A stretch of 64,000 bases of DNA from Rhodococcus sp. OK519 (GTDB lineage Bacteria; Actinomycetota; Actinomycetes; Mycobacteriales; Mycobacteriaceae): positions 124,001-188,000 of the forward strand of contig NZ_QAOW01000003.1 in assembly GCF_003051005.1 (NCBI RefSeq). The letters run 5' to 3'. The notes beneath the pieces are model-generated. The model searched no databases. It saw only the letters and a program-made list of their open reading frames with translations, and was not told the DNA's origin. Position numbers and translations under genes: made by a program. Each line of letters starts with the position of its first letter. Position 1 is the first letter of the stretch. Below, piece by piece: positions 1-64,000 of this stretch.

Positions 1-398
1 GCGCGTTCCTGCTGTCGACGTCGGGCGTCGCCGACACGACCGCGATCCACACCCACCTCTGCTACTCGGAGTTCGGTGAGGTGATCGGGGCCATCGCGGG
101 GCTGGACGCGGACGTCACGTCCATCGAGGCGGCCCGCTCACACATGGAGGTGCTCGACGACCTCAATGCCGTCGGTTTCGATCTGGGTGTCGGGCCGGGC
201 GTCTACGACATCCACTCGCCGCGTGTGCCGTCCGTCGACGAGATCGCCGGGTCGCTGCGCGCCGCGTTGAAGGCCGTCCCCGCCGAGCGGCTGTGGGTGA
301 ATCCCGACTGCGGCCTCAAGACCCGCGGACCGGTCGAGGTCGAGGCGTCGCTACGCAACCTCGTCGAGGCCGCGCGAGTGGTGCGCGCGGAGATCTGA
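1..398 (+). CDS. metE: MetE C-terminal part (cobalamin-independent methionine synthase), 5' truncated
   Basis: This is the last ~131 codons of 5-methyltetrahydropteroyltriglutamate-homocysteine methyltransferase, which transfers a methyl group from folate to homocysteine in the cytoplasm. The reading frame is open from base 3, so the start lies outside the window. Family hallmarks visible are HTHLCYSEF near the edge, [22 protein letters not shown] and [11 protein letters not shown]. The Cys of the last motif is a zinc ligand in the family. The gene ends in a strong terminator hairpin. The frame and family are clear; only the N-terminal half is missing. Confidence 0.95.
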
Positions 399-406
399 TC
401 GAACGA

Positions 407-435
407 TGGTGGGACCCCGGGTCGGGGTCCCACCA
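407..435. terminator. Hairpin terminator between metE and the convergent dehydrogenase
   Basis: A perfect 12-bp stem (407-418 with 424-435, 5-nt loop) lies 9 bases after the metE stop and 12 bases from the end of the convergent gene. It can serve both strands. Confidence 0.75.
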
Positions 436-446
436 CTCGATGACGG

Positions 447-1328
447 CTACTCCCCCGCCAGCCCGGCCCGGCGCCGGGTGGCCTCGGTGATCGCGGACCA
501 GTCCTGGTCGGCCTGCCCGTGCGCGAGGGCGTCGAGGAACAGATCCTCGAGCACACTGCCGAAGGGCAGGCCGACATTCGCGTCGTGCGCCTGGGACAGG
601 GCTAGTCGGACGTCCTTCAGCCCCAAGGGGAGCCGGAATCCGGCGGGCTCGTAGCGGCGCTGCGCGATCATGGCGCCGTAGCCCTCGTAGACGCCGCCCG
701 GGAAGAGGCTGTCGTTCATGATCTCCATGAGCAACTCCGGCGAGCCGCCGACCTTCTCAGCCACCGTCGTCGCCTCGGCCATCGCCTGAATCGCATTGGC
801 GATCAAATAGTTTCCCAGAATCTTGACGACATTGGCCTGCTTGGGGTCGTCGCCGATCCGCCATGTGCGACGTCCGATCACGTCGAGCATCGGTGTCACT
901 CCGTCGACCGCGCCCGGATCCCCCGCCGCGAGCACGGTGAGGTTCCCGGCCTCGGCCACCTCGGCCCGCCCGAACACGGGCGCGGCCACGTAGAAGATGC
1001 CCTTGTCACTCAGCCGCGACTCCGCCTCGGCAGACATACCGGGGCTGACCGTGGCCAGATTGACGTGGACCGAACCGGGTTTGGCAACCTGCAGCGACGG
1101 CGCGGACAGCACCGAATCCGCGAACGCGTGATCGTCCGCCAGCGAACTGAACACGACGGACTTGTGCAGCACCTCCGCCAGATCGGACGCCTCGGACGCC
1201 CCGTAATCGACGACACTCGCGGCTTTGCCCGGACTGCGATTCCACACCGTCACGTCGTAGTCGGCACGTGCGAGGTTGCGCGCCATGGGGCGCCCCATCG
1301 TGCCCATGCCCAGAAATCCGATGTCCAC
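447..1328 (-). CDS. NAD(P)-dependent beta-hydroxyacid dehydrogenase (3-hydroxyisobutyrate dehydrogenase-like)
   Basis: The 293-residue protein has the family's usual length. It begins with a Rossmann dinucleotide motif (GFLGMGTMG, about residues 4-12) followed by an ARNL helix. The central KILGN stretch holds the conserved catalytic lysine region of the 3-hydroxyisobutyrate/tartronate-semialdehyde reductase family. Members oxidise or reduce beta-hydroxyacids with NAD(P), but the substrate cannot be read from sequence. The gene is convergent with metE and shares its terminator. It runs in the same direction as prpR, 230 bases away, with no sign of a shared operon. Imine-reductase-type activity is an alternative within this superfamily. 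Confidence 0.85.
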   Translation of the reverse strand: MDIGFLGMGTMGRPMARNLARADYDVTVWNRSPGKAASVVDYGASEASDLAEVLHKSVVFSSLADDHAFADSVLSAPSLQVAKPGSVHVNLATVSPGMSAEAESRLSDKGIFYVAAPVFGRAEVAEAGNLTVLAAGDPGAVDGVTPMLDVIGRRTWRIGDDPKQANVVKILGNYLIANAIQAMAEATTVAEKVGGSPELLMEIMNDSLFPGGVYEGYGAMIAQRRYEPAGFRLPLGLKDVRLALSQAHDANVGLPFGSVLEDLFLDALAHGQADQDWSAITEATRRRAGLAGE

Positions 1329-1558
1329 GCCCGACTCCTCGCGATCGATTGGATGCGGTCACGGCTCGATCCACTCTAACCCCGAATCCGTTCCCGGGCC
1401 GGGGGTCTACCGGGTGCAATGGGACAACCTCACCACAGGCGCGGCGGGCGCGTCCGCGGTCGGCGGCAGCGGTCCGACGGCCGTACAGACCGGCCCCGGT
1501 GTGGTGACCGCGGCAATCCTCGCAGTTGGACCACCCGGCGAGCCGGAAACGAACCAGA

Positions 1559-2983
1559 TCAGGACGCCGGCGGATACGGCAGTCGACTACTGAAGTCGAC
1601 GTCCACGCGCACCGGGCGTCCGATCTGGGGAAACGCCCGCTGTGCGCAATTCGTCCGCTCGCAGATCTTGCAGCCGGCACCGATCGGGACCGGTGACATC
1701 TGCTCGTCCAGGCGCAGGCCACGCGAGTAGACCAGCCTGTCGGCGTGCGTGATGTCGCAACCGAGGCCGATGGCGAAGCTGCGCTCGGATGTCCCGTACG
1801 GCCGGGCGCCGTCGTCCGTCGTCCGGGCGATCCACAGATAGGTGCGCCCGTCCGGCATCTGCGCCACCTGCGTGACGATGCGACCCGGGGTACCGAACGC
1901 GTCGTGCACCACCCACAGCGGGCAACTGCCGCCGACACGAGAGAAATGGAATGCTGTGGCGGACTGACGCTTCGAGATGTTTCCCGCCCGGTCGGTGCGG
2001 ACGAAGAAGAAGGGCACCCCGCGCCGGTTCGGACGCTGCATCGTCGAGAGCCTGTGACAGACCGTCTCGAAGCCGACCTCGAACTGCAGCGCGAGCATCT
2101 CGATGTCGTAGTGCAACCGCTCCGCGGCGTCGAGAAACTGGGTGTACGGCAACAGCAATGCTCCCGCGAAGTAGTTCGCCAAGCCGATCTTGGCGAGCTC
2201 CCGGGCATTCTCGCTGAGACCCGCCGCCGACTCGAGTTGACGTTCGATGACCGGCGCCTGCGTGAGAAATGCGAGCTGCGTGGCGATCTGGAACGCACGC
2301 TGTCCGGGTGAAAGATGCCTCGAGAGAACGAGGATGCGATCGGTCGCGTCGTACACCCGCTTGGGACCGGGACGGTCCGGCGGATCGGTGCGCAATCGGA
2401 CGACGATGTCGTGCTCGGTTTCGAGCAATGCCGTCAGTTGCACGTCGAGCGACCCGATCTGCAGGCCGCTTTCGACGAACAGCCGCTCGGCGGCATCATC
2501 GAGTTCCGCGATGTGATTGTGCCTGTCGTAGAAGAAGTCCCGCACCTCCTCGAACGGCATCGGCACAGCGCCGCCTGCTTCTGAGGCGGCCGGGGTTGCG
2601 AGGTGTGCACTGAACTGTTCCAGCTGATCGGTCGCGGCCTGCAGCCTGCGATGGACGCCGACGAGTGCCTGCCCGATCTCCGGCATGCGCGCGACGAACT
2701 CCTCGATGGTCGACGCAGACGGCGCCGGAGTTCCCAGAGTCGTCAACACGTCCTGGAGGTCGGCGGCCAATCGTGCATCCGACTCTGCGGCGAAGAAGTG
2801 GGCGTCGAGGTCGAACATCGCATTGAGCTTGAGGAGCACCGGGACGGTGAGGGGCCGCTGATCGTTCTCGAGCTGATTCACGTAGCTCGCCGACAGGTCC
2901 AAGACGCGCGCGAGCGCGAGCTGCGTCAGACCGCGTTCCTCACGTAACCGACGCAAGCGCGGACCGCCGTAGATCTTCTGCAC
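1559..2983 (-). CDS. prpR: PrpR/RamB-type XRE regulator of propionate metabolism
   Basis: This 474-residue short-chain-fatty-acid regulator has an N-terminal XRE helix-turn-helix (about residues 12-60, with SYVNQLE as recognition helix) and a long C-terminal sensor domain. It ends with a CxxCxxxxC motif (about residues 438, 441 and 446), and an upstream Cys lies in a CPLWVVH stretch. This fits the iron-sulfur-binding cysteines reported for M. tuberculosis PrpR. I chose the GTG at 2983 because AAAGGA sits 7 bases upstream. An in-frame GTG at 3010 has no ribosome site. The gene is divergent from prpDBC, the arrangement of Rv1129c/Rv1130-1131, so it is the likely activator of the methylcitrate operon. 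Confidence 0.88.
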
Positions 2984-3038
2984 CGTCGTGTCCTTTCCAG
3001 TCGCCTTCACTCAAGCACAACCGACGGCATTCACACCA

Positions 3039-3047
3039 TTCGCAAAC
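3039..3047. promoter_or_regulatory. Possible PrpR/RamB half-site in the divergent prp promoter
   Basis: TTCGCAAAC differs by one base from the TTTGCAAAC-type sequence I recall for mycobacterial PrpR and corynebacterial RamB. It sits between the divergent prpR and prpD starts. Only one clear copy is visible, so this is weak. Confidence 0.35.
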
Positions 3048-3154
3048 CTGGCCGATTCACACCACAAACTTACGCATATTCAGGCTGTTTACCTCCGATC
3101 TACTCGTGCATACGCTGCGAAAACAGCAGAAACAGCTCACCGGAGGACACAGCG

Positions 3155-4657
3155 TTGAAGACACATCCCGTTCGCACCCACCTCTCCGCAGAGGACTTCC
3201 CCCAGAACGAGCATCTCGCGTGGAAGGTCGCCGAGGTCGCCACTGACGAGGTCGAGGTCCCCGCCGACACCGCCGAGATGATCGTCAACCGCATCATCGA
3301 CAATGCGTCCGTCGCTGCCGCCTCCCTGACCCGCCGACCGGTCTCGAACGCCCGCGCGCAGACCCTGTCCCACCCGTACTCGCCGGGTTCGACCGTGTTC
3401 GGTGTGGGCGGCACGTTCTCGCCGGAGTGGGCTGCCTGGGCCAACGGCGTCGCCGTACGCGAGCTCGACTTCCACGACACATTCCTCGCTGCCGAGTACT
3501 CGCACCCGGGCGACAACATCCCGCCGATCCTGGCGGTCGCACAGCATGCGGGCCGTACCGGTGCCGACCTCGTCCGGGGCCTCGCCACCGGTTACGAGAT
3601 CCAGGTGGATCTGGTTCGCTCGATCTGCCTGCACGAGCACAAGATCGACCACGTAGCGCATCTCGGTCCGTCCGCAGCTGCCGGCATCGGCACCCTCCTC
3701 GGGCTCGACACCGAGACCGTGTACCAGGCCGTCGGACAGGCTCTGCACACCACCACCGCGACCCGCCAGTCCCGCAAGGGCGAGATCTCGAGCTGGAAGG
3801 CCTACGCCCCGGCTTTTGCCGGCAAGATGGCCGTCGAGGCCGTCGACCGCGCGATGCGCGGCGAGGGCGCTCCGTCCCCGATCTGGGAGGGCGAGGACGG
3901 CGTCATCGCGTGGCTGCTCGGCGGACCGAAGTCCGAATACGCTGTGCCGCTGCCCGGCCCGGGCGAGGCCAAGCGCGCCATCCTGGACACGTACACCAAG
4001 GAGCATTCGGCCGAGTACCAGAGCCAGGCGCCCATCGACCTGGCCCGCCGGATGCGGGGCCGGATCGGCGACCTCGACCAGATCGCGTCGATCGTCCTGC
4101 ACACCAGCCACCACACCCACGTCGTGATCGGCACCGGCTCGAACGACCCGCAGAAGTTCGATCCGACCGCGAGTCGCGAGACCCTCGACCACTCGGTGAT
4201 GTACATCTTCGCGGTCGCGCTGCAGGACGGCACGTGGCACCACGAGCGCTCGTACGCACCCGAGCGCGCGCAGCGTCCCGACACGATCGAGCTGTGGAAG
4301 AAGATTTCCACCGCCGAGGACCCGGAGTGGACCCGCCGCTACCACTCGACCGACCCCACCGAGAAGGCCTTCGGTGCCCGCGCCGAGGTCACGCTGAAGA
4401 GCGGCGAGGTCGTCGTCGACGAGCTGGCGATCGCGGACGCACATCCGCTGGGCGCGCGCCCCTTCTCTCGGGATCAGTACATCGCGAAGTTCCGCACACT
4501 CGCCGAGGGCATCGTCGCCCCCGCCGAGCAGGACCGCTTCCTCGATGCGGCTCAGCGCACTCCCGAGCTGAAGGCCGGTGAGCTGAACCAGCTCACGTTC
4601 ACCGTCACCGACGAGGTCCTCGCCCGCGCCCCGAAGTCGCCGAAGGGACTCTTCTGA
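3155..4657 (+). CDS. prpD: 2-methylcitrate dehydratase PrpD
   Basis: The 500-residue MmgE/PrpD-family enzyme dehydrates 2-methylcitrate to 2-methyl-cis-aconitate in propionyl-CoA breakdown. Family blocks visible include [32 protein letters not shown] and the [13 protein letters not shown] segment. It starts at TTG (3155), supported by CGGAGGA 7 bases upstream. It is followed after one base by prpB and then prpC, so all three are one operon. It lies divergent from prpR, which should control it. Confidence 0.95.
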
Positions 4658-4658
4658 C

Positions 4659-5573
4659 ATGACCGGACTCATCGCCGCCACCACGTCGGCCACCGACAAG
4701 CGGATTGCCTTCCGTGCCGGGCTGACGTCCGGAAAGATCCAGCGCCTGCCGGGTGCGATCAATCCGTTGACCGCCAAACTGATCCAGGAGATCGGGTTCG
4801 AGGGCGTCTATGTCTCCGGCGGCGCGTTCTCCGCCGGGCTCGGCCTGCCGGACATCGGCCTGACCACACTCACCGAGGTCGTCGCGCACAGCCGTCAGAT
4901 CGCCGGTGTCACCGATCTTCCGGTGCTGATCGACGCCGACACCGGATTCGGCGAGCCCATGTCGGCGGCCCGCACCGTCCTCGCCGCCGAGGACGCCGGC
5001 ATCGCCGGCCTGCACCTCGAGGATCAGGTCAACCCCAAGCGCTGCGGTCACCTCGACGGCAAGGCCATCGTGCCGACGGGTGAGATGGTCCGTCGTCTGC
5101 GTGCCGCAGTCACGGCCCGACGCGACCCGAACTTCGTGATCTGCGCCCGCACCGACGCCGCCGGGATCGACGGCATCGATGCGGCGATCGAACGCGCCAA
5201 GGCATACGCCGACGCGGGTGCAGACCTCATCTTCACCGAGGCACTGAACACCGAGGCCGACTTCGCGAAGTTCCGTGCTGCAGTGGATATCCCGCTGCTG
5301 GCGAACATGACCGAGTTCGGTAAGTCGCAGCTGATTCCGGCACAGACTCTCGAGGAGATCGGCTTCAACGCAGTGATCTACCCAGTCACCACCCTGCGTC
5401 TGGCGATGGGCGCCATCGAGCGCGGTCTGCGGGAGATTCACGAGACGGGCACTCAGGAGGGTCAGCTCGACCAGATGCAGACCCGCTCGCGGCTGTACGA
5501 ACTGCTCGAGTACGAGCGCTACAACGAGTTCGATTCCGGAGTCTTCAACTTCACGCTCGGAGGGAACCAATGA
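4659..5573 (+). CDS. prpB: 2-methylisocitrate lyase PrpB
   Basis: The 304-residue member of the isocitrate lyase/PEP mutase superfamily cleaves 2-methylisocitrate to pyruvate and succinate. The active-site signature KRCGH occupies residues 127-131, with the catalytic Cys at 129. A metal-binding acidic patch (DADTGFGE, about 92-99) is intact. The start is 1 base after the prpD stop, and the stop overlaps the prpC start by 4 bases, showing tight translational coupling. The length fits PrpB and is far shorter than glyoxylate-cycle isocitrate lyase. Confidence 0.95.
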   Translation: MTGLIAATTSATDKRIAFRAGLTSGKIQRLPGAINPLTAKLIQEIGFEGVYVSGGAFSAGLGLPDIGLTTLTEVVAHSRQIAGVTDLPVLIDADTGFGEPMSAARTVLAAEDAGIAGLHLEDQVNPKRCGHLDGKAIVPTGEMVRRLRAAVTARRDPNFVICARTDAAGIDGIDAAIERAKAYADAGADLIFTEALNTEADFAKFRAAVDIPLLANMTEFGKSQLIPAQTLEEIGFNAVIYPVTTLRLAMGAIERGLREIHETGTQEGQLDQMQTRSRLYELLEYERYNEFDSGVFNFTLGGNQ

Positions 5574-6691
5574 CCAATGCAGTCCCGACGATCTACAAAG
5601 GCCTGGCCGGCGTCGTCGTCGACACCACCGCGATCTCCAAGGTGGTTCCCGAGACCAATTCGCTGACCTACCGCGGTTACGCGGTGCAGGACCTGGCGGC
5701 GAACTGCAGCTTCGAGCAGGTCGCGTACCTCCTGTGGAACGGTGAGCTGCCCTCGGACGCCCAACTGGAGCTGTTCTGCCAGCGTGAGCGGGCAAGCCGC
5801 CGTGCAGATCGGTCGCTGCTCTCACTGGTGACGAAGATGCCCGACAACTGCCACCCGATGGACGTGGTCCGCACCGCGATCAGCTACCTCGGCGCGGAGG
5901 ACCCGGACGAGTGGGACAACTCCTCGAAGGCGAATCGCGAGAAGGCACTTCGCATGATGGCGGTTCTGCCGACCATCGTGGCAGCCGATCATCGCCGTCG
6001 TCACGGACTCGACCCGATCGCCCCGCACAGCCACCTCGGCTTCGCCGAGAACTTTCTCAACATGTGCTTCGGCGAGATCCCCGAACCGGAGATCGTCAAG
6101 GCATTCGAGGTGTCGCTCATCCTTTACGCGGAGCACAGCTTCAACGCCTCCACCTTCGCGGCCCGCGTAGTCACCTCGACGCTGTCCGACATCTACAGTG
6201 CGGTCACCGCCGCGATCGGCACCCTCAAGGGCCCGCTGCACGGCGGCGCCAACGAGGCGGTCATGCACGACATGATCGAGATCGCCGAACCCGCGTGTGC
6301 CGAGGCCTGGATGAAGGACAAGCTGGCCCGTAAGGAAAAGGTCATGGGCTTCGGGCACCGGGTCTACAAGAACGGCGACTCGCGCGTCCCGACGATGCGC
6401 CAGGCCTTCTTCGACGTCGCCTCGAAGACCGGTGGCGAGAAGTGGGTCGAGATGTACGAGATCCTCGAGCGCACCATGAACGACGCCACGGGCATCAAAC
6501 CCAATCTCGACTTCCCCACCGGGCCCGCCTACTACCTGATGGGCTTCGACATCGAGGTGTTCACTCCCATCTTCGTGATGAGCCGCATCACCGGATGGAC
6601 TGCACACATCATCGAACAGGGCGAATCCAACGCCCTGATCCGACCGCTCAGCGAATACACCGGAGTGCCCCAGCGCTCGGTGGTGGCCTGA
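5570..6691 (+). CDS. prpC: 2-methylcitrate synthase PrpC
   Basis: The 373-residue citrate-synthase-family enzyme condenses propionyl-CoA with oxaloacetate. Visible family motifs are GPLHGGANE (first active-site His region), VMGFGHRVYKNGDSR (second His and substrate Arg) and a C-terminal FDIEVFTP segment with the catalytic Asp. The short length and the operon position after prpB identify the methylcitrate rather than the main citrate synthase. The ATG overlaps the prpB stop (ATGA). A large inverted repeat follows 10 bases after the stop. Confidence 0.95.
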   Translation: MTNAVPTIYKGLAGVVVDTTAISKVVPETNSLTYRGYAVQDLAANCSFEQVAYLLWNGELPSDAQLELFCQRERASRRADRSLLSLVTKMPDNCHPMDVVRTAISYLGAEDPDEWDNSSKANREKALRMMAVLPTIVAADHRRRHGLDPIAPHSHLGFAENFLNMCFGEIPEPEIVKAFEVSLILYAEHSFNASTFAARVVTSTLSDIYSAVTAAIGTLKGPLHGGANEAVMHDMIEIAEPACAEAWMKDKLARKEKVMGFGHRVYKNGDSRVPTMRQAFFDVASKTGGEKWVEMYEILERTMNDATGIKPNLDFPTGPAYYLMGFDIEVFTPIFVMSRITGWTAHIIEQGESNALIRPLSEYTGVPQRSVVA

Positions 6692-6701
6692 GCCCACGAT
6701 C

Positions 6702-6754
6702 AGCGCCCCGGGGGTTGGTCATTGGCATCACCGTCTCCTGCACCCCGGGGCGCT
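6702..6754. terminator. Inverted repeat ending prpDBC
   Basis: A 12-bp perfect stem (6702-6713 with 6743-6754, 29-base loop) lies between the convergent prpC and ABC-ATPase genes. It is a likely bidirectional terminator. Confidence 0.6.
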
Positions 6755-6790
6755 CCCTGCCACCGCTCACCGGTGGGCGAGGTGGCGCCG

Positions 6791-7588
6791 TCACGTCCTC
6801 GGTCCGCACCAGTCTGCGAGATGCTGAGGAGCCCTGTGGAAGTGGACGGACGGAACTCCGTCCGGACCTGTGGAGACAGTGGATCGGACCTTGTAGACGT
6901 CGCTCACGAGATCCTCGGTGAGGACGTCCAGCGGTGTGCCGGTCGCGACGATCCGCCCCTCCTGCAGCACCACCAGCCGATCGCAGTACATCGCAGCGAG
7001 GTTGAGGTCGTGAAGCGCGATGAAACTCGTCGTCCGCAACCCCGCGACCAGTTCGAGGATCTCGAGTTGGTGCTGGATATCGAGGTGATTGGTCGGTTCG
7101 TCGAGCAACAGGTGCTCGGGTTCCTGTGCGAGTGCTCGGGCAATCTGCGCGCGCTGACGTTCCCCTCCGGAAAGCGTGTGCCAAGCGCGACCGCGCCTCT
7201 CCGACATGCCCGTACCGGCCAGCGCCTTCTGGATCGCCGCATCGTCGACGGCCGGGTCGGATCCGAACACCCCGCGATGTGGAATCCGTCCCAGCCGCAC
7301 AACGTCGAGCACCGTGACGTCGACGTCGGTGTGGGCGTGCTGGTCCACCATCGCAACCCGGCGGGCGATCTGTCGGCGTCGCACGGTTCGGATGTCCGCG
7401 TCGTCGAGCGTGACCGTGCCGGTGTCAGGTGCCGCGATACCCGCGAGGAGTCGCAGGAGCGACGACTTGCCCGACCCGTTGGGTCCGAGGAGCCCGACGG
7501 TCTCGCCGCGCTCGGCGACGACGGTGACGCCGTCCAGCACGAGGTGGCCGTCGCGGCTCCATCCGACATCTTTCGCGGACAAAGTCAT
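6791..7588 (-). CDS. ABC transporter ATP-binding protein (FecE/BtuD type) of the B12-riboswitch operon
   Basis: The 265-residue ATPase has Walker A GPNGSGKSS, signature LSGGERQR, Walker B LLLDEPTNHLD and the His-switch LHDLN. These are typical of siderophore/cobalamin importers. The ATG at 7588 is preceded by GAGGAG and overlaps the permease stop by 4 bases. A much longer open frame upstream in this phase runs antisense-like through the permease and is not coding. It would power uptake through the adjacent permease. As last gene of the operon it should fall under the riboswitch at 11.6 kb. The substrate is a corrinoid, cobalt chelate or other cofactor; see the binding proteins. Confidence 0.9.
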   Translation of the reverse strand: MTLSAKDVGWSRDGHLVLDGVTVVAERGETVGLLGPNGSGKSSLLRLLAGIAAPDTGTVTLDDADIRTVRRRQIARRVAMVDQHAHTDVDVTVLDVVRLGRIPHRGVFGSDPAVDDAAIQKALAGTGMSERRGRAWHTLSGGERQRAQIARALAQEPEHLLLDEPTNHLDIQHQLEILELVAGLRTTSFIALHDLNLAAMYCDRLVVLQEGRIVATGTPLDVLTEDLVSDVYKVRSTVSTGPDGVPSVHFHRAPQHLADWCGPRT

Positions 7589-8640
7589 TCGCTTCTCCTC
7601 ATCCGGAACAGGATCAATGCGAACGCCGGTACACCGACCAGTGCGGTCACCACACCGACCGGAATCTCCTGTGGTGCGAAGAGGGTTCGAGCGATCGCGT
7701 CCACCCACACCATGAAGATCGCACCGATCAGCGCGGTGGCGGGAAGGAGCCGACTGTGTCTGGTTCCCACCAGGAATCGAGCCGCGTGCGGGAGAACGAG
7801 TCCGACGAAGCCGATTGCTCCGGCCGCACTGACCAGCGCCGCGGTGATGAGCGCCGTGACGGTCAGGAGTACCATGCGCACACGGCGAACGGAGATGCCG
7901 AGGGTCGCGGCCATGTCGTTCCCGAAGGTGAACGCGTCCAAAGCCGGAGCGTGGTACAGGCACACAACGATGCCGATCAAGACCACGACCGAACACAGCA
8001 GGACGTCGGTCCACCCCACGCCGCTGAGGGATCCGAGCAACCAGAACAGCACACCGCGGGTCTGTTCCGCGTCCGCCGACGAAATTACAATGAACGACGT
8101 CAACGCCGAGAACAGCTGCGTCCCAGCCACACCTGCGAGAACGACGCGCGAGGTGCCGCCGCCTGCGCCCGCCGCGAGTAACATCACGAGCGCGAACGAC
8201 ACGACCGCGCCGAGGAACGCACCCGCCGACAGCGAGACGATGCCGCCACCGATGCCGAGCACCACGACCGCCACCGCACCGGTCGATGCGCCCGAGGAGA
8301 TGCCGAGCACGAACGGGTCCGCGAGCGGATTACGCAACAACGACTGCATGATGGCGCCGCACAGCGCCAGCCCCGCGCCACACACCGCGGCCAGCATGGT
8401 GCGCGGAAGCCGCAGTTCCCACACGATGCCGTCCTTGATCCGACTCAGTCCGGACGAACCGATCCCCCAGTGCTCCAACACCACTGCGTACACGTCCCGC
8501 ACGGACAGGTCGGCGGGGCCGAGCGTTATCGCGAGCGCGATCGACAGAACGAGCGCGGCACCGCCACCGACGTAGGCCGCGCCGAGCAGGGGCCTGGAGT
8601 CGAGCCGCGCTGTGCGGTGACTCAATTCGTCAGGCCCCAA
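7585..8640 (-). CDS. FecCD/BtuC-type ABC permease
   Basis: The 351-residue membrane protein has about ten hydrophobic segments and FecCD hallmarks: LRLPRTMLAAVCGAGLALCG, NPLADPFVLGISSGA and GFVGLVLPHAAR with a coupling helix. The 351-residue frame opens at a TTG inside the end of the preceding binding-protein gene (19-base overlap). An in-frame TTG at 8625 is an alternative, and neither has a strong ribosome site. It overlaps the ATPase by 4 bases. Permeases of this class import siderophores, heme or vitamin B12. The riboswitch upstream argues for a B12-linked substrate. Confidence 0.88.
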   Translation of the reverse strand: MGPDELSHRTARLDSRPLLGAAYVGGGAALVLSIALAITLGPADLSVRDVYAVVLEHWGIGSSGLSRIKDGIVWELRLPRTMLAAVCGAGLALCGAIMQSLLRNPLADPFVLGISSGASTGAVAVVVLGIGGGIVSLSAGAFLGAVVSFALVMLLAAGAGGGTSRVVLAGVAGTQLFSALTSFIVISSADAEQTRGVLFWLLGSLSGVGWTDVLLCSVVVLIGIVVCLYHAPALDAFTFGNDMAATLGISVRRVRMVLLTVTALITAALVSAAGAIGFVGLVLPHAARFLVGTRHSRLLPATALIGAIFMVWVDAIARTLFAPQEIPVGVVTALVGVPAFALILFRMRRSE

Positions 8641-9671
8641 CCGCGAAGCGCTGCCGACACCTTCTCGATGCCGTCGATCGTGCGGATGGAGGGGTTCATG
8701 TCGCCGCCGTTGACCACGATGTAGCGCTTGTCGCGGACGGCGTCGATGTTCCGGGTGACCGGGTTGGACTCGAGGAACGCGATCTTGCTGTCCAGCGCGT
8801 CACCGTCGATGCTGCGCCGGCTCAGATCGCCCAGGACGAGGGCGGTCGGGTTCCGGTCCGCGACGGACTCCCAACTCACCTGCGGCCATTCGTCGGTAGT
8901 GTCGGCGAAGACATTGGCTGCCCCGACGGCACCGGCGATGATCCCGGACGACCCACAGCAGCCGGCCATGTACGGGGTCTTGGTGTCGGCGAACCAGAAG
9001 GCGAGCGGAACGCCCGCGGCCTGTACGTCGGCCGACGCCTTCTCGAACCGCTGCTCCAGTTCGGCGACGAAGGCTTCACCGCGATCGCGGACGTCGAAGA
9101 TTGCCGCCAGGTCCCGAATCTCCTGGTAGACCGCCTCGATCCGCAACGGCTCGGAGCGGGCGCCGTCCGCGTTCGACGCGGACGATTCCTTGCCGTCGCA
9201 GCCGTTGTCGGTGGGGGCGAGATAGGTGGGGACGCCGAGGCTCTCGAACTGATCTCTCCCCGCGTCGCCCCCGTCACCGAACGTCGAGGCGAACGATGCC
9301 GAGACGAAGTCCGGTTCGGTGTCGAGGACGACCTCGAGGGAGGGCTTGTTGTCAGCCAGACGGGGGACCTTCGCGTTGTCGGCGGCGAGGTTGTCGCGGA
9401 CGGGATCGGTCCACGTCGCGGTGCCGACCATCCGGTCGGCGAGACCGAGGGACAGCAGGATCTCGGTCGACCCCTGGTTGAGGGACACCGCGCGCTGCGG
9501 GGGCGCATCGATCGTGATCTGTCTGCCGCAGTTCTCGATCGTCAGCGGAAATCTGGACGCAGAGGACGTCGGATGGGCGGCCGTCGTCTCCGCGGAGGAC
9601 GAGCATCCGGTCAGGACGAGGGCCGCGGCGGCGGTGAGGGAAACGCCGATGTGTCGGACGGTTTGGCGCAT
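8622..9671 (-). CDS. Periplasmic binding lipoprotein (second paralogue) of the B12-riboswitch transporter
   Basis: This BtuF/FepB-fold substrate-binding protein starts at ATG 9671 (AAGGAG about 11 bases upstream). The signal peptide ends in the lipobox LTGC with the lipidated Cys at about residue 23. The mature part has two lobes. A central TKTPYMAGCCG motif with adjacent cysteines is shared with the paralogue at 10491-11498, as are the C-terminal YIVV and D-MNPSIR stretches. Cysteine pairs in this position are unusual for siderophore binders. A related three-gene cassette in Actinobacteria has been proposed to carry coenzyme F420-0, which is another possible ligand. The context here favours a corrinoid or cobalt compound. 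Confidence 0.85.
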   Translation of the reverse strand: MRQTVRHIGVSLTAAAALVLTGCSSSAETTAAHPTSSASRFPLTIENCGRQITIDAPPQRAVSLNQGSTEILLSLGLADRMVGTATWTDPVRDNLAADNAKVPRLADNKPSLEVVLDTEPDFVSASFASTFGDGGDAGRDQFESLGVPTYLAPTDNGCDGKESSASNADGARSEPLRIEAVYQEIRDLAAIFDVRDRGEAFVAELEQRFEKASADVQAAGVPLAFWFADTKTPYMAGCCGSSGIIAGAVGAANVFADTTDEWPQVSWESVADRNPTALVLGDLSRRSIDGDALDSKIAFLESNPVTRNIDAVRDKRYIVVNGGDMNPSIRTIDGIEKVSAALRGWGLTN

Positions 9672-9738
9672 GAAGAGTAGAGCTCCTTGCTCAGGGCCTG
9701 AATTATGTAAACCGGGGATGGGTGGGGCCAACCGCGGG

Positions 9739-10494
9739 CTACGCCACTCCGTAGACGACGTAGTCGTCGAAGAGTTGCCACACGGTGCCGGACTCGGCGA
9801 ATCCCGCTTGGCGGAGCGCTGCCAGCTGGAATTTCACGGTGGTCGGCGGTGACGCGTCTCGCCCGGCGAAGCGGCGGGTCCGCTCCCCCTGCAGAGGGCC
9901 GATGTCCGGGTGCGCTCCCAGCAGATTCCACCAGGCATCCCACTCGTCGGCGCCCTCGACGAAGCTGCGCTTCTGCGTTGCACTGTCGTGCCGCGCCGCC
10001 CAGGACGCGATGTGCTGCGTGCGTTCGTCGAACCGGAAGTGGTCACCGTTGAGTAGGAGGCCACCGCGTGCCAGTAGCGATCTGACCTGGCCGTACACGT
10101 CGACCAGCTGGGCCGGGAGGAGCCAGTGAAGCGCCGTCGTCGAGACCACTGCCTGCGGACGGTCCTCGAGCTGGTCCCTCAGCTGGGCACTCCAGAGCGG
10201 ATCGACGAGATCGGCATCGACGATCTGCACCCGGTCTCCGAACCCGGCCAGGTGCTTACGTGCGAGCGCGAGAAGCATGGGGTCGTAGTCGATCGCAATG
10301 ACACGGGCCTCGGGGAACCGCGACAGAAGCCGCGAGGCGAGAGACCCTGGGCCACAAGCGAGATCGACGGCGGTGAAGCTGGTGCCGACCGCGAGTTCGA
10401 GGGCGCCGAGCATCACCTCGAACCGAGCCTCACGATGGGCGATGTAAGCAGCTTGTTGTCGATCCCACCGCTCGACCAGTTCGGTGTGGTTCAT
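9739..10494 (-). CDS. Class I SAM-dependent methyltransferase embedded in the transporter operon
   Basis: The 251-residue protein has a complete SAM-binding fold: motif I VDLACGPGSLASRL (about residues 43-56), the acidic loop IAIDYDP and the post-II DADLVDP. A STTALHWLLP motif resembles UbiE/trans-aconitate-type methyltransferases. It has no signal peptide and should be cytoplasmic. The start overlaps the upstream binding-protein stop by 4 bases (ATGA). The next binding protein starts 67 bases downstream of its stop. An enzyme between two binding-protein genes under B12 control suggests it modifies the imported compound or a ligand of it. The substrate is unknown. Confidence 0.82.
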   Translation of the reverse strand: MNHTELVERWDRQQAAYIAHREARFEVMLGALELAVGTSFTAVDLACGPGSLASRLLSRFPEARVIAIDYDPMLLALARKHLAGFGDRVQIVDADLVDPLWSAQLRDQLEDRPQAVVSTTALHWLLPAQLVDVYGQVRSLLARGGLLLNGDHFRFDERTQHIASWAARHDSATQKRSFVEGADEWDAWWNLLGAHPDIGPLQGERTRRFAGRDASPPTTVKFQLAALRQAGFAESGTVWQLFDDYVVYGVA

Positions 10495-11498
10495 CGCGTC
10501 ACTCCGAGATCCCGCAGCCCGGCGGCAATTTGCTCGATCCCTTGGACATTCCTGATGGAGGGGTCCATCGCGGTACCACTGATGACGATGTAGCGCTTGT
10601 TGCGGACGGCAGTCAACCGGCTCGTCACAGGATCCGATTCGAGGAACCGGATCTTCTCGTCCACACTGTCACCGTCGCCGCCCCGCCCCAGATCCGCGAG
10701 CACAAGCACCGTGGGATCACGGTCGAGCACACTCTCCCAACCGATTTCGGGCCAGAGCTGACGGTTGTCGGCGAAAGCGTTTTGCGCTCCTACCTGCTGT
10801 GTCATGATTCCCGGCGCCCCGCAGCATCCCGCGAAGTATGGGGTCTTGGTGCCGTCGTACCACCACGCGAGCGACACGTTCGACGCATCGAGTCCGCCTG
10901 CTGCAGCCTGCGCACGACCACGCAGCTCGGCAATCAGCTCGTCACCACGATCGTGAACTTCGAAGAGGGTGGCGATGTCCTCGATCTCCGAGTACAGGTC
11001 GGCGAGCGTCGACTCGGTCGCCTGGAGTGCCTCCTGGCCTCCACATTCGCTCGACGACTGGTAGGTGGCGATACCCATGTCCGTGAACCGCTGACGGTCG
11101 GCGATGCCCTCGTCGGTGAAGGTGTAGTCGAATGTGGTGTAGACGAAGTCGGGCTCACGGTCGAGGACTGCCTCGAACGACGGGAACTCCACATCGAAGT
11201 TGTGCACTCGCGACGCTGCCCCCGCCAAATCGGGTAGCACGGGATCGTCGCCGTAGGCGAGGCCGGCGATCCGGTCCTCGAGTCCGAGACTCAGCAGCAG
11301 TTCGGCGGCAGGTTGATTCACCGCGATCGCCCGCTGGATCGGTTCGTCGACCGCCACTGTCGTCTCGCAGTTGGTCAGCTCGGTCGTCGCTCGAGGCGAG
11401 TCGTCTGCCCCGCTCTCGGAGCCGCTGCAACCCACAGCGGTGAACACGGCCGCGATTGCTGTGGCTCCGGCGATCTTCCGGACACGTTGGCGCATCAC
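10491..11498 (-). CDS. Periplasmic binding lipoprotein (first paralogue), first gene behind the B12 riboswitch
   Basis: The 335-residue BtuF/FepB-type lipoprotein is paralogous to the gene at 8622-9671 over its full length. Both start with an MRQ-VR signal peptide, carry a lipobox (AVGC here), the TKTPYFAGCCG cysteine motif and a C-terminal KRYIVISG strand. The GTG at 11498 has an AGGA 9 bases upstream; an ATG follows immediately at 11495. The leader in front carries cobalamin-riboswitch elements, so expression should fall when cobalamin is plentiful. Two non-identical binding proteins for one permease suggest two related ligands. Confidence 0.87.
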   Translation of the reverse strand: MMRQRVRKIAGATAIAAVFTAVGCSGSESGADDSPRATTELTNCETTVAVDEPIQRAIAVNQPAAELLLSLGLEDRIAGLAYGDDPVLPDLAGAASRVHNFDVEFPSFEAVLDREPDFVYTTFDYTFTDEGIADRQRFTDMGIATYQSSSECGGQEALQATESTLADLYSEIEDIATLFEVHDRGDELIAELRGRAQAAAGGLDASNVSLAWWYDGTKTPYFAGCCGAPGIMTQQVGAQNAFADNRQLWPEIGWESVLDRDPTVLVLADLGRGGDGDSVDEKIRFLESDPVTSRLTAVRNKRYIVISGTAMDPSIRNVQGIEQIAAGLRDLGVTR

Positions 11499-11570
11499 AC
11501 ATCAGCTTCCTGCGGGCGCTGCACGCGAGCGGTCCGCACGATCATGCCGGGGACAGAAGGGTCACCCAGC

Positions 11571-11672
11571 CCAGCAGGTCGTCGGACTCGAGGCGATGCC
11601 GCCCCATACCGTTGCGCGTCAGTTCCGGATTCACACCGGATTCCACCTGATCCCGATTGTCGGGATTGCCTG
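11571..11672 (-). ncRNA. Cobalamin riboswitch (B12 element)
   Basis: Read on the minus strand, the leader contains the conserved B12-box series: GGAATCCGGTGTGAATCCGG, then AACTGACGCGCAACGGTA, then GAGTCCGACGACCTGC (11589-11574). These match the order and spacing of the class I core (GGTGnnAATCC, CCGC-AACnGT, GA--ACCTGC). It lies about 75 bases upstream of the first binding-protein gene. The intervening bases would hold the expression platform. The match is from memory of the consensus; a covariance-model search would settle it. Confidence 0.82.
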
Positions 11673-11683
11673 GTAGCGCGAAA

Positions 11684-11713
11684 ATCTAACAGTAGTTTCC
11701 GTGGCTTCGACAA
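11684..11713 (-). promoter_or_regulatory. Candidate promoter for the riboswitch operon
   Basis: On the minus strand, TTGTCG (11713-11708) and TTAGAT (11689-11684) are separated by 18 bases just ahead of the riboswitch core. Both resemble SigA boxes. Confidence 0.4.
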
Positions 11714-11736
11714 TCGGGTCGGGGAAAGACGAACGA

Positions 11737-11775
11737 CCTCGGGGCCTGCACCAGATCACGGTGCAGGCCCCGAGG
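11737..11775. terminator. Terminator of the MFS gene
   Basis: A perfect 16-bp stem (11737-11752 with 11760-11775, 7-base loop) lies 19 bases past the MFS stop. It separates that gene from the riboswitch promoter. Confidence 0.8.
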
Positions 11776-11794
11776 CGTCGAAAGTGTTGCGGGA

Positions 11795-13240
11795 CTATCC
11801 CTCGCCGCGCCGACCGACGGTGATGCCGAAGGCCAGGATCGCGCCGAGCAATGCCGCGCCGGCAGCAACCATGAAGGCCACGAAGAATCCGTCCGAGGAG
11901 TAGACCGGGCCGGCCGGGCCGACGGCGAAAATGTGCTGGGCCAGGAGCGCGAAGCCCACCGAGGACAGCATGCCGCCGAACATCGACTGCGACAGACCTG
12001 TGAAGTTGGCACCGATCGCGCGCTGATCCTCGGGCAGGGCCATCATCACCAGGTTGGGAATCGCCGCGTAGATCATCGAGCCGAAGCCGATGAGACCGTA
12101 TGCGCACACGACCTGCCAAGCCTGGTCCGGCGTCGTCGCCAGCCACACTGCGCCGAGGGCGATCAGGACCGCGCCGAGGATCAGGTGCTGGCGGAACCCG
12201 ATCCGCTTCGACGTCGCGCCGACGAAGACACCGCCGAGGACGATCAGGACGCCACCCGGCAGCATCCACAAGGCCATGTCCGTAACCGAGAGCCCGAAGC
12301 CGTAGTCGGCGGCCTCCTTAGGCGTCTGCAGCAGCATCGGGATCAGCGTCGCGGTGAGGGTTGTTGCACCGTAAGCGATACCGCCGGCGAGCAGCGTGAT
12401 GCCGACCTTGCGGCTGGCGAGCACGTCGATGCTGATGAGCGGTTCCGGAACGCGCCGCTCCCACGCGACCCAGGCGACCGCGAAGATGACGGTGACGGCC
12501 AGCGTGCCGAGAGTCTTGCCGCTCAGCCAGCCCCAGCCGGCGCCCATCGACAGCGCGAGCATGACGGTGAACAGGGCGACGGTCAGTAGGAAAGCGCCGA
12601 TCCAGTCGACGGAAACCTTGGCGCGAACCGGGGTCTCGGGAACGAAGAGCAGCGTCAGCAGTCCGCCGACGGCGCACAGCCCGAACGAGAACCAGAAGAC
12701 CGAGGACACACCGGTGTGGTCGAGCATGTAGCCGGAGATCAACGGGGCCACGACGGTGACGACGCCGACGCCGGTGTTCGCGATGGAGATCGACATGGCC
12801 TGCAGTCGCGCCGGGAAGATGTCGCGGATCAGCGAGTAGCCGAGCGCGGTGAACGCGAAACCGACACCGGACAGGAAGCGGCCGACCAAGAGGATCTGGA
12901 ACGTCGGTGCGATCGCGGAGATGAGGGCACCGAGGCTCGCGATCGCGGCGGTGACCACCAGGATGCGCTTCTTGCCGTAGACGTCCGCCAGCTTGCCGAG
13001 GATCGGCGAGGCGATCGCGGCGGCCAGAACTAGCGCCGTCATGACCCACACGACCTGCGTCGTCTTGTACTCGGCGGCGATCTTCGGGAGCGCCGGGGTG
13101 AAGAGTGCGAATGCCAGCGCCGCCTGCTCGGTGAGCAGAACGAGGATCAGCAGGACGCGGATCCAGTACCCGGTCGAGCCGCCGGAATCACCGGCGCCCC
13201 GGACGGGGGCTGTGTCGCCCTGAGAGACGGTGACTGCCAT
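11795..13240 (-). CDS. MFS drug/metabolite exporter, DHA2-like
   Basis: The 481-residue integral membrane protein has about 14 hydrophobic segments. The MFS loop motif GKLADVYGKKR lies between segments 2 and 3. The segment-5 exporter motif region (SIANTGVGVVTVVAPLISGY) marks drug/H+ antiporters. It ends in a short basic tail (GRRGEG). The gene is divergent from the IclR regulator, and a 444-base intergenic region separates them. A candidate operator there is repeated at the kshA locus, so export of a steroid or aromatic compound is a guess from context only. Confidence 0.88.
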   Translation of the reverse strand: MAVTVSQGDTAPVRGAGDSGGSTGYWIRVLLILVLLTEQAALAFALFTPALPKIAAEYKTTQVVWVMTALVLAAAIASPILGKLADVYGKKRILVVTAAIASLGALISAIAPTFQILLVGRFLSGVGFAFTALGYSLIRDIFPARLQAMSISIANTGVGVVTVVAPLISGYMLDHTGVSSVFWFSFGLCAVGGLLTLLFVPETPVRAKVSVDWIGAFLLTVALFTVMLALSMGAGWGWLSGKTLGTLAVTVIFAVAWVAWERRVPEPLISIDVLASRKVGITLLAGGIAYGATTLTATLIPMLLQTPKEAADYGFGLSVTDMALWMLPGGVLIVLGGVFVGATSKRIGFRQHLILGAVLIALGAVWLATTPDQAWQVVCAYGLIGFGSMIYAAIPNLVMMALPEDQRAIGANFTGLSQSMFGGMLSSVGFALLAQHIFAVGPAGPVYSSDGFFVAFMVAAGAALLGAILAFGITVGRRGEG

Positions 13241-13684
13241 ATCTACCTACACATTCAAATCTTTGTTTCAACAGTGACCGGACGCACACTAAGAGCTGAG
13301 AGCGACTCACCTTCATTGCTTCCCGATGAGCGGAAAACTGTCCGATTCGAAAGGCGCAGCCCACAATCCAGCCCCACACGGACCGTCGACCGGCCGGGTT
13401 CGGCCCCCCCGGCAATCCGGCTGCACCGGCGGCCGCTTCCCGAGTTCGGCGCCGATCGTTCTACTGGGCTGAAACTCCTCCGGCCCGGCCGCCCGCGGGG
13501 AGCGTTGCCGCCGCTGCCCCCCTTCTTCGGCACACCTCGGGCGGGTCCGGCCACGCCGCTCGAATCGAAATAAATTCTCCAGGTCGGTGGAGCGACGCGG
13601 CTCACGCTGATACAGTTCGCACCACTTGATTGAACGCTTGCTCAATCAGTTCGGAATGCGAGCACCTCGGAGGTCCAGAACGTC
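13241..13684. other. Divergent intergenic region, MFS to IclR
   Basis: These 444 bases carry no convincing gene. Small open frames on both strands are Arg/Pro-rich and lack ribosome sites. The region holds the promoters of both neighbours and the operator-like site at 13626-13647. Confidence 0.7.
13626..13647. promoter_or_regulatory. Operator-like site, copy 1 (TetR-type palindrome)
   Basis: The core TTGAACGCTTGCTCAA fits the imperfect palindrome TTGAnCnnnnGnTCAA. The whole 22-base stretch recurs with one difference (A/T) and inverted orientation at 17058-17079 in the kshA/tetR divergent promoter. It lies 38 bases upstream of the IclR start. Confidence 0.65.
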
Positions 13685-14455
13685 ATGACGACGACAGACG
13701 CTAGCTCCCCCATCGCAGTTATCGACCGCGTCGCGATCCTGCTGGACGCATTCCGGGAAGCCGAACGACTGACCCTGTCGGAGCTGTCCCGGCGCACCGG
13801 GTTCCCCCGGTCGTCGACGCATCGCATGCTGCTGCAGCTCGTCCGGATCGGATGGATCCGCCGCCACGGGCACGCCTACGAACTCGGCATGAAGATGCTC
13901 GAGCTCGGCTCCCTCGCGCAGCACCACGACCGCGTACACCAGGCCGCCCTGCCGGTGATGCACGAATTGCACAACGCCACCGGCCTCGTCGTCCACCTCG
14001 CGGTGCTCGACAGCTCCGACGTGCTGTACCTCGAGAAGATCGGCGGCCGGTTCACCCTGTCGGTCCCGTCCCGGGTCGGCGGGCGTCAGCCGGCCTACCG
14101 CACCGCGGTCGGCAAGGCTCTGCTCGCCAACTCCCGCGTCGACGCCGAGACCGTTCTGCCGCAACCGATCACCGGCCCCACCCCGAACTCGATCGGCGAT
14201 TCGACTCGGCTGCGCGTCGAACTCGCGCGCATCCGCGACCAGAGCGTCGCCCACGACCGTGACGAGACGACCGTCGGAGTCTCCTGTGTCGCAGCCGCGA
14301 TCGGCGACGGCAAGAACACCGTCGGCGCAATTTCCGTGTGCGGACCGTCCAAGAGTATGAACAGCTCGGCGTTGGTCGCGCCGGTCCGGATGGCCGCACT
14401 CGCGACGTGGCGGCACATGGCGAGCAGCCGGACGCTGCGCCCCATTCCCGCCTGA
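13685..14455 (+). CDS. IclR-family transcriptional regulator
   Basis: The 256-residue protein has an N-terminal winged helix (about residues 12-65, recognition helix PRSSTHRMLLQL). An IclR effector domain follows, with LHNATGLVVHLAVL, YLEKIGG and AYRTAVGKALLA. IclR proteins sense small aromatic or organic acids and control catabolic operons. It is divergent from the MFS exporter and convergent with the kshA operon, separated from it by two hairpins. Its own promoter overlaps the operator-like site shared with the TetR locus. Target genes are inferred, not shown. Confidence 0.88.
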   Translation: MTTTDASSPIAVIDRVAILLDAFREAERLTLSELSRRTGFPRSSTHRMLLQLVRIGWIRRHGHAYELGMKMLELGSLAQHHDRVHQAALPVMHELHNATGLVVHLAVLDSSDVLYLEKIGGRFTLSVPSRVGGRQPAYRTAVGKALLANSRVDAETVLPQPITGPTPNSIGDSTRLRVELARIRDQSVAHDRDETTVGVSCVAAAIGDGKNTVGAISVCGPSKSMNSSALVAPVRMAALATWRHMASSRTLRPIPA

Positions 14456-14470
14456 CCCACCGACACCGTG

Positions 14471-14502
14471 GGGTGGGCTCGCCGTCATCGGCGAGCCCAC
14501 CC
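14471..14502 (+). terminator. Terminator of the IclR gene
   Basis: A 13-bp stem (14471-14483 with 14490-14502) and a short T run follow 15 bases after the stop codon. Confidence 0.75.
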
Positions 14503-14563
14503 TTTCGTCGTCTCCCCCACCTCTCGCGCATCGGACAGGCCTTGGACCTCGTCACCGAAAATG

Positions 14564-14599
14564 CCTGTGCCCCTGCCGGATATCCGGCAGGGGCACAGG
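14564..14599 (-). terminator. Terminator of the kshA operon
   Basis: A perfect 17-bp inverted repeat with a 2-base centre (14564-14580 with 14583-14599) lies 20 bases beyond the kshA stop on the minus strand. Confidence 0.75.
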
Positions 14600-14619
14600 A
14601 CTTCGTCAGCTGAGACGGT

Positions 14620-15780
14620 TTAGACTTCCGCGACCAGCTCGACGGGCTTGACGCCGGCGGCGACGTTCTCCGCCACGATCCCTCGCCAGCTCTCCTGAGC
14701 GCGGGTGGTGTCGACCTCGAACTCGAAGCGCTTGGTCATGTCCTCCGTGACGTCCGCGACGTCGACGTAGAACTGCTGGTACCAGCGACGCAGCTGGTAG
14801 ACCGGGCCGTCTTCCTCGGTCAGCAGCGGGTTCTCGATCCGGCTCTTGTGATTCCAGATCGCGATGTCCTGCTTGAACTGGTGCTCGACGCCCTCGGTGA
14901 ACTGCTCCGCCATCGCCTTGGCATCGTCGTCCGACAGACCCTCGGTCCGCTTGACGATGGTGCCCCACTGCAGGATGAACGAGTTGTTCGTGATCGGGTA
15001 GTGGCAGTTGGCCAGCTTGGTCTCGACCTTGATGTCGCCCGCAACCGTGTAGACGGTGTCGAGCATGAAGGACGGACCGAAGTACGACGCATCCGAGATG
15101 GTCTCCGCCTCGGCCATACCCAGCTGCACGCCGGTCTGGATGTCGTCACGACCACCCGAGCGCATCACCTGGGTCGCGACGTGACCCTCGAAGATGTTCT
15201 TGAAGTAGGTCGGGATCTGGAAGTGCACGTAGAAGAAGTGCGCCATGTCCACGACGTTGTCGACAATCTCGCGGCAGTGCGAGCCCTCGACGATGTAGGT
15301 GTTCCAGCTCCAGTCGCTCCAGCCACCCTCGTCGTAGCCCTCGACCTGGGGGATCGTCACGTCGGCCGGCGGCGGGTTGCCCTCCGGGTCGTTGTAGACG
15401 AAGAACAGGCCGTTGCGCTCGAGCGTGACCCACGCCTTGGTCTTGGCGACCGGGGGAACACGGCGAGCGTAAGGAATCTCGGTGCACTTGCCCTTGCCGT
15501 TCCAGCGCCAGTCGTGGAACGGGCAGGCGATGGTATCGCCCTTGATCTCGCCCATGGCGAGGTTTCCACCCATGTGACGGCAGAAGGCGTCGAGAACCTG
15601 CAGCTCGCCCTTGCTGTCCTCGAACACGACCAGATCGGTGCCGAAGATCTTGACCTGGTGCGGCTTTCCGTCACGGAAGTCCTCTGCACGGCCGATGCAG
15701 TGCCAGCCACGAGCGAAGCGGTCGGGGTTGGCGCCCGCCACGATCTCCCGGACCTCGACGTCGTCGGAAATCTCGGTCAT
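14620..15780 (-). CDS. kshA: 3-ketosteroid 9alpha-hydroxylase oxygenase subunit (KshA-type Rieske oxygenase)
   Basis: The 386-residue terminal oxygenase hydroxylates ring B of 3-ketosteroids at C9, which with 1-dehydrogenation opens the steroid nucleus. The Rieske centre is Cys67-x-His69 and Cys86-x2-His89. The mononuclear iron site lies in DNVVDMAHFFYVH, with His181 and His186. The stretches FARGWHC, CPFHDWRWNGKGKCT and PVYQLRRWYQQFYVDV closely match KshA sequences I recall from Rhodococcus rhodochrous. It needs the reductase KshB, which is not in this window. The gene is last in an operon with an SDR and a small CxxC protein. Rhodococci carry several KshA paralogues with different steroid preferences, and this may be an accessory copy. 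Confidence 0.9.
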   Translation of the reverse strand: MTEISDDVEVREIVAGANPDRFARGWHCIGRAEDFRDGKPHQVKIFGTDLVVFEDSKGELQVLDAFCRHMGGNLAMGEIKGDTIACPFHDWRWNGKGKCTEIPYARRVPPVAKTKAWVTLERNGLFFVYNDPEGNPPPADVTIPQVEGYDEGGWSDWSWNTYIVEGSHCREIVDNVVDMAHFFYVHFQIPTYFKNIFEGHVATQVMRSGGRDDIQTGVQLGMAEAETISDASYFGPSFMLDTVYTVAGDIKVETKLANCHYPITNNSFILQWGTIVKRTEGLSDDDAKAMAEQFTEGVEHQFKQDIAIWNHKSRIENPLLTEEDGPVYQLRRWYQQFYVDVADVTEDMTKRFEFEVDTTRAQESWRGIVAENVAAGVKPVELVAEV

Positions 15781-15868
15781 CTTGCCTCCTTCGAAAGAGT
15801 GATCGCTTCCCGCCTTGGTACGAGCAGCGACAAAAGTTGCGGAGCCGCAGGGAATCCGGCTCCGATGG

Positions 15869-16141
15869 TTATGAGTAGGGGCGAACTTCCGCAGTCGACC
15901 CCGAGACCGGAACGGTGCGATACGACTCGCCGAGATGCCCCCCGGCGACGGCCTCGTCGATGCTCTTGGTCAGGGCGCTGCACGTACGCACGTACATGCT
16001 GTGCGTGCCGTTGGCCGCGGACTCGCGGAACTCGGCGCACGCCGTCTCCGCATCTTCGATCCACTGGGTGCTGGTGTGCGTCGAGCTGTACTTCTCTACG
16101 AGTACCCGGTTACCGCACGATCCACATTCGACCGGCTGCAT
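15869..16141 (-). CDS. Small CxxC protein of the kshA operon, function unknown
   Basis: I do not recognise this 90-residue protein. It opens with ECGSCGNRVLVEKYSS, a single CxxC pair (residues 6 and 9) resembling half of a zinc ribbon. Two further Cys lie in the middle. The remainder is hydrophilic and mostly helical, without signal peptide or membrane segment. An AAGGA sits about 8 bases before the ATG. It lies between the SDR and kshA genes on the same strand, with gaps of about 90-100 bases, so it is probably co-transcribed. A role in iron or zinc handling or as an accessory factor of the oxygenase is conceivable but unproven. Confidence 0.72.
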   Translation of the reverse strand: MQPVECGSCGNRVLVEKYSSTHTSTQWIEDAETACAEFRESAANGTHSMYVRTCSALTKSIDEAVAGGHLGESYRTVPVSGSTAEVRPYS

Positions 16142-16240
16142 TGCGCGATCCTTCCGTTGGAACTGTATTCATCGAGCGTACGAGCTGTCGGCTCGGTCTC
16201 TGTTGTCGATTTCCGTTGAGCGGTAAAGAATTCGGGACGG

Positions 16241-16996
16241 CTACCTGAGGAAAGCCTGCCCTCCGTCGACCGGTAGCGAATGACCGGTTATGTACCGAGC
16301 GGCGGGGCTGCACAGGAACACCACGGCTGGTCCGATGTCCGCCTCCGCGTCGCCCAGACGTCCGAGCGGCACGCTCCGCAGGTACTCGTCGTATGCCTCC
16401 GGATTGAGCTCGGCCCACTCGTCCATCAGCGGCGTCGACGCCAGCGGAAGGATCGCGTTGACGCGGATCCCGTCGGCGCCCCACTCGCACGCCGCGGTGC
16501 GCGTCAGCACCCGGACGGCCTCCTTGGCCGCGGCGTACGCGCCCGTGCCGGTCGGATCCCACTTCAGTCCCGCTGCGGAACCGAGATTGACGATCGACCC
16601 GCGCCCCTTCAGGTGCGGGTGGCACGCACGCATCAGGCGCAGCGTCGCCAGCGGACCCGAATTCATGCTGCCCTGGTAGTCGTCCTCGCTCACGTCGAGG
16701 AGCGTGCCGTGAGCCGGAGTCTGCGCGTTGTTCACCAGAATCGACAGGCCGCCGTACTTCGCGATCACGTCGGCGACCGCCGTGTCGATCTGCCCCGCAT
16801 CGGTCACGTCGCACTCGAGCGCAACGGCCTCTCCGCCCCGACGGACGATCTCGTCGGCCGTCTCGACAACCTTCGACAGGGTGCGCCCGGCGACCACGAC
16901 ACGCGCCCCTTCGGCGGCCAAGGCCAGGGCGATTCCGCGCCCGATCCCCTGGCCGGCACCCGTCACCAGTGCGACGTCGCCCTCGAGTACACCCAT
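16241..16996 (-). CDS. Short-chain dehydrogenase/reductase, first gene of the kshA operon
   Basis: The ~251-residue classical SDR has the NAD(P) motif TGAGQGIG, an NNAQ motif in place of NNAG, a catalytic Ser in NLGSAAG and the YAAAK pair. The C-terminal VDGGQAFLR is typical. I chose the ATG at 16996 because AGGAGGGG lies directly upstream. The longer frame to 17050 runs into the promoter. The enzyme probably oxidises or reduces a hydroxyl on a steroid or its side chain, judging only from kshA downstream. The divergent TetR gene and the operator at 17058-17079 suggest ligand-induced control. Confidence 0.88.
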   Translation of the reverse strand: MGVLEGDVALVTGAGQGIGRGIALALAAEGARVVVAGRTLSKVVETADEIVRRGGEAVALECDVTDAGQIDTAVADVIAKYGGLSILVNNAQTPAHGTLLDVSEDDYQGSMNSGPLATLRLMRACHPHLKGRGSIVNLGSAAGLKWDPTGTGAYAAAKEAVRVLTRTAACEWGADGIRVNAILPLASTPLMDEWAELNPEAYDEYLRSVPLGRLGDAEADIGPAVVFLCSPAARYITGHSLPVDGGQAFLR

Positions 16997-17057
16997 TACC
17001 CCTCCTGCTTCTGCTTTCTTCGCCACAGTTCGCGGACCATTGTGATCCAAGACACCG

Positions 17058-17079
17058 GATTGAGCAAGCGATCAATCAA
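17058..17079. promoter_or_regulatory. Operator-like site, copy 2, in the SDR-kshA / tetR divergent promoter
   Basis: The core TTGATCGCTTGCTCAA (minus orientation) fits TTGAnCnnnnGnTCAA and matches the site at 13626-13647 in 21 of 22 positions. It is centred about 70 bases from the SDR start and 110 bases from the TetR start, as expected for an autoregulated divergent operator. Confidence 0.7.
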
Positions 17080-17181
17080 TGTAGGATTGCCTTGCCAGGT
17101 TGGGCAGGAGCTGCGTGGTCACGGGTAGCATGAGGCGCCTCGACCGACTCGAATCGACCCAGCTACAGGGGGACAACCGCG

Positions 17182-17763
17182 ATGGATCCGCTGGAACGTC
17201 GGCGCCAGATACTCGACCGTTCCGGCGAGATTTTCGCGACGAAGGGCATCTCCGCCACGACGGTGCGGGAGATCGCCGACGCGTGTGGCGTCTACTCGGG
17301 CACGCTCTACCACTACTTCCCGTCCAAAGACGCGATCGTCATCGAGATCATTCGGGTCTACGTCGAGGAGCTGTACGAAAAGTGCAGCGAAGTGATCCTT
17401 CGGGCCCTGCCGCCGATCGAACGCCTGGAAGCACTCGTCCTCGTCGCGATCGAGTCTGCCGAGAACCACCGCCACGCCACGGCGATCTGGCAGGTCGAGA
17501 CCGACTACATGCGGAACCAGATGCTCGAGGCGAGCCTGGAGGAAAAGGGTGACTTCCCGGCCACCTTATGGACGCAGTGCATCGAAGAGGCGCAGGAGTC
17601 GGGCGAATTCCGCAGCGACATCGACTCGGCCACCTTCTACCAGCTCATGCGCGACTCAGTGTGGCTGACGAGCCGATGGTTCCGGCAGTCGCCGCAGAAG
17701 ACGAATGCGCAATTCGCGCAAGAGATCACGTCGATCTACATCGACGGACTGCGGGTGCGCTGA
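17182..17763 (+). CDS. TetR-family regulator of the kshA locus (KstR2-like)
   Basis: The 193-residue repressor has its helix-turn-helix at residues 24-50 (ATTVREIADACGVYSGTLYHYF). An all-helical ligand domain follows, with the WLTSRWFRQ block near the end that recalls KstR2. KstR2 controls lower steroid ring degradation in mycobacteria, but the site here differs from the KstR2 box I remember, so identity is not claimed. It is divergent from the SDR-kshA operon and the candidate operator lies between. GGGGG sits about 9 bases before the ATG. An acyl-CoA ligand would be typical for this subfamily. Confidence 0.87.
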   Translation: MDPLERRRQILDRSGEIFATKGISATTVREIADACGVYSGTLYHYFPSKDAIVIEIIRVYVEELYEKCSEVILRALPPIERLEALVLVAIESAENHRHATAIWQVETDYMRNQMLEASLEEKGDFPATLWTQCIEEAQESGEFRSDIDSATFYQLMRDSVWLTSRWFRQSPQKTNAQFAQEITSIYIDGLRVR

Positions 17764-17784
17764 CCGAGGGCACACACACGACGA

Positions 17785-17820
17785 GGGCGGGGCAGGCGAT
17801 TCTCATCGCCTGCCCCGCCC
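17785..17820. terminator. Bidirectional terminator, tetR / clp
   Basis: A perfect 16-bp stem (17785-17800 with 17805-17820, 4-base loop) lies between two convergent genes, 22 and 18 bases from their stop codons. Confidence 0.85.
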
Positions 17821-17837
17821 TTCTCGTCCTCCGTCGA

Positions 17838-20270
<2,433 letters not shown>

Positions 20271-20287
20271 TCGCAGCCTCCTCCAAA

Positions 20288-20308
20288 GTTGAGTCTTACT
20301 GACTCATG
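20288..20308 (-). promoter_or_regulatory. HAIR element (HspR operator)
   Basis: GTTGAGT-N7-ACTCATG closely matches the HspR consensus CTTGAGT-N7-ACTCAAG, with TTGAGT and ACTCA intact. It lies 18 bases upstream of the Clp ATPase start, overlapping the 5' leader. Confidence 0.8.
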
Positions 20309-20533
20309 GAACATGCCTGGGAAAGAATCAATTCCCGACCGTCCAGAATCTTCGACACCAGAGCGTCCCCCGCCCTGCCCGCACCTCTCCCACCGATCCC
20401 ACCGACACCCTGACCTGGATGTTCTCGAGAAATCCGAGCGTCGACCCGGCGATTGTGAGAGGCGACACAGTTCCATCTGCGGCGTCAACTGTTCGACAGC
20501 CGGCGCGGAGTCATCGGTGGGAGGATCGCGTCC

Positions 20534-21073
20534 GTGTCGACTGCCTCCGGTGACTTCGAATTGACGATGGACGAGCTACGAGTGGTCACCCACTTTTCCG
20601 CGGAGAGCGCCCGAGACGTGCTTCCGGTGTTCGAGGACGCGGTCCCAGGTGATCCCCGTCCACGAGCAGCCCTCGACGCTGCGTGGGAGTTCGTCAACGG
20701 TGCGAGGCGGACCACGTTGCAGCGCGTCACCTCAGTGGATGCACACCGAGCCGCGAAGGCCGCGGCCACCGAAGCCGCGCGTCTCGCTGCCCGGTGCGCC
20801 GGCGATGCCGCGGCCGCCGCGTACCTGCACCCGATATCGCGAGCGCACCAGGTGGGACACATTCTGCGCGCCGCCGCGGGCGCTGCCCGCGTCGCAGAGT
20901 TGAATGCGGGCGACGATCCCGCCGTCGGAGACTTGATGATCGAGCAGGCCCGGCAGCGCGCAACACCGATTCTGATCGATGTTCTGTCCCGCTACCCCGC
21001 CGCGCCGACCGCCCGGAATCGCGTTGAACAACTCATGAGCACCCTGGACGACGCCCTGCGCGCGCCCAGCTGA
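20534..21073 (+). CDS. Putative immunity protein (Imm-5-like), orphan
   Basis: The 179-residue Ala-rich, all-helical protein begins with a FELTMDELRVVTHFSAESARD stretch and repeats Ala-rich helices with conserved His residues (VDAHRAAKAAATEAA, YLHPISRAHQVGHIL). This pattern matches proteins annotated as putative immunity protein/Imm-5-like, often mislabelled as exonuclease SbcC. It has no signal peptide or membrane segment. The GTG start has GGAGG about 9 bases upstream. No toxin, Rhs/polymorphic-toxin or secretion gene is adjacent. It lies divergent from clp and ahead of an unrelated MFS gene. Family assignment is from memory and its function here is unproven. Confidence 0.6.
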   Translation: MSTASGDFELTMDELRVVTHFSAESARDVLPVFEDAVPGDPRPRAALDAAWEFVNGARRTTLQRVTSVDAHRAAKAAATEAARLAARCAGDAAAAAYLHPISRAHQVGHILRAAAGAARVAELNAGDDPAVGDLMIEQARQRATPILIDVLSRYPAAPTARNRVEQLMSTLDDALRAPS

Positions 21074-21129
21074 GGAGACTCCGGATCCGGCTTGACCTCG
21101 AGCGCACTCGAGCTTCTACCTTCGGGTCC

Positions 21130-22566
21130 ATGACAACGCGAACCGAAGGCACCGGAACCTGGGGGCAACTGCTGAGCGGGCGCCATCTCGGAGTCGCCGC
21201 CGTGTTGGCCGGCGGAGTGGCGCTGTACGCGACCAACGTCTATCTCACGAGCAGCCTGCTGCCCACCGCGATCGACGACATCGGTGGGCTGCGTTACTAC
21301 GCCTGGACGTCGACCGTCTTCCTCATCGCCTCGGTGCTCTCTTCGATGATCGTCAGCCGGACGCTCGCCGCTCAGGGGCCACGCCGGGCGTACCTGATCG
21401 GCCTGACGGTGTTCGCGTTCGGAACCGCGGTGTGTGCACTGAGCCCGACGATGGAACTGCTACTGGCCGGACGCGCCGTGCAGGGTTTCGGCGGCGGCCT
21501 GCTCGCCGGTCTCGGATACGCGGTGATCAACTCCGCGCTGCCCCGGCATCTTTGGACCCGCGCCAGCGCGTTGGTCTCCACCATGTGGGGCGTCGGCACC
21601 CTGGTGGGCCCCGCTGTCGGCGGGGCATTCGCACAGTTCGGCGCATGGCGCTGGGCCTTCGGCGCGCTGATCGTGTGCACCGTGGCGGTCGCCGTCCTCG
21701 TTCCGATAGTCCTGCCACCGCACCGCGGTGAACGCGACCGCGCCGTCGCGCCCGTACCGGTGGTCCCGCTGGCGCTCCTCACGGCCGCGACCCTGCTGGT
21801 GAGCGTCGCCGGCCTCCTCTCCGACGCCGCGATCTCGGGCGCCGCCGTCGCCGGCGCGGTGGCGCTGGTCGTATGGTTCGTCGCGGCCGACCGGCGCAAC
21901 CCGCACGGGGTGCTGCCACCGTCGACGTTCACCGGGTCGTCCCTGAAATGGGTGTACCTGACCATCGCGGTCCTCGCGATGGCGTCGACGGTCGAGACGT
22001 TCGTCCCGCTGTTCGGGCAACAACTCGCGGGGTTGGCGCCCGTGGTAGCCGGATTCCTCGGTGCCGCACTGGCTCTCGGTTGGACGGTGGGTGAGATTCC
22101 GAGCGCGTCGGCCGCCGCGCCGCGCATGGTCCGCCGCATCGTCCGGTCCGGACCGATCCTCGTCGCGGCCGGGCTCACGCTCATGGCGGTGGTCCTCGCC
22201 GAGGAGGCCGGGAGCGGACGCGTCGCGCTCTGGGCGGCCGGACTGATCATCGCCGGCGCGGGCATCGGCATGGCGTGGCCGCACCTCGCGGTCGGCGCAA
22301 TGAACGCCGTGGCCGAACCGGCCGAGGGTGCCCGTGCCTCGGCCGCGATCAACACCGTGCAGTTGATCGCCAACGCGTTCGGCACCGCACTGGCCGGCGT
22401 GCTGGTGAACCTCGGCGGACAGTCCGAAATGCGCTCGGCACAACTGCTGCTGTTCGGATTTGCCGCACTCGCGCTCGTCGGCGGCTGGACCGCGTGGCGG
22501 GCTGCGCCGTCGGACGGCCGCCCGAACCGGGCGGGCCGCCGCGACGTCGAAGCGACCGCGGTTTAG
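21130..22566 (+). CDS. MFS transporter, multidrug type
   Basis: The 478-residue membrane protein has 12-14 hydrophobic segments. It shows the N-terminal YLTSSLLPTAIDDIGG segment, an atypical loop-2/3 motif (RTLAAQGPRRAY) lacking the usual Asp, and GRAVQGFGGGLLAGLGYAVI in segment 4. The exporter motif region is STMWGVGTLVGPAVGG. The C-terminal tail is basic and soluble. Substrate unknown. The stop is 1 base from the end of the convergent VOC gene, with no room for a terminator between them. Confidence 0.85.
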   Translation: MTTRTEGTGTWGQLLSGRHLGVAAVLAGGVALYATNVYLTSSLLPTAIDDIGGLRYYAWTSTVFLIASVLSSMIVSRTLAAQGPRRAYLIGLTVFAFGTAVCALSPTMELLLAGRAVQGFGGGLLAGLGYAVINSALPRHLWTRASALVSTMWGVGTLVGPAVGGAFAQFGAWRWAFGALIVCTVAVAVLVPIVLPPHRGERDRAVAPVPVVPLALLTAATLLVSVAGLLSDAAISGAAVAGAVALVVWFVAADRRNPHGVLPPSTFTGSSLKWVYLTIAVLAMASTVETFVPLFGQQLAGLAPVVAGFLGAALALGWTVGEIPSASAAAPRMVRRIVRSGPILVAAGLTLMAVVLAEEAGSGRVALWAAGLIIAGAGIGMAWPHLAVGAMNAVAEPAEGARASAAINTVQLIANAFGTALAGVLVNLGGQSEMRSAQLLLFGFAALALVGGWTAWRAAPSDGRPNRAGRRDVEATAV

Positions 22567-22567
22567 A

Positions 22568-23107
22568 TCAGACGCGCGAGCGAGCCGCGAACACGCGCTC
22601 CCACAGATGCCGATCGGTGCGCGGACCGCCGTGGGTGTCGGCGCCGTAGCGCGCGATCTCGGCGGCGATGTCGAGCGGACGCGTCGGCGGCTGCGCGGGA
22701 ACGAGTTCGTCGATCGCGAGTTCGTCCGGTACCAGCCAGCACACCTCGAACTCGATGCCGTCCGGGTCGGCGGCGTACAGCGCCTTGGTGGAGCAGTGGT
22801 TGCTGGCACCGGTCAGCGCGCCGGCCGCGAGCAGGCGGTCCCGCATCTCGGCCAGCCCGGCGAGTGTGTCGACCTCCCAGGCCAGGTGGTACAGCCCGAC
22901 GTTGCCCGGCGTCACCCGGCTCGCCGGGTTGGGGCTCTGGAACAGGCCCAGGTCGTGGTCGTTCGCCGAGTCCGGCGCCTGCAGGAACGCCGCACCGGGG
23001 AAACCGCCCGGCAATGCCTTGAACCCGAGCACATCCTGATAGAACGCCAGACTGCGCTGCAGGTCCGACACGAACAGGACGGCGTGGTTGAGTCGCTCGA
23101 TCGCCAA
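22568..23107 (-). CDS. VOC-superfamily (glyoxalase/extradiol dioxygenase fold) protein
   Basis: The 179-residue protein has paired beta-alpha-beta-beta-beta modules with metal-ligand candidates His in LNHAVLF, His in LYHLAWEV and Glu in GIEFEVCW. That triad suits a divalent-metal dioxygenase or glyoxalase-type enzyme of the size of catechol-2,3-dioxygenase-like proteins. The TTG at 23107 is favoured by GGAGG 9 bases upstream; the open frame beyond it belongs to the antisense of the next gene. The start is only 6 bases after the SDR stop, so the two are co-transcribed and may act on the same compound. Confidence 0.82.
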   Translation of the reverse strand: MAIERLNHAVLFVSDLQRSLAFYQDVLGFKALPGGFPGAAFLQAPDSANDHDLGLFQSPNPASRVTPGNVGLYHLAWEVDTLAGLAEMRDRLLAAGALTGASNHCSTKALYAADPDGIEFEVCWLVPDELAIDELVPAQPPTRPLDIAAEIARYGADTHGGPRTDRHLWERVFAARSRV

Positions 23108-23112
23108 CGCGG

Positions 23113-23994
23113 TCAGCCTCCGAAGTCGTAGGTGACGCCGGTGAGTTGCTCCGACGCCGACCACAATTGTCGCGCAACGCTCCGGTCGTGCGACTTCCGG
23201 TTCGAGGAAACCACTTTGGGATAGCCGCGCGTCTCGAACATCGACGACGGGCCGAGGTAGCTGCCGCCGATCGCGTCGGGGACGGTGGCGGCGTACAGCA
23301 TCGGCAGCGCGCCCATCTCGGCCGACTGGGCGATGAACGGATTCGCCAGTGCCATGACACGGCTCGAGATCGACTCGGTGTGCGACTGCAGATTCGTCGC
23401 GGCATATCCGGGATGGGATGCGAGTGCCTTCACCGTCGATCCCGCCGCGGCCAGCCTGCGCTGCAACTCGTACGTGAACAACAGGTTCGCAAGCTTGGAC
23501 TGCCCGTAGGCCGGCCAGCGACGGTACGTCCGCCGCTCCCAGTTCAGGTCGTCGAGGTCGATGCTGCCGATCTTGTGCATCGCACTCGACATCGTGACCA
23601 CGCGGTCGCGAACCTTGCCCAGCAGCAGACCGGTGAGCGCGAAGTGCCCCAGATGGTTGGTCCCGATCTGCATCTCGAACCCGTCGGCAGTGCGGCGCAA
23701 CGGGACCGCCATCACGCCCGCGTTGTTGACGAGCACGTCGACCGAGTCGACCGAGTCCGCGAACTCCCGCACGGACGCCAGGTCGGCGAGATCGAGTCGT
23801 CGTACCTCGGCCCTCTCCCCCAGCGGCGCCGCCACGGCCCGCCCCTTCTCGACGTCGCGGCACGCGAGGATCACGTGCGCACCCGCCTTGACGAGCGCCT
23901 TGGTCGCCTCCGCCCCCAGTCCACTGTTCGCACCCGTCACGACGAACGTGCGGCCGCGCTGATCGACGATGTCCCCTGCATCCCATGTGGTCAT
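23113..23994 (-). CDS. Short-chain dehydrogenase (retinol-dehydrogenase/WW-oxidoreductase type)
   Basis: The 293-residue SDR has TGANSGLG cofactor motif, NNAGVM, a catalytic Ser in VTMSSAMHK and the pair YGQSK. The C-terminal extension is longer than in classical SDRs, as in protochlorophyllide/retinol-dehydrogenase-like members. The ATG at 23994 was chosen; a GTG six bases earlier is equally possible and neither has a clear ribosome site. It forms a two-gene unit with the VOC gene. Confidence 0.85.
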   Translation of the reverse strand: MTTWDAGDIVDQRGRTFVVTGANSGLGAEATKALVKAGAHVILACRDVEKGRAVAAPLGERAEVRRLDLADLASVREFADSVDSVDVLVNNAGVMAVPLRRTADGFEMQIGTNHLGHFALTGLLLGKVRDRVVTMSSAMHKIGSIDLDDLNWERRTYRRWPAYGQSKLANLLFTYELQRRLAAAGSTVKALASHPGYAATNLQSHTESISSRVMALANPFIAQSAEMGALPMLYAATVPDAIGGSYLGPSSMFETRGYPKVVSSNRKSHDRSVARQLWSASEQLTGVTYDFGG

Positions 23995-24049
23995 GGCCAC
24001 AGACTACGGAAATCGGGTGGACCGGAGTGCGGATGCGCGCGAGACGTCC

Positions 24050-25039
24050 TCACCACGCGTTCAACGCATTCAGGATCTGGGGCCGCGCCTGCCACAACTC
24101 CGCCGACCAGTAGGGCCACGCGTGGGTGCCGGTGCCGCGGAACTGGAAGTTCGCAGGAATTCCCAGCGTGAGCAGTCGGACCTGGAAGGCCCGAGTGGTG
24201 ACCATCGACAGGAATTCGAGGCCCATCGCCATCGTGGTGTTCCAGTAGCCGACCAGATCCGTGGGTCGGTCGTACACACCAGGTATCCCATTGCCCGCGG
24301 ACACGTACATCGACAAGCCCTGCAACTGGGGCGCCGACATGAACGGGTCGTTGCGGAGCCAGGCTGGGTCCCACGGGAAGCCCCACATCGAGTCGGCGTT
24401 GTAGCGGCCGGCGTCGTACATCGCGATGCGGATGGCCTCCCGCATCCCGGGCGCGGTCGTGTTGAGGTAGCCCGACAACGAACCCGCGAATCGGAACTGG
24501 TCACGATGGTGAGCCGCGAGCGTCATTGCCGCCGTTCCGCCCATCGACAGTCCGACGACTCCGGTATTCGTCCGGTCCACACCGAAATTGGCGAGATAGT
24601 CGGGCAGTTCTCGCGTCAGGAAAGTCTCCCACTTGTAGGTGATGGGCTGCGCGTTGAAATTGCTGGGGTTGTACCAGTCCGAATAGAAACTTGCTTCACC
24701 ACCCACCGGCATGACAACGGTGACGTTGTCGAGGGCGAACTGCTCCATCGCGTTGGTCTCGAAACTCCACGCGTTGCGATCGTTGCGCGCCCGCATGCCG
24801 TCGAGCAGATACAGAGACGCACCGCCACCGCGGGAGGCCCATTGGACCTGGACCTTGATGTTCCCCATCGAGGACGGGACCCATACTTCCTGGTAACCGC
24901 CCCGCGGCACCTGGCGTGCTACACGCGCCGCGGCGTCGGGCGCCGCAACCAGCACACAGCCCGCGCAGGTGATCAAGGCGACGAGAACCGCTACCAGTCG
25001 ACGCTGCCAGAGCCTCGGCCAATTTCCCGCGTAATGCAT
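24050..25039 (-). CDS. Antigen 85/mycolyltransferase-type secreted esterase
   Basis: The 329-residue alpha/beta hydrolase is preceded by a long basic signal peptide (about residues 1-38 ending in AAA). The catalytic Ser165 lies in GLSMGG, with candidates Glu275 and His306 (THAWPYW) completing the Ag85 triad. The LYLLDGMRA and NDRNAW blocks are diagnostic. These enzymes transfer mycolates from trehalose monomycolate onto arabinogalactan or a second trehalose in the outer envelope. Mycolate-containing genera carry many paralogues. It stands alone, with a 500-base AT-rich upstream region. Confidence 0.92.
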   Translation of the reverse strand: MHYAGNWPRLWQRRLVAVLVALITCAGCVLVAAPDAAARVARQVPRGGYQEVWVPSSMGNIKVQVQWASRGGGASLYLLDGMRARNDRNAWSFETNAMEQFALDNVTVVMPVGGEASFYSDWYNPSNFNAQPITYKWETFLTRELPDYLANFGVDRTNTGVVGLSMGGTAAMTLAAHHRDQFRFAGSLSGYLNTTAPGMREAIRIAMYDAGRYNADSMWGFPWDPAWLRNDPFMSAPQLQGLSMYVSAGNGIPGVYDRPTDLVGYWNTTMAMGLEFLSMVTTRAFQVRLLTLGIPANFQFRGTGTHAWPYWSAELWQARPQILNALNAW

Positions 25040-25540
25040 CGAAACTACTTCCTGCCACCGCCGCCGACCTCGACGAACAACCGAACACGATCATCAGTTG
25101 ATCCCCATTTCACCGACCGCCGTTAACGAACTTAAATGTGGTAAAAATCTCGCAATTCGATTTCTTGAGAATTCGCTGAGAGTTTCCGGAGATTCACTTT
25201 TTTCGTGGTACGCGATGAAGGGAATGCCGACATGCGGCGTGATCAGCAGAAACGGCGGGACGGGGGCCGGACACCTCCCGTCTCGCGCACTTCGACGCGA
25301 ACCGGATCGCGATGAGTCCGGACACAGACGGGCACCCCGCGGCGAAACGGACCACGCCTGTTGTTGACGATTCACATCGACCGTGCCGCCTGCCGGACAG
25401 ACCGGAGGAGAAGGCAGCGCCACCACTCACCCCTCGAGAGTGGCGGACGCCGCAACTTACCGAAGGGTAAGGTATGAGTGTGTGCACGTCAACGACCTGC
25501 ACACGACTTCCCGCGGGCGCGGACCCGGTACCGTCGAGGC
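25040..25540. other. Divergent intergenic region upstream of the mycolyltransferase and pseudouridine synthase
   Basis: No gene is supported here. Bases 25125-25215 are AT-rich compared with neighbours and are likely promoter DNA for the mycolyltransferase. Bases 25456-25471 form the palindrome CTTACC-N4-GGTAAG, about 70 bases ahead of the pseudouridine synthase start. It could be an operator or part of a -10 region. Open frames across the segment lack ribosome sites and family features. Confidence 0.55.
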
Positions 25541-26434
25541 GTGCCCGCCGCCCCCCTGCCCGTCCGCGACGGACTGAATCCCACCCGACTGCGACTGCCG
25601 GACGACGGCGAATGGGCCACCGCGCTCACCTATCTGCTGGCCCGGTTTCCGTCCGACGCGGCGCGCCTGCGAGAGAAGGTGCACGCCGGCGAGGTGGTCG
25701 ACGAGCGCGGCACCCCGATCACCGAGTCCACCGCGTACCGGCCCCGCGCGTTCCTCTATCTCTACCGCGATCCGCCGGTCGAGAAGCGCGTGCCGTTCGA
25801 GGTGGACATCCTGCACCGGGATGAAAACGTGCTGGTGGTCGACAAGCCCCACTTCCTCGCGAGCACACCCCGCGGCGCGTACGTCGTCGAGTCGGCACTC
25901 GTGCGCCTGCGGCGCGAACTCGATCTGCCCGAACTGACGCCGGCTCACCGACTCGACCGGATCACCGCCGGCGTCCTGCTGTTCACGGTCCGCCGGGAGG
26001 CCCGCCGGGCGTACCAGTCGCTGTTCGACGAGCGACGGGCCGCCAAGGAGTACGAGGCCCTGGCCCGACACGACGAGACGGTCCGGTTCCCGGTCACGGT
26101 GCGAAGCCGAATCGTCAAGGAACGCGGAGTTCTACAGGCCCGCGAGATTTCCGGGGAACCGAACGCGGAGAGCCGGATCGACCTGATCGACGTCCGCGAC
26201 GGCATCGGCCGCTACCGCCTGTCGCCGCGCACCGGCAAGACCCACCAGTTGCGCCTGCACATGTCCTCGCTCGGGCTGCCGATCATCGGCGACAACTTCT
26301 ACCCGCGCTTCTACGACGTGGCGGCCGACGACTACTCCGATCCGCTGCGCCTACTGGCTCGCAGCCTCGAGTTCGACGATCCGTACACCGGGGCCCGGCG
26401 CCGGTTCGAAAGCCGGCGGACGCTCCCTGCCTGA
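25541..26434 (+). CDS. RluA-family pseudouridine synthase
   Basis: The ~297-residue enzyme isomerises uridine to pseudouridine in rRNA or tRNA. The catalytic motif HRLDRITAGVLLF with its Asp is present. Further motifs are VVDKPHFL upstream and the C-terminal RTGKTHQLRLHMSSLGLPIIGD. An N-terminal S4-like segment (about residues 30-75) precedes the catalytic domain. GTG 25541 is favoured, since sequence upstream is Arg-rich and non-family; a GTG at 25478 would add 21 residues. Target nucleotide unknown. Confidence 0.87.
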   Translation: MPAAPLPVRDGLNPTRLRLPDDGEWATALTYLLARFPSDAARLREKVHAGEVVDERGTPITESTAYRPRAFLYLYRDPPVEKRVPFEVDILHRDENVLVVDKPHFLASTPRGAYVVESALVRLRRELDLPELTPAHRLDRITAGVLLFTVRREARRAYQSLFDERRAAKEYEALARHDETVRFPVTVRSRIVKERGVLQAREISGEPNAESRIDLIDVRDGIGRYRLSPRTGKTHQLRLHMSSLGLPIIGDNFYPRFYDVAADDYSDPLRLLARSLEFDDPYTGARRRFESRRTLPA

Positions 26435-26542
26435 ACCGCCGGAGGGGATTTTCCCGCTACGTGGGTCGAACCGGGCCACGCCAAACCAAGCAAGTGCTAG
26501 TTTGCCCACAGCCCAGACGGATCGACACACCGGGAGTACGCC

Positions 26543-27319
26543 GTGAGCACCTCATCCTCGAGTTCGACGACCACCACCGCCCTCGTCACCGGAGGCACCG
26601 GCGGAATCGGCGCCGCGATCGTCCGGCAACTCGCCGCCGAAGGACACAACGTGGTCCTGACGTACAGGTCCAATGCCGAGGCCGCCGCGAAGTTGGTGGC
26701 CGAGGCCGAGGAACTCGGCGTGCGCGCCGCGGCGCACTCCATCGACCTCACGGACGCGCAGCAACTGGCCGACCTGGTCGGCACGGTCACCGCCGACTTC
26801 GGCGACCTGTCGGTGCTCGTCCACGCCGCCGGCCCGCACGTGCCGATGGTGCACTTGTCGCGAGTCGAGCCGTCCACCTACGCACAGCATCTCAACGACG
26901 AGGCGACCGCCTTCTTCACCGTCGTGCGGGCCTGCCTGCCGGCGCTACGCGAGGCGTCGGGGTCGGTGGTCGCCGTGACCACCGCAGCCACCGACCGCTA
27001 CCCCGTCCGGGACGGCCTGTCCGCGGGAACCAAGGGGGCCGTCGAGGCGCTCGTGCGCGGGTTCGCAGCAGAGGAGGGCCGCTACGGTGTCCGCTTCAAT
27101 GCGGTGGGCCCGGGCATGCTCACCGACGGCATGGCCGAACGCCTGATCAGTTCCCAGAGCCTCGACCAGCGCGCGCTCGACGTCACGATGAGTCGAATCC
27201 CGCTGCAGAAGTTCGGCACCGCGATCGACATCGCCGAGGCCGTCTGCTTCCTCGCGAGCGACAAGGCCGGCTTCGTGACGGGCCAGAAACTCAACGTCGA
27301 CGGCGGTTACACCGTCTGA
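26543..27319 (+). CDS. SDR-family oxidoreductase lacking the catalytic Tyr
   Basis: The 258-residue protein has the SDR fold: cofactor motif TGGTGGIG, HAAG in place of NNAG, and a C-terminal VDGGYTV. It resembles 3-oxoacyl-ACP reductase FabG in length. The usual YxxxK pair reads SAGTK at the expected place, so the Tyr is replaced by Ser while the Lys is kept. That makes ordinary ketoreductase activity doubtful. The GTG start has GGGAG 6 bases upstream. It is not in an obvious operon and converges on the TetR gene at 27341. Confidence 0.85.
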   Translation: MSTSSSSSTTTTALVTGGTGGIGAAIVRQLAAEGHNVVLTYRSNAEAAAKLVAEAEELGVRAAAHSIDLTDAQQLADLVGTVTADFGDLSVLVHAAGPHVPMVHLSRVEPSTYAQHLNDEATAFFTVVRACLPALREASGSVVAVTTAATDRYPVRDGLSAGTKGAVEALVRGFAAEEGRYGVRFNAVGPGMLTDGMAERLISSQSLDQRALDVTMSRIPLQKFGTAIDIAEAVCFLASDKAGFVTGQKLNVDGGYTV

Positions 27320-27340
27320 CCCGGTCGCCGGCGGCCGAGA

Positions 27341-27916
27341 TCACGGCAGCAGCATGCGGGCCGAGATCTCGAGCCGATCGGCGATGTGGATGTACGAGTC
27401 GTAGCCCATCCCGGCGCGCAGCAGCGCACCCGCGTACAACATCTCGAGCGCCTCGAGGAGATCGACGTCGGACTCGTCGGACTCGTCGCCCATCGCAGCG
27501 AGCAGACGCTTGCGGATCTCGATCCCGATCCGCGCCCGCAGGTGCTCGACGTCGGGGTCGCGACCGAGCAGGGCGGTCGTCACCGCGGAGGCCAGTTCGG
27601 GCTCGTCCGAGACGAGCAGCGCGACGCTGCGCAGCACCTCGACCACGCGGGTGGTCCGGTCCTCGGAGACGACCTCATCGGTCGGCAGCGCCGACAGTCG
27701 GCGCCAGAACACCTCCGCGACGACATGTTCCTTCGACGAGAAGTAGGTGTATGCCGTCGCGGGCGCCACCCCCGCCCGCGCGGCCACCAAACGAACGGTC
27801 AATCCGGCGAACCCGTTCTCGCGTAACACCTCCACAGCGCAGCGAGTGAGCCGAGACACCGTCTCGGCCTGCTTGGCCGTCAGACGACGACGGGTCGATT
27901 CGAAATTGCCAGACAC
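27341..27916 (-). CDS. TetR-family regulator, third gene of the hsaA-kstD operon
   Basis: The 191-residue TetR protein has its helix-turn-helix at about residues 36-62 (LTVRLVAARAGVAPATAYTYF). A ligand domain follows, ending in GMGYDSYIHIADRLE. The GTG at 27916 lies 12 bases after the KstD-like gene's stop, with no clear ribosome site, so it is probably translated by coupling. Placement at the end of a catabolic operon suggests feedback control of that operon. No operator can be assigned to it specifically. Confidence 0.83.
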   Translation of the reverse strand: MSGNFESTRRRLTAKQAETVSRLTRCAVEVLRENGFAGLTVRLVAARAGVAPATAYTYFSSKEHVVAEVFWRRLSALPTDEVVSEDRTTRVVEVLRSVALLVSDEPELASAVTTALLGRDPDVEHLRARIGIEIRKRLLAAMGDESDESDVDLLEALEMLYAGALLRAGMGYDSYIHIADRLEISARMLLP

Positions 27917-27927
27917 ATGTCCGGAGG

Positions 27928-29550
27928 CTACGCGAGGACCGCACCCCGTGCGACGACGGCCCCCGCCCGACGACCCGAGTACACACAGTCGGCGATCGAC
28001 AGGCCACTGACGTACGACTCCGAGCACACGCCGACCGCGGTCCGCCCGGCGGCATACAGGCCGGGGATCGAAACACCGTCCGCCCCGGTCACCGCGCCGG
28101 TGTCCTCGTCGACCGTCAGACCACCGAGCGTGAGTACCGGGCACGGGAACCCGGCCTGCACCCGGATCGAGCAGTCGATCGCATAGAACGGTCCGTCGAC
28201 GAGGGGTGTGACGTGCGCCGGATCCTTGCCCATCGCGTCGGGCACCCCCGCACGACGGTCGGCGTTGTACCGGTCGAGGGTCTTCGCGAGGCCCGCCGGA
28301 TCGATGCCGGTGCGCCGCGCCAGTTCCTCGGCCGTCGCCCCCTTCTTGTGTCCCACGCTGAACAGATACGTCGTCTGCAGACGCTGGAACCACAGCGTCT
28401 GTTCGGGAACCTGACGCTTCGCGTCGGCAAGGACGCGGGAATCGACGATCAGATACGCGGAGACATCGGTCTGTTCCGCGATGTGCTCACCGATCTTCGC
28501 GCCGTAGAACAGTTCGTTGCAGATGCGCTCGCCCTCCTTGTTGACGAGCACTCCCTCGGTCATCGCGATCGGCGGGTTGAAGAACCGCCACGCCGACACC
28601 CGTTCCATACGGTCGACGGCCCCGCCGGCGGACTGCCCCATCCGGATGCCGCTGCCGTCGTCGCCGATCGTGCCCAGCCCGGTCCCGCCGAGGTAGCGCG
28701 GCGCGTGCTCGCCGAGCATCTCGCGGTTGAAGACGAAGCCGCCGGCCGCGAGGATCACACCCTTGCGCGCCCGATACCGGCGCACCACCGAATGACCGTC
28801 CTCGATGCGGCGGATCGGCCCGTCCATGAGACGTCCGATCGGACGGTAGTAGAGGTTCCACTTTCGGTTCTGCGACCCCAGCACGCGATGCAGAACGCGG
28901 CGCACCGTGGCCCGCGGATCCACCTCGCGACACTCGACACCGATCACGGTCCCGGCGTCGTCGGTGATCAGGGACGTCACGGTCGTCTGGCAGCGGACGT
29001 CGATGCTGCGGCGCTTGCGGGCCGACTTCGCCATCGCGGAGAAGAACACCTTCCCCGACGTGCCCTTGCCCTTGGTCCGGTGACCACGCGGGGCGGGCGC
29101 CGCCGCATCCTTGTACGGCGGTGCCAGTTCGTTGCCCGAGTAGTACAGGTAGTACTCGTTGGTGGGGTACGACGTCTTCCGGGGAGCCATGCTGCCTTCG
29201 AACGGCACCCCCAACCGCTCGAGCCACTGCAGATTCTCGACGCTGCGCGCGCAGAAGTCCTCGAGCAGTTCGTCCGAGACCACGCCCGCCGTCTCGAGTT
29301 TCAGGTAGTCGAACATCGCCGACGGGGTGTCGTCGAAGCCGGCCTCCTTCTGCTGCGCGGTTCCGCCGCCCGCGTAATAGATGCCGCCGCTGATCGCGGT
29401 GGCGCCGCCGCCCTGGAAGCGCTCGACGACCAGCACGTCGGCCCCGAGGTCCGCCGCCTCGATGGCGGCACTGGCGCCTGCGGCACCGAAACCCACGACC
29501 ACGACGTCCGCCTCGCCGTCCCACCGATCGGATCCACCGTACGACTGCAT
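27928..29550 (-). CDS. FAD-dependent 3-ketosteroid dehydrogenase-like protein (Delta4-(5alpha) type suggested)
   Basis: The 540-residue flavoprotein of the fumarate reductase/KstD superfamily binds FAD through VVVGFGAAGASAA and ATAISGG near the N terminus and GLYAAGRT near the C terminus. It ends with ESYVSGLSIADC. A Tyr-x-Ser pair (about Tyr513, Ser515) at this place matches the catalytic Tyr and Ser I recall for the Rhodococcus Delta4-(5alpha)-dehydrogenase. Delta1-KstD enzymes carry a different C-terminal motif. It would introduce a ring-A double bond in 5alpha-3-ketosteroids. GAGGAG precedes the ATG at 29550. It follows the HsaA-like gene after 37 bases. Confidence 0.82.
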   Translation of the reverse strand: MQSYGGSDRWDGEADVVVVGFGAAGASAAIEAADLGADVLVVERFQGGGATAISGGIYYAGGGTAQQKEAGFDDTPSAMFDYLKLETAGVVSDELLEDFCARSVENLQWLERLGVPFEGSMAPRKTSYPTNEYYLYYSGNELAPPYKDAAAPAPRGHRTKGKGTSGKVFFSAMAKSARKRRSIDVRCQTTVTSLITDDAGTVIGVECREVDPRATVRRVLHRVLGSQNRKWNLYYRPIGRLMDGPIRRIEDGHSVVRRYRARKGVILAAGGFVFNREMLGEHAPRYLGGTGLGTIGDDGSGIRMGQSAGGAVDRMERVSAWRFFNPPIAMTEGVLVNKEGERICNELFYGAKIGEHIAEQTDVSAYLIVDSRVLADAKRQVPEQTLWFQRLQTTYLFSVGHKKGATAEELARRTGIDPAGLAKTLDRYNADRRAGVPDAMGKDPAHVTPLVDGPFYAIDCSIRVQAGFPCPVLTLGGLTVDEDTGAVTGADGVSIPGLYAAGRTAVGVCSESYVSGLSIADCVYSGRRAGAVVARGAVLA

Positions 29551-29587
29551 GTTTCGTCTCCTCGCTGGTTCGAGATCCACTGTCCGT

Positions 29588-30763
29588 TCACACCCACGCG
29601 TCGTGGATGTCCTGCCCAAGTTCGCTGCGTCCGAACAGCACCAGGGGCTGGTGCGGATCGTTGATCACATGTGCCCGCCCGGCATGGGCGTCCCGCCAGA
29701 AACGCTGGATCGGGGTGTCGGTCCGTAGCCCGCCTCCACCGGAGTGGTCGAAGAGCCGGTCGATCGCCCCGACCGCCATCCCCGTCGCACTCACCTGATC
29801 GCGGCGCGTCTTGACCCGCAACGACACCGGGATGCGCACGTCGGCGTGTGCGAAGTCCAACATCTCCGAGAAATTGCGTTCCAACTGCATCCAGGAGAGT
29901 TCGATGTCACGCGCGGACTGGGCGAGCGCGGCCTGCATGAACTGATCGTCGGACAACCGCAATGGGCTCACCGCGGCGGTGCGCCCGGTCTGGAACGTGG
30001 TGAACGCGGAGTACGTTCCGTCGGCCATGCCGATGATCGGCGCCGTGATCGTGGTCGAGAAGACCGCGGAGAACGGCAGCCGGTAGAGCGGCGCGGTGTT
30101 GATCGCCTGGCCGGGCCCGCTGCACCGGACGGTGGACGCGAAGCTCAACGTCCGATGGTCCGGGACGAAGACGTCGTCGATCACGATGTCGTTGCTGCCG
30201 GTGCCGCGCAGCCCGACGGTGTGCCAGACGTCGTCGATCCGATAGTCCCGGGCCGGGACCAGGAAGGTGCGAAAGTCGATGGGTTCGTCCGCATCGTCGA
30301 CGACGAGACCGCCGACCAGCACCCAGTCGGCGTGCGCGGACCCGGACGAAAAGCTCCAACGACCCGAGAAGAAGAATCCACCATCGGACGGGATCGCCCG
30401 CCCCATCGGGGCGTACGCGGAGGACACGAGGGTGTCCCGGTTCTCGCCCCAGACGTCCTGCTGGGCGCGTGGATCGAAGAGCGCCAGCTGCCACGGATGC
30501 ACCCCGACGACCGATGCGACCCACCCCGTGGATCCACAGGCACTGGCCAGCGAGCGCACCGCCGCGTAGTAGTCGCGGGGATCCGCCTCGAAGCCGCCGA
30601 AGGCGCGGGGCTGCAGCAGCCGGAAGAAGCCGATGTCGGTGAGCTGCCCGATCACGTCCGCGGAGATCTGCCGGTGCTCCTCGACCTGCCCGGCACGCTC
30701 GCGCAACACCGGCAACAGAGCCCTGATGTCATCGAAGACGTCGACGACCTGCCGGTCACCCAT
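29588..30763 (-). CDS. HsaA-like flavin-dependent monooxygenase (3-HSA 4-hydroxylase type)
   Basis: The 391-residue protein of the acyl-CoA-dehydrogenase-fold hydroxylase group closely resembles HsaA of M. tuberculosis as I recall it. Shared stretches include GFFRLLQPRAFGG, ACGSTGWVASVVGVHPW, SSAYAPMG, VGLRGTGSN and PIQRFWRDAHAGRAH. HsaA hydroxylates the phenolic ring of the secosteroid 3-HSA using reduced flavin from HsaB. HsaB is not in this window, nor are HsaC or HsaD, so this is probably a paralogue outside the main cluster. ATG 30763 is preferred over a GTG 33 bases earlier. It is the first gene of a three-gene operon behind two palindromes. Confidence 0.87.
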   Translation of the reverse strand: MGDRQVVDVFDDIRALLPVLRERAGQVEEHRQISADVIGQLTDIGFFRLLQPRAFGGFEADPRDYYAAVRSLASACGSTGWVASVVGVHPWQLALFDPRAQQDVWGENRDTLVSSAYAPMGRAIPSDGGFFFSGRWSFSSGSAHADWVLVGGLVVDDADEPIDFRTFLVPARDYRIDDVWHTVGLRGTGSNDIVIDDVFVPDHRTLSFASTVRCSGPGQAINTAPLYRLPFSAVFSTTITAPIIGMADGTYSAFTTFQTGRTAAVSPLRLSDDQFMQAALAQSARDIELSWMQLERNFSEMLDFAHADVRIPVSLRVKTRRDQVSATGMAVGAIDRLFDHSGGGGLRTDTPIQRFWRDAHAGRAHVINDPHQPLVLFGRSELGQDIHDAWV

Positions 30764-30865
30764 CAAACCCCAATCCGCGCCGAGGACACCCTCCACGGCC
30801 GCATCCGTACCGACCGAAGCTTCGGGCGATCACCTCCACCGGGGTGAGATTAGAACAGGGTCCAT

Positions 30866-30889
30866 AATTTGTCGACGACTCGTGACAAA
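30866..30889. promoter_or_regulatory. Inverted repeat overlapping the hsaA-like promoter
   Basis: ATTTGTC and GACAAAT arms (7 bp) are separated by 10 bases. On the minus strand a TTGTCA / TATGGA pair with 16-base spacing overlaps it, so a bound repressor here would block the promoter of the hsaA-kstD operon. Confidence 0.5.
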
Positions 30890-30923
30890 TGTCGAGGCCA
30901 GAATCCCGGAATACCCGAATTTA

Positions 30924-30949
30924 CAAACTGGAATCTGTTCCAGTTTGTT
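30924..30949. promoter_or_regulatory. Perfect 26-bp palindrome upstream of the hsaA-kstD operon
   Basis: ACAAACTGGAA-TCTG-TTCCAGTTTGT has 11-bp perfect arms. It lies 13 bases past the KstR-like gene's stop and 160 bases upstream of the HsaA-like start. No T run follows on either strand, so it looks like an operator for the neighbouring TetR regulator more than a terminator. Confidence 0.6.
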
Positions 30950-30961
30950 GCTCGATTCCGG

Positions 30962-31564
30962 TCACGCGTGGTCGGCGAGTACCAACCTGACCACGTCCTC
31001 GACATTTCGCACCGCCTGCGCATGGCTGATCCGGCCGGCAATCCAGAACGACAGCGCCGCGAGCATCGCCCCGTCGACGGCCAGGATCGCGACCCGAGAC
31101 ACCTCATCCGGGACACCGTCCATCAGCGCCAGGGTCGCGGCCTGATTGTTCTCGGCACGACGCTGCATCGACTGCCTGACGAAGGGGTCCGCGGACGTCG
31201 TGAGTTCCAGGTCGAGCCTCGCGAAGTTGGGGCCACGCTGGAATGCCCGCAACTGACGCCGGTACAGCGCCAGCACCCGCTCGCAGACACTGCGGTCGTC
31301 GGACTCGCCGGCAGCCTCCGCCCGACGGCGTTCGGTGTCGAGCTTGCAGGACAGCCGGTCGTTCCAGGCCACCATGGACGCCGCCATCAGGTGTTCCTTC
31401 GTGGGGAAGTACCGGTACAGCGTCCCCAGTGCCACGCCGGATCGCTCGGACACCTCACGCATCTGAATCCGGTCCGGTTCGGTCTCCTGCAGCAGCCCGA
31501 TCACGGCCTCGGTCAGGGCCGCTCGTCGCCCACGCTGACGCGCGGTCATCGCCGCCGTCGACAT
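30962..31564 (-). CDS. TetR-family regulator resembling KstR
   Basis: The ~200-residue repressor has a helix-turn-helix with MREVSERSGVALGTLYRYFPTKEHL, very like the KstR signature. The helical ligand domain ends in FWIAGRISHAQAVRNVEDVVRL. KstR represses cholesterol-catabolic genes and is released by steroid-CoA esters. This copy lies upstream of, and co-oriented with, the HsaA/KstD-like operon and is probably its local regulator. The ATG at 31564 is preferred; upstream sequence to 31615 is poor coding. The nearby 26-bp palindrome is its best candidate site, although it does not match the KstR motif I remember. Confidence 0.85.
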   Translation of the reverse strand: MSTAAMTARQRGRRAALTEAVIGLLQETEPDRIQMREVSERSGVALGTLYRYFPTKEHLMAASMVAWNDRLSCKLDTERRRAEAAGESDDRSVCERVLALYRRQLRAFQRGPNFARLDLELTTSADPFVRQSMQRRAENNQAATLALMDGVPDEVSRVAILAVDGAMLAALSFWIAGRISHAQAVRNVEDVVRLVLADHA

Positions 31565-31799
31565 CGGCGCGTCACAGTCTCCTCGCACCGCGCCACGATA
31601 ACCGAGAGCTCGCAACGATTTGAAACATCATTCTCATTTCTCGTGAAACATGGATCTTCGAAATAGCTTTCGCACCCGCTACGTACCGACGAGTAGGGAG
31701 ACACGGAGGCGGAAACAGCCGCCGACAGCTTGTTGCACGGCGCTGGGGTGGGTATAACGAATAGACCGGTATGCGATTGCTCCGGAGATTGGAGGACCC

Positions 31800-32558
31800 G
31801 TGACCGTCATCGACGACGAAGTCAGGATCACGGTCGCGGACGTCCCGCCGACGATGGCCGAGCGGATCACGTTGATCCTCGACCAGTTCGACGGCGCCGG
31901 CACCCGGCTCACCGCAGAGGATCTCGTCCAGCTGACCCGGATCCCCCGGTCCACGACTCACCGAATTCTCGATCAGTTGACGCAGCTGAACTGGCTCCGG
32001 CACAACCGACTCGGTTACCGCCTGGGATGGCGTGCGATCGCGCTCGGTCGAACCAACGAGCGCGACGAACTCCGTGCCGCCGCCGCACCGCACCTGCACC
32101 AGCTGCACCTGCACACTCGCATGATCGCCCACCTGGCGGTTCTCGACGGTCGCGATGTGGTGTGGCTGGACAAGATCGGCGGGCGCTGCGCGGACACGAT
32201 CGCGACCCGCGTCGGAGGGCGCAGCCGGGCCGACCTCACCACCGAAGGCCGGGCGATGCTGTCGCTGCTCCCCCCGGAGCACGTCGACGTCCTCTACAGC
32301 GACATCCTGTCGCCGGAGTCGCTGAGGGAGCTGCACAGACGGATCAGCGTCATCCGCACCCGCTTCGGCCGCACGTGGGAGACCGATTCCCAGGGCGTAT
32401 CGTCGATGAGCGCGGCGTTGCGCACCGGCGAAGCCGATCACGTTCAGCCCAGCTGCATCTCGCTGCGCGGTCGGGTGCATTCGAATCAACTGCAGCGAAC
32501 GATGCCACTGCTGGCCGCGACGGTGCGGAAGGTTTCGGAGAGGGTCTCGGACCACTGA
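31800..32558 (+). CDS. IclR-family regulator of the steroid-type cluster
   Basis: The 252-residue protein has a winged helix (about residues 19-75, recognition helix PRSTTHRILDQL) and an IclR effector domain with MIAHLAVLDGRDVVWLDKIGG. It resembles the IclR protein at 13685 in architecture, so the two steroid-type clusters are each flanked by one TetR and one IclR gene. GGAGGA sits about 5 bases before the GTG start. It is divergent from the KstR-like gene across 235 bases. Effector unknown. Confidence 0.87.
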   Translation: MTVIDDEVRITVADVPPTMAERITLILDQFDGAGTRLTAEDLVQLTRIPRSTTHRILDQLTQLNWLRHNRLGYRLGWRAIALGRTNERDELRAAAAPHLHQLHLHTRMIAHLAVLDGRDVVWLDKIGGRCADTIATRVGGRSRADLTTEGRAMLSLLPPEHVDVLYSDILSPESLRELHRRISVIRTRFGRTWETDSQGVSSMSAALRTGEADHVQPSCISLRGRVHSNQLQRTMPLLAATVRKVSERVSDH

Positions 32559-32632
32559 CGGCGACGGTCCCGCACGGAAGGGCCTGAAAGCAGGAAGGGC
32601 CTGAAAAGCAGAAAAGCCCTGGCACCGAGAGG

Positions 32633-32706
32633 TGGCCAGGGCCGGGATCGAACCGGCGACCTTCCGCTTTTCAGGCGGACGCTCGTACCAACTGAGCTAC
32701 CTGGCC
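32633..32706 (-). tRNA. tRNA-Phe(GAA), copy 1
   Basis: The 74-base cloverleaf has a perfect 7-bp acceptor stem, anticodon GAA in loop CTGAAAA and T-loop TTCGATC. CCA is not encoded. It is the last gene of a five-tRNA minus-strand cluster. Confidence 0.95.
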
Positions 32707-32761
32707 GGAAGGCACCCGAAACGAATGCCGATCGCGCCGCATCCTTTCGGACACAGAAAAG

Positions 32762-32835
32762 CGACCCTGACGGGACTCGAACCCGCGACCTCCGCCGTGA
32801 CAGGGCGGCGCGCTAACCAACTGCGCTACAGGGCC
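32762..32835 (-). tRNA. tRNA-Asp(GTC), copy 1
   Basis: The 74-base cloverleaf has anticodon GTC in CTGTCAC and T-loop TTCGAGT. The acceptor stem is complete with one G-U pair. It is identical in the mature part to the copy at 33025-33098. Confidence 0.95.
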
Positions 32836-32894
32836 TTGCTGCACTCCTTGCGGAGCGTTTCCTTCTTTCACCGAAGTCCGAAGACTCCATGTGG

Positions 32895-32968
32895 TGGCCA
32901 GAGCCGGGATCGAACCGGCGACCTTCCGCTTTTCAGGCGGACGCTCGTACCAACTGAGCTACCTGGCC
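32895..32968 (-). tRNA. tRNA-Phe(GAA), copy 2
   Basis: Nearly identical to copy 1. It differs by one base in the acceptor 3' strand, giving a G-U pair, and is followed by an encoded CCA (32892-32894). Confidence 0.95.
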
Positions 32969-33024
32969 GGGCGGCACCCGAACCGAATGCCTATATCGCG
33001 CTTCACCGTTTCCGATGAAACAAG

Positions 33025-33098
33025 CGACCCTGACGGGACTCGAACCCGCGACCTCCGCCGTGACAGGGCGGCGCGCTAACCAACTGCGCTACAGGGCC
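33025..33098 (-). tRNA. tRNA-Asp(GTC), copy 2
   Basis: Complete 74-base cloverleaf, anticodon GTC. With the Phe gene that follows it makes one unit of an Asp-Phe tandem duplication with a period of about 263 bases. Confidence 0.95.
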
Positions 33099-33146
33099 TT
33101 GCTGTAGTGCTATTCAACTGTACTTCTCACCTTGCGGCGAGAAGCG

Positions 33147-33219
33147 TACCCCCTACGGGATTCGAACCCGCGCTACCGCCTTGAAAGGGCGGCGTCCTAG
33201 GCCGCTAGACGAAGGGGGC
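33147..33219 (-). tRNA. tRNA-Glu(TTC)
   Basis: The 73-base cloverleaf has anticodon TTC in CTTTCAA. The acceptor stem GCCCCCT pairs with AGGGGGT. It is the first gene of the Glu-Asp-Phe-Asp-Phe cluster. Confidence 0.95.
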
Positions 33220-33336
33220 CTGCCGGATTTCTCCGACCAGTACCTCCAACGGCGTTCCGTTGGGAGCTTGGATAGCTTAGGTCACCGATTTCGCAATCCA
33301 CAAATCGACTGGTCAAACCACACAAACGGCAGTTCG

Positions 33337-33993
33337 TCACGGCTCTGAGGTGACCGGAACCTCGGCCGGCCAGCCCTTGCTGCGCCAGTTCGCCAACCAC
33401 GCGTCCGACGCCATGCCGGCGAGGACCACCTCGAGCGACTCCTCGAATCGAGCCCGCAGGTCGACCTCTTGCGCCGTCAGGTCGGACATGTAGCGCTGGC
33501 CGGCCAGGCTCGCCGCGAGGACCCGAGTGAACTTGTCGGTATCGACGCCCTCCCGCACGAGGCCCTCGCGCTGCGCCCGCTGGATCAGGTCACGGGCGGA
33601 CGAACCCCATACCCGAGCACCGCCGTTCTGCACGTCCGTGTAGAACTCGGGCTCGATGATCAACCGGAACTCGGCCTGCACGATCGGATCGGTCAGGAAC
33701 ATCTGAGCCACCCGATCGATCAGTCCGTGCAGGATCTCGAACGGATCGAGGTCGGTACGGGACATCCACTGATCGGTGGTCTCCCTGAATTTCTCGAGCG
33801 CGGACACAAGAACCGCGCGCCCGAGTTCCTCCTTCGATTCGAAGTGGAAGTACATCGCTCCCTTGGTCGCGTGCGAACCCTCGAGGATCGCATTGACCGA
33901 AGCTGCCGCGTATCCGCGCTTCCCGAACTCGACTGCAGCCGCTTCCACGATCGCAGCACGGGTCCGTCGCGCACGTTCCTGTTGACGTGCCAT
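33337..33993 (-). CDS. TetR-family regulator resembling gamma-butyrolactone receptors
   Basis: The 218-residue protein begins with QERARRTRAAIVEAAAVEF and has the helix-turn-helix GYAAASVNAILEGSHATKGAMYFHFESKEEL. This is the signature of ArpA/ScbR-type autoregulator receptors. The ligand domain carries a conserved central Trp (VWGSSARDLI region). Such receptors sense butyrolactone signals and repress secondary-metabolite genes. No butyrolactone synthase (AfsA-like) gene is in the window. The gene stands alone between the tRNA cluster and corA. A 20-bp palindrome about 100 bases upstream is a candidate autoregulatory site. Confidence 0.83.
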   Translation of the reverse strand: MARQQERARRTRAAIVEAAAVEFGKRGYAAASVNAILEGSHATKGAMYFHFESKEELGRAVLVSALEKFRETTDQWMSRTDLDPFEILHGLIDRVAQMFLTDPIVQAEFRLIIEPEFYTDVQNGGARVWGSSARDLIQRAQREGLVREGVDTDKFTRVLAASLAGQRYMSDLTAQEVDLRARFEESLEVVLAGMASDAWLANWRSKGWPAEVPVTSEP

Positions 33994-34095
33994 GCGCCAC
34001 TCGCCTCCGAAAGCCGTAACGCTCGCCGGTTACCCGACAAGCTGCCACCCGCCCGGAAACCAGACTAGTCCCCTTGTCGGTCGACCCGAAACTGT

Positions 34096-34115
34096 AAAGC
34101 CCTGATCAGGGCTTT
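34096..34115. promoter_or_regulatory. Perfect 20-bp palindrome upstream of the butyrolactone-receptor-like gene
   Basis: AAAGCCCTGA is followed directly by its complement TCAGGGCTTT. It lies between the corA end and the TetR start. It could be an operator, or a terminator given its T run on both strands. Confidence 0.5.
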
Positions 34116-34207
34116 TACGCCCTACGTCCGTAAACACACCAAGTGGTATGATTCCTTCCGGCTCGGGTGTGTTGCAGGGGGTACACGCCCGGGCCCTCAA
34201 ACGTTCC

Positions 34208-34230
34208 GGACCCGGCGCTGCCGCCGGGCC
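34208..34230 (-). terminator. Hairpin after the CorA-type gene
   Basis: A GC-rich stem (about CCCGGCG with CGCCGGG, 4-base loop) directly follows the stop codon on the minus strand. Confidence 0.5.
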
Positions 34231-35304
34231 CTACAGCCATCCACGCCGCCGGAAGCTCACCCACAGCCCGGATGCCAAACCCACCAGCAGGACGGCGCTG
34301 AGCCAGAAGCCCAGCGGTTCGGAGTAGCCGGGAAACGGGATGTTCTGCCCGAAGTAGCCGGTCACACCCGTGGGAATCGCGATGATCGCAGCCCAGGCGG
34401 TCAACTTCTTCATGATCTCGTTGAGCGAGTTGCCCTGCATCGCCAGGCTCGTCGCGAGGATCGACTCGATCGTGTCCCTCAGACCGTCGATCCGTTCCGT
34501 CGCCCGCAGCGCATGGTCGTAGACGTCCTGGTAGTACGGCACGATCTCGGCGGACGTCGAGTGCACGCCGGGACGCAGCAGCGCACTGAGCGCCTCGTTC
34601 ATCGGCAACACCACACGCGACATCGCCACCACGTCCTTGCGTAGAGAGAAGCTCTGCAACTGGATCGCCCTGACCGGGCCGGCCCCCTCCAGCAACTCGT
34701 CCTCGAGCGCCTGGATCCGTTCGTCCGCGTCGTCGAGCGCCTCGAAATAACCGTCCACCAACTGATCGAGCAACCCATGGACGAGAAACCCGATGCCGTG
34801 AGCGCTGAGTTCGCCGATGTCGTCCCAGGCATCGAGCAGAGGGTCGAGCACAAAGCCGTCGTCGGACCGGATCGTGATCAGCGCCTCGGCGAGGATGAAC
34901 GCCGCAACCCGCGTCGAACCCAGCGCGCCGGTGCCGGGATCGACCCGGATCGCACGTGCGTGCAACAAACTGTGATCGCGGTACCGCACCAGCCGGGGCC
35001 GCTGGCTGCCCGACGCAGCATTCTCGAGCGCCAGCGGATGCAACTCCACTTCACCGCCGACCAGCGGCGCGAGAGCGACAAGGTCAGCCGGCGTCGGCGC
35101 CAACAGGTCCACCCAGATGACGGTGTCGGGGTCGGCACGATGCGCGGCAACCTCGGCGAGTGACAAATCGGAAGCAACGAGCACTCCGTTGCGGTACACC
35201 CGACTGCGGTGCTTGCAGTTCACCTGCGCGTCCGGCGCCGCGCCCCCAGGATCCAGAATCTCTTGCTTCGGCGTCTCGTCCACGCCCACGATCATCGCCC
35301 ACAT
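34231..35304 (-). CDS. CorA-family divalent cation transporter
   Basis: The ~357-residue protein has a long cytoplasmic alpha/beta and coiled-helix domain and two C-terminal membrane segments. The first is AWAAIIAIPTGVTGYFG and the second begins FWLSAVLLVGLASG. The loop motif reads GQN where canonical CorA has GMN (YFGQNIPFPG). ZntB-like and other CorA relatives show such variants, so Mg, Co, Ni or Zn are all possible. ATG 35304 is tentative; an ATG at 35295 is also in frame, and neither has a strong ribosome site. It is monocistronic. Confidence 0.85.
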   Translation of the reverse strand: MWAMIVGVDETPKQEILDPGGAAPDAQVNCKHRSRVYRNGVLVASDLSLAEVAAHRADPDTVIWVDLLAPTPADLVALAPLVGGEVELHPLALENAASGSQRPRLVRYRDHSLLHARAIRVDPGTGALGSTRVAAFILAEALITIRSDDGFVLDPLLDAWDDIGELSAHGIGFLVHGLLDQLVDGYFEALDDADERIQALEDELLEGAGPVRAIQLQSFSLRKDVVAMSRVVLPMNEALSALLRPGVHSTSAEIVPYYQDVYDHALRATERIDGLRDTIESILATSLAMQGNSLNEIMKKLTAWAAIIAIPTGVTGYFGQNIPFPGYSEPLGFWLSAVLLVGLASGLWVSFRRRGWL

Positions 35305-35364
35305 CTCGACAAAGCGTGTCGCACACTCACTTCTCCTCGCGCCAAACGCTCTCCGGAATACCAC

Positions 35365-35724
35365 TCACATGTTTGTTTCGAGATTCCACTCGTTCGATAT
35401 CGGCCGAGTAAAATTTGGCACACATATCGAATAGAATTCTTTTACCGACCATCTGGTTCCGAGGCCGACAGCAGGTATCCGGTACCGGTCCGTGATGGGG
35501 TATGCCTGTCGAACAATTCCCACCCCGCTTCCAGCCCTGCAATTCAACGCTGACCCACGGAGCCAGATGACACACGGAGGCATCAGCAGTCGAGCGTGCC
35601 CCACACAAACGATCCGTGCGGACCTGCTCGAGCAGGTCCGCACGGATCGTTTCCCGCCACCAGGCGGATCGGCACACTGCGATCTGGTCACTCCAGAATC
35701 ACGGCGTGCCGGAAGAGAGTCCCC
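35365..35724. other. Intergenic region between the CorA-type gene and the small protein gene
   Basis: No gene is supported. The segment holds the upstream region of corA and, at 35607-35652, a 46-bp perfect palindrome acting as terminator for the small protein gene. Confidence 0.65.
35607..35652 (-). terminator. 46-bp perfect palindrome terminator
   Basis: Twenty-three-base arms (35607-35629 with 35630-35652) are perfectly complementary, with AAA/TTT at the outer ends. It lies 73 bases beyond the stop codon of the small protein at 35725. It is the strongest hairpin in the window. Confidence 0.85.
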
Positions 35725-35859
35725 CTACGCCTGCGTCCCGGTGCTGCCGAAGACGCTGCCGCTGCTATTGCTGCCGCTGTTCGCAGATCCGAAAGTCACA
35801 TCGGAACTGAAGGCGTTCCCGTTGAACAAATTGAAGATCAGATCGAACATGCTGCCCAT
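35725..35859 (-). CDS. 44-residue amphipathic small protein, function unknown
   Basis: I do not recognise this protein. The ATG at 35859 is preceded by AGGAGG at ideal spacing, among the best ribosome sites in the window. A 46-bp terminator follows. The first 12 residues (MGSMFDLIFNLF) form a likely amphipathic helix. The rest is Ser/Gly/Asn/Thr-rich (NGNAFSSDVTFGSANSGSNS and onward). There is no signal peptide. Size and layout recall the tiny porins PorA/PorH of Corynebacterium, or small secreted or lipid-interacting peptides, but no sequence match is claimed. Low GC in the leader suggests a strongly expressed or acquired gene. Confidence 0.68.
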   Translation of the reverse strand: MGSMFDLIFNLFNGNAFSSDVTFGSANSGSNSSGSVFGSTGTQA

Positions 35860-36201
35860 TCGAGCCTCCTGAAATAGGAATTCCATGAATGATGACAGCG
35901 TCACAGTAACAGGGGAACAGACCCCTCGTTGTGCTCTTTCATAACAGATTGATATATACACTCGAGTCACACGAATAAACTTGTTTAACAATATCCGCAA
36001 AATGGACGTATTGTTCATTGCGTATATGTACCCGAATCGCTCTGCTGCCACACTGCCCACCGCGGGAAATCCCCGAAATCGCTGGCCGCCCCTGAGCACT
36101 GGCGGTGCCCGGGGCGACGCACGGCGGCAGAAACGAGTCAGCGGCCCGCTCCGGATTCCAGAGCGAACCGCTGACCTACGGCGTCAGCCGCCGCGCACAC
36201 G
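35860..36201. other. AT-rich leader/promoter region of the small protein gene
   Basis: No gene is supported. On the minus strand the segment has a TATATA -10-like box near 35955 and an AGGGG-N6-CCCCT hairpin near 35920 within a long leader. Base composition is much more AT-rich than the flanks from 35880 to 36060. Confidence 0.5.
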
Positions 36202-36274
36202 TGCCCCCAGTAGGGCTCGAACCTACGACCTGCGGATTAAAAGTCCGTAGCTCTACCAACTGAGCTATAGGGGC
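36202..36274 (-). tRNA. tRNA-Lys(TTT)
   Basis: The 73-base cloverleaf has anticodon TTT in loop CTTTTAA. The acceptor stem GCCCCTA pairs with TGGGGGC. D and T arms are intact and CCA is not encoded. Confidence 0.95.
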
Positions 36275-36646
36275 GTGCGGGCAGAGTCTAATGGGATCGA
36301 CCGGCCGGAGGAAACTGCACCCGACCGCGAAACCTGTTCTCGCAGCCCAGGGGTACTCGGCCGTCGGCGCGCAGTGAGGGAGAGTGTGCCTCACCGGCGC
36401 CGACGACCGCCCTCCCCCGAGGGTTCGACGAAGGCCCCTCGAAAGGGAGAAGACTGTGAACGCCCCGCCTCCAGACAGACGGGGCGTTCAGCGGACTGTC
36501 GACAGCACCCGTAGCCGACGGCCGGCCCCCGCGCGAGGAGGCACCAACAGATCACCACACCGCGGGGTGCGCCGGAAGAGTTCGAGCCGACAACGGGTGC
36601 AACGGCCCACCGATCAGGGACCAAGGGCCCACTCGCGGGGAGGATT
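36275..36646. other. Intergenic region between tRNA-Lys and the metallo-hydrolase
   Basis: No gene is supported; frames here are Arg/Pro-rich without ribosome sites. It holds one clear hairpin at 36457-36490. Confidence 0.6.
36457..36490. terminator. Hairpin in the tRNA-Lys / hydrolase gap
   Basis: An 11-bp perfect stem (36457-36467 with 36480-36490, 12-base loop). It may terminate the minus-strand hydrolase transcript 157 bases after its stop. Confidence 0.6.
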
Positions 36647-37375
36647 TCAACCGCGGAGACGCTGAAGCTCGGAGTCCAGACGGCCGTCGTAGGCGGCGGC
36701 GAGTTCACGCAGGGCAGCGGAACAGGGCCCCCGGTAGGCGGGCCCGTGCATGAGCCCCAGCACGTCGGGCTCCAGATCCGCGAGCGCCCGCAGCGTGGAC
36801 CCCAGCGCCGGGGTGAGCGCCGTCGCGTGTCCGAGGTCTTCCGCGGCCAGCGCGGGCCCGACGATGTCGTGCTCGGTTTCCGACACCGGCCGGCCGAATG
36901 CGGTGAAGAAGTCGCCGCACAGCAGCGTCGACGTCGTCTCCTCGAACAGAAGTCCCGCGTCCCAGCCGTGCGGGACGTGTGGGGTCTCGATGCGGCGCAC
37001 CCGACGGCCACCGATGTCGATGACTTCGCCGTCCTCGAGTGGACGCGGACGCCGGTCGGCGAGATACCCGATCTGGACGAAGCAGCCCATCGCCCCGTGC
37101 GCCACCTGCGATTTCGGTGCGGCCTCGAGCCACCGATTCATCGATCCGCTCTCGTCGGCCTCCACGTGGCCGAACGTGATCCAGCGCAGCGTGTCCAGCG
37201 GCAGGAGCGTCGAGGCCGCATCCGAGACGGACGGGAAGAGCATCGGCATCCCGGTGTGGAACAGCAGCGGCTCCTCACCGCGGATCAGGAACTGGTTCAT
37301 GGGAAGGTTCGCCTCGTCGACGAACGTCGACAAGCGGAAGATGTCCGCTGCTATCTCGGTGACTTCGGTGTCCAT
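36647..37375 (-). CDS. Metallo-beta-lactamase-fold hydrolase, flavodiiron-like metal site
   Basis: The 242-residue protein has the MBL fold with HVEADES (His70, Glu72, Asp74). This is the H-x-E-x-D pattern of the beta-lactamase-like domain of flavodiiron proteins, not the usual HxHxDH. Further ligand candidates are in HGAMG, LLCGDFF and LMHGPAYRG. No flavodoxin domain follows, so it is a stand-alone MBL domain of unknown substrate. GGAGG is 6 bases before the ATG. It is followed 15 bases upstream by the end of the membrane-protein gene on the same strand. Confidence 0.82.
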   Translation of the reverse strand: MDTEVTEIAADIFRLSTFVDEANLPMNQFLIRGEEPLLFHTGMPMLFPSVSDAASTLLPLDTLRWITFGHVEADESGSMNRWLEAAPKSQVAHGAMGCFVQIGYLADRRPRPLEDGEVIDIGGRRVRRIETPHVPHGWDAGLLFEETTSTLLCGDFFTAFGRPVSETEHDIVGPALAAEDLGHATALTPALGSTLRALADLEPDVLGLMHGPAYRGPCSAALRELAAAYDGRLDSELQRLRG

Positions 37376-37389
37376 GTCCGGCCTCCTAC

Positions 37390-37971
37390 TCACATCTCGG
37401 GCGCAGGCGACTCCCCCGACGACTGCGGCTCACGCTGATGCAGATCCCCGCGCAGCTTCGCGACCTCGGCTCCGCGCTTGCGATACCGGACGTGGAGGAA
37501 CACGGCGGCCGCGAACAGCAGCGTGCCGATGATGGCTCCCCACAGCGACGCCCCACGGAACCCGGGAGCATCGACGTCGAGCGTCCGCTCCCCCGCGTGC
37601 GCTGCACTGCTGTTGCCGAGGACGACGGTGAGGGTCAGCAGGTTCGGAATGGCAACGACGACGCCGAGCACCAGGAGCGAGATCACCCAGATCCGTGCGT
37701 GCGCGCGATGACGTGACCGCCACGCAAAGTAGAACAGCAGCAGGGGAACCCCCGTGCACACCACCCCGTACAGCAATCCCCACGTGATGCCGCGGGAGAA
37801 GCTGCCCGACGACAGTGATCCCACGCTCTGCGCCCACCAACGGGGCAGGAACGCGGCGAGGATGAAGTACGCGACGACGAGCGCAACCGCGATCACGCCG
37901 GCCCAGATGGCTTTCCTCGCCCAGGGCGGCAGGCCCGACTTCGCGGGCACTGTCGTGGAAGCGTCGGTCAC
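37390..37971 (-). CDS. Small integral membrane protein, function unknown
   Basis: The 193-residue protein has about four hydrophobic segments (around residues 20-42, 63-85, 95-118 and 140-162). The N terminus is Pro/Lys-containing and the C-terminal tail is charged and Glu/Ser-rich. I do not recognise a family. GTG 37971 has AGGAGG at good spacing. Its start overlaps the preceding stop by 4 bases (GTGA), so it is co-translated with the MmcQ-like gene. Confidence 0.72.
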   Translation of the reverse strand: MTDASTTVPAKSGLPPWARKAIWAGVIAVALVVAYFILAAFLPRWWAQSVGSLSSGSFSRGITWGLLYGVVCTGVPLLLFYFAWRSRHRAHARIWVISLLVLGVVVAIPNLLTLTVVLGNSSAAHAGERTLDVDAPGFRGASLWGAIIGTLLFAAAVFLHVRYRKRGAEVAKLRGDLHQREPQSSGESPAPEM

Positions 37972-38360
37972 GATCGTCCTCCTGTCGTCGGGGCATCGTC
38001 CTCCGCGAGAACGACGCGCGCCAGGGTCTTCGGTGCGATCAGCGTGTACGACGTGCGCGCCCACTCTCGGAGCTGATTCCACCAGTCGTCGTGGCCTGCG
38101 CGCGGCACGGTGAGGGAGACCCAGCCGTGTCGACCGAGCCCGTACCCGGCAGGCGCCGCCCCCGGTTCGGTGGCGACCACCGCGGCAGCTTCGTCCTTGG
38201 GGAGTTTGAGCGACAGGCTCGACGCGTCGAGATCGCTGAACACGAAGTTCTTGCCGCGCACCCGAAAGGTGGGGTGTCCGCCCCACTCCTCGATGTCGAC
38301 GCGGTGAGCCTCCGGCAGTTCGCCGACAATCTGCTGCAGCCGACTCATGTTCGCGACCAT
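37968..38360 (-). CDS. MmcQ/YjbR-family protein
   Basis: The 130-residue protein matches the YjbR double-wing fold in length and motif order: VDIEEWGGHPTFRVRGKNFVF, a KLPKDEAAAV turn, then GRHGWVSLTVP and the final YTLIAPKTLARVV. Family members are thought to bind DNA but have no firm function. ATG 38360 is used; an ATG at 38348 is also possible. It is the first gene of a short minus-strand unit with the membrane protein at 37390 and possibly the metallo-hydrolase. Confidence 0.78.
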   Translation of the reverse strand: MVANMSRLQQIVGELPEAHRVDIEEWGGHPTFRVRGKNFVFSDLDASSLSLKLPKDEAAAVVATEPGAAPAGYGLGRHGWVSLTVPRAGHDDWWNQLREWARTSYTLIAPKTLARVVLAEDDAPTTGGRS

Positions 38361-38440
38361 GGCGCGATTCTGTGCCCCTCCGCCCCGTGCCGCAAGGTTT
38401 TCGAGGAGACGATGCCGCCACGGAATGTTTCAATCGCCAG

Positions 38441-39031
38441 GTGACTCAGGTCGTTGCCGCCACGAACAGTCGGACCCGCGGGATCACCGCCACCATCGAG
38501 GGATTCTTCGCGTTCATGTGGTTCGGGTGGGGATCCGCCGACGCACCGGGAACGCTGCAGGCGGTGCTCGTGGCCGGTCAGGTGGTCGCCGGGCTGGTGG
38601 TGATCGCGGGCATCGCGACCGCCATCCGGGGCACTGGAGAGCGCACTGCGCTGGCCGACCCGCGCGTGCGCCGCAGGTACAACATCGTGGTGGGAGCCGA
38701 GTTCGGCATTCTGTTCGCCGGCGCGGCAGTGCTGGGAGCGGCCGGACTCGGCGCGTGGACACCGGTGTGGATCTGCGCCGGCGTCGGCCTTCACTTCCTA
38801 CCGCTGGCCCGACTGTTCGACGACCTGTGGCTCGTCCCACTCGGCGTCGCAGTGACGGCAGTCGCGGTCGTGGCGCTCGTTGTGGGTCTGGCGACCGACG
38901 TCGCGCCGAGTACCGTCGCCGGGCCGGGCGCCGGACTCCTCCTCGTCGTCGCTGCGATCTCGGTCCTCGCCGGGGCTCGGGGCCGTGAGCGTGAGACGAT
39001 CCCGCCGCCGCGTCTGCCGGAACATCGCTGA
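38441..39031 (+). CDS. Integral membrane protein, function unknown
   Basis: The ~196-residue protein has five or six hydrophobic segments, starting ITATIEGFFAFMWFGWG, and a short charged tail. No family is recognised. GTG 38441 is favoured since upstream in-frame sequence is not membrane-like; no ribosome site is visible and it may be leaderless. Its last 234 bases overlap, tail to tail, the open C-terminal extension of the MFS gene on the other strand. This frame still reads as membrane segments there, so it is the better-supported one. Confidence 0.65.
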   Translation: MTQVVAATNSRTRGITATIEGFFAFMWFGWGSADAPGTLQAVLVAGQVVAGLVVIAGIATAIRGTGERTALADPRVRRRYNIVVGAEFGILFAGAAVLGAAGLGAWTPVWICAGVGLHFLPLARLFDDLWLVPLGVAVTAVAVVALVVGLATDVAPSTVAGPGAGLLLVVAAISVLAGARGRERETIPPPRLPEHR

Positions 39032-40237
39032 CGCTGCCGGCACGGCGACGGCGAGCAGCGCCCCGACGAACCCGACGGTCGCCGGCCACCCGCCGTGGGC
39101 GTACGCGATGCCCGCTCCGGCCCCCGCGACGCTCGAACACAGGTAGTACGCGAACAGATACATCGACGACGCCTCGGCCCGATGCTCGACGGCGAGAAGG
39201 CCCACCCATCCGCTGGCCACCGAATGCGCGGCGAAGAACCCGCCGGTGAACAGCAGCATCCCGGCCAGGACGAGCGGCAGCAGAGTCGACAGCGTGATCG
39301 CCAGGCCAAGCGCCATGACGAGCACGGCGCCGAGCAGGACCGCACCGCGGCCGACGCGATCCGCGGCCGCCCCCGCCACCGCCGATGTGTACGTCCCCGC
39401 GAGGTACATCAGGAACACCAGGCCGACGAGCGCCTCGGGGAGTGAGAACGGCGCGTCGAGCAGTCGGAAGCCGAGGAAGTTGTACGCCGAGACGAATCCG
39501 CCCATCAGCATGAAGCCGAGCGCGAACAGCATGGCGAGTGCCGGATTGCGAAGGTGCCCGGCCAGATTCGACAGCACGATGCGCGGGCTCACCCGCTGCG
39601 GGCGGAAGTTGCGCGACTGCGGGAGCTTGCGGGTCATCACGACGGCGAGTACGAGCGCCAGCACGGACGCCGCTTCCATCGCCCAGCGCCACGACGCGAC
39701 GTCGAGCACCGTGGAGGGCACGAGACGTCCGATCAGGCCGCCGATCGTGGTGCCCGCGACGTATCGGCCCATCGCCGATCCCAGGTCCCGGGTGTGGATC
39801 TCCTCGGCCAGGTAGGCCATCGCGACCGCGGGGATTCCGGCCAGCGCGATACCCTGCACGGCCCGTCCGATCAGCAGCACCCAGATGTTCGGGCTCAACG
39901 GCAGCAGCACACCGAGCACGCTCGAGACCGCCGCGGACGTCACCATCACCCGCGTGCGCCCGAACCGTTCGGAGAGCACGCTCGCGGGGATGATCGCCAG
40001 CGCCACCATCCCCGTCGTCACCGAGACCGCGAGCGCGGAGATCGCCGGCGCAACGTCGAACGCGTCGGTCAGCGCGGGCAGCAGGGCCTGTGCCGCGTAC
40101 ATCGAGACGAACGTCGTGAGCCCGGCCGCGAACAGCGCGACCGTGATGGCGCGGTACTCGCGCGTGCCCCGAGTCGGTCGGACGTCGGACCCGTTCGCCG
40201 ACGTCGACGCCGCCTCGTCCACGAGCGTGTGTTTCAT
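38798..40237 (-). CDS. MFS transporter (YnfM-like), with a C-terminal run-on into the convergent gene
   Basis: The MFS body spans about residues 1-400. It has 12 membrane segments, SVLSERFGRTRVM in loop 2/3, GRAVQGIALAGIPAVAMAYLAEE in segment 4 and AADRVGRG in the central loop. It resembles the YnfM/sugar-efflux group. ATG 40237 has GGAGGAG 5 bases upstream. After the last membrane segment (around base 39030) the frame stays open for ~75 residues of Arg/Asp/Glu-rich sequence antisense to the convergent gene. This suggests loss of the original stop. It is divergent from a LysR gene, a common pairing. Confidence 0.85.
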   Translation of the reverse strand: MKHTLVDEAASTSANGSDVRPTRGTREYRAITVALFAAGLTTFVSMYAAQALLPALTDAFDVAPAISALAVSVTTGMVALAIIPASVLSERFGRTRVMVTSAAVSSVLGVLLPLSPNIWVLLIGRAVQGIALAGIPAVAMAYLAEEIHTRDLGSAMGRYVAGTTIGGLIGRLVPSTVLDVASWRWAMEAASVLALVLAVVMTRKLPQSRNFRPQRVSPRIVLSNLAGHLRNPALAMLFALGFMLMGGFVSAYNFLGFRLLDAPFSLPEALVGLVFLMYLAGTYTSAVAGAAADRVGRGAVLLGAVLVMALGLAITLSTLLPLVLAGMLLFTGGFFAAHSVASGWVGLLAVEHRAEASSMYLFAYYLCSSVAGAGAGIAYAHGGWPATVGFVGALLAVAVPAASAMFRQTRRRDRLTLTAPSPGEDRDRSDDEEESGARPGDGTRRDVGRQTHNERHDRDCRHCDAEWDEPQVVEQSGQR

Positions 40238-40286
40238 GCGATCTCCTCCGTGAACCATCGTCGCGAGATCGCAGACATAAAGGAAA

Positions 40287-40311
40287 TGCATTTCTCAACA
40301 GCTGTTGATGC
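40287..40311. promoter_or_regulatory. Palindromic operator region between MFS and lysR
   Basis: CAACAGCTGTTG is a perfect 12-bp palindrome (40296-40307), flanked by TGCA on both sides. It lies in the 96-base divergent promoter, 27 bases before the LysR start. This suits an autoregulatory LysR site with T-N11-A geometry. Confidence 0.6.
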
Positions 40312-40333
40312 AGCCTGTGCATAAGCTGGTGCT

Positions 40334-41248
40334 GTGGAACTGATCGAGGGCCTGCGATGGTTCATCGCACTCGCCGAGACGGAGCAGGTGACGGCCGCAT
40401 CGGACATGCTCCGGATATCGCAGCCGACACTGTCGCGCCGGCTGGCCCGGCTCGAACGGGACATCGGCGCGGAACTGTTCGACCGACACGGCCGCCGCCT
40501 CGAGCTCAACGAGCGCGGGCGACTGCTGCTCGATCATGCCCGGCGAGCGGCCACCGAACTCGCGGCCGCCCAGCGCGAGATCGAGGCGTTCGACAGCCCG
40601 GACCGGGGCACCGTGCGCCTGAGCTTTCTGCACTCGTTCGGCACGTGGTTGGTTCCGGATGTCCTGCGCGCCTACCGCGAGCGGCACCCCCGCGTGTCGT
40701 TCACGCTGTACCAGGACGCCGCGCAGGCCCTGACGGACCGAGTCGTCGAGGGCCGCGACGACTTGGCGTTCGTGTCGCCACGACCCCGGAGTTCCCTGGT
40801 TCATTGGACGCCGGTGACGTATCAGCGACTGGCCCTTGCCGTGCCGTCGGGACATCCGCTGAGCGCCCACATCGACCTCGATCTGGGCGCCGCGGCGGGC
40901 GAACAGTTCATCGGGATGCACGAGGACTACGGAATGCGTCGGATCTTCGACGAGCTGTGCGCCGAGGCCGGCATCGTGCCCGACGTGGTGTTCGAGTCGA
41001 GTGAACTCGCGACGATCGGCGGCCTGGTGTCCGCGTCGCTCGGCGTCGCGGTGATGCCGTGGCAGGAACCGCGCGCGTGGCCCGAGGGTGTCACGCTCGT
41101 CCCCCTGCGCGGCGCCGGACGGGAGATCGGCGTGATCCGCGCAGTGGGCCGCCCACTGCCGCCCGCCGCGGATCGATTCCTCCGATTCACAGCGAACTCA
41201 CGGTGTCTGGAACCGAAAACGGATCCCCTGCAAGTCACCGACGTGTAA
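40334..41248 (+). CDS. LysR-family transcriptional regulator
   Basis: The 304-residue protein has an N-terminal LysR winged helix (residues 1-60, with VTAASDMLRISQPTLSRRLARLERDIGAELFDRHGRRLELN). A periplasmic-binding-like effector domain follows, opening GTVRLSFLHSFGTWLVPDVL. It is divergent from the YnfM-like exporter and probably activates it when an effector binds. The effector is unknown. GTG 40334 is the likely start, giving the usual helix spacing. Confidence 0.9.
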   Translation: MELIEGLRWFIALAETEQVTAASDMLRISQPTLSRRLARLERDIGAELFDRHGRRLELNERGRLLLDHARRAATELAAAQREIEAFDSPDRGTVRLSFLHSFGTWLVPDVLRAYRERHPRVSFTLYQDAAQALTDRVVEGRDDLAFVSPRPRSSLVHWTPVTYQRLALAVPSGHPLSAHIDLDLGAAAGEQFIGMHEDYGMRRIFDELCAEAGIVPDVVFESSELATIGGLVSASLGVAVMPWQEPRAWPEGVTLVPLRGAGREIGVIRAVGRPLPPAADRFLRFTANSRCLEPKTDPLQVTDV

Positions 41249-41363
41249 CGTTCGCCACACGAAATGCGGTGCATTTCATGACGGGCAGGCGACCTGCGCG
41301 GAATCCGGCGTGGGGGCGCCCTGAGACACCGACCGATTTGTTTCGATCCCCCCGTGGGCCGTA

Positions 41364-41383
41364 AACCTACGGTACCGTAGGTT
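41364..41383. promoter_or_regulatory. Perfect 20-bp palindrome in the desA promoter
   Basis: AACCTACGGTACCGTAGGTT is fully self-complementary and centred about 80 bases upstream of the desaturase start. Mycobacterial desA1/desA2 are controlled by the TetR regulator MadR in response to acyl-CoA. A similar regulator probably binds here, though no such gene lies next to it. Confidence 0.7.
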
Positions 41384-41452
41384 CGCAGCGGGATCCCTGA
41401 AATACAGCGCCACAGGCTTTCAGCGTCAACAACTTTCACGGAGGCAAAACCG

Positions 41453-42406
41453 ATGTCGAGAGACCTCACTCAGCTCGAGCTGCTCCAGGAGCTGCTGCCG
41501 GTCGCCGAAGAGAACGTCAATCGACATCTCTCCATGGCCAAGGATTGGCATCCGCACGATTACGTCCCGTGGGACGAGGGCCGTAACTTCGCCGCGATGG
41601 GCGGCGAGGACTGGGATCCCGAGCAGTCCCGACTGGGCGAGGTCGCGAAGGCCGCGATGATCACCAACCTGCTGACCGAGGACAACCTGCCCTCCTACCA
41701 CCGGGAGATCGCGGAGAACTTCTCGCGCGACGGCGCGTGGGGCACCTGGGTCGGGCGCTGGACCGCCGAGGAGAACCGCCACGGCATCGTGATGCGCGAC
41801 TACCTCGTGGTCACCCGCGGCGTCGATCCCGTGGAACTCGAGAACGCCCGCATGATCCACATGACCAACGGCTACAGCTCGCCGGCCGGCGACAGCGTCG
41901 GACTGCTCCACTCCGTCTCGTACGTGACGTTCCAGGAACTGGCGACCCGCGTCTCGCACCGCAACACCGGCAAGGCGTGCCAGGACCCGGTCGCCGACAA
42001 GATGCTCCAGCGCATCGCGGCCGACGAGAACCTGCACATGATCTTCTACCGGAACATCTGCGGCGCCGCGATGGACATCGCTCCGGACCAGACGCTCAAG
42101 GCCGTGACCGACATCATCATGAACTTCGAGATGCCCGGCGCCGGAATGCCGAACTTCCGCCGCAACGGTGTCCTGATGGCCAAGCACGGCATCTACGACC
42201 TGCGTCAGCACCTGGAGGAGGTCGTGATGCCGGTGCTGCGGAAGTGGAACATCTTCGACCGCACCGACTTCACCGCCCGCGGCGAGGACACCCGCGAGGA
42301 GCTCGCCACCTTCCTCGAGAAGCTCGAACTGCAGGCCACCAAGTTCGAGGAGATGCGTGACCGCTCGCTCGCACGCGACGCCGCTCGCGCCGAGAAGGCC
42401 TCCTGA
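41453..42406 (+). CDS. desA: Soluble acyl-ACP desaturase, DesA1 type
   Basis: The 317-residue di-iron ferritin-like desaturase has iron ligands in TEDN (Glu76), EENRH (Glu106, Glu107, His110), FQE (Glu162) and DENLH (Glu192, His195). In mycobacteria DesA1 introduces double bonds into ACP-bound chains for mycolic acid synthesis. N-terminal NRHLSMAKDWHPHDYVPW strongly resembles Rv0824c. It needs an electron donor that is not in the window. GGAGG precedes the ATG. It opens a segment collinear with Rv0824c to Rv0816c and is followed by a strong terminator. Confidence 0.93.
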   Translation: MSRDLTQLELLQELLPVAEENVNRHLSMAKDWHPHDYVPWDEGRNFAAMGGEDWDPEQSRLGEVAKAAMITNLLTEDNLPSYHREIAENFSRDGAWGTWVGRWTAEENRHGIVMRDYLVVTRGVDPVELENARMIHMTNGYSSPAGDSVGLLHSVSYVTFQELATRVSHRNTGKACQDPVADKMLQRIAADENLHMIFYRNICGAAMDIAPDQTLKAVTDIIMNFEMPGAGMPNFRRNGVLMAKHGIYDLRQHLEEVVMPVLRKWNIFDRTDFTARGEDTREELATFLEKLELQATKFEEMRDRSLARDAARAEKAS

Positions 42407-42436
42407 CAGGTCGCCACCTGCCTCGTTGCAGCTATC

Positions 42437-42479
42437 CTGTGCCCGGTACCGGATTCGGTACCGGGCACAGTCTTTTCTC
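42437..42479 (+). terminator. Intrinsic terminator after desA
   Basis: A perfect 15-bp stem (42437-42451 with 42456-42470, 4-base loop) is followed by a T-rich run. It is a textbook rho-independent structure. Confidence 0.9.
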
Positions 42480-42504
42480 ACGTAATAGTTATCCCGAGGT
42501 CTTC

Positions 42505-43647
42505 ATGTCACCCCTTCGCATCGGTTCGCTCGAGCTGGGCAGCCCCGTCGTTCTCGCGCCCATGGCGGGCATCACGAACGTCGCGTTCCGCACCCTGTGC
42601 CGCGAACTGGAACTCGAGCGCGCCGGCAGCACGTCGGGCCTGTACGTGTGCGAAATGGTGACGGCTCGCGCCCTCGTCGAGCGTCACCCGGTGACGATGC
42701 ACATGACCACGTTCGGCCCCACCGAGACGCCGCGGTCGCTGCAGCTGTACACGGTGGATCCCGAGATCACGTACGCCGCGGCGAAGATGATCGTCGACGA
42801 GAACCTCGCCGACCACATCGACATGAACTTCGGCTGCCCGGTCCCCAAGGTCACCCGCAAGGGCGGCGGGTCGGCACTGCCCTACAAGCGCCGCCTGTTC
42901 GGGCAGATTGTCGCGGCAGCGGTGAAGGCGACCGAGGGCACCGACATCCCGGTGACGGTGAAGATGCGGATCGGCATCGACGCCGAGCACCACACCCACC
43001 TCGACGCGGGCCGCATCGCCGCCGCGGAAGGCGCCGCTGCCGTGGCGCTGCACGGCCGCACCGCCTCGCAGCGCTACTCGGGCACCGCCGACTGGTCGGA
43101 GATCGCCCGTCTCAAGGAGCACGTCACCGACATCCCGGTGCTCGGCAACGGCGACATCTTCGCCGCCGAGGACGCCGCGAAGATGATGGCCGAGACCGGC
43201 TGCGACGGCGTCGTCGTCGGACGCGGCTGCCTGGGCCGGCCGTGGCTGTTCGCCGAGCTCAGCGCCGCCCTCAACGGCAACGAAATTCCCGTCCCGCCGA
43301 CGCTCGGCGAGGTGACCGCGATCATGTTGCGGCACGGACGCCTGCTCGCCGACCACCACGGCGAGGACCGCGGCATGCGCGAGATGCGCAAGCACATCGC
43401 GTGGTACATGCGCGGCTTCCCTGCCGGCTCCGAACTGCGCAACGGGATGGCCCGGGTGTCGTCGCTCGCCGAACTCGAGGGCTTCCTCTCCCAGCTCGAC
43501 CCGACGGTGCCGTTCCCCAAGGACGCCGAGGGCCCGCGCGGGCGTCAGGGTTCGCCCGGCACCGTCGCGCTGCCCGACGGCTGGCTCGACGACCCCGAGG
43601 ACACACTCGTCCCGGCCGGCGCCGACATCATGCATTCCGGCGGATAG
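42505..43647 (+). CDS. dusB: tRNA-dihydrouridine synthase (DusB-like)
   Basis: The 380-residue FMN enzyme reduces uridine in the tRNA D-loop. It has the TIM-barrel opening VVLAPMAGITNVAFR. The catalytic Cys111 lies in MNFGCPVPKV, and ALHGRTASQRYSGTADW plus GNGDIF and VGRGCLGRPW bind flavin phosphate. The C-terminal helical domain includes RKHIAWYMRGF. ATG 42505 has GAGG 5 bases upstream and lies just after the desA terminator. The gene corresponds in position to Rv0823c. Confidence 0.92.
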   Translation: MSPLRIGSLELGSPVVLAPMAGITNVAFRTLCRELELERAGSTSGLYVCEMVTARALVERHPVTMHMTTFGPTETPRSLQLYTVDPEITYAAAKMIVDENLADHIDMNFGCPVPKVTRKGGGSALPYKRRLFGQIVAAAVKATEGTDIPVTVKMRIGIDAEHHTHLDAGRIAAAEGAAAVALHGRTASQRYSGTADWSEIARLKEHVTDIPVLGNGDIFAAEDAAKMMAETGCDGVVVGRGCLGRPWLFAELSAALNGNEIPVPPTLGEVTAIMLRHGRLLADHHGEDRGMREMRKHIAWYMRGFPAGSELRNGMARVSSLAELEGFLSQLDPTVPFPKDAEGPRGRQGSPGTVALPDGWLDDPEDTLVPAGADIMHSGG

Positions 43648-43723
43648 CCCCGGCCTCTCACACCCGCGCCTAGACTCCGAAGAAGCCTGCAGTTCCTCGA
43701 GGATTCTTCCGGAGGTAGACGTC

Positions 43724-44665
43724 GTGGCCGCTTCACCAGCAGATTCGGACCCCTGGCCCGCGCTGCGGGTCGACGACTGGCAACCCACCCGCGACACCCT
43801 GCACATGTGGACCCAGATCGTCGGGAAGGTCCGCATGGCCCACACGCCGCTGGTCAACCACTGGTGGCAAGTCCCGCTGTATGTGACTGCGCGAGGGCTG
43901 ACGACGTCGGCGATCCCGTACCGGACCCGGGTGTTCGAGATCGAGTTCGATCTGTCGGGCCACCGACTGGTGATCCGGGACAGCAACGGGGCACACCGCG
44001 AGTTCCCGCTCGAGCCGATGCCGGTCGCCGACTTCCACGCCCGCGTCATGCGCTCACTCGACGAGCTGGGCATCGAGACGCACATCCAGCCGACCCCCAA
44101 CGAGGTTCCGAACGCGATCCCGTTCGCGGAGGACACGGTCCACGCATCGTACGATCCGGCGTCCGCGAGCCTGTTCTGGAAGCAGCTCATCCAGGCGGAT
44201 CGTGGCCTGCACGCGTTTCGGTCGTGCTTCCTCGGCAAGGTCAGTCCCGTGCACTTCTTCTGGGGCTCGTTCGACATGGCGTGCACGCGGTTCTCCGGGC
44301 GGACCGCACCCCCGCATCCGGGTGGCACCCCCAACTGCGGCGACTGGGTGATGGTCGAGGGCTACTCGCACGAGCTGTCGAGCTGCGGGTTCTGGCCGGG
44401 CGGCGGCGAGGAGGGCGCCTTCTACGCCTACGCGTATCCCGAACCGGACGGTTTCGCCGCCTACCCCGTCGAACCCGATCAGGCGTCCTACAGCCCGGAA
44501 TTTCGGCAGTTCCTGCTGCCGTACGAGGCGATCCGCACCGCCGCCGACCCCGACGCCACGCTGCAGAGATTCCTGCAGACCACCTACGCCGCGGCCGCCG
44601 ACAAGGGCGGCTGGGACCGCGCCGCACTCGAGTGCGATCCGCACCGGTGGGACAGCGTCCGCTGA
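43724..44665 (+). CDS. DUF5996 family protein
   Basis: The 313-residue soluble protein is rich in aromatic residues. It has RDTLHMWTQIVGKVRMAHTPLVNHWWQVPLYVTARGLTT at the front and SPVHFFWGSFDMACTRFSGR in the middle, both characteristic of DUF5996. A conserved CGFWPGG and many His/Trp residues suggest a binding pocket. No biochemical role is known to me. The GTG start has GGAGG 8 bases upstream. It sits between dusB and the LCP gene, an addition to the order I recall in M. tuberculosis. Confidence 0.82.
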   Translation: MAASPADSDPWPALRVDDWQPTRDTLHMWTQIVGKVRMAHTPLVNHWWQVPLYVTARGLTTSAIPYRTRVFEIEFDLSGHRLVIRDSNGAHREFPLEPMPVADFHARVMRSLDELGIETHIQPTPNEVPNAIPFAEDTVHASYDPASASLFWKQLIQADRGLHAFRSCFLGKVSPVHFFWGSFDMACTRFSGRTAPPHPGGTPNCGDWVMVEGYSHELSSCGFWPGGGEEGAFYAYAYPEPDGFAAYPVEPDQASYSPEFRQFLLPYEAIRTAADPDATLQRFLQTTYAAAADKGGWDRAALECDPHRWDSVR

Positions 44666-44791
44666 CGTCCGGCAGCGCCGCCGACCAAATCTCGCCGCGC
44701 GCACTGATGCCTCGGCGGGCATCCATCAGTATCATTGCGACGTCGTCGAGCGACGGTATCTTTTTGGAGGCGGAGAGGTCAGGGCGAATAG

Positions 44792-46771
44792 GTGGGTGAC
44801 GAGCACAATCCCGGTCACGCCGCGCCGGAAGGCCGTGCCCCCTGGGAACGCCCCATCGCCGACCGCGGCTACCGCGAATCGCACAGCCGACGCCGCAGGC
44901 TCCACGAATCCACTCCCGACGCCGACGGCGATGCAGGCCGCCGGGACCGCGAAGACGACCCCAGCGAGCAGCTGTCCGTCGCAGAACTGATGCAGAAGAT
45001 GGGCCGGCCGGCCCCCGTGACATCGGGAGGCCGCCGCGCCCGCGCGGACGACGCCGGGGACACCGGGGACACCGGGGACGAATCGGGCCCGGACGAATAC
45101 GCCGAACTCGACGTCGAGTCGACGGAAGTCATTCCCGTCGTACCCGCCTTCACGAACGAGCCCCCGCCCGAGCCCGAGCACGAACCGGCCGAAGCCAACT
45201 GGGTCGAGGACGCGGTCACCACCGCCTCTCCCCAGGCTGTCGGCGCACCGAACCGGACCCGCCTCGCCGCGAGCAAGAACCGCAAACGCCGCAAGCTGCT
45301 GGTGGTGGGACGGTCGTTGGTCGCCTTCATCGCGGTCATGGCAGTGCTGGCCACCGGAACCGTGTGGGGCTACCTACGCTCGGCCGAGGGGCGCTTCTCG
45401 CAGATCGCCGCGCTGGACACCAACTCGACGGACATCGTCGATCCCGGCGGGCAGACCGGTGACGAGAACTACCTGATCGTCGGCACCGACACGCGTGCCG
45501 GAGCGTCGGGATCGATCGGCGCAGGCACCGTCGACGACGCCGAGGGCGCCCGATCCGACACGGTGATGCTGGTCCACGTTCCCGCCGACCGCAGCCGCGT
45601 CGTCGCGGTCTCGTTCCCGCGCGACCTCGACGTCGAGCGGCCGGTGTGCCAGGGCTGGGACAATAACTCCGGCACCTACAGCACCGAGACGTACCCGGCC
45701 GCAGACGGCGACAAGCTCAACGCAACCTACGCCCTCGGCGGGCCGAAGTGCCTGGTCAAAGTCATCCAGAAGATGTCAGGACTGCAGATCAAGCACTTCG
45801 TCGGCATGGACTTCGCCGGATTCGAGAGCATGGTCGACAACGTGGGCGGCGTGAACGTGTGTGTCCCGCAGCCCCTCATCGACGGCGAACTCGGCACCAT
45901 CCTGCCCGCCACCGGCAATCAGACCCTCGACGGCCGCAAGGCTCTCGACTACGTCCGCGCCCGCCACGTCGAGGCCGAGGGCAACGGCGACTACGGACGA
46001 ATCAAGCGCCAGCAGCTGTTCCTGTCGGCGCTGCTGCGCGAGGCGATGTCGAGCAAGGTGCTGTTCGATCCGGGCAAGCTCAACGGCTTCATCAACGCGT
46101 TCACCCGCTCCACCTTCGTCGAGGGTGTCGACACCCGATCGCTGCTGACGCTGGGGCAGTCCCTGCGCAACGTCGATGCGGGCGCGGTCACGTTCATCAC
46201 GGTCCCCACTGCGGGCACCAACGACTGGGGCAACGAGATCCCGCGCCTCGACGACATCAAGGCCATCTTCCAGGCGATCATCGACGACGAGCCACTTCCC
46301 GGCGAGGAACGCTCGGGCGAGAAGAAGGACACGACCCCGGCGCCGGCACCGGACGTGACCCAGCTCGCGACGACGCCCGAGGAACTGTCGGTGCAGGTCT
46401 CCAACGGCTCGGGCGTCTCCGGGCTGGCTGCGAGCACGGCAGACCGCCTCGCCACGTACGGGTTCGGCATCTACAGCGTCGGCAACTACAGCTCGACCAG
46501 CAACCAGACGATCGTGCGCTTCGCGCCCGGACGCGAAGCCGAGGCGGCCACCCTCGCATCGGCCATCCCCGGCGCCGTGCTCGAGTCCACATCTGGCCTC
46601 GGCAACATCGTCGAGGTGGTGCTCGGCACCGAGTTCGACGGCACCATCACCGCGCCCGCCGCGCCCGGCACACCCGTCGACTCCGGCCCCACGCGGATCT
46701 ACACGGAGGACGGCGCGGAACTGCCCGCGGACCTGGCCGTCACGAACGCCACCGACAACCCCTGCGCCTGA
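44792..46771 (+). CDS. LytR-CpsA-Psr (LCP) phosphotransferase with LytR_C domain
   Basis: The 659-residue cell-wall ligase has a long acidic/basic disordered cytoplasmic N terminus (1-165) and one membrane anchor (about 172-195). The LCP catalytic domain follows (NYLIVGTDTRAG, SDTVMLVHVP, VSFPRDLDV, LDYVRARHV). A C-terminal LytR_C domain begins near LSVQVSNGSGVSGLA. In mycolata LCP enzymes join arabinogalactan to peptidoglycan outside the membrane. The conserved Arg and Asp residues that bind the polyprenyl pyrophosphate are present. It corresponds to Rv0822c. The GTG start follows a GGAGG region; its exact position is less certain. Confidence 0.92.
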   Translation: MGDEHNPGHAAPEGRAPWERPIADRGYRESHSRRRRLHESTPDADGDAGRRDREDDPSEQLSVAELMQKMGRPAPVTSGGRRARADDAGDTGDTGDESGPDEYAELDVESTEVIPVVPAFTNEPPPEPEHEPAEANWVEDAVTTASPQAVGAPNRTRLAASKNRKRRKLLVVGRSLVAFIAVMAVLATGTVWGYLRSAEGRFSQIAALDTNSTDIVDPGGQTGDENYLIVGTDTRAGASGSIGAGTVDDAEGARSDTVMLVHVPADRSRVVAVSFPRDLDVERPVCQGWDNNSGTYSTETYPAADGDKLNATYALGGPKCLVKVIQKMSGLQIKHFVGMDFAGFESMVDNVGGVNVCVPQPLIDGELGTILPATGNQTLDGRKALDYVRARHVEAEGNGDYGRIKRQQLFLSALLREAMSSKVLFDPGKLNGFINAFTRSTFVEGVDTRSLLTLGQSLRNVDAGAVTFITVPTAGTNDWGNEIPRLDDIKAIFQAIIDDEPLPGEERSGEKKDTTPAPAPDVTQLATTPEELSVQVSNGSGVSGLAASTADRLATYGFGIYSVGNYSSTSNQTIVRFAPGREAEAATLASAIPGAVLESTSGLGNIVEVVLGTEFDGTITAPAAPGTPVDSGPTRIYTEDGAELPADLAVTNATDNPCA

Positions 46772-46791
46772 CCCCGGAACTGCCCCGGTCA

Positions 46792-46821
46792 TTCACCCGC
46801 CGTTCACCCGACCGTGGTGAC
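46792..46821 (+). promoter_or_regulatory. PHO box upstream of phoU
   Basis: TTCACCCG occurs at 46792-46799 and 46803-46810, an 11-base period. A degenerate third unit follows. Direct GTTCACC-type repeats with 11-base spacing are the actinobacterial PhoP-binding signature. The site is 44 bases before phoU. Confidence 0.7.
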
Positions 46822-46853
46822 TTGGTTTCCGGCACGCCGTAGGCTGTGACCTC

Positions 46854-47543
46854 ATGCGCGTGGCTTACAACGAACAGATGACCGAGCTCGCCGACACCCT
46901 CGGCGAGATGGCGGGCTTGGCCGGAGCGGCCATGGAGAAGGCAACCCAGGCACTCCTGCACGCAGACCTCGGCCTCGCCGAGCAGGTCATCGGCGAGCAC
47001 GAGAAGATCACCGAACTGAGCGTCGTCGCCGAGGAACGGGCCTTCGCCCTCCTCGCCCTGCAGGCACCGGTGGCCGGCGATCTGCGGTCGGTGGTCAGCG
47101 GCATCCAGATCGTCTCCGACATCGACCGCATGGGCGCGCTCGCGCTGCACGTCGCCAAGATCACCCGCCGCCGGCACCCCAACCACGTCCTCCCCGAGGA
47201 GGTCAACGGGTACTTCGCCGAGATGGGGCGCATCGCCGTCGCCCTCGGCGCGGGTGCCGAGGAGGTCCTCGAGACTCGCGACCCCGAGCGGGCCGCGCGG
47301 ATGAACGAGGAAGACGACGCGATGGACGACCTCCATCGCCACCTGTTCAGCGTGCTCATGGACCGCGAGTGGAGCCACGGCGTCGCCGCCGCCGTCGACG
47401 TGACGCTGCTGGGCCGCTTCTACGAGCGCTTCGCCGACCACACCGTCGAGGTCGCGCGCCGAGTGATCTTCCTCGTCACCGGCAAGATGCCGGTCGAGCC
47501 GCGCACCGAGGCCGACGACCTCAGCACCTATCCGGAGCTGTAG
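46854..47543 (+). CDS. phoU: Phosphate-signalling protein PhoU (PhoY2-like)
   Basis: The 229-residue all-helical protein has two PhoU repeats. Metal-binding acidic clusters lie at [14 protein letters not shown] in the first and [17 protein letters not shown] in the second. PhoU transmits the phosphate status sensed by Pst to the SenX3/RegX3 (PhoR/PhoP) kinase system and limits uptake. In M. tuberculosis phoY2 lies directly beside phoT. Here the pst genes are 8 kb away, separated by a catabolic block. The PHO box predicts induction under phosphate starvation. Confidence 0.93.
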
Positions 47544-47560
47544 CGAGTCTTCTCCAGCAG

Positions 47561-47587
47561 GCGCCCGCCGGGATTCCCGGCGGGCGC
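47561..47587 (+). terminator. Terminator of phoU
   Basis: A perfect 12-bp GC stem (47561-47572 with 47576-47587, 3-base loop) precedes a T-rich stretch, 17 bases after the stop. Confidence 0.85.
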
Positions 47588-47658
47588 TTCGTGTTTCCTC
47601 GATCGCGACGCGCGGTCCGCCCCGTCCGTGCGGTCCACCGCCAGGGCATGATCGAAGC

Positions 47659-48645
47659 GTGCGCCTCCCTCGACACGTCGAACGATCGACCGGCATCGTC
47701 GGGCTGCTCTGCGCCCTCTACGGGGCGGTGGGCCTGTTCGCATCGACCGTGCCGGTGGAGAATCGGTTCGTCGTCCTCCTCGCGGGCCGGACGCCTTCGT
47801 TGCTTCTGCTGACGCTGTTCGGTGCCGTCGTCGCCACGCTCGGCCGCCGCTGGATCGCGGCCGGCGCGTGCCTCGCGGTCTGCGCTCTGGGTACGGCGTT
47901 GCTCGCACCGCTCTACCTGCCGGGCGCGGACGGCGTCTCCCCCAGCGCCGCCACCGGACCCACGATCCGCGTCATGCAGGCCAATACGAAGATCGGACAG
48001 GCGGATCCGGCGGAACTCGTCCGCACCGTCCGCAACCGGGACATCGACATCCTGACCGTCCAGGAACTGACCGACGAATCGATCGAGGCGATGCACCTGG
48101 CCGGCCTCGACGAGGCACTCCCCCACCGATTCGTGGTCTCACGCGGCCCCGGCGGCGAGGGCGGCGGCATCTACAGCCGCTTCCCACTGTCGAACACCCG
48201 TGATCTCGACGGCTACCTGTCCGCCAACCTCACCGCCGACGTCGACGTGGGGCTGAGAGAACCGCTGGCGCTGTTGGCAGTCCACCCCGCGCCCGCCTAC
48301 CTGTTCCCGGCCCAGCTGTGGGCGGCGGAGCTCCGGGGAATCCACGACGAGATGCGCGCGGATGCCCTGCGCGACAACGTGATCGTCAGCGGAGACTTCA
48401 ACGCCAGCTACACCCAGCCGCAGTACCGGGCACTACTCACCGACGGTTACGCCGACGCGGCGGATCAGGCTGGTGCCGGGTTGGTTCCGACGATGCCGGC
48501 GGCCCGGTGGTACCCCGCGATCACCGGTATCGATCGCATCATCACGAAGGGCGCGGCGGTGACGAGTCTCGAACGCATCGACATCGCCGGATCCGACCAT
48601 CACGGCGTGGTGGCCGACATCAGGCTGCGCACCGACGGCGCGTGA
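47659..48645 (+). CDS. Membrane-anchored endonuclease/exonuclease/phosphatase-family protein
   Basis: The 328-residue protein has three N-terminal membrane segments (about 10-30, 38-60 and 66-88) and then an extracellular EEP domain. Catalytic motifs are VMQANTK, VQELTDE, GDFNAS and the final SDHHG. These enzymes cleave phosphodiester bonds in nucleic acids or lipids. An exported position and the location next to phoU suggest release of phosphate from extracellular substrates, but no PHO box is seen directly upstream. The GTG start lacks a clear ribosome site. It converges on an SDR gene 11 bases away. Confidence 0.83.
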   Translation: MRLPRHVERSTGIVGLLCALYGAVGLFASTVPVENRFVVLLAGRTPSLLLLTLFGAVVATLGRRWIAAGACLAVCALGTALLAPLYLPGADGVSPSAATGPTIRVMQANTKIGQADPAELVRTVRNRDIDILTVQELTDESIEAMHLAGLDEALPHRFVVSRGPGGEGGGIYSRFPLSNTRDLDGYLSANLTADVDVGLREPLALLAVHPAPAYLFPAQLWAAELRGIHDEMRADALRDNVIVSGDFNASYTQPQYRALLTDGYADAADQAGAGLVPTMPAARWYPAITGIDRIITKGAAVTSLERIDIAGSDHHGVVADIRLRTDGA

Positions 48646-48656
48646 CGGGCGCCGCG

Positions 48657-49415
48657 CTACGCGCCACCGTCGACGGAGATGAGTGCGCCGGTCACATACG
48701 ACGAGGCGGGGGTCGCCAGCCACACCGCGGTCCCGACGATCTCGTCGGGGTCGCCGATGCGGCGCAGCGGCATGCGCGCGGTGAGCATCGACTCGTCGGT
48801 GGTCGATCCGAGGGCGCGCTCGAAGCTGTCGGTACGGAAGGGGCCGCACACGATCGTGTTGACCCGAATTCCCCTCGGGCCCAGCTCCTGTGCCGCGGCC
48901 ACGGTGAGGGTGTTGAGCCCCGCCTTGGCCGCGGCGTACACGCTCGTCCACGGCGACGGACGCGTCGATGCTCGGGAACTGATGTTGACGATCGAGCTTC
49001 CGTCCGGCATCACCTCCGACGCCAGCGCCATCAGCCGCAGCGGGCCCTTGAGGTCGACCGCGAACGTCTTGTCGAACAGTTCCTCGGTCACGTCGACCAG
49101 TCGCGGAACCGACGGCGCGATGCCTGCGTTGTTGACCAGCACGTCGATCCGCCCGAAACGCTGAACGACGTTGTCCGTCAACGCCGCGCAGTCGTTCCAG
49201 TCACCCACGTGACATCGGACGGCGACGGCCTGTCCGCCGCTCGCCCTGATCTCGTCGACGACGGTCTCACACGCCTGCTCCTTCCGGCTCGACACGACGA
49301 CTGTGGCGCCGGCGGCCGCATAGCCGAGGGCGATGGCCCGGCCGAGGCCTTTACTGGCACCGGTCACCACCGCGATTCTGCCCGCCATCGACAACGGCTC
49401 CACCGACCCGCTCAA
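48657..49415 (-). CDS. Short-chain dehydrogenase, last gene of the catabolic operon
   Basis: The 252-residue classical SDR has TGASKGLG, NNAG, Ser in VNISSRAS, YAAAK and VDGG motifs, all intact. TTG 49415 overlaps the acyl-CoA dehydrogenase stop by 4 bases (TTGA). An ATG at 49388 with GGAG upstream is an alternative start. It is in one operon with acyl-CoA dehydrogenase and possibly the cyclase-like and MFE-type SDR genes. It probably handles a 3-hydroxyacyl or cyclic alcohol intermediate; the substrate is not known. Confidence 0.87.
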   Translation of the reverse strand: MSGSVEPLSMAGRIAVVTGASKGLGRAIALGYAAAGATVVVSSRKEQACETVVDEIRASGGQAVAVRCHVGDWNDCAALTDNVVQRFGRIDVLVNNAGIAPSVPRLVDVTEELFDKTFAVDLKGPLRLMALASEVMPDGSSIVNISSRASTRPSPWTSVYAAAKAGLNTLTVAAAQELGPRGIRVNTIVCGPFRTDSFERALGSTTDESMLTARMPLRRIGDPDEIVGTAVWLATPASSYVTGALISVDGGA

Positions 49416-50692
49416 GGCCGCGCTCCCGCGCGGTCAGCCACCAGATCACGCCGACTCGGCAGATGCTCGCTGGGCCAGTCGGTCGGTGACGGCAGGTACC
49501 CTGCCAGCACGTCGCGGGCGAGCGTGGCCTCGTGCACCTCGGTGGGGCCGTCCGCCACGCCCAGTGCGACCGACGACAACAGCATCTTCGCGAGCGGCAT
49601 CTCGTTGGAGATCCCCAACGCCCCGTGTAGGTGCATGGTGCGCAGGACCGCACGGTGGTACACATGCGGTGTCGCGATCTTGACACCCGCGATCTCCCTG
49701 CGGGCTGCGCGGGCGCCCTGCGTGTCGACCACCCAGGCGGCGTGCAACACCTGCAGGCGAAACTGGGTCAACTCCACCCAGGCCTCGGCGATCTTCTGCT
49801 GCGTCACAGGGTTTCTCGCCAGCGAGGCACCCCGAGTGGTGCGGCTGAGCGCGCGTTCGCAGACCATGTCGAGGCAGCGCTGAACGGCGCCAACCGTCCG
49901 CATCGCGTGGTGCAGGCGCCCTCCACCCAGTCGTGCCTGGGAGATCTCGAACGCGCCGCCCACCTCACCCATGAGGCCGTCCACCGGGGCCCGGACATCG
50001 CGATACCGCACGTACGGATGGTTGCCCGCACCGTCCGGCTCGAGCCCCAGCCCGGTGTGCCGAACGATCTCGATCCCGTCGGTGTCGGCCGGCACCAGGA
50101 ACATCGAGGCACGACGGTGGGGCGCGGCGTCGGGGTCGGTCACGGCCATGACGATGAAGAAGGCCGCATACGCCGCGCTCGACGAGAACCACTTCTCCCC
50201 GTCGATCACCCATTCGTCGCCGTCCAGCACCGCCCTCGTGGTGAAGGCGGTAGGGTCGGCACCGCCGTGCGGTTCGGTCATCGAGAAGCACGACGAGATC
50301 TCACCTCGCAGCAATGGTTCCAGGTATCTCGCACGCTGCGCGTCGCTGCCGTAGTGCGCGAGGATCTCCGCGTTGCCCGAGTCTGGCGCCTGACAGCCGA
50401 ACACCGAGGGCGCGAACGCCGACCTCCCCAGGATCTCGTTCATGTGGGCGAGCGCCACCTGGCCGTAGCCCTGGCCGCCGAGGTCGGGAGTCAGGTGACA
50501 CGACCACAGACCACGCTCTCGAACGCGCTCCTGCAACGGTCGAATGCGGCGGTCGTGCACGGGGTGCGACTTGTCGTAGATCACGCTCTCGTGACCGTAC
50601 TCGAGATCGAGCGGCTCGATCTCCTTGCGCACCAGCTCACGGATCCAGTCGAGCTGCTCGGACAGCTTCGGGTCGATGGCGAAGTCGGTCAT
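49412..50692 (-). CDS. Acyl-CoA dehydrogenase
   Basis: The 426-residue FAD enzyme has the ACAD N-terminal helical domain. The flavin/substrate signature CFSMTEPHGGADPT and the WVIDGEKWFSSSA strand are present. The C-terminal bundle ends with HLHGALGISNEMPLAKMLLSS and the VADGPTEVHEATLARD segment typical of the ACAD10/11-like group. That group is often encoded next to a phosphotransferase-fold kinase, and one lies 3.5 kb away at 54264. It would introduce an alpha-beta double bond into an acyl-CoA. It overlaps the downstream SDR start. Confidence 0.9.
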   Translation of the reverse strand: MTDFAIDPKLSEQLDWIRELVRKEIEPLDLEYGHESVIYDKSHPVHDRRIRPLQERVRERGLWSCHLTPDLGGQGYGQVALAHMNEILGRSAFAPSVFGCQAPDSGNAEILAHYGSDAQRARYLEPLLRGEISSCFSMTEPHGGADPTAFTTRAVLDGDEWVIDGEKWFSSSAAYAAFFIVMAVTDPDAAPHRRASMFLVPADTDGIEIVRHTGLGLEPDGAGNHPYVRYRDVRAPVDGLMGEVGGAFEISQARLGGGRLHHAMRTVGAVQRCLDMVCERALSRTTRGASLARNPVTQQKIAEAWVELTQFRLQVLHAAWVVDTQGARAARREIAGVKIATPHVYHRAVLRTMHLHGALGISNEMPLAKMLLSSVALGVADGPTEVHEATLARDVLAGYLPSPTDWPSEHLPSRRDLVADRAGARP

Positions 50693-50734
50693 GTCAGCTC
50701 TTCCGATCGTCGAGGCGGCGTCGCGTAGTGGGCG

Positions 50735-51715
50735 TCATTTGAGGAGGAGCGTGTTGGCGGTCGTGCCCACACCGCCCGGGATATCGAGTGGTGCACTCGC
50801 GAGGAACATCTCCCACACCCCGTCGCTGCGGCAGTCACGGGTGACCGGCCCGAGATTCCACAGCTCGCCCACCGCCATCCCGAACGATCCGATGAGCGTC
50901 GGATGCAACCACCGCATCATTCCGTTGCCGCGCTCGAACTCCGGCCGCCAGGCCTCGAGCCCCGGATTGTCGGCGGCGATGCCCACGACGCCGTGGTCCC
51001 ACAGCCAGCGCGCGACGTCCTCGCTGTCCTCGAGGCCGGCCGATTCCACGCGCTGTGGATCCGCGGCCCAATCACGTTTGAGCTGATCGGATTGCGCTAC
51101 ATACCAATCCAGGAACCCCGTGTACAGCAGAACGATGTCGCCGGCCACCAACCGCACTCGCGTAGCGGCGAGTGCCCGATCGAGATCCGCGACGCCGATC
51201 GGGGTCCGCGAGCCCGCACAGTAGTTCGGGTCGATCGCGCGCATCGCCGACTCCGCGTCCAGCAGCACAGCCCGCCCGGCGATGCCCCGTCGCGCCCAGA
51301 CCTCGATTCCGAGCGCCCCTCCCAGGACACCGTCCAGCGTGTGGCCGTTGTAGAACGCATCGGCGCCGAAGGCGACGTGAGACAACGAGTCCCATTGAGC
51401 GCCGGCCTGTGGATAGAACCTGTCGATCCGGTCGTCCAGCGTGGTTCCGTCAGTTCCGGCCGATACCTCGTGGATCAACGACTCTCGCATGAACAGAGGC
51501 GGATCGATGACGTCCGGCGCCGTGTTGACAGGGAAGACGGCGCCCTTACGGACCAGCCCGGCGGCGGCCACGATCCGGGCGGGCGTCTGCAGATTGACTC
51601 GTCCAACTTGGTCGTCGGCACCGAAGACGTGCCATCCACACGGTCGACCCGCACCGTCCGTGGGCAACTCGTCGTAGGCCGGCACCGCAGGGCCGGTGGT
51701 CGTCTCGAAATACAT
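50735..51715 (-). CDS. Cyclase-family (kynurenine-formamidase-like) hydrolase with altered metal site
   Basis: The 326-residue protein belongs to the swivelling-domain cyclase family (PF04199-like). The usual HxGTHxDxxxH metal motif reads QAGAQWDSLSH here, so the first two His are Gln and only Asp and the last His remain. GRVNLQTPARIVAAAGLV at the front and NPGLEAWRPEFERG with HPTLIGSFGMAVGELWNL at the back fit a known Gln-variant subgroup. Family members hydrolyse amides or lactone-like rings. ATG 51715 has AGGAC repeats upstream; the longer frame to 51781 overlaps the preceding gene. Confidence 0.8.
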   Translation of the reverse strand: MYFETTTGPAVPAYDELPTDGAGRPCGWHVFGADDQVGRVNLQTPARIVAAAGLVRKGAVFPVNTAPDVIDPPLFMRESLIHEVSAGTDGTTLDDRIDRFYPQAGAQWDSLSHVAFGADAFYNGHTLDGVLGGALGIEVWARRGIAGRAVLLDAESAMRAIDPNYCAGSRTPIGVADLDRALAATRVRLVAGDIVLLYTGFLDWYVAQSDQLKRDWAADPQRVESAGLEDSEDVARWLWDHGVVGIAADNPGLEAWRPEFERGNGMMRWLHPTLIGSFGMAVGELWNLGPVTRDCRSDGVWEMFLASAPLDIPGGVGTTANTLLLK

Positions 51716-51777
51716 GCGCGCGTCCTCGTCCTCTCGACTCGATGTCCTGGGCATTGCCGGATCCACAGGGCGAAGCG

Positions 51778-52779
51778 TCACTCGACGAGCTTGGCTGCCT
51801 CCTCACGCAAGCGCTGTTGCTCGGCCGGACGGCTGTGAATCGGGTTGTTCGGATCGGACCGGGCCCACTGGATGAGTTCGGCGACGCTGTAGGGGTGCTC
51901 GCCTCGGCGTCCGAGGAGATCACTCATTGTGCCGACGGGCTCACGCAGATCCTTGCCTGCCATCACCTGGTCCCAGTGCTCGAGGATGTTCTCGGGTGTC
52001 GGTTCGTCGTCGGGCGCCTGCCATCCCTCGGTGGTGGCGAGGATGAACCGAGACTGCCGACCCGCTCCGGCCTGGATGGCTTCGCCGGAGACGGGGCACT
52101 GTTCGTGGGCCAGCAGCGCGACCAGCGGCGACACTTTGGCCGGCGCGAAAGCATTGTCCAACATCGCCTGGAAGCGCTCGTCGGGTACACGCGGCATGTT
52201 CGGTGTCTGCGCCGCCGGCATCACCAGATTCACCTTGATGTCGAGGTCCGGACTCGTGACACGCTCGGCGGCGAGTTCGTTGGAGAGCACTCGGGTGTGC
52301 GCGAGCACACCGCCCTTACCCGCGGCGTACACGCCGGTCATCGGAATGCCCAGCACCGAACCCGATCCTGTGTTGACGATGCGACCGTACCGCTGACGTC
52401 GGAATATCGGCATCACGGAACGAATGATGTTGATCGTGCCGATGAGATGCACGGCGAGGGTGCCCTGCACCATCGCGTGATCCGGCAGCGTACCTCCGCC
52501 CCACGCCGCATTGTTGATCACCACGTCCAGTCGCCCCCACGCATCCAACGCGTCCTGGACGATTCGATCGGTGCCGGACGGATCGGTGATGTCGCTGTTG
52601 TTCTCCACCGCGATGCCGCCTGCCGCGCGCACCCGTTCGACCGTCTCCGAGGCTCCCGCGATGTCGTTGACGACGACCTTCGCCCCACGCTGAGCCAACA
52701 GCAGGGCATGCTCCTGCCCCATGCCGTGCTTCGCGCCGGTGATGGCGACGACCCTGCCGTCGAACCTCAGTCCACTCAT
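51778..52779 (-). CDS. Short-chain dehydrogenase of the multifunctional-enzyme/17beta-HSD4 type
   Basis: The 333-residue protein has TGAKHGMG cofactor motif, INNAAWGG, Ser in NTGSGSVLG and the YAAGK pair. An extra ~90-residue C-terminal region carries ILEHWDQVM. This layout resembles the dehydrogenase part of peroxisomal-type MFE-2 proteins. ATG 52779 is the first gene of a minus-strand catabolic operon (SDR, cyclase, acyl-CoA dehydrogenase, SDR). It is divergent from the NDMA-dependent alcohol dehydrogenase. Two GTCTAKAC-type sites lie 65-100 bases upstream. Confidence 0.84.
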   Translation of the reverse strand: MSGLRFDGRVVAITGAKHGMGQEHALLLAQRGAKVVVNDIAGASETVERVRAAGGIAVENNSDITDPSGTDRIVQDALDAWGRLDVVINNAAWGGGTLPDHAMVQGTLAVHLIGTINIIRSVMPIFRRQRYGRIVNTGSGSVLGIPMTGVYAAGKGGVLAHTRVLSNELAAERVTSPDLDIKVNLVMPAAQTPNMPRVPDERFQAMLDNAFAPAKVSPLVALLAHEQCPVSGEAIQAGAGRQSRFILATTEGWQAPDDEPTPENILEHWDQVMAGKDLREPVGTMSDLLGRRGEHPYSVAELIQWARSDPNNPIHSRPAEQQRLREEAAKLVE

Positions 52780-53122
52780 CCGAACCAGACCCTCTCTGCA
52801 CCAGAACAATCCAATTGGCAGCCCAGCAGACAACGGCAAATATTGTCTATACCGTGACTAGATATTTTGTCTAGACTTATTTATCTCCCGAGTGTCGCGG
52901 AATCCGTTGACACGCCGCCCGCAGCAGTGCCATTGTGTGAGCGTTCCCGGAAAAGGGAAGATGCGCGAGAGGTTCCCACCGTCAGCCGTTCACGCACTTG
53001 AACATTCGAAGACGAGGTACGCCGCATGCGTTCACTGATGCTCGTCGACGGCGACCTGAAGATCGCGCACTTTCATCGAAGTTCGTCATCGCTGTCTCGT
53101 CTCGTGAAAGGGAATCCGCAAC
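52780..53122. other. Divergent promoter region of the catabolic block
   Basis: The 343-base region holds the two HutC-type sites at 52843-52878 and an AT-rich stretch around them. A ~55-codon open frame from 53025 overlaps the alcohol dehydrogenase start out of frame and is not called. Confidence 0.6.
52843..52878. promoter_or_regulatory. Paired GTCTA(T/G)AC operators, candidate GntR/HutC sites
   Basis: GTCTATAC (52845-52852) and the perfect palindrome GTCTAGAC (52869-52876) each follow TT and are exactly 24 bases apart. GTCTAGAC is the core of DasR/HutC-subfamily operators, and a HutC-type gene is encoded at 55244. Confidence 0.65.
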
Positions 53123-54253
53123 ATGAAGACCAAGGGCGCAATTCTGTGGGGAGTGAACGAGCCGTGGTCGGTCGAGGAGATCGATCTCGGTGATCCGCGC
53201 GAGGGTGAGGTCCAGGTAGAGCTTGCCGCGTCGGGACTGTGCCACTCGGACCATCATCTCGTCACCGGCGACATCGCACTGCCGGGATTCCCCGCGCTCG
53301 GCGGACACGAGGGCGCCGGTGTGATCACCAAGGTCGGGCCCGGTGTGAAGGGGTTGGCGGAGGGCGATCACGTGGTGCTGTCGTTCATTCCCGCCTGTGG
53401 CCACTGCGCCCAGTGCTCCACCGGTCACCAGAATCTCTGCGACCTCGGCATGTATCTACTTACCGGTCAAGCGATCTCCGACGGCACGCACCGCGTCCAG
53501 GCACGTGGCCAGGACGTCATCCCGATGTGTCTACTGGGCACGTTCTCGCCGTACGTGACCGTGCACCAGTACTCGGTGGTCAAGATCGAGCCGTACATCT
53601 CGCTCGAGGCGGCTGCGCTCGTCGGGTGCGGTGTCACCACCGGATGGGGGTCGGCGGTCAACATCGCCGAGGTGCGTCCGGGCGAGAGCGTGGTCGTCGT
53701 CGGTGTCGGCGGCATCGGCATCAACGCGGTCCAGGCGGCGGCAGCGGCCGGCGCCGAACGCATCATCGCGATCGACCCGGTCGAGTTCCACCGGGACCAG
53801 GCCAAGCGCTTCGGCGCCACGCACACCTTCGCCTCCATGGCGGAGGCGATCGAGCCGGTCATGGAGATCACGTGGGGTCGGATGGCCGACAAGGTGATGC
53901 TGGCGATGGGCGTGGTGCACGGCGAGGACATCGAACCGGCCATGATTCTGACCGCCAAGGGCGGTAAGTGCGTCGTCATCGGCCTCGCGTCCGTGACGGA
54001 CATGGACACCCGACTCAGTCTGTTCCAGCTGTCGATGCTGCAGAAGCAGCTGTGCGGCACGATCTTCGGTGGTGCCAACCCCCGCAAGGACATCCCCTCC
54101 CTGCTGTCGATGTACCACGCCGGAAAGCTCAACCTCGACGATCTCATCACGAACACCTACCGCCTCGAGGAGATCAACGACGGCTACCAGGACATGCTGG
54201 ACGGCAGGAACATCCGCGGCCTGATCCGGTACACCGCCGACGACCGGAACTGA
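53123..54253 (+). CDS. NDMA-dependent (mycofactocin-type) alcohol dehydrogenase
   Basis: The 376-residue class III-like zinc alcohol dehydrogenase has catalytic zinc ligands Cys40 and His62-Glu63. The structural zinc loop is CGHCAQC (Cys92, 95, 98) plus Cys106, and the NAD fold is VVVGVGGIGINAVQ. Phrases such as GAILWGVNEPW and QLCGTIFGGANPRKDIP mark the family that keeps its NAD bound and passes electrons to mycofactocin or artificial acceptors. It would oxidise an alcohol to an aldehyde at the start of a pathway. GAAAGGG lies upstream of the ATG. It heads a plus-strand unit with a phosphotransferase and a GntR gene. Confidence 0.9.
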   Translation: MKTKGAILWGVNEPWSVEEIDLGDPREGEVQVELAASGLCHSDHHLVTGDIALPGFPALGGHEGAGVITKVGPGVKGLAEGDHVVLSFIPACGHCAQCSTGHQNLCDLGMYLLTGQAISDGTHRVQARGQDVIPMCLLGTFSPYVTVHQYSVVKIEPYISLEAAALVGCGVTTGWGSAVNIAEVRPGESVVVVGVGGIGINAVQAAAAAGAERIIAIDPVEFHRDQAKRFGATHTFASMAEAIEPVMEITWGRMADKVMLAMGVVHGEDIEPAMILTAKGGKCVVIGLASVTDMDTRLSLFQLSMLQKQLCGTIFGGANPRKDIPSLLSMYHAGKLNLDDLITNTYRLEEINDGYQDMLDGRNIRGLIRYTADDRN

Positions 54254-54263
54254 GGCTGCGCGC

Positions 54264-55247
54264 ATGGGCCTCTCGGCCGAGCAGCGCCGATCGCTCGACC
54301 GATGGCTCGACGAGAACGAACTGCATTGCGGTGCAACCACCGATGTCACACCGGTGCGAGGCGGACGGTCACACGTCATGTTTCGTCTGCGCCGGGCGGA
54401 CGCGACGTGGATACTCCGTAGTCCCGCTGCCGTCGCGATCGATGCGGCGGCAGCGGGGTTGCGGCGCGAGTTCCGGGTTCTCGGGGCGCTCGGTGGCACC
54501 CGAGTACCGCACCCCGCACCGGTGGCGCTGTGCGACGATCCGGCCGTGCTGGGCACCGAGTTCTATCTGATGGAGGACGTCGACGGCATCAGCCCGATGC
54601 CGCGACACCTCGCGCAGCTGCACGCCGCCCCCGAGCCCACCGCTGTCGTGGACGCGCTGATCGATGCCCTCGCCCACCTGCACGACGTCGACTGGCGCAG
54701 GGTGGGCCTCGACGACTTCGGGCGGCCCGACGGCTTTCATGAACGCCAGACCGCGCGCTGGACAGGACAACTGCGGTCCTACGGCGAGAACGGGCTCGAC
54801 GGCCTCGAGGACGTGATCGCGTGGCTCGACGGCCACCTGCCCACGTCTTGGCAGCCGACCCTGATGCACGGCGATTACCACATGATGAACGTCCTGATCG
54901 CGGTCGACGATCCGGTGCGGGTCAGCGCCGTCCTCGATTGGGAGACCACGACGATCGGCGACCCCCTGCTCGATCTCGCCGGTTTCCTGGAGGTGTGCCG
55001 AGAGGTCTATCGCCCCGAGGACGGCTGGCCGACACAGCAGTACATGGCGGCCCGCTACGCGAGCAGGCGGGGCATCGGCGACGCCGTCGACCTGACGTAC
55101 TACAGGGTGCTGTACAACTATCGTCTGGCCGTTCTGCTCGAGGGCATCCACCAGCGATCGCGTCTCGACCCCACCCGGCCCACCGACGACGCCATGGGGC
55201 AGCGAGCGCGCAGCACGGCGCGACGCGCGAAGGAATTGATCGAATGA
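54264..55247 (+). CDS. Phosphotransferase-family (APH/choline-kinase fold) protein
   Basis: The 327-residue kinase-like protein has a nucleotide-binding N lobe and the Brenner motif MHGDYHMMNVLI, followed by LDWETTTIGDPLLDLA. It resembles the kinase-like domain that partners ACAD10/11-type acyl-CoA dehydrogenases. Those phosphorylate 4-hydroxyacyl-CoAs before dehydration. With an acyl-CoA dehydrogenase in the divergent operon, a similar role in hydroxyacid degradation is plausible. The stop overlaps the GntR start by 4 bases. Confidence 0.85.
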   Translation: MGLSAEQRRSLDRWLDENELHCGATTDVTPVRGGRSHVMFRLRRADATWILRSPAAVAIDAAAAGLRREFRVLGALGGTRVPHPAPVALCDDPAVLGTEFYLMEDVDGISPMPRHLAQLHAAPEPTAVVDALIDALAHLHDVDWRRVGLDDFGRPDGFHERQTARWTGQLRSYGENGLDGLEDVIAWLDGHLPTSWQPTLMHGDYHMMNVLIAVDDPVRVSAVLDWETTTIGDPLLDLAGFLEVCREVYRPEDGWPTQQYMAARYASRRGIGDAVDLTYYRVLYNYRLAVLLEGIHQRSRLDPTRPTDDAMGQRARSTARRAKELIE

Positions 55248-55948
55248 CTGTGCGGCAGACGCGCTACCAGGCACTTGCCGAGGCACTGGAGAGGGACATC
55301 GCGGGCGGCGTCTACCCGGTCGGTTCCAAGCTGCCCAAAGAGACCGAACTGTGCGAGCAACACGGCATGAGTCGAGGCACCGTCCGACAGGCGCTGCAGC
55401 ATCTCGAGAACCTCGGCATGATCGAGCGCCGCGCCCGCGCCGGCACCACCGTGCTGTCCCGCGAGCCAGAGAACCCGTACGTGCAATTCGTCTCCAGCAA
55501 GGACGAGATCATCACGCTCGTGGAGAAGACCAAGATTCGACGACCGTCCACCGGCGAGGTGGTGGCCGACTTCGCACTCGCAGCCCGACTGGACGTCGAG
55601 CCCGGCTCACGCTGGTTCCTCGTGGCCGGACCGCGCTACCTGCGCACGGGCTCCAAACAGCCGTTGTGCTGGAGCGACCAGTACATCCGCGCCGAGGCGC
55701 CCGGGCGAGAGCGTTTGCTGCGCGGCGACTTCGACCGGGAGTCGCTGCGCGGACACACGATCGAACAGGAAGTGCGCGCCGCCATGCTCACCGACGACGT
55801 CGCGGCCGCGCTCGACGCCGAACCACGTGCGCCCGCGCTGGTCATCACCCGTCGGCACTACGCGACCGACGGGGCGATGCTGTCGGTCAGCTTCCACATC
55901 CATCCCGCCGACCGATACAGCATCCGGACCACCCTCACCGACTCGTAG
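55244..55948 (+). CDS. GntR-family regulator, HutC subfamily
   Basis: The 234-residue protein has a GntR winged helix (about residues 5-70, GMSRGTVRQALQHLENLGMIERR). A UTRA effector domain follows, with PLCWSDQYIRAEAPG and a final MLSVSFHIHPADRYS. The start overlaps the phosphotransferase stop (ATGA), so it is co-expressed with the alcohol dehydrogenase unit. The two GTCTA-type sites in the divergent promoter at 52.85 kb match the HutC-type core and are its likely operators. The ligand is presumably a pathway intermediate. Confidence 0.88.
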   Translation: MTVRQTRYQALAEALERDIAGGVYPVGSKLPKETELCEQHGMSRGTVRQALQHLENLGMIERRARAGTTVLSREPENPYVQFVSSKDEIITLVEKTKIRRPSTGEVVADFALAARLDVEPGSRWFLVAGPRYLRTGSKQPLCWSDQYIRAEAPGRERLLRGDFDRESLRGHTIEQEVRAAMLTDDVAAALDAEPRAPALVITRRHYATDGAMLSVSFHIHPADRYSIRTTLTDS

Positions 55949-55966
55949 GGGCACGGGCTGCAGGAC

Positions 55967-56743
55967 TCAGCCGAAGCGGCCCGAGATGTAGTCCTCCGTG
56001 GCCTTCTGGGTGGGGTTGGAGAAGATCTTCTCGGTGTCGTCGATCTCGATGAGCTTGCCCGGCTTGCCGGTGGCCTCGAGGTTGAAGAACGCCGTCTGGT
56101 CGCTCACGCGCGCAGCCTGCTGCATGTTGTGCGTGACGATGACGATCGTGAAGTCCTTCTTCAGCTCGGTGATGAGGTCCTCGATCGCGAGCGTCGAGAT
56201 CGGATCGAGCGCCGAACACGGCTCGTCCATCAGCAGGACGTCGGGCGAGACCGCGATGGCGCGGGCGATGCACAGACGCTGCTGCTGACCACCGGACAGG
56301 CCGCCGCCGGGCTTGTCGAGGCGGTCCTTGACCTCGGTCCACAGGTTCGCGCCGCGCAGCGACTGCTCGGCGATCTCGTCGAGCTTCTTCTTGTCGCGCA
56401 TGCCCTGCAGTTTGAGGCCGGCCACAACGTTGTCGCGGATCGACATCGTCGGGAACGGGTTGGGCCGCTGGAACACCATGCCAATCGTCTTGCGGACGCC
56501 GACCGGGTCCACGCTGGAGCCGTAGATGTCCTCGCCGTCGAGCAGCACGGAACCCTCGACGCGAGCACCCGGCGTCACCTCGTGCATGCGGTTGAGCGAG
56601 CGCAGCACCGTCGACTTGCCGCAGCCCGACGGGCCGATGAACGCGGTGACGCTGCGCGGGGGCACCGACAGCCCGACATCGGCGACGGCGTGGAACTTGC
56701 CGTAGTAGATGTTGACGTCCTTGAGATCCAGACGCTTGGCCAT
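55967..56743 (-). CDS. pstB: Phosphate ABC transporter ATPase PstB
   Basis: The 258-residue ATPase has Walker [10 protein letters not shown], the FQRPNPFP motif specific to PstB, LSGGQQQR and [12 protein letters not shown], then the His-switch [13 protein letters not shown]. It energises high-affinity phosphate import with PstA and PstC. It is the last gene of pstSCAB, 94 bases after pstA. In this genus it corresponds to phoT. The end abuts the GntR gene with 18 bases between the convergent stops. Confidence 0.95.
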
Positions 56744-56837
56744 TATCGGCTCCCTACTGATGCGAGCGTCAGCTCGAGTATGTGCTTACGAGGTTCGGGG
56801 GTTGCGGTGGCTGTGTCGATCGCCGCGTGTTCGCTGC

Positions 56838-57743
56838 TCACTTGTTGCGCACCGACGCGAAGTGTCCGATGGTCTTGGCGACGATGTTGAGGACCGCGAT
56901 GAGGAGGATGAGGGTCAGGGCCGCACCCCAGATCCGGTTGGAGCCTGCGTCGGTGGGGTTGTTCATCTCCGCGACCATCACGCCGGGCAGCGTGCCCATC
57001 TCGCCGCCGAACAAGTTGAAGTTGATGAACGGCGCGTAGCCCACCAGGATCAGCAGCGGCGCGGTCTCGCCGAGCACGCGGGCCAGGGCGAGCATGACGC
57101 CGGTGATGATGCCGGGCAGCGCGGTCGGAACGACGATGCGGGCGATGGTCTTCCACTTGGGAACACCCAGGGCGTACGACGCCTCGCGCAGATCGTTCGG
57201 CACGATGCGCAGCATCTCCTCCGTGCTGCGGACCACGACGGGGACCATCAGCAGCACCAGTGCCAGCGACACCGCGAACGCCGACTTGGGGAAGCCGAAC
57301 GTCGCGATCCACAGCGCGTAGATGAACAACGCCGCGACGATCGAGGGCACACCCGAGAGGATGTCGACCATGAACGTCGTGAGCTTGCCGAGTCGCGAAT
57401 TGCCCGCGTACTCCACGAGATAGACGGCGACGAATAGGCCGAGCGGAACCGACAACGCGGCGCACACGAGTCCCTGCATGAGGGTGCCGATGAGGGCGTG
57501 GTAGATGCCGCCGCCCTCGGCCGACCCGGAGAGCCCGCTCAGCGAGTGCGTGAACCACGTCTGTGTCGTGATCGCGCCGATGCCCTTGACGACCACGGTC
57601 CACAGCACCCACACGAGCGGCACGAGCGCGACGAGGACGGACAGGGTCACCAGCACGGTAGCGGTGAGATTGGTGGCTCGGCGGCGGAGTCCGACGCCCT
57701 GGAACGCGGGTGCCTTGATCGGCTTGTCGAGGACGCTGGTCAT
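56838..57743 (-). CDS. pstA: Phosphate ABC permease PstA
   Basis: The 301-residue membrane protein has six predicted segments. The BPD-transporter coupling loop EASYALGVPKWKTIARIVVPTALPGIITG lies in its C-terminal half, and DILSGVPSIVAALFIY is typical of PstA. ATG 57743 follows the pstC stop by 3 bases. It pairs with PstC to form the channel. Confidence 0.94.
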   Translation of the reverse strand: MTSVLDKPIKAPAFQGVGLRRRATNLTATVLVTLSVLVALVPLVWVLWTVVVKGIGAITTQTWFTHSLSGLSGSAEGGGIYHALIGTLMQGLVCAALSVPLGLFVAVYLVEYAGNSRLGKLTTFMVDILSGVPSIVAALFIYALWIATFGFPKSAFAVSLALVLLMVPVVVRSTEEMLRIVPNDLREASYALGVPKWKTIARIVVPTALPGIITGVMLALARVLGETAPLLILVGYAPFINFNLFGGEMGTLPGVMVAEMNNPTDAGSNRIWGAALTLILLIAVLNIVAKTIGHFASVRNK

Positions 57744-57746
57744 CGG

Positions 57747-58796
57747 TCAGTCCCGCTTTCCGGCGATCGCAGCACGCGCCGCCGCGTTGACCACGAAGGT
57801 GAGCACGAAGAGGACCAGGCCGGCGGCGATGTACGCGCCCGCCTGGATGTTGTTGTTGAACTCGGCGTAGCCGAGGGCGATCTTGGATGCGATCGTCGAA
57901 CCGCTGTCGAACAGGGATCCACCGAACGACTGCGACGTCGTGCGCAGGATCATGTACAACGCCATCGTCTCGCCGAGCGCGCGGCCGAGGCCGAGCATGG
58001 AGCCGCTGATGTAGCCGGACTTGCCGAACGGGATGACAGTGGTGCGCACCACTTCCCAGCGGGTGGCGCCGAGCGCCAGCGCGGCCTCGACGTGCGCCTT
58101 GGGGGTCTGCGCGAACACCTCGCGGGTCACTGCGGTGATCACCGGCAGGATCATCACCGCGAGCACGATGCCGGCGGTGAAAATGGTGCCGCCGCCGCGA
58201 ATCGAACCGGTCCCGTCCGCGAAGATCGGGATCCACCCGAGATTCTCGTTGAGCCACACCGCAACCGGTGCAATCGCGGGAGCGAAGATCAGCAGACCCC
58301 ACAGGCCGTACACGATCGACGGCACCGCCGCGAGCAGGTCGATGACGTATGCGAGCGGGCGCGCCAACTTCTTCGGCGCGTACTCGGTGAGGAAGATCGC
58401 GATGCCGAGGGCAACCGGCATCGCCAGTACGAGGGCGAAGACCGAGACCATCACGGTCACCTGCAGCAGATCCAGGACACCGAACGCCATCGCGTTGATG
58501 TTCTCGGTGTCCCACGCCCGGCTGGTGAGGAAGTTGACCTCGTTGCGCTGCAGTGCGGGGACCGCACGCCAGATCAGGAAGATGCCGACCGCGGCGACGA
58601 GCAGCGTGATGAAGACCGCCGATCCCGACGCCAGCGATCCGAAGATCCGGTCGCCGGGTCGAGTGACCGTCTTGTTCTTCGTGGCCTGTGGGGTACTGAT
58701 CGGGGCCTCCGGGTTACCGTGCGGACCGCCCACCCCGGCCCCGCCGTCCGCGGGGTCGGAGGCGCGTGGTGTCGACCTTGTGCTCGCGTCAGTCAT
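57747..58796 (-). CDS. pstC: Phosphate ABC permease PstC
   Basis: The 349-residue membrane protein has a Pro/Gly-rich cytoplasmic N terminus (1-45) and six membrane segments. The PstC/PstA motif YVIDLLAAVPSIVYGLWG and the coupling loop EAALALGATRWEVVRTTVIPFGKSGYISG are present. It starts 58 bases after pstS and is nearly fused to pstA. Confidence 0.94.
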   Translation of the reverse strand: MTDASTRSTPRASDPADGGAGVGGPHGNPEAPISTPQATKNKTVTRPGDRIFGSLASGSAVFITLLVAAVGIFLIWRAVPALQRNEVNFLTSRAWDTENINAMAFGVLDLLQVTVMVSVFALVLAMPVALGIAIFLTEYAPKKLARPLAYVIDLLAAVPSIVYGLWGLLIFAPAIAPVAVWLNENLGWIPIFADGTGSIRGGGTIFTAGIVLAVMILPVITAVTREVFAQTPKAHVEAALALGATRWEVVRTTVIPFGKSGYISGSMLGLGRALGETMALYMILRTTSQSFGGSLFDSGSTIASKIALGYAEFNNNIQAGAYIAAGLVLFVLTFVVNAAARAAIAGKRD

Positions 58797-58854
58797 CTGC
58801 GCTCACATTCTCCGTCTGAATATAGATGGGCGGTCCGTCGAACGATCGTTCCGA

Positions 58855-59985
58855 TCAGGCGGAGATCGCGGAGATCGACTCGTTGATCTTGGCGCGGAAG
58901 GATTCCGGCAGCGGCACGTAGCCCTGCTCGGCCAGCGTCTGCTGTCCCTCGTTCGCGGCGCTGGCCAGGAACGACTTCACGGCATTGGCGGTGGCGGCGT
59001 CGTAGCCCTTGGAGCACACGATCTCGTAGGTCGCGAGGACCAGCGGGTAGGCGCCGGCTTCCTTGGTGCCGTAGATCGACTTCAGGTCGAGTGTGAGGTC
59101 ACCGACACCCGAGCCCTTGAAAGCTGCATTCGCGATGGCCTTGGACGCCGTCTCCTGCGTGAGCTTCACCGCGCCGGCGCCCGTGTCGATCTGCGCGGAG
59201 GGCAGCTTCTGCTGATCCGCGAAGGACTTCTCGACGTACGTGATCGAACCGGGGGCAGTCGCAACGGCCTGCGCGACACCGGCCGAGCCCTTCGCGCCCT
59301 CGCCGACGCCGCCCTTGAAGTCGGAGCCGGCACCCTGGGTCCACGCACCGCCCGACGCCGTCTCGAGGTACTGCTGGAAGTTGTCGCTCGTGCCGGACGA
59401 GTCCGAACGCACGATCGGGCTGATCTTCTCGTCGGGCAGTGTGACGCCGGAGTTCAGCGCCGCGATCGCCGGGTCGTTCCAGTTGGTGATGCCACCGTTG
59501 AAGATCTTTGCGATGGTCTCGCCGTTGAGCACCAGATCGTCGACACCATCGATGTTGTAGGCGATCGAGACGGGACCGAACACGAGCGGCAGGTTCCACG
59601 CGTCGTTGCCGGCGCAGCGGGCCTTGGCCTGATCGGCCTGCTCGCCCTTGATCGCCGAGTCGGACCCGGCGAAGTCGATGTTCTTCGCGATGAACTGCGT
59701 GCGGCCGTCGCCGGAGCCGCTGGGGTTGTACGCGACGTTGACGCTCTTGCCCTTCTGCTGGCAGGCCGCGATGTAGGTCGAGGTGAACTCGTCCATCGCG
59801 TTCTTCTGCGCAGACGATCCGGCGCCGGAGAGCTTCTCCTTGCCGTCACACAGGGCGGTGGACGCCGACGTGTCGACGGTGGACGACGCCGCGTTGTTGT
59901 CGCTGCCGCACGCGGTCAGAGACATCGCCGTCACGGCACCGACAGCTACCACTCCGAGCAGTGCGCCCTTACGGTCGAGATTCAC
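58855..59985 (-). CDS. pstS: Phosphate-binding lipoprotein PstS
   Basis: The 376-residue lipoprotein has a lipobox LTAC with lipidated Cys26. Phosphate-binding loops are SGAGSSAQ, NPSGSGDG, FAGSDSA and RSDSSGTSDNF. GTG 59985 is supported by GGAGG 6 bases upstream; the longer open frame to 60078 is not coding. It captures phosphate outside the membrane for PstC/A/B. Two PHO-box repeats lie 141 bases upstream, in keeping with RegX3/PhoP control. Confidence 0.95.
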   Translation of the reverse strand: MNLDRKGALLGVVAVGAVTAMSLTACGSDNNAASSTVDTSASTALCDGKEKLSGAGSSAQKNAMDEFTSTYIAACQQKGKSVNVAYNPSGSGDGRTQFIAKNIDFAGSDSAIKGEQADQAKARCAGNDAWNLPLVFGPVSIAYNIDGVDDLVLNGETIAKIFNGGITNWNDPAIAALNSGVTLPDEKISPIVRSDSSGTSDNFQQYLETASGGAWTQGAGSDFKGGVGEGAKGSAGVAQAVATAPGSITYVEKSFADQQKLPSAQIDTGAGAVKLTQETASKAIANAAFKGSGVGDLTLDLKSIYGTKEAGAYPLVLATYEIVCSKGYDAATANAVKSFLASAANEGQQTLAEQGYVPLPESFRAKINESISAISA

Positions 59986-60125
59986 CCTGGTCCTCCGCTG
60001 GTCTAGCGTCCCGCCCAGTGTCGGGCGGCATGGGAAGCGCGGGACGTTGGCGACCCGCGCCGGGCGACGTTTCGCCACCCTGGCCAGAAAGGTAGGGGGG
60101 CACGGTAGCCAGCGGGACCCGGTTC

Positions 60126-60147
60126 GGTGAACGGAAGATGAACACCC
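60126..60147 (-). promoter_or_regulatory. PHO box upstream of pstS
   Basis: On the minus strand GTTCATC (60143-60137) and GTTCACC (60132-60126) are 11 bases apart, in the same repeat geometry as the phoU site at 46.8 kb. Confidence 0.7.
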
Positions 60148-60193
60148 ACGGTAAACCTGCCGAGATGTGAATCACACCGACCGAAAGAGCTGA

Positions 60194-61114
60194 TCAGGAC
60201 TGCGCGGCGTACGCGACATCCACGTGAAATCGCTCGAATCCGAGACGCTCGTACGTGCGCAGCGCGGCGGTGTTGTCGCCCTCGACGTACAGCAGCACGG
60301 TGTCCAGTCCACGGTCGCGCAGATAGCGCAGCCCCGCGAGGGTGAGCACCCGGCCCAGGCCCCGGCCCTGCGCGTCGGGGTCGATCCCCACCACGTACAC
60401 CTCGCCGAGCGCGGGGGTGCCGTTCTCCGGCGCGTGCACCTTCGTCCAGTGGAAGCCGAGCAGGCGATGGGGGTCGCCGCCGGAGCCCTCCGACGGGTAC
60501 GCCAGGAACAACCCCTCCGGGTCGAACCACGCCTCGGAGCGGCGCTCGTCGATCTCGCGCTGCGTCCACGTCCCCTGCTCCGGATGCCACGCGAACGCGG
60601 CCGCGTTGACCCGCAGCAGTTCGGCGTCGTCCTCCGGTCCGCGATACGTCCGCAGCGTGACACCGTCCGGCACCACGACGTCGGGCAGTTCCGGGGTGGT
60701 GAGCGAGCGGCGCAACTGCAGCAACTCGCGCGCACCCGACAGGCCCAGCCGGCGCGCGACGGCGACCGCGGCGGGCAGATTGCCGTGTGCCCACACCCGC
60801 GTTCCCGGACCACCGGCCTCGAGCACCCCGGACACCAGACGTCCGCCGACTCCGGCGCCGCGCTCGGACGGGTCCACCACCACCTCCGCCATCGCGGGAT
60901 GGTCGGCGTGCCCGGGTTCGAGCTGCGCGTAGCCCACGACCCGGCCGTCGACCGTGCAGACCAGGTGGCGCGCAGGCCCGTCCGTGGTGAGCGCGTGCAC
61001 GGCCTGTTCCGAGATGGGCGCCGTGCCGTCGACCGTCGTGGCCTGCGCGATCATCGCGCGAACCGCGTCGACCGGCGGTGAATCGATCCAGTCGAGCTGT
61101 TGCACGGTCATCAA
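60194..61114 (-). CDS. mshD: Mycothiol synthase MshD
   Basis: The 306-residue enzyme has two GNAT acetyltransferase domains (about 1-140 and 150-306). It transfers acetyl from acetyl-CoA to Cys-GlcN-Ins, the last step of mycothiol synthesis. The second domain carries the acetyl-CoA loop [18 protein letters not shown], the first a degenerate [25 protein letters not shown] and [10 protein letters not shown] are MshD hallmarks. It overlaps glnR by 4 bases. In M. tuberculosis it is Rv0819, in the same order. Confidence 0.94.
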
Positions 61115-61875
61115 TACGCCGATCCGTTGGTGGGTGTCAGGTCGGTCTCCCCGGAGTCGTCCGACATATCCGGGTCGTCCACGGCGGGCCCGGGCCTGGC
61201 TGCGGCACGCGCGGGACGCACAGCCTTGTAGCCGACGTTGCGGACGGTGCCGATCAGCGACTCGTACTCGGTGCCGAGCTTGGCGCGCAGCCGTCGCACG
61301 TGGACGTCAACGGTGCGGGTGCCACCGAAGAAGTCGTAACCCCAGACCTCCTGCAGCAACTGGGCGCGGGTGAAGACCCTGCCGGCGTGCTGCGCGAGGT
61401 ACTTGAGGAGTTCGAACTCCTTGTAAGTCAGATCGAGGGGCCGTCCCCGCAGTCGTGCGGTGTACGTCCCCTCGTCGATGACCAGCTCGCCGAGCGTGAT
61501 CTTGCCCGCAGCCTCGGGGCTCGCCACCCCGCCGTTGCGGCCGACCAACAATCGCAGTCGCGCGTCCAGTTCGGCGGGGCCGGTCGACGGCAACAGGATG
61601 TCGTCGAGCCCCCAGTCGGAATTCACCGCGACCAAGCCGCCTTCGGTGAGTACGGCTACGACCGGAATCGCAGATCCGGTGCTGCCGAGCAGCCTGCACA
61701 GGCCGCGCGCGGCGGCCAGGTCAGTGCGGGCATCGACGAGTGCCACATCCGCCGCGCCCGCCTCCAGCAACGACGAAACTTCCGTCGGAGCGGGGCGCAC
61801 GGAGTGCGACAGCAATGCCAACGAGGGCAGCACCGTATCGGGATTGGGGTCGGAGGTCAGAAGCAACAGCTCCAC
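61111..61875 (-). CDS. glnR: GlnR, OmpR-type regulator of nitrogen metabolism
   Basis: The 254-residue orphan response regulator has a receiver-like domain with [15 protein letters not shown] around the equivalent of the phosphorylation Asp. An OmpR winged helix follows with [53 protein letters not shown]. Actinobacterial GlnR has no partner kinase and controls glnA, amtB and nir genes. It corresponds to Rv0818. It is co-transcribed with mshD (4-base overlap) and divergent from lmeA. Confidence 0.92.
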
Positions 61876-62016
61876 TCAACCTCCCTCTCTGCGTCGCGAG
61901 TGCCGACGCAGGGGCCGACACCGAGTGGACCGACGTTCATGTTTCGGGGACAGATTAGCGCGAGTTCGACCAGGACCATCGCACCGGTGCCCGACGGACT
62001 CGGTAACAATGATGTG

Positions 62017-62802
62017 GTGCGCAAACTCATCATCGGCCTGGTATGCCTCGTCGGACTTGTCGTCGTCGTCGATTTCGGCGCCGCCGCCTACTCCGAGTTC
62101 CGGGTCTCACGCGCGCTACGGGAGGGCGGATCGCTCAACGCGGACCCCGAGGTGACCATCCACGGATTCCCGTTCGTCACGCAGGCGTGGAACGGCAAGT
62201 ACGAGAACATCGAGATCCGTGCGCAACAGGTCGAGGCCGACATGATCGGCGAGGTCACGATCGAGGCGACCCTCAACGGGGTCTCCGTCCCGCCGTCCGC
62301 ACTGATCGACGGCTCGGTCCACACAGTTCCGGTCGATCATCTCGAGGGCCGCATGAAGATCGACGCCACCGACCTCGGCAAGTTCCTCGGCATCCCCGAC
62401 CTGCAGGTTTCCGCACCACCGGCAAGTAAGTCCGACGGCACCGGCGGGTCCGGCGGATCCGGTTCCACCACCGACGACGGCGGCATCGTGCTCACCGGCA
62501 CGGTTCCGGTCGGACCGCTGCAGACTTCGGTGAGCGTGCAGGCGGACCTGGTGCTGCGCGGCGAGCAGTTGATGATCGTCGCCACCGATTTCAACTTCGA
62601 CCCCACCGGCGAGTCCGAGTTCACGGTGCCGGCCCCGTTGCGCCAGCAGGTGCTCGACCGCTTCACCAAGACGATCGACCCGCAGTCGCTGCCGTTCGGC
62701 ATCATGCCCACCGATGTGTACGCGCAGGGGTCGCAGATCGTCATCGAGGGAAGCGGCGACGACCTGACGATCAACCTCGACGAGTTGCAGGCCCAGCTGT
62801 GA
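62017..62802 (+). CDS. lmeA: LmeA-family lipid-binding protein (DUF2993)
   Basis: The 261-residue exported protein has one N-terminal membrane/signal segment (LIIGLVCLVGLVVVVDFGAAAY). A beta-rich LmeA domain follows with VTIHGFPFVTQAWNGKYENIEIRA and FGIMPTDVYAQGSQIVIEG. A Ser/Gly-rich linker near residue 145 interrupts it. In mycobacteria LmeA is a phospholipid-binding envelope protein needed for lipomannan elongation (Rv0817c). Two adjacent GTG codons (62014, 62017) are possible starts. Its stop overlaps the thioredoxin-like start. Confidence 0.88.
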   Translation: MRKLIIGLVCLVGLVVVVDFGAAAYSEFRVSRALREGGSLNADPEVTIHGFPFVTQAWNGKYENIEIRAQQVEADMIGEVTIEATLNGVSVPPSALIDGSVHTVPVDHLEGRMKIDATDLGKFLGIPDLQVSAPPASKSDGTGGSGGSGSTTDDGGIVLTGTVPVGPLQTSVSVQADLVLRGEQLMIVATDFNFDPTGESEFTVPAPLRQQVLDRFTKTIDPQSLPFGIMPTDVYAQGSQIVIEGSGDDLTINLDELQAQL

Positions 62803-63272
62803 CCGCTCTCATCATTCTCGTCGCGGCGGTCGCGGCGACGGTGGCCGTGGGGTTGGTCCTGCAGTCCCGCGCCGGCAAGGTTCGCGCCTCCACACCGTCG
62901 ACCACCGGAGTGGTGGACGACGAACGGGCAGCCCAGTTCGCGGCCGCCGGTGTCACCGCGACCGGACGACCGATCGTGCTGCATTTCTCGGCCGACTGGT
63001 GCGGCCCGTGCGCCGCCGTCCGACGCGTCGTCGAACAGGTCGTCTCTCGCCTCGGCACCGACGCCGACGGCCTCCCCGCCGCCACCGAGGTGGAACTCGA
63101 CATCGACCGGCATCCCGCTCTGGCAAAGACTCTGGGCGTCCTGTCGCTGCCGACGACCTTCATCCTCGACGGCGCGCTCACCGAGCGATTCCGGATTTCC
63201 GGGGTACCGTCCGCCGCCGATCTCGAGACTGCGCTCGCGCCCCTACTCCAAACAGGGCACCCCGATTCCTGA
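62799..63272 (+). CDS. thiX: Membrane-anchored thioredoxin-fold protein ThiX
   Basis: The 157-residue protein has one N-terminal membrane anchor (residues 2-23) followed by a thioredoxin domain. The active site is WCGPC (Trp67-Cys68-Gly-Pro-Cys71) and the cis-Pro is in LSLPTTFI. It should act as an extracytoplasmic thiol-disulfide oxidoreductase. GTG 62799 overlaps the lmeA stop by 4 bases. It corresponds to Rv0816c and precedes the cysteine-regulated operon. Confidence 0.88.
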   Translation: MTALIILVAAVAATVAVGLVLQSRAGKVRASTPSTTGVVDDERAAQFAAAGVTATGRPIVLHFSADWCGPCAAVRRVVEQVVSRLGTDADGLPAATEVELDIDRHPALAKTLGVLSLPTTFILDGALTERFRISGVPSAADLETALAPLLQTGHPDS

Positions 63273-63294
63273 AAAACCGGGTACGCTGCACCAC

Positions 63295-63381
63295 GTGTAC
63301 GCCAACCACGAGCTGATGCTCACCCGTCGCCGCGCAGTCGATCTGTGCCGCCTCGGTGGTTGTTGCTGTCCCTGCTGCTGA
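63295..63381 (+). CDS. Leaderless poly-cysteine leader peptide (28 residues)
   Basis: GTG at 63295 opens a 28-residue ORF ending in GGCCCPCC just before TGA. TACGCT (63282-63287) sits 7 bases upstream, so transcription probably starts at the GTG itself. Such leaderless Cys-rich ORFs upstream of sulfur-assimilation operons act as cysteine-responsive attenuators in mycobacteria: ribosome stalling on Cys codons under cysteine shortage changes the downstream RNA fold. The arrangement here, with a hairpin spanning the stop and a DUF4395 gene downstream, is the same. Confidence 0.82.
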   Translation: MYANHELMLTRRRAVDLCRLGGCCCPCC

Positions 63382-63439
63382 TCACGCAGACGGTCTGTTT
63401 TCTGCCCAGCGCTTCTCGCTGAGATCCCCGTCCGTGATC
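63380..63439 (+). promoter_or_regulatory. Attenuator-like hairpin downstream of the poly-Cys leader
   Basis: Bases 63380-63393 can pair with 63428-63439 (GATCACG with CGTGATC, GACGG with CCGTC). An inner hairpin lies at 63407-63421. The structure begins in the leader's stop codon, so ribosomes on the Cys codons would disturb it. Confidence 0.55.
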
Positions 63440-63518
63440 GGTGAATCCCCGAGTCCGGTCCCTGCCGCGATTTCCCGGCGGCATGTCAACAATCGGTAGC
63501 CCGCAGGAGCACTCCACA

Positions 63519-63995
63519 ATGGCATCTCCCACGTCCACACTCACGGCCCAGCAGGTCGACATCCGGGGTCCGCGCTTCGCCGCATGGGTCACCACCGCCG
63601 TCCTGGTCGTGGTGCTGGCGCTGTCGACGGGCTCCACACTCGCCGCAGGCCTGCTGCTGGCCGCGCAGGCCGTGGTCTTCGCGATCGGCGCCGTCGCCGG
63701 TCCCCGCCGCAGCCCGTACGGCCGGTTGTTCGCGGCCTTCGTCGCACCACGACTGAGCCCGACGGTCGAGCGCGAACCCGTCGCCCCGCTGCGTTTCGCG
63801 CAGGGAGTCGGCCTCGCTTTCGCCGCCGTCGGCACGGTCGCCTTCCTGCTCGGCGCGGGAGTCGTCGGCGGCATCGCGACCGGCTTCGCGCTGTTTGCCG
63901 CGCTGCTCAACGCCGCCTTCGGCATCTGCCTCGGCTGCCAGATCTACCCGCTGGCCGCCCGCCTGCGCGGCGGCACCACGCCCAGCGCAGCCTGA
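63519..63995 (+). CDS. DUF4395 membrane protein of the cysteine-regulated operon
   Basis: The 158-residue protein has about four hydrophobic segments. It begins VDIRGPRFAAWVTTAVLVVVLALSTG and ends with GICLGCQIYPLAARL, the DUF4395 signature with its CxxC pair. Members lie next to thiosulfate sulfurtransferases and are thought to be sulfur-related membrane proteins. ATG 63519 has AGGAG 10 bases upstream. The gene ends 5 bases before the window edge, and cysA2/sseA-like and sseC genes are expected next by analogy with mycobacteria. Confidence 0.87.
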   Translation: MASPTSTLTAQQVDIRGPRFAAWVTTAVLVVVLALSTGSTLAAGLLLAAQAVVFAIGAVAGPRRSPYGRLFAAFVAPRLSPTVEREPVAPLRFAQGVGLAFAAVGTVAFLLGAGVVGGIATGFALFAALLNAAFGICLGCQIYPLAARLRGGTTPSAA

Positions 63996-64000
63996 CCCGA

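Follow-up and report, generated by a model that had tools for sequence, protein, structure and literature searches.

Methyltransferase genes beside FecCD-type importers are described in actinomycete opine-zincophore clusters, according to the sections of PMC7438024 used here. Like those actinobacterial clusters, the operon analysed here, from Rhodococcus sp. OK519, combines a FecCD permease, a PF01497 substrate-binding protein (SBP), an ABC ATPase and a PF13649-type methyltransferase, and it would share their metal-chelate context, the methyltransferases being alike by domain type alone; unlike them, as those sections present them, it has a B12 riboswitch, two SBPs with a GCCG motif and no chelator-synthesis genes seen alongside. 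EitABC, an NCBIfam siderophore transporter of E. coli plasmids, has an SBP, permease and ATPase 32-55% identical to those studied here, and its SBP falls in the same clade of the SBP tree, but it has no adjoining methyltransferase. The gene after eitABC encodes an MFS transporter (one E. coli plasmid), and an origin of the methyltransferase in an Eit-type four-gene set was rejected; the EitABC models NF052484/NF052485 were not reached (188 and 231 of 640 bits; 314 of 485 bits). The actinobacterial Zur regulon is known from C. glutamicum, S. coelicolor and M. smegmatis, and in M. smegmatis it includes MSMEG_6055, a Zur-repressed class I SAM methyltransferase (passages of PMC2823685, PMC5472717 and PMC7174638). 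The related operon of other Actinobacteria has a TGAAAATNATTTTCA-type site resembling those of this regulon, whereas the operon studied here has no Zur-like box; the published MSMEG_6055 operator, used as a pattern, matched none of the 401 genomes. A compact B12 riboswitch without the P8-P12 extension is described for M. tuberculosis ppe2 in passages of PMC11260477; the form found here also lacks a peripheral arm, but the downstream gene differs.

The operon lies in a window of 64,000 nucleotides, the whole stretch of DNA that was analysed. Gene calling gave five minus-strand genes at 6791-11495, in the order SBP1, methyltransferase (MT), SBP2, permease and ATPase (Table 1), and the three domains that define a FecCD metal-chelate importer (PF01497, PF01032 and PF00005) were all found. 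Four-base overlaps join SBP1 to MT, SBP2 to the permease and the permease to the ATPase; MT and SBP2 are separated by 67 bases. The best Pfam match of MT is PF13649. Both SBPs have a lipobox-like N-terminal cysteine (AVGC and LTGC, by eye) and both contain AGCCG. Gene calls, Pfam matches and this motif agree with an earlier note on this DNA, which had described five minus-strand genes, a methyltransferase between two binding lipoproteins and a GCCG common to both.

Table 1 Features of the operon in the window; gene starts were picked by eye and with a gene-calling script.
Feature	Position	Strand	Evidence
Cobalamin riboswitch aptamer RF00174, compact form	11556..11688	-	cmscan 41.0 bits, E 6.2e-7
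SBP1, substrate-binding lipoprotein	10491..11495	-	PF01497 69 bits; AGCCG; tree
MT, class I SAM-dependent methyltransferase, importer-associated family	9739..10494	-	PF13649 48.5 bits; alignment; tree
SBP2, second GCCG lipoprotein	8622..9671	-	PF01497 105 bits; tree
FecCD-type permease, TTG start as called	7585..8625	-	PF01032 305 bits
ABC ATPase	6791..7588	-	PF00005 118 bits

The cobalamin-riboswitch leader that the earlier note had proposed, together with the covariance search to check it, was recovered by an Rfam cmscan over the whole window: the match spans positions 1-189 of the RF00174 model and clears the gathering cut-off of 31.5 bits. The leader shows 90% mean column identity with those of the congeners G010 (riboswitch score 37.4 bits) and G012 (46.9 bits). 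No excess fold stability over shuffles was found for the leader alone (z -0.14), which leaves the covariance-model score and conservation as the basis of the riboswitch claim. An arm bearing GCCACTG, seen in five Rhodococcus-type switches that score 98.6-100.6 bits, is absent from the leaders of the window, G010 and G012.

The 38 MT loci found in 37 of 401 family genomes include 25 linked to an importer, of which 23 have RF00174 upstream and two a Zur-like box alone. Two of the 23 riboswitch loci (L208 and L215) also carry a Zur-like box, which would place control by zinc and control by B12 in series, an arrangement not obviously needed by a pure cobalt importer. Ten of the 23 riboswitch-led importers are of the Opp/Nik type, unrelated to FecCD; for the single Opp/Nik-type SBP scanned the best match was a nickel-binding model, below its cut-off. 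The MT gene stands between the SBP and permease genes in most FecCD-type operons and in these ten, and comes last in cyanobacterial Opp-type and PERM-SBP-ATPase-MT operons. By gene neighbourhood, then, the MT family is coupled to two unrelated importer types. MT operons without an importer were also found (34 of 80 loci in a genome scan with our own queries; eight of 38 in the family census), and in five loci MT ends a cluster of SbnA-like, aminotransferase, ATP-grasp and MFS genes with no importer seen, the cluster of L226 being only partly visible.

Operons of the form SBP-MT-permease-ATPase occur across Actinobacteria in the genome scan, and the combination of a methyltransferase with a FecCD importer is already in print (PMC7438024); the earlier note knew of no description of this exact set, but the idea that the set is singular is not supported. 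A Zur-like operator lies over the SBP start codon in 20 loci, grouped here by its presence: 16 are within three mismatches of TGAAAATNATTTTCA and the other four are weaker, assigned by eye. The pattern TGAAAAYSRTTTTCA, with at most one mismatch, gave 12 sites in five Zur-type genomes, compared with none for the reversed pattern. Five of these sites are at the MT operon; five adjoin genes for L33/S14 paralogues without Cys, for CobW-type GTPases (best models ZigA and MRF, below cut-off) or for an AztC-like zinc SBP (also below cut-off); and two are unclear. The motif is also upstream of zinc-starvation genes in four of the five genomes. No Zur-like box within three mismatches was found in the 20 kb around the window operon (L061).

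In the SBP tree a single change splits the Zur rows from the riboswitch rows (100/99 support), and the labels are less clean in the MT tree (Zur two changes, riboswitch three). GCCG is present in all 16 MT-linked riboswitch SBP1s and in none of the 22 Zur-type SBPs, a split that points to a difference in ligand or metal. The motif was rejected as a strict rule for every riboswitch-led SBP, because alphaproteobacterial ones have GSNG and GRKG. Compared at the level of sequence, the window operon is homologous to operons with Zur-like operators, and it is best read as a re-wired relative of the zinc (Zur)-controlled version. SBP1, the partner of MT, falls in the riboswitch/GCCG clade, and the nearest relative of SBP2 (67.5% identity) comes from a Rhodococcus plasmid (L055), where no MT accompanies it. 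By sequence, SBP1 and MT form a movable module. A riboswitch operon with one SBP occurs in Rhodococcus qingshengii, and a Zur-clade SBP in Micromonospora. On a plasmid of Rhodococcus M8-50, some 10 kb separate an SBP2-type importer from a CbiMNQO-like cobalt transporter.

The solved structures nearest to MT by sequence are BelI and CysG (9FCE, 9FCD; E 2e-24 and 5e-20), carboxyl O-methyltransferases according to the sections of PMC11408123 used. MT differs from them in genomic role, and their His-His-Asp motif, as given there, is not kept: the first His aligns with the invariant H123 of MT, the second is Trp, and the third position lies in a weak alignment stretch with no conserved Asp in the MT family. 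MT as a metal-site methyltransferase of the HHD type was therefore rejected.

CobJ/CbiH was above cut-off in all eight riboswitch-type genomes searched and missing above cut-off in six of 12 Zur-type genomes. No NicO, CbiM or CbtA was found in genome G042; the genome of the window itself has one CbiM and two CbtA, other cobalt transporter genes, and the absence of such transporters was dropped as proof. The metE gene has a riboswitch of its own; it ends at base 398 of the window, some 6 kb away from the operon.

The reading we favour, at roughly even confidence, is that the operon serves to import a metal chelate and methylate it, the metal probably being cobalt for B12 synthesis. The zinc-control site carried by relatives of the gene set suggests that a metal, for instance cobalt or zinc, is imported and not the vitamin. 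We infer that the metal would travel bound to a metallophore, a small organic chelator probably of the amino-carboxylate type. SBP1 would capture one loaded chelator, SBP2 would take up another metal complex related to it, and the two would deliver to the one FecCD permease/ATPase. Plentiful B12 would shut the operon through the riboswitch, and this presumed OFF direction makes cobalt for B12 synthesis the most likely metal. Tightly chelated zinc and cobalt(II), unlike iron, are not readily freed by reduction, so importing cells need another release step. MT, found with two unrelated ABC importer classes and under zinc as well as B12 control, is a candidate for this step that can be tested: it may methylate the chelator in the cytoplasm, most plausibly on a carboxylate, weakening its grip and freeing the redox-inert metal. 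Possible, though on balance unlikely, is the bolder proposal of a first dedicated uptake system for a cobalt metallophore, descended from a zinc-chelate importer, placed under B12-riboswitch control, with GCCG tuned to cobalt complexes and MT unloading the redox-inert metal through methyl esterification of the chelator, a way of release common to FecCD- and Opp-type importers. The term 'cobaltophore' was not found in the open-access collection searched, a scope that excludes subscription journals and other wordings. The change from Zur-like operator to B12 riboswitch, with the two dual operons, offers a natural series for regulator switching in importers and perhaps for how metal importers change metal.

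It is unlikely that the operon is instead a BtuFCD-like corrinoid importer, in which both SBPs would recognise corrinoids such as cobalamin and cobinamide and MT would alter the corrinoid after its uptake. Classically, B12 is taken up by a FecCD importer with a riboswitch at its head; in Alphaproteobacteria, SBPs of the same clade that have no MT partner stand behind strong riboswitches (L056, L059), that of L059 in an importer directly after a cob operon; and one Chloroflexi MT has CbiZ on one side and ZnuABC-like genes on the other, near CobN. The matches to BtuF (22 bits for SBP1 and 36 for SBP2, of 234) and BtuC (237 of 461, 215 of 334) lie well under the cut-offs, and the Zur-like operators of related operons, the missing CobJ/CbiH in half of the Zur-type genomes searched and the Opp/Nik-type importers served by the MT family argue against it. 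Among the three cargoes that the earlier note had offered, a cobalt chelate is the best supported and a corrinoid less likely.

More doubtful is that the importer carries a metallophore and MT is a biosynthetic tailoring enzyme, methylating the chelator before export, as proposed for PF13649 methyltransferases of actinomycete zincophore clusters in the sections of PMC7438024 used. The five importer-free clusters indicate that MT may tailor a chelator during synthesis. By eye, however, 15 of the 16 importer operons inspected had no chelator-like neighbours within two genes on each side, the exception being L075, where SbnA-like and SbnB-like (below cut-off), decarboxylase and MATE genes face the operon; and the position of MT, mostly between SBP and permease genes, fits the tailoring role poorly. 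A search for opine dehydrogenase PF10100 matched none of 34 genomes, its controls being equally silent.

Quite improbable is a zinc-chelate importer under B12 control, in which low B12 would turn on MetE and raise the demand for zinc. MetE is a zinc enzyme that acts as a sink for zinc, the related operons look zinc-regulated, metE lies close by, and the serial control of L208 and L215 fits a joint need at low zinc and low B12; this reading is opposed by the lack of a Zur-like box around the window operon, the GCCG division between SBP1s and Zur-type SBPs, and the plasmid-borne SBP2-type importer near a cobalt transporter. An F420-0 importer, as in the actinobacterial TIGR03868/03869/03873 cassette, is very improbable and was rejected, as the earlier note had doubted it: the best NCBIfam matches include these models (224, 353 and 313 bits), but all score under their curated cut-offs (224 for SBP1 and 225 for SBP2, of 392; 353 of 437; 313 of 372), and neither riboswitch nor Zur box points to F420. 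Re-annotation may be needed for genes now labelled as transporters of B12, siderophores or F420-0. At L091, a second FecCD-type importer lies beside the operon.

The family census, in which six candidates were scored per genome (E ≤1e-25) across 401 genomes of the GTDB family, recovered 38 methyltransferase (MT) loci in 37 genomes, and all 38 loci were scanned with Rfam. MT was linked to an importer at 25 of them: ten, including the window, have a cobalamin riboswitch ahead of the genes for the lipoprotein SBP1, MT, a permease and an ATPase (three also have the second lipoprotein, SBP2); ten carry OppA-MT-OppB-OppC-OppDF with a riboswitch; two (genomes G437 and G370) have a riboswitch over MT-SBP1 alone; two show SBP-MT-permease-ATPase with a Zur-like box only; and one, MT-permease-ATPase-SBPc, has a weak riboswitch (34.7 bits) about 0.7 kb upstream. 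This linkage, to two unrelated ABC types and always with a riboswitch or a Zur-like box, points to the imported ligand as the probable substrate of MT. At five other loci (L195, L196, L197, L198, L226) MT ends an SbnA-like/aminotransferase/ATP-grasp/MFS cluster; these look like metallophore synthesis clusters, and L198 has a Zur-like palindrome (3 mismatches) at the start of its first gene. The remaining eight were other contexts; at one of these, L220, no riboswitch was matched, and an importer with two SBPs lies 0.7 kb downstream of MT.

A contig scan with the MT alignment kept the best 80 of at least 533 confirmed relatives, whose neighbours were found by tblastn with queries made up of the window proteins plus a small number of variants. 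Among these best 80 loci, FecCD-type importer genes adjoin MT in 34, Opp/Nik-type genes directly precede it in 12, and neither type was found by it in 34 with these window-derived queries; SBP-MT-permease-ATPase with a single SBP was the most frequent FecCD order. Three riboswitch-headed loci among the matches listed likewise combine MT with two SBPs: L074 of Patulibacter, and L072 and L073 of two Aeromicrobium genomes, where the gene order differs. Genes in the fetched loci were called by a simple custom script, not a standard annotator, and results are given as counts and tree changes, without p values, because related genomes are not independent.

In the window operon the riboswitch is followed by SBP1, MT, SBP2, permease and ATPase, with 4-base overlaps in three gene pairs. 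Compared with Rhodococcus homologues, this riboswitch is a compact form without the GCCACTG-bearing arm; a comparable case is the M. tuberculosis ppe2 switch, described as B12-binding and without the P8-P12 extension (PMC11260477). The transporter proteins match F420-0, Eit, BtuF and BtuC models, every score falling under that model's cut-off, which places them between named families. We read SBP1 and MT as a module putatively added to a pre-existing SBP2-type importer, because both MT-SBP1 pairs and an MT-less SBP2-permease-ATPase set exist, the latter on a Rhodococcus plasmid, with an SBP2 67.5% identical to that of the window and no riboswitch match in Rfam.

No chelator genes were seen beside the importer operon at 15 of the 16 operons inspected by eye, and we therefore prefer that MT would act after import over tailoring before export. 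MT may instead tailor the chelator during synthesis: such tailoring has been proposed for actinomycete opine-zincophore clusters, where those with an FecCD importer alone carry an additional methyltransferase (PMC7438024), but the scarcity of adjoining chelator genes speaks against it. A diaminopropionate-derived chelator is suggested by the Streptomyces locus L075, where genes for MATE, SbnA-like, decarboxylase and SbnB-like proteins stand facing the operon. MSMEG_6055 of M. smegmatis is described as a Zur-repressed class I methyltransferase, 498-fold up in the zur mutant (PMC7174638). MT matches general methyltransferase models only (PF13649 best), and its closest solved relatives, BelI and CysG, are reported to methylate carboxylates of malate-type substrates, aided by a metal held by His-His-Asp (PMC11408123). 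TALHW is invariant in 44 aligned family members, the first His of the triad being kept and the second being Trp; from these relatives and residues, carboxylate methylation is a reasonable guess at the activity.

In 20 SBP-MT-permease-ATPase loci (Micromonosporaceae, Streptomyces, Streptosporangiaceae, Cellulomonas, Brachybacterium and one Micrococcales bin) a Zur-like palindrome overlaps the SBP start codon. It lies within 3 mismatches of the published Zur box, TGAAAATGATTTTCA (PMC2823685, PMC5472717), in 16 of them and is weaker, judged by eye, in L086, L090, L091 and L094; the 11 Rfam-scanned loci of this type contained no cobalamin riboswitch. Across 93 scanned loci there were 25 Zur-like sites at ≤3 mismatches, where shuffling predicts about 7. 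When the pattern was tightened, 12 sites were counted in five Zur-type genomes and 0 for its reversed control. Five of the 12 are at the MT operon; another five, spread over four genomes, adjoin an AztC-like SBP, CobW-type GTPases, or paralogues of L33 or S14; and two are of unclear context. In G056 this pattern was found at the MT operon only. Genomes G425 and G322 have a Zur-like box about 35-70 bases upstream of a cobalamin riboswitch, an apparent joint control by zinc and B12.

Group labels were assigned from gene context before tree building. In the tree of 36 SBPs (20 Zur rows; 8 riboswitch rows, 6 SBP1 and 2 SBP2; 8 other rows uncounted), one change parts Zur from riboswitch rows, with support 100/99. 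The GCCG cysteine motif was present in 16/16 distinct MT-linked riboswitch SBP1s and 0/22 Zur-type SBPs (L070/L062 and L212/L071 entered once each). As a simple rule of the riboswitch clade it was rejected, alphaproteobacterial SBPs there lacking GCC; these also lack MT. A second tree, built from 72 MTs and labelled by seven context groups, shows strong clustering of the labels (14 changes versus a shuffled mean of 47); the Zur label needs 2 changes and the riboswitch label 3, because differently composed FecCD loci are interspersed.

CobJ/CbiH scored above cut-off in all 8 riboswitch-type genomes searched, 6 of 12 Zur-type genomes and 0 of 3 further MT-importer genomes (L103, L117, L125), assemblies as given. 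CbiM and two CbtA are present in the window genome, no NicO, CbiM or CbtA was found in the searched Aeromicrobium genome G042, and about 10 kb separate the plasmid SBP2 relative from a CbiMNQO-type cobalt transporter. These counts, the cobalt-transporter pattern, the CbiMNQO vicinity and a Chloroflexi cluster (L116) favour cobalt and zinc chelates as putative cargo. Alternatively, B12-controlled import of a zinc chelate may serve to supply MetE, because the metE gene, headed by a separate strong riboswitch, ends about 6 kb from the window operon. Throughout, we infer ligand, metal and chemistry from sequence and context.

Two more riboswitch-headed SBP operons and a sub-cut-off riboswitch match before a cbtA-type gene make B12-controlled uptake redundant in the window genome, as expected if substrates differ.

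Coordinates of features in the window, its genome and related loci
Feature	Location	Detail
Window riboswitch	window 11556-11688	cobalamin
metE 3' end	window 1-398	
metE riboswitch	G000:C3:121768-121987	89 bits; just outside window
prpD-prpB-prpC-like genes	window 1559-6691	prpB, prpC named by eye; ScfR-domain regulator transcribed divergently; resembles an ordinary methylcitrate cluster
Five tRNAs	window 32633-33219	
One tRNA	window 36202-36274	
ASdes sRNA match	window 41771-41838	79.8 bits
L068, window genome	G000:C3:252528-256630	riboswitch-SBP-permease-ATPase; at operon end, weak 2Fe-2S thioredoxin-like ferredoxin match and Rdx (SelW-like) protein
L069, window genome	G000:C1:823990-829940	riboswitch-SBP-permease and 578-residue ATP-binding protein, divergent from CobW-like GTPase
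L006, window genome	G000:C3:441975-443086	riboswitch match, 29.3 bits, directly before cbtA-type cobalt transporter gene
Zur-like box and riboswitch in series (apparent dual control)	L208:4842-5075	before SBP1-MT-permease-ATPase
Zur-like box and riboswitch in series (apparent dual control)	L215:3223-3491	before SBP1-MT-permease-ATPase
Chloroflexi cluster	L116:169-10901	VWA-ChlI-CobN-CbiZ-MT-ZnuA-ATPase-ABC3 permease; ATPase named by eye; Znu genes ZnuABC-like
Pseudosulfitobacter importer	L059:5566-8743	EitABC-like; strong cobalamin riboswitch; right after cobalamin synthesis operon
Second methyltransferase	L148:6297-6995	UbiE-like; beside MT in importer operon
Second methyltransferase	L127:590-1330	UbiE-like, by sequence resemblance only; beside MT
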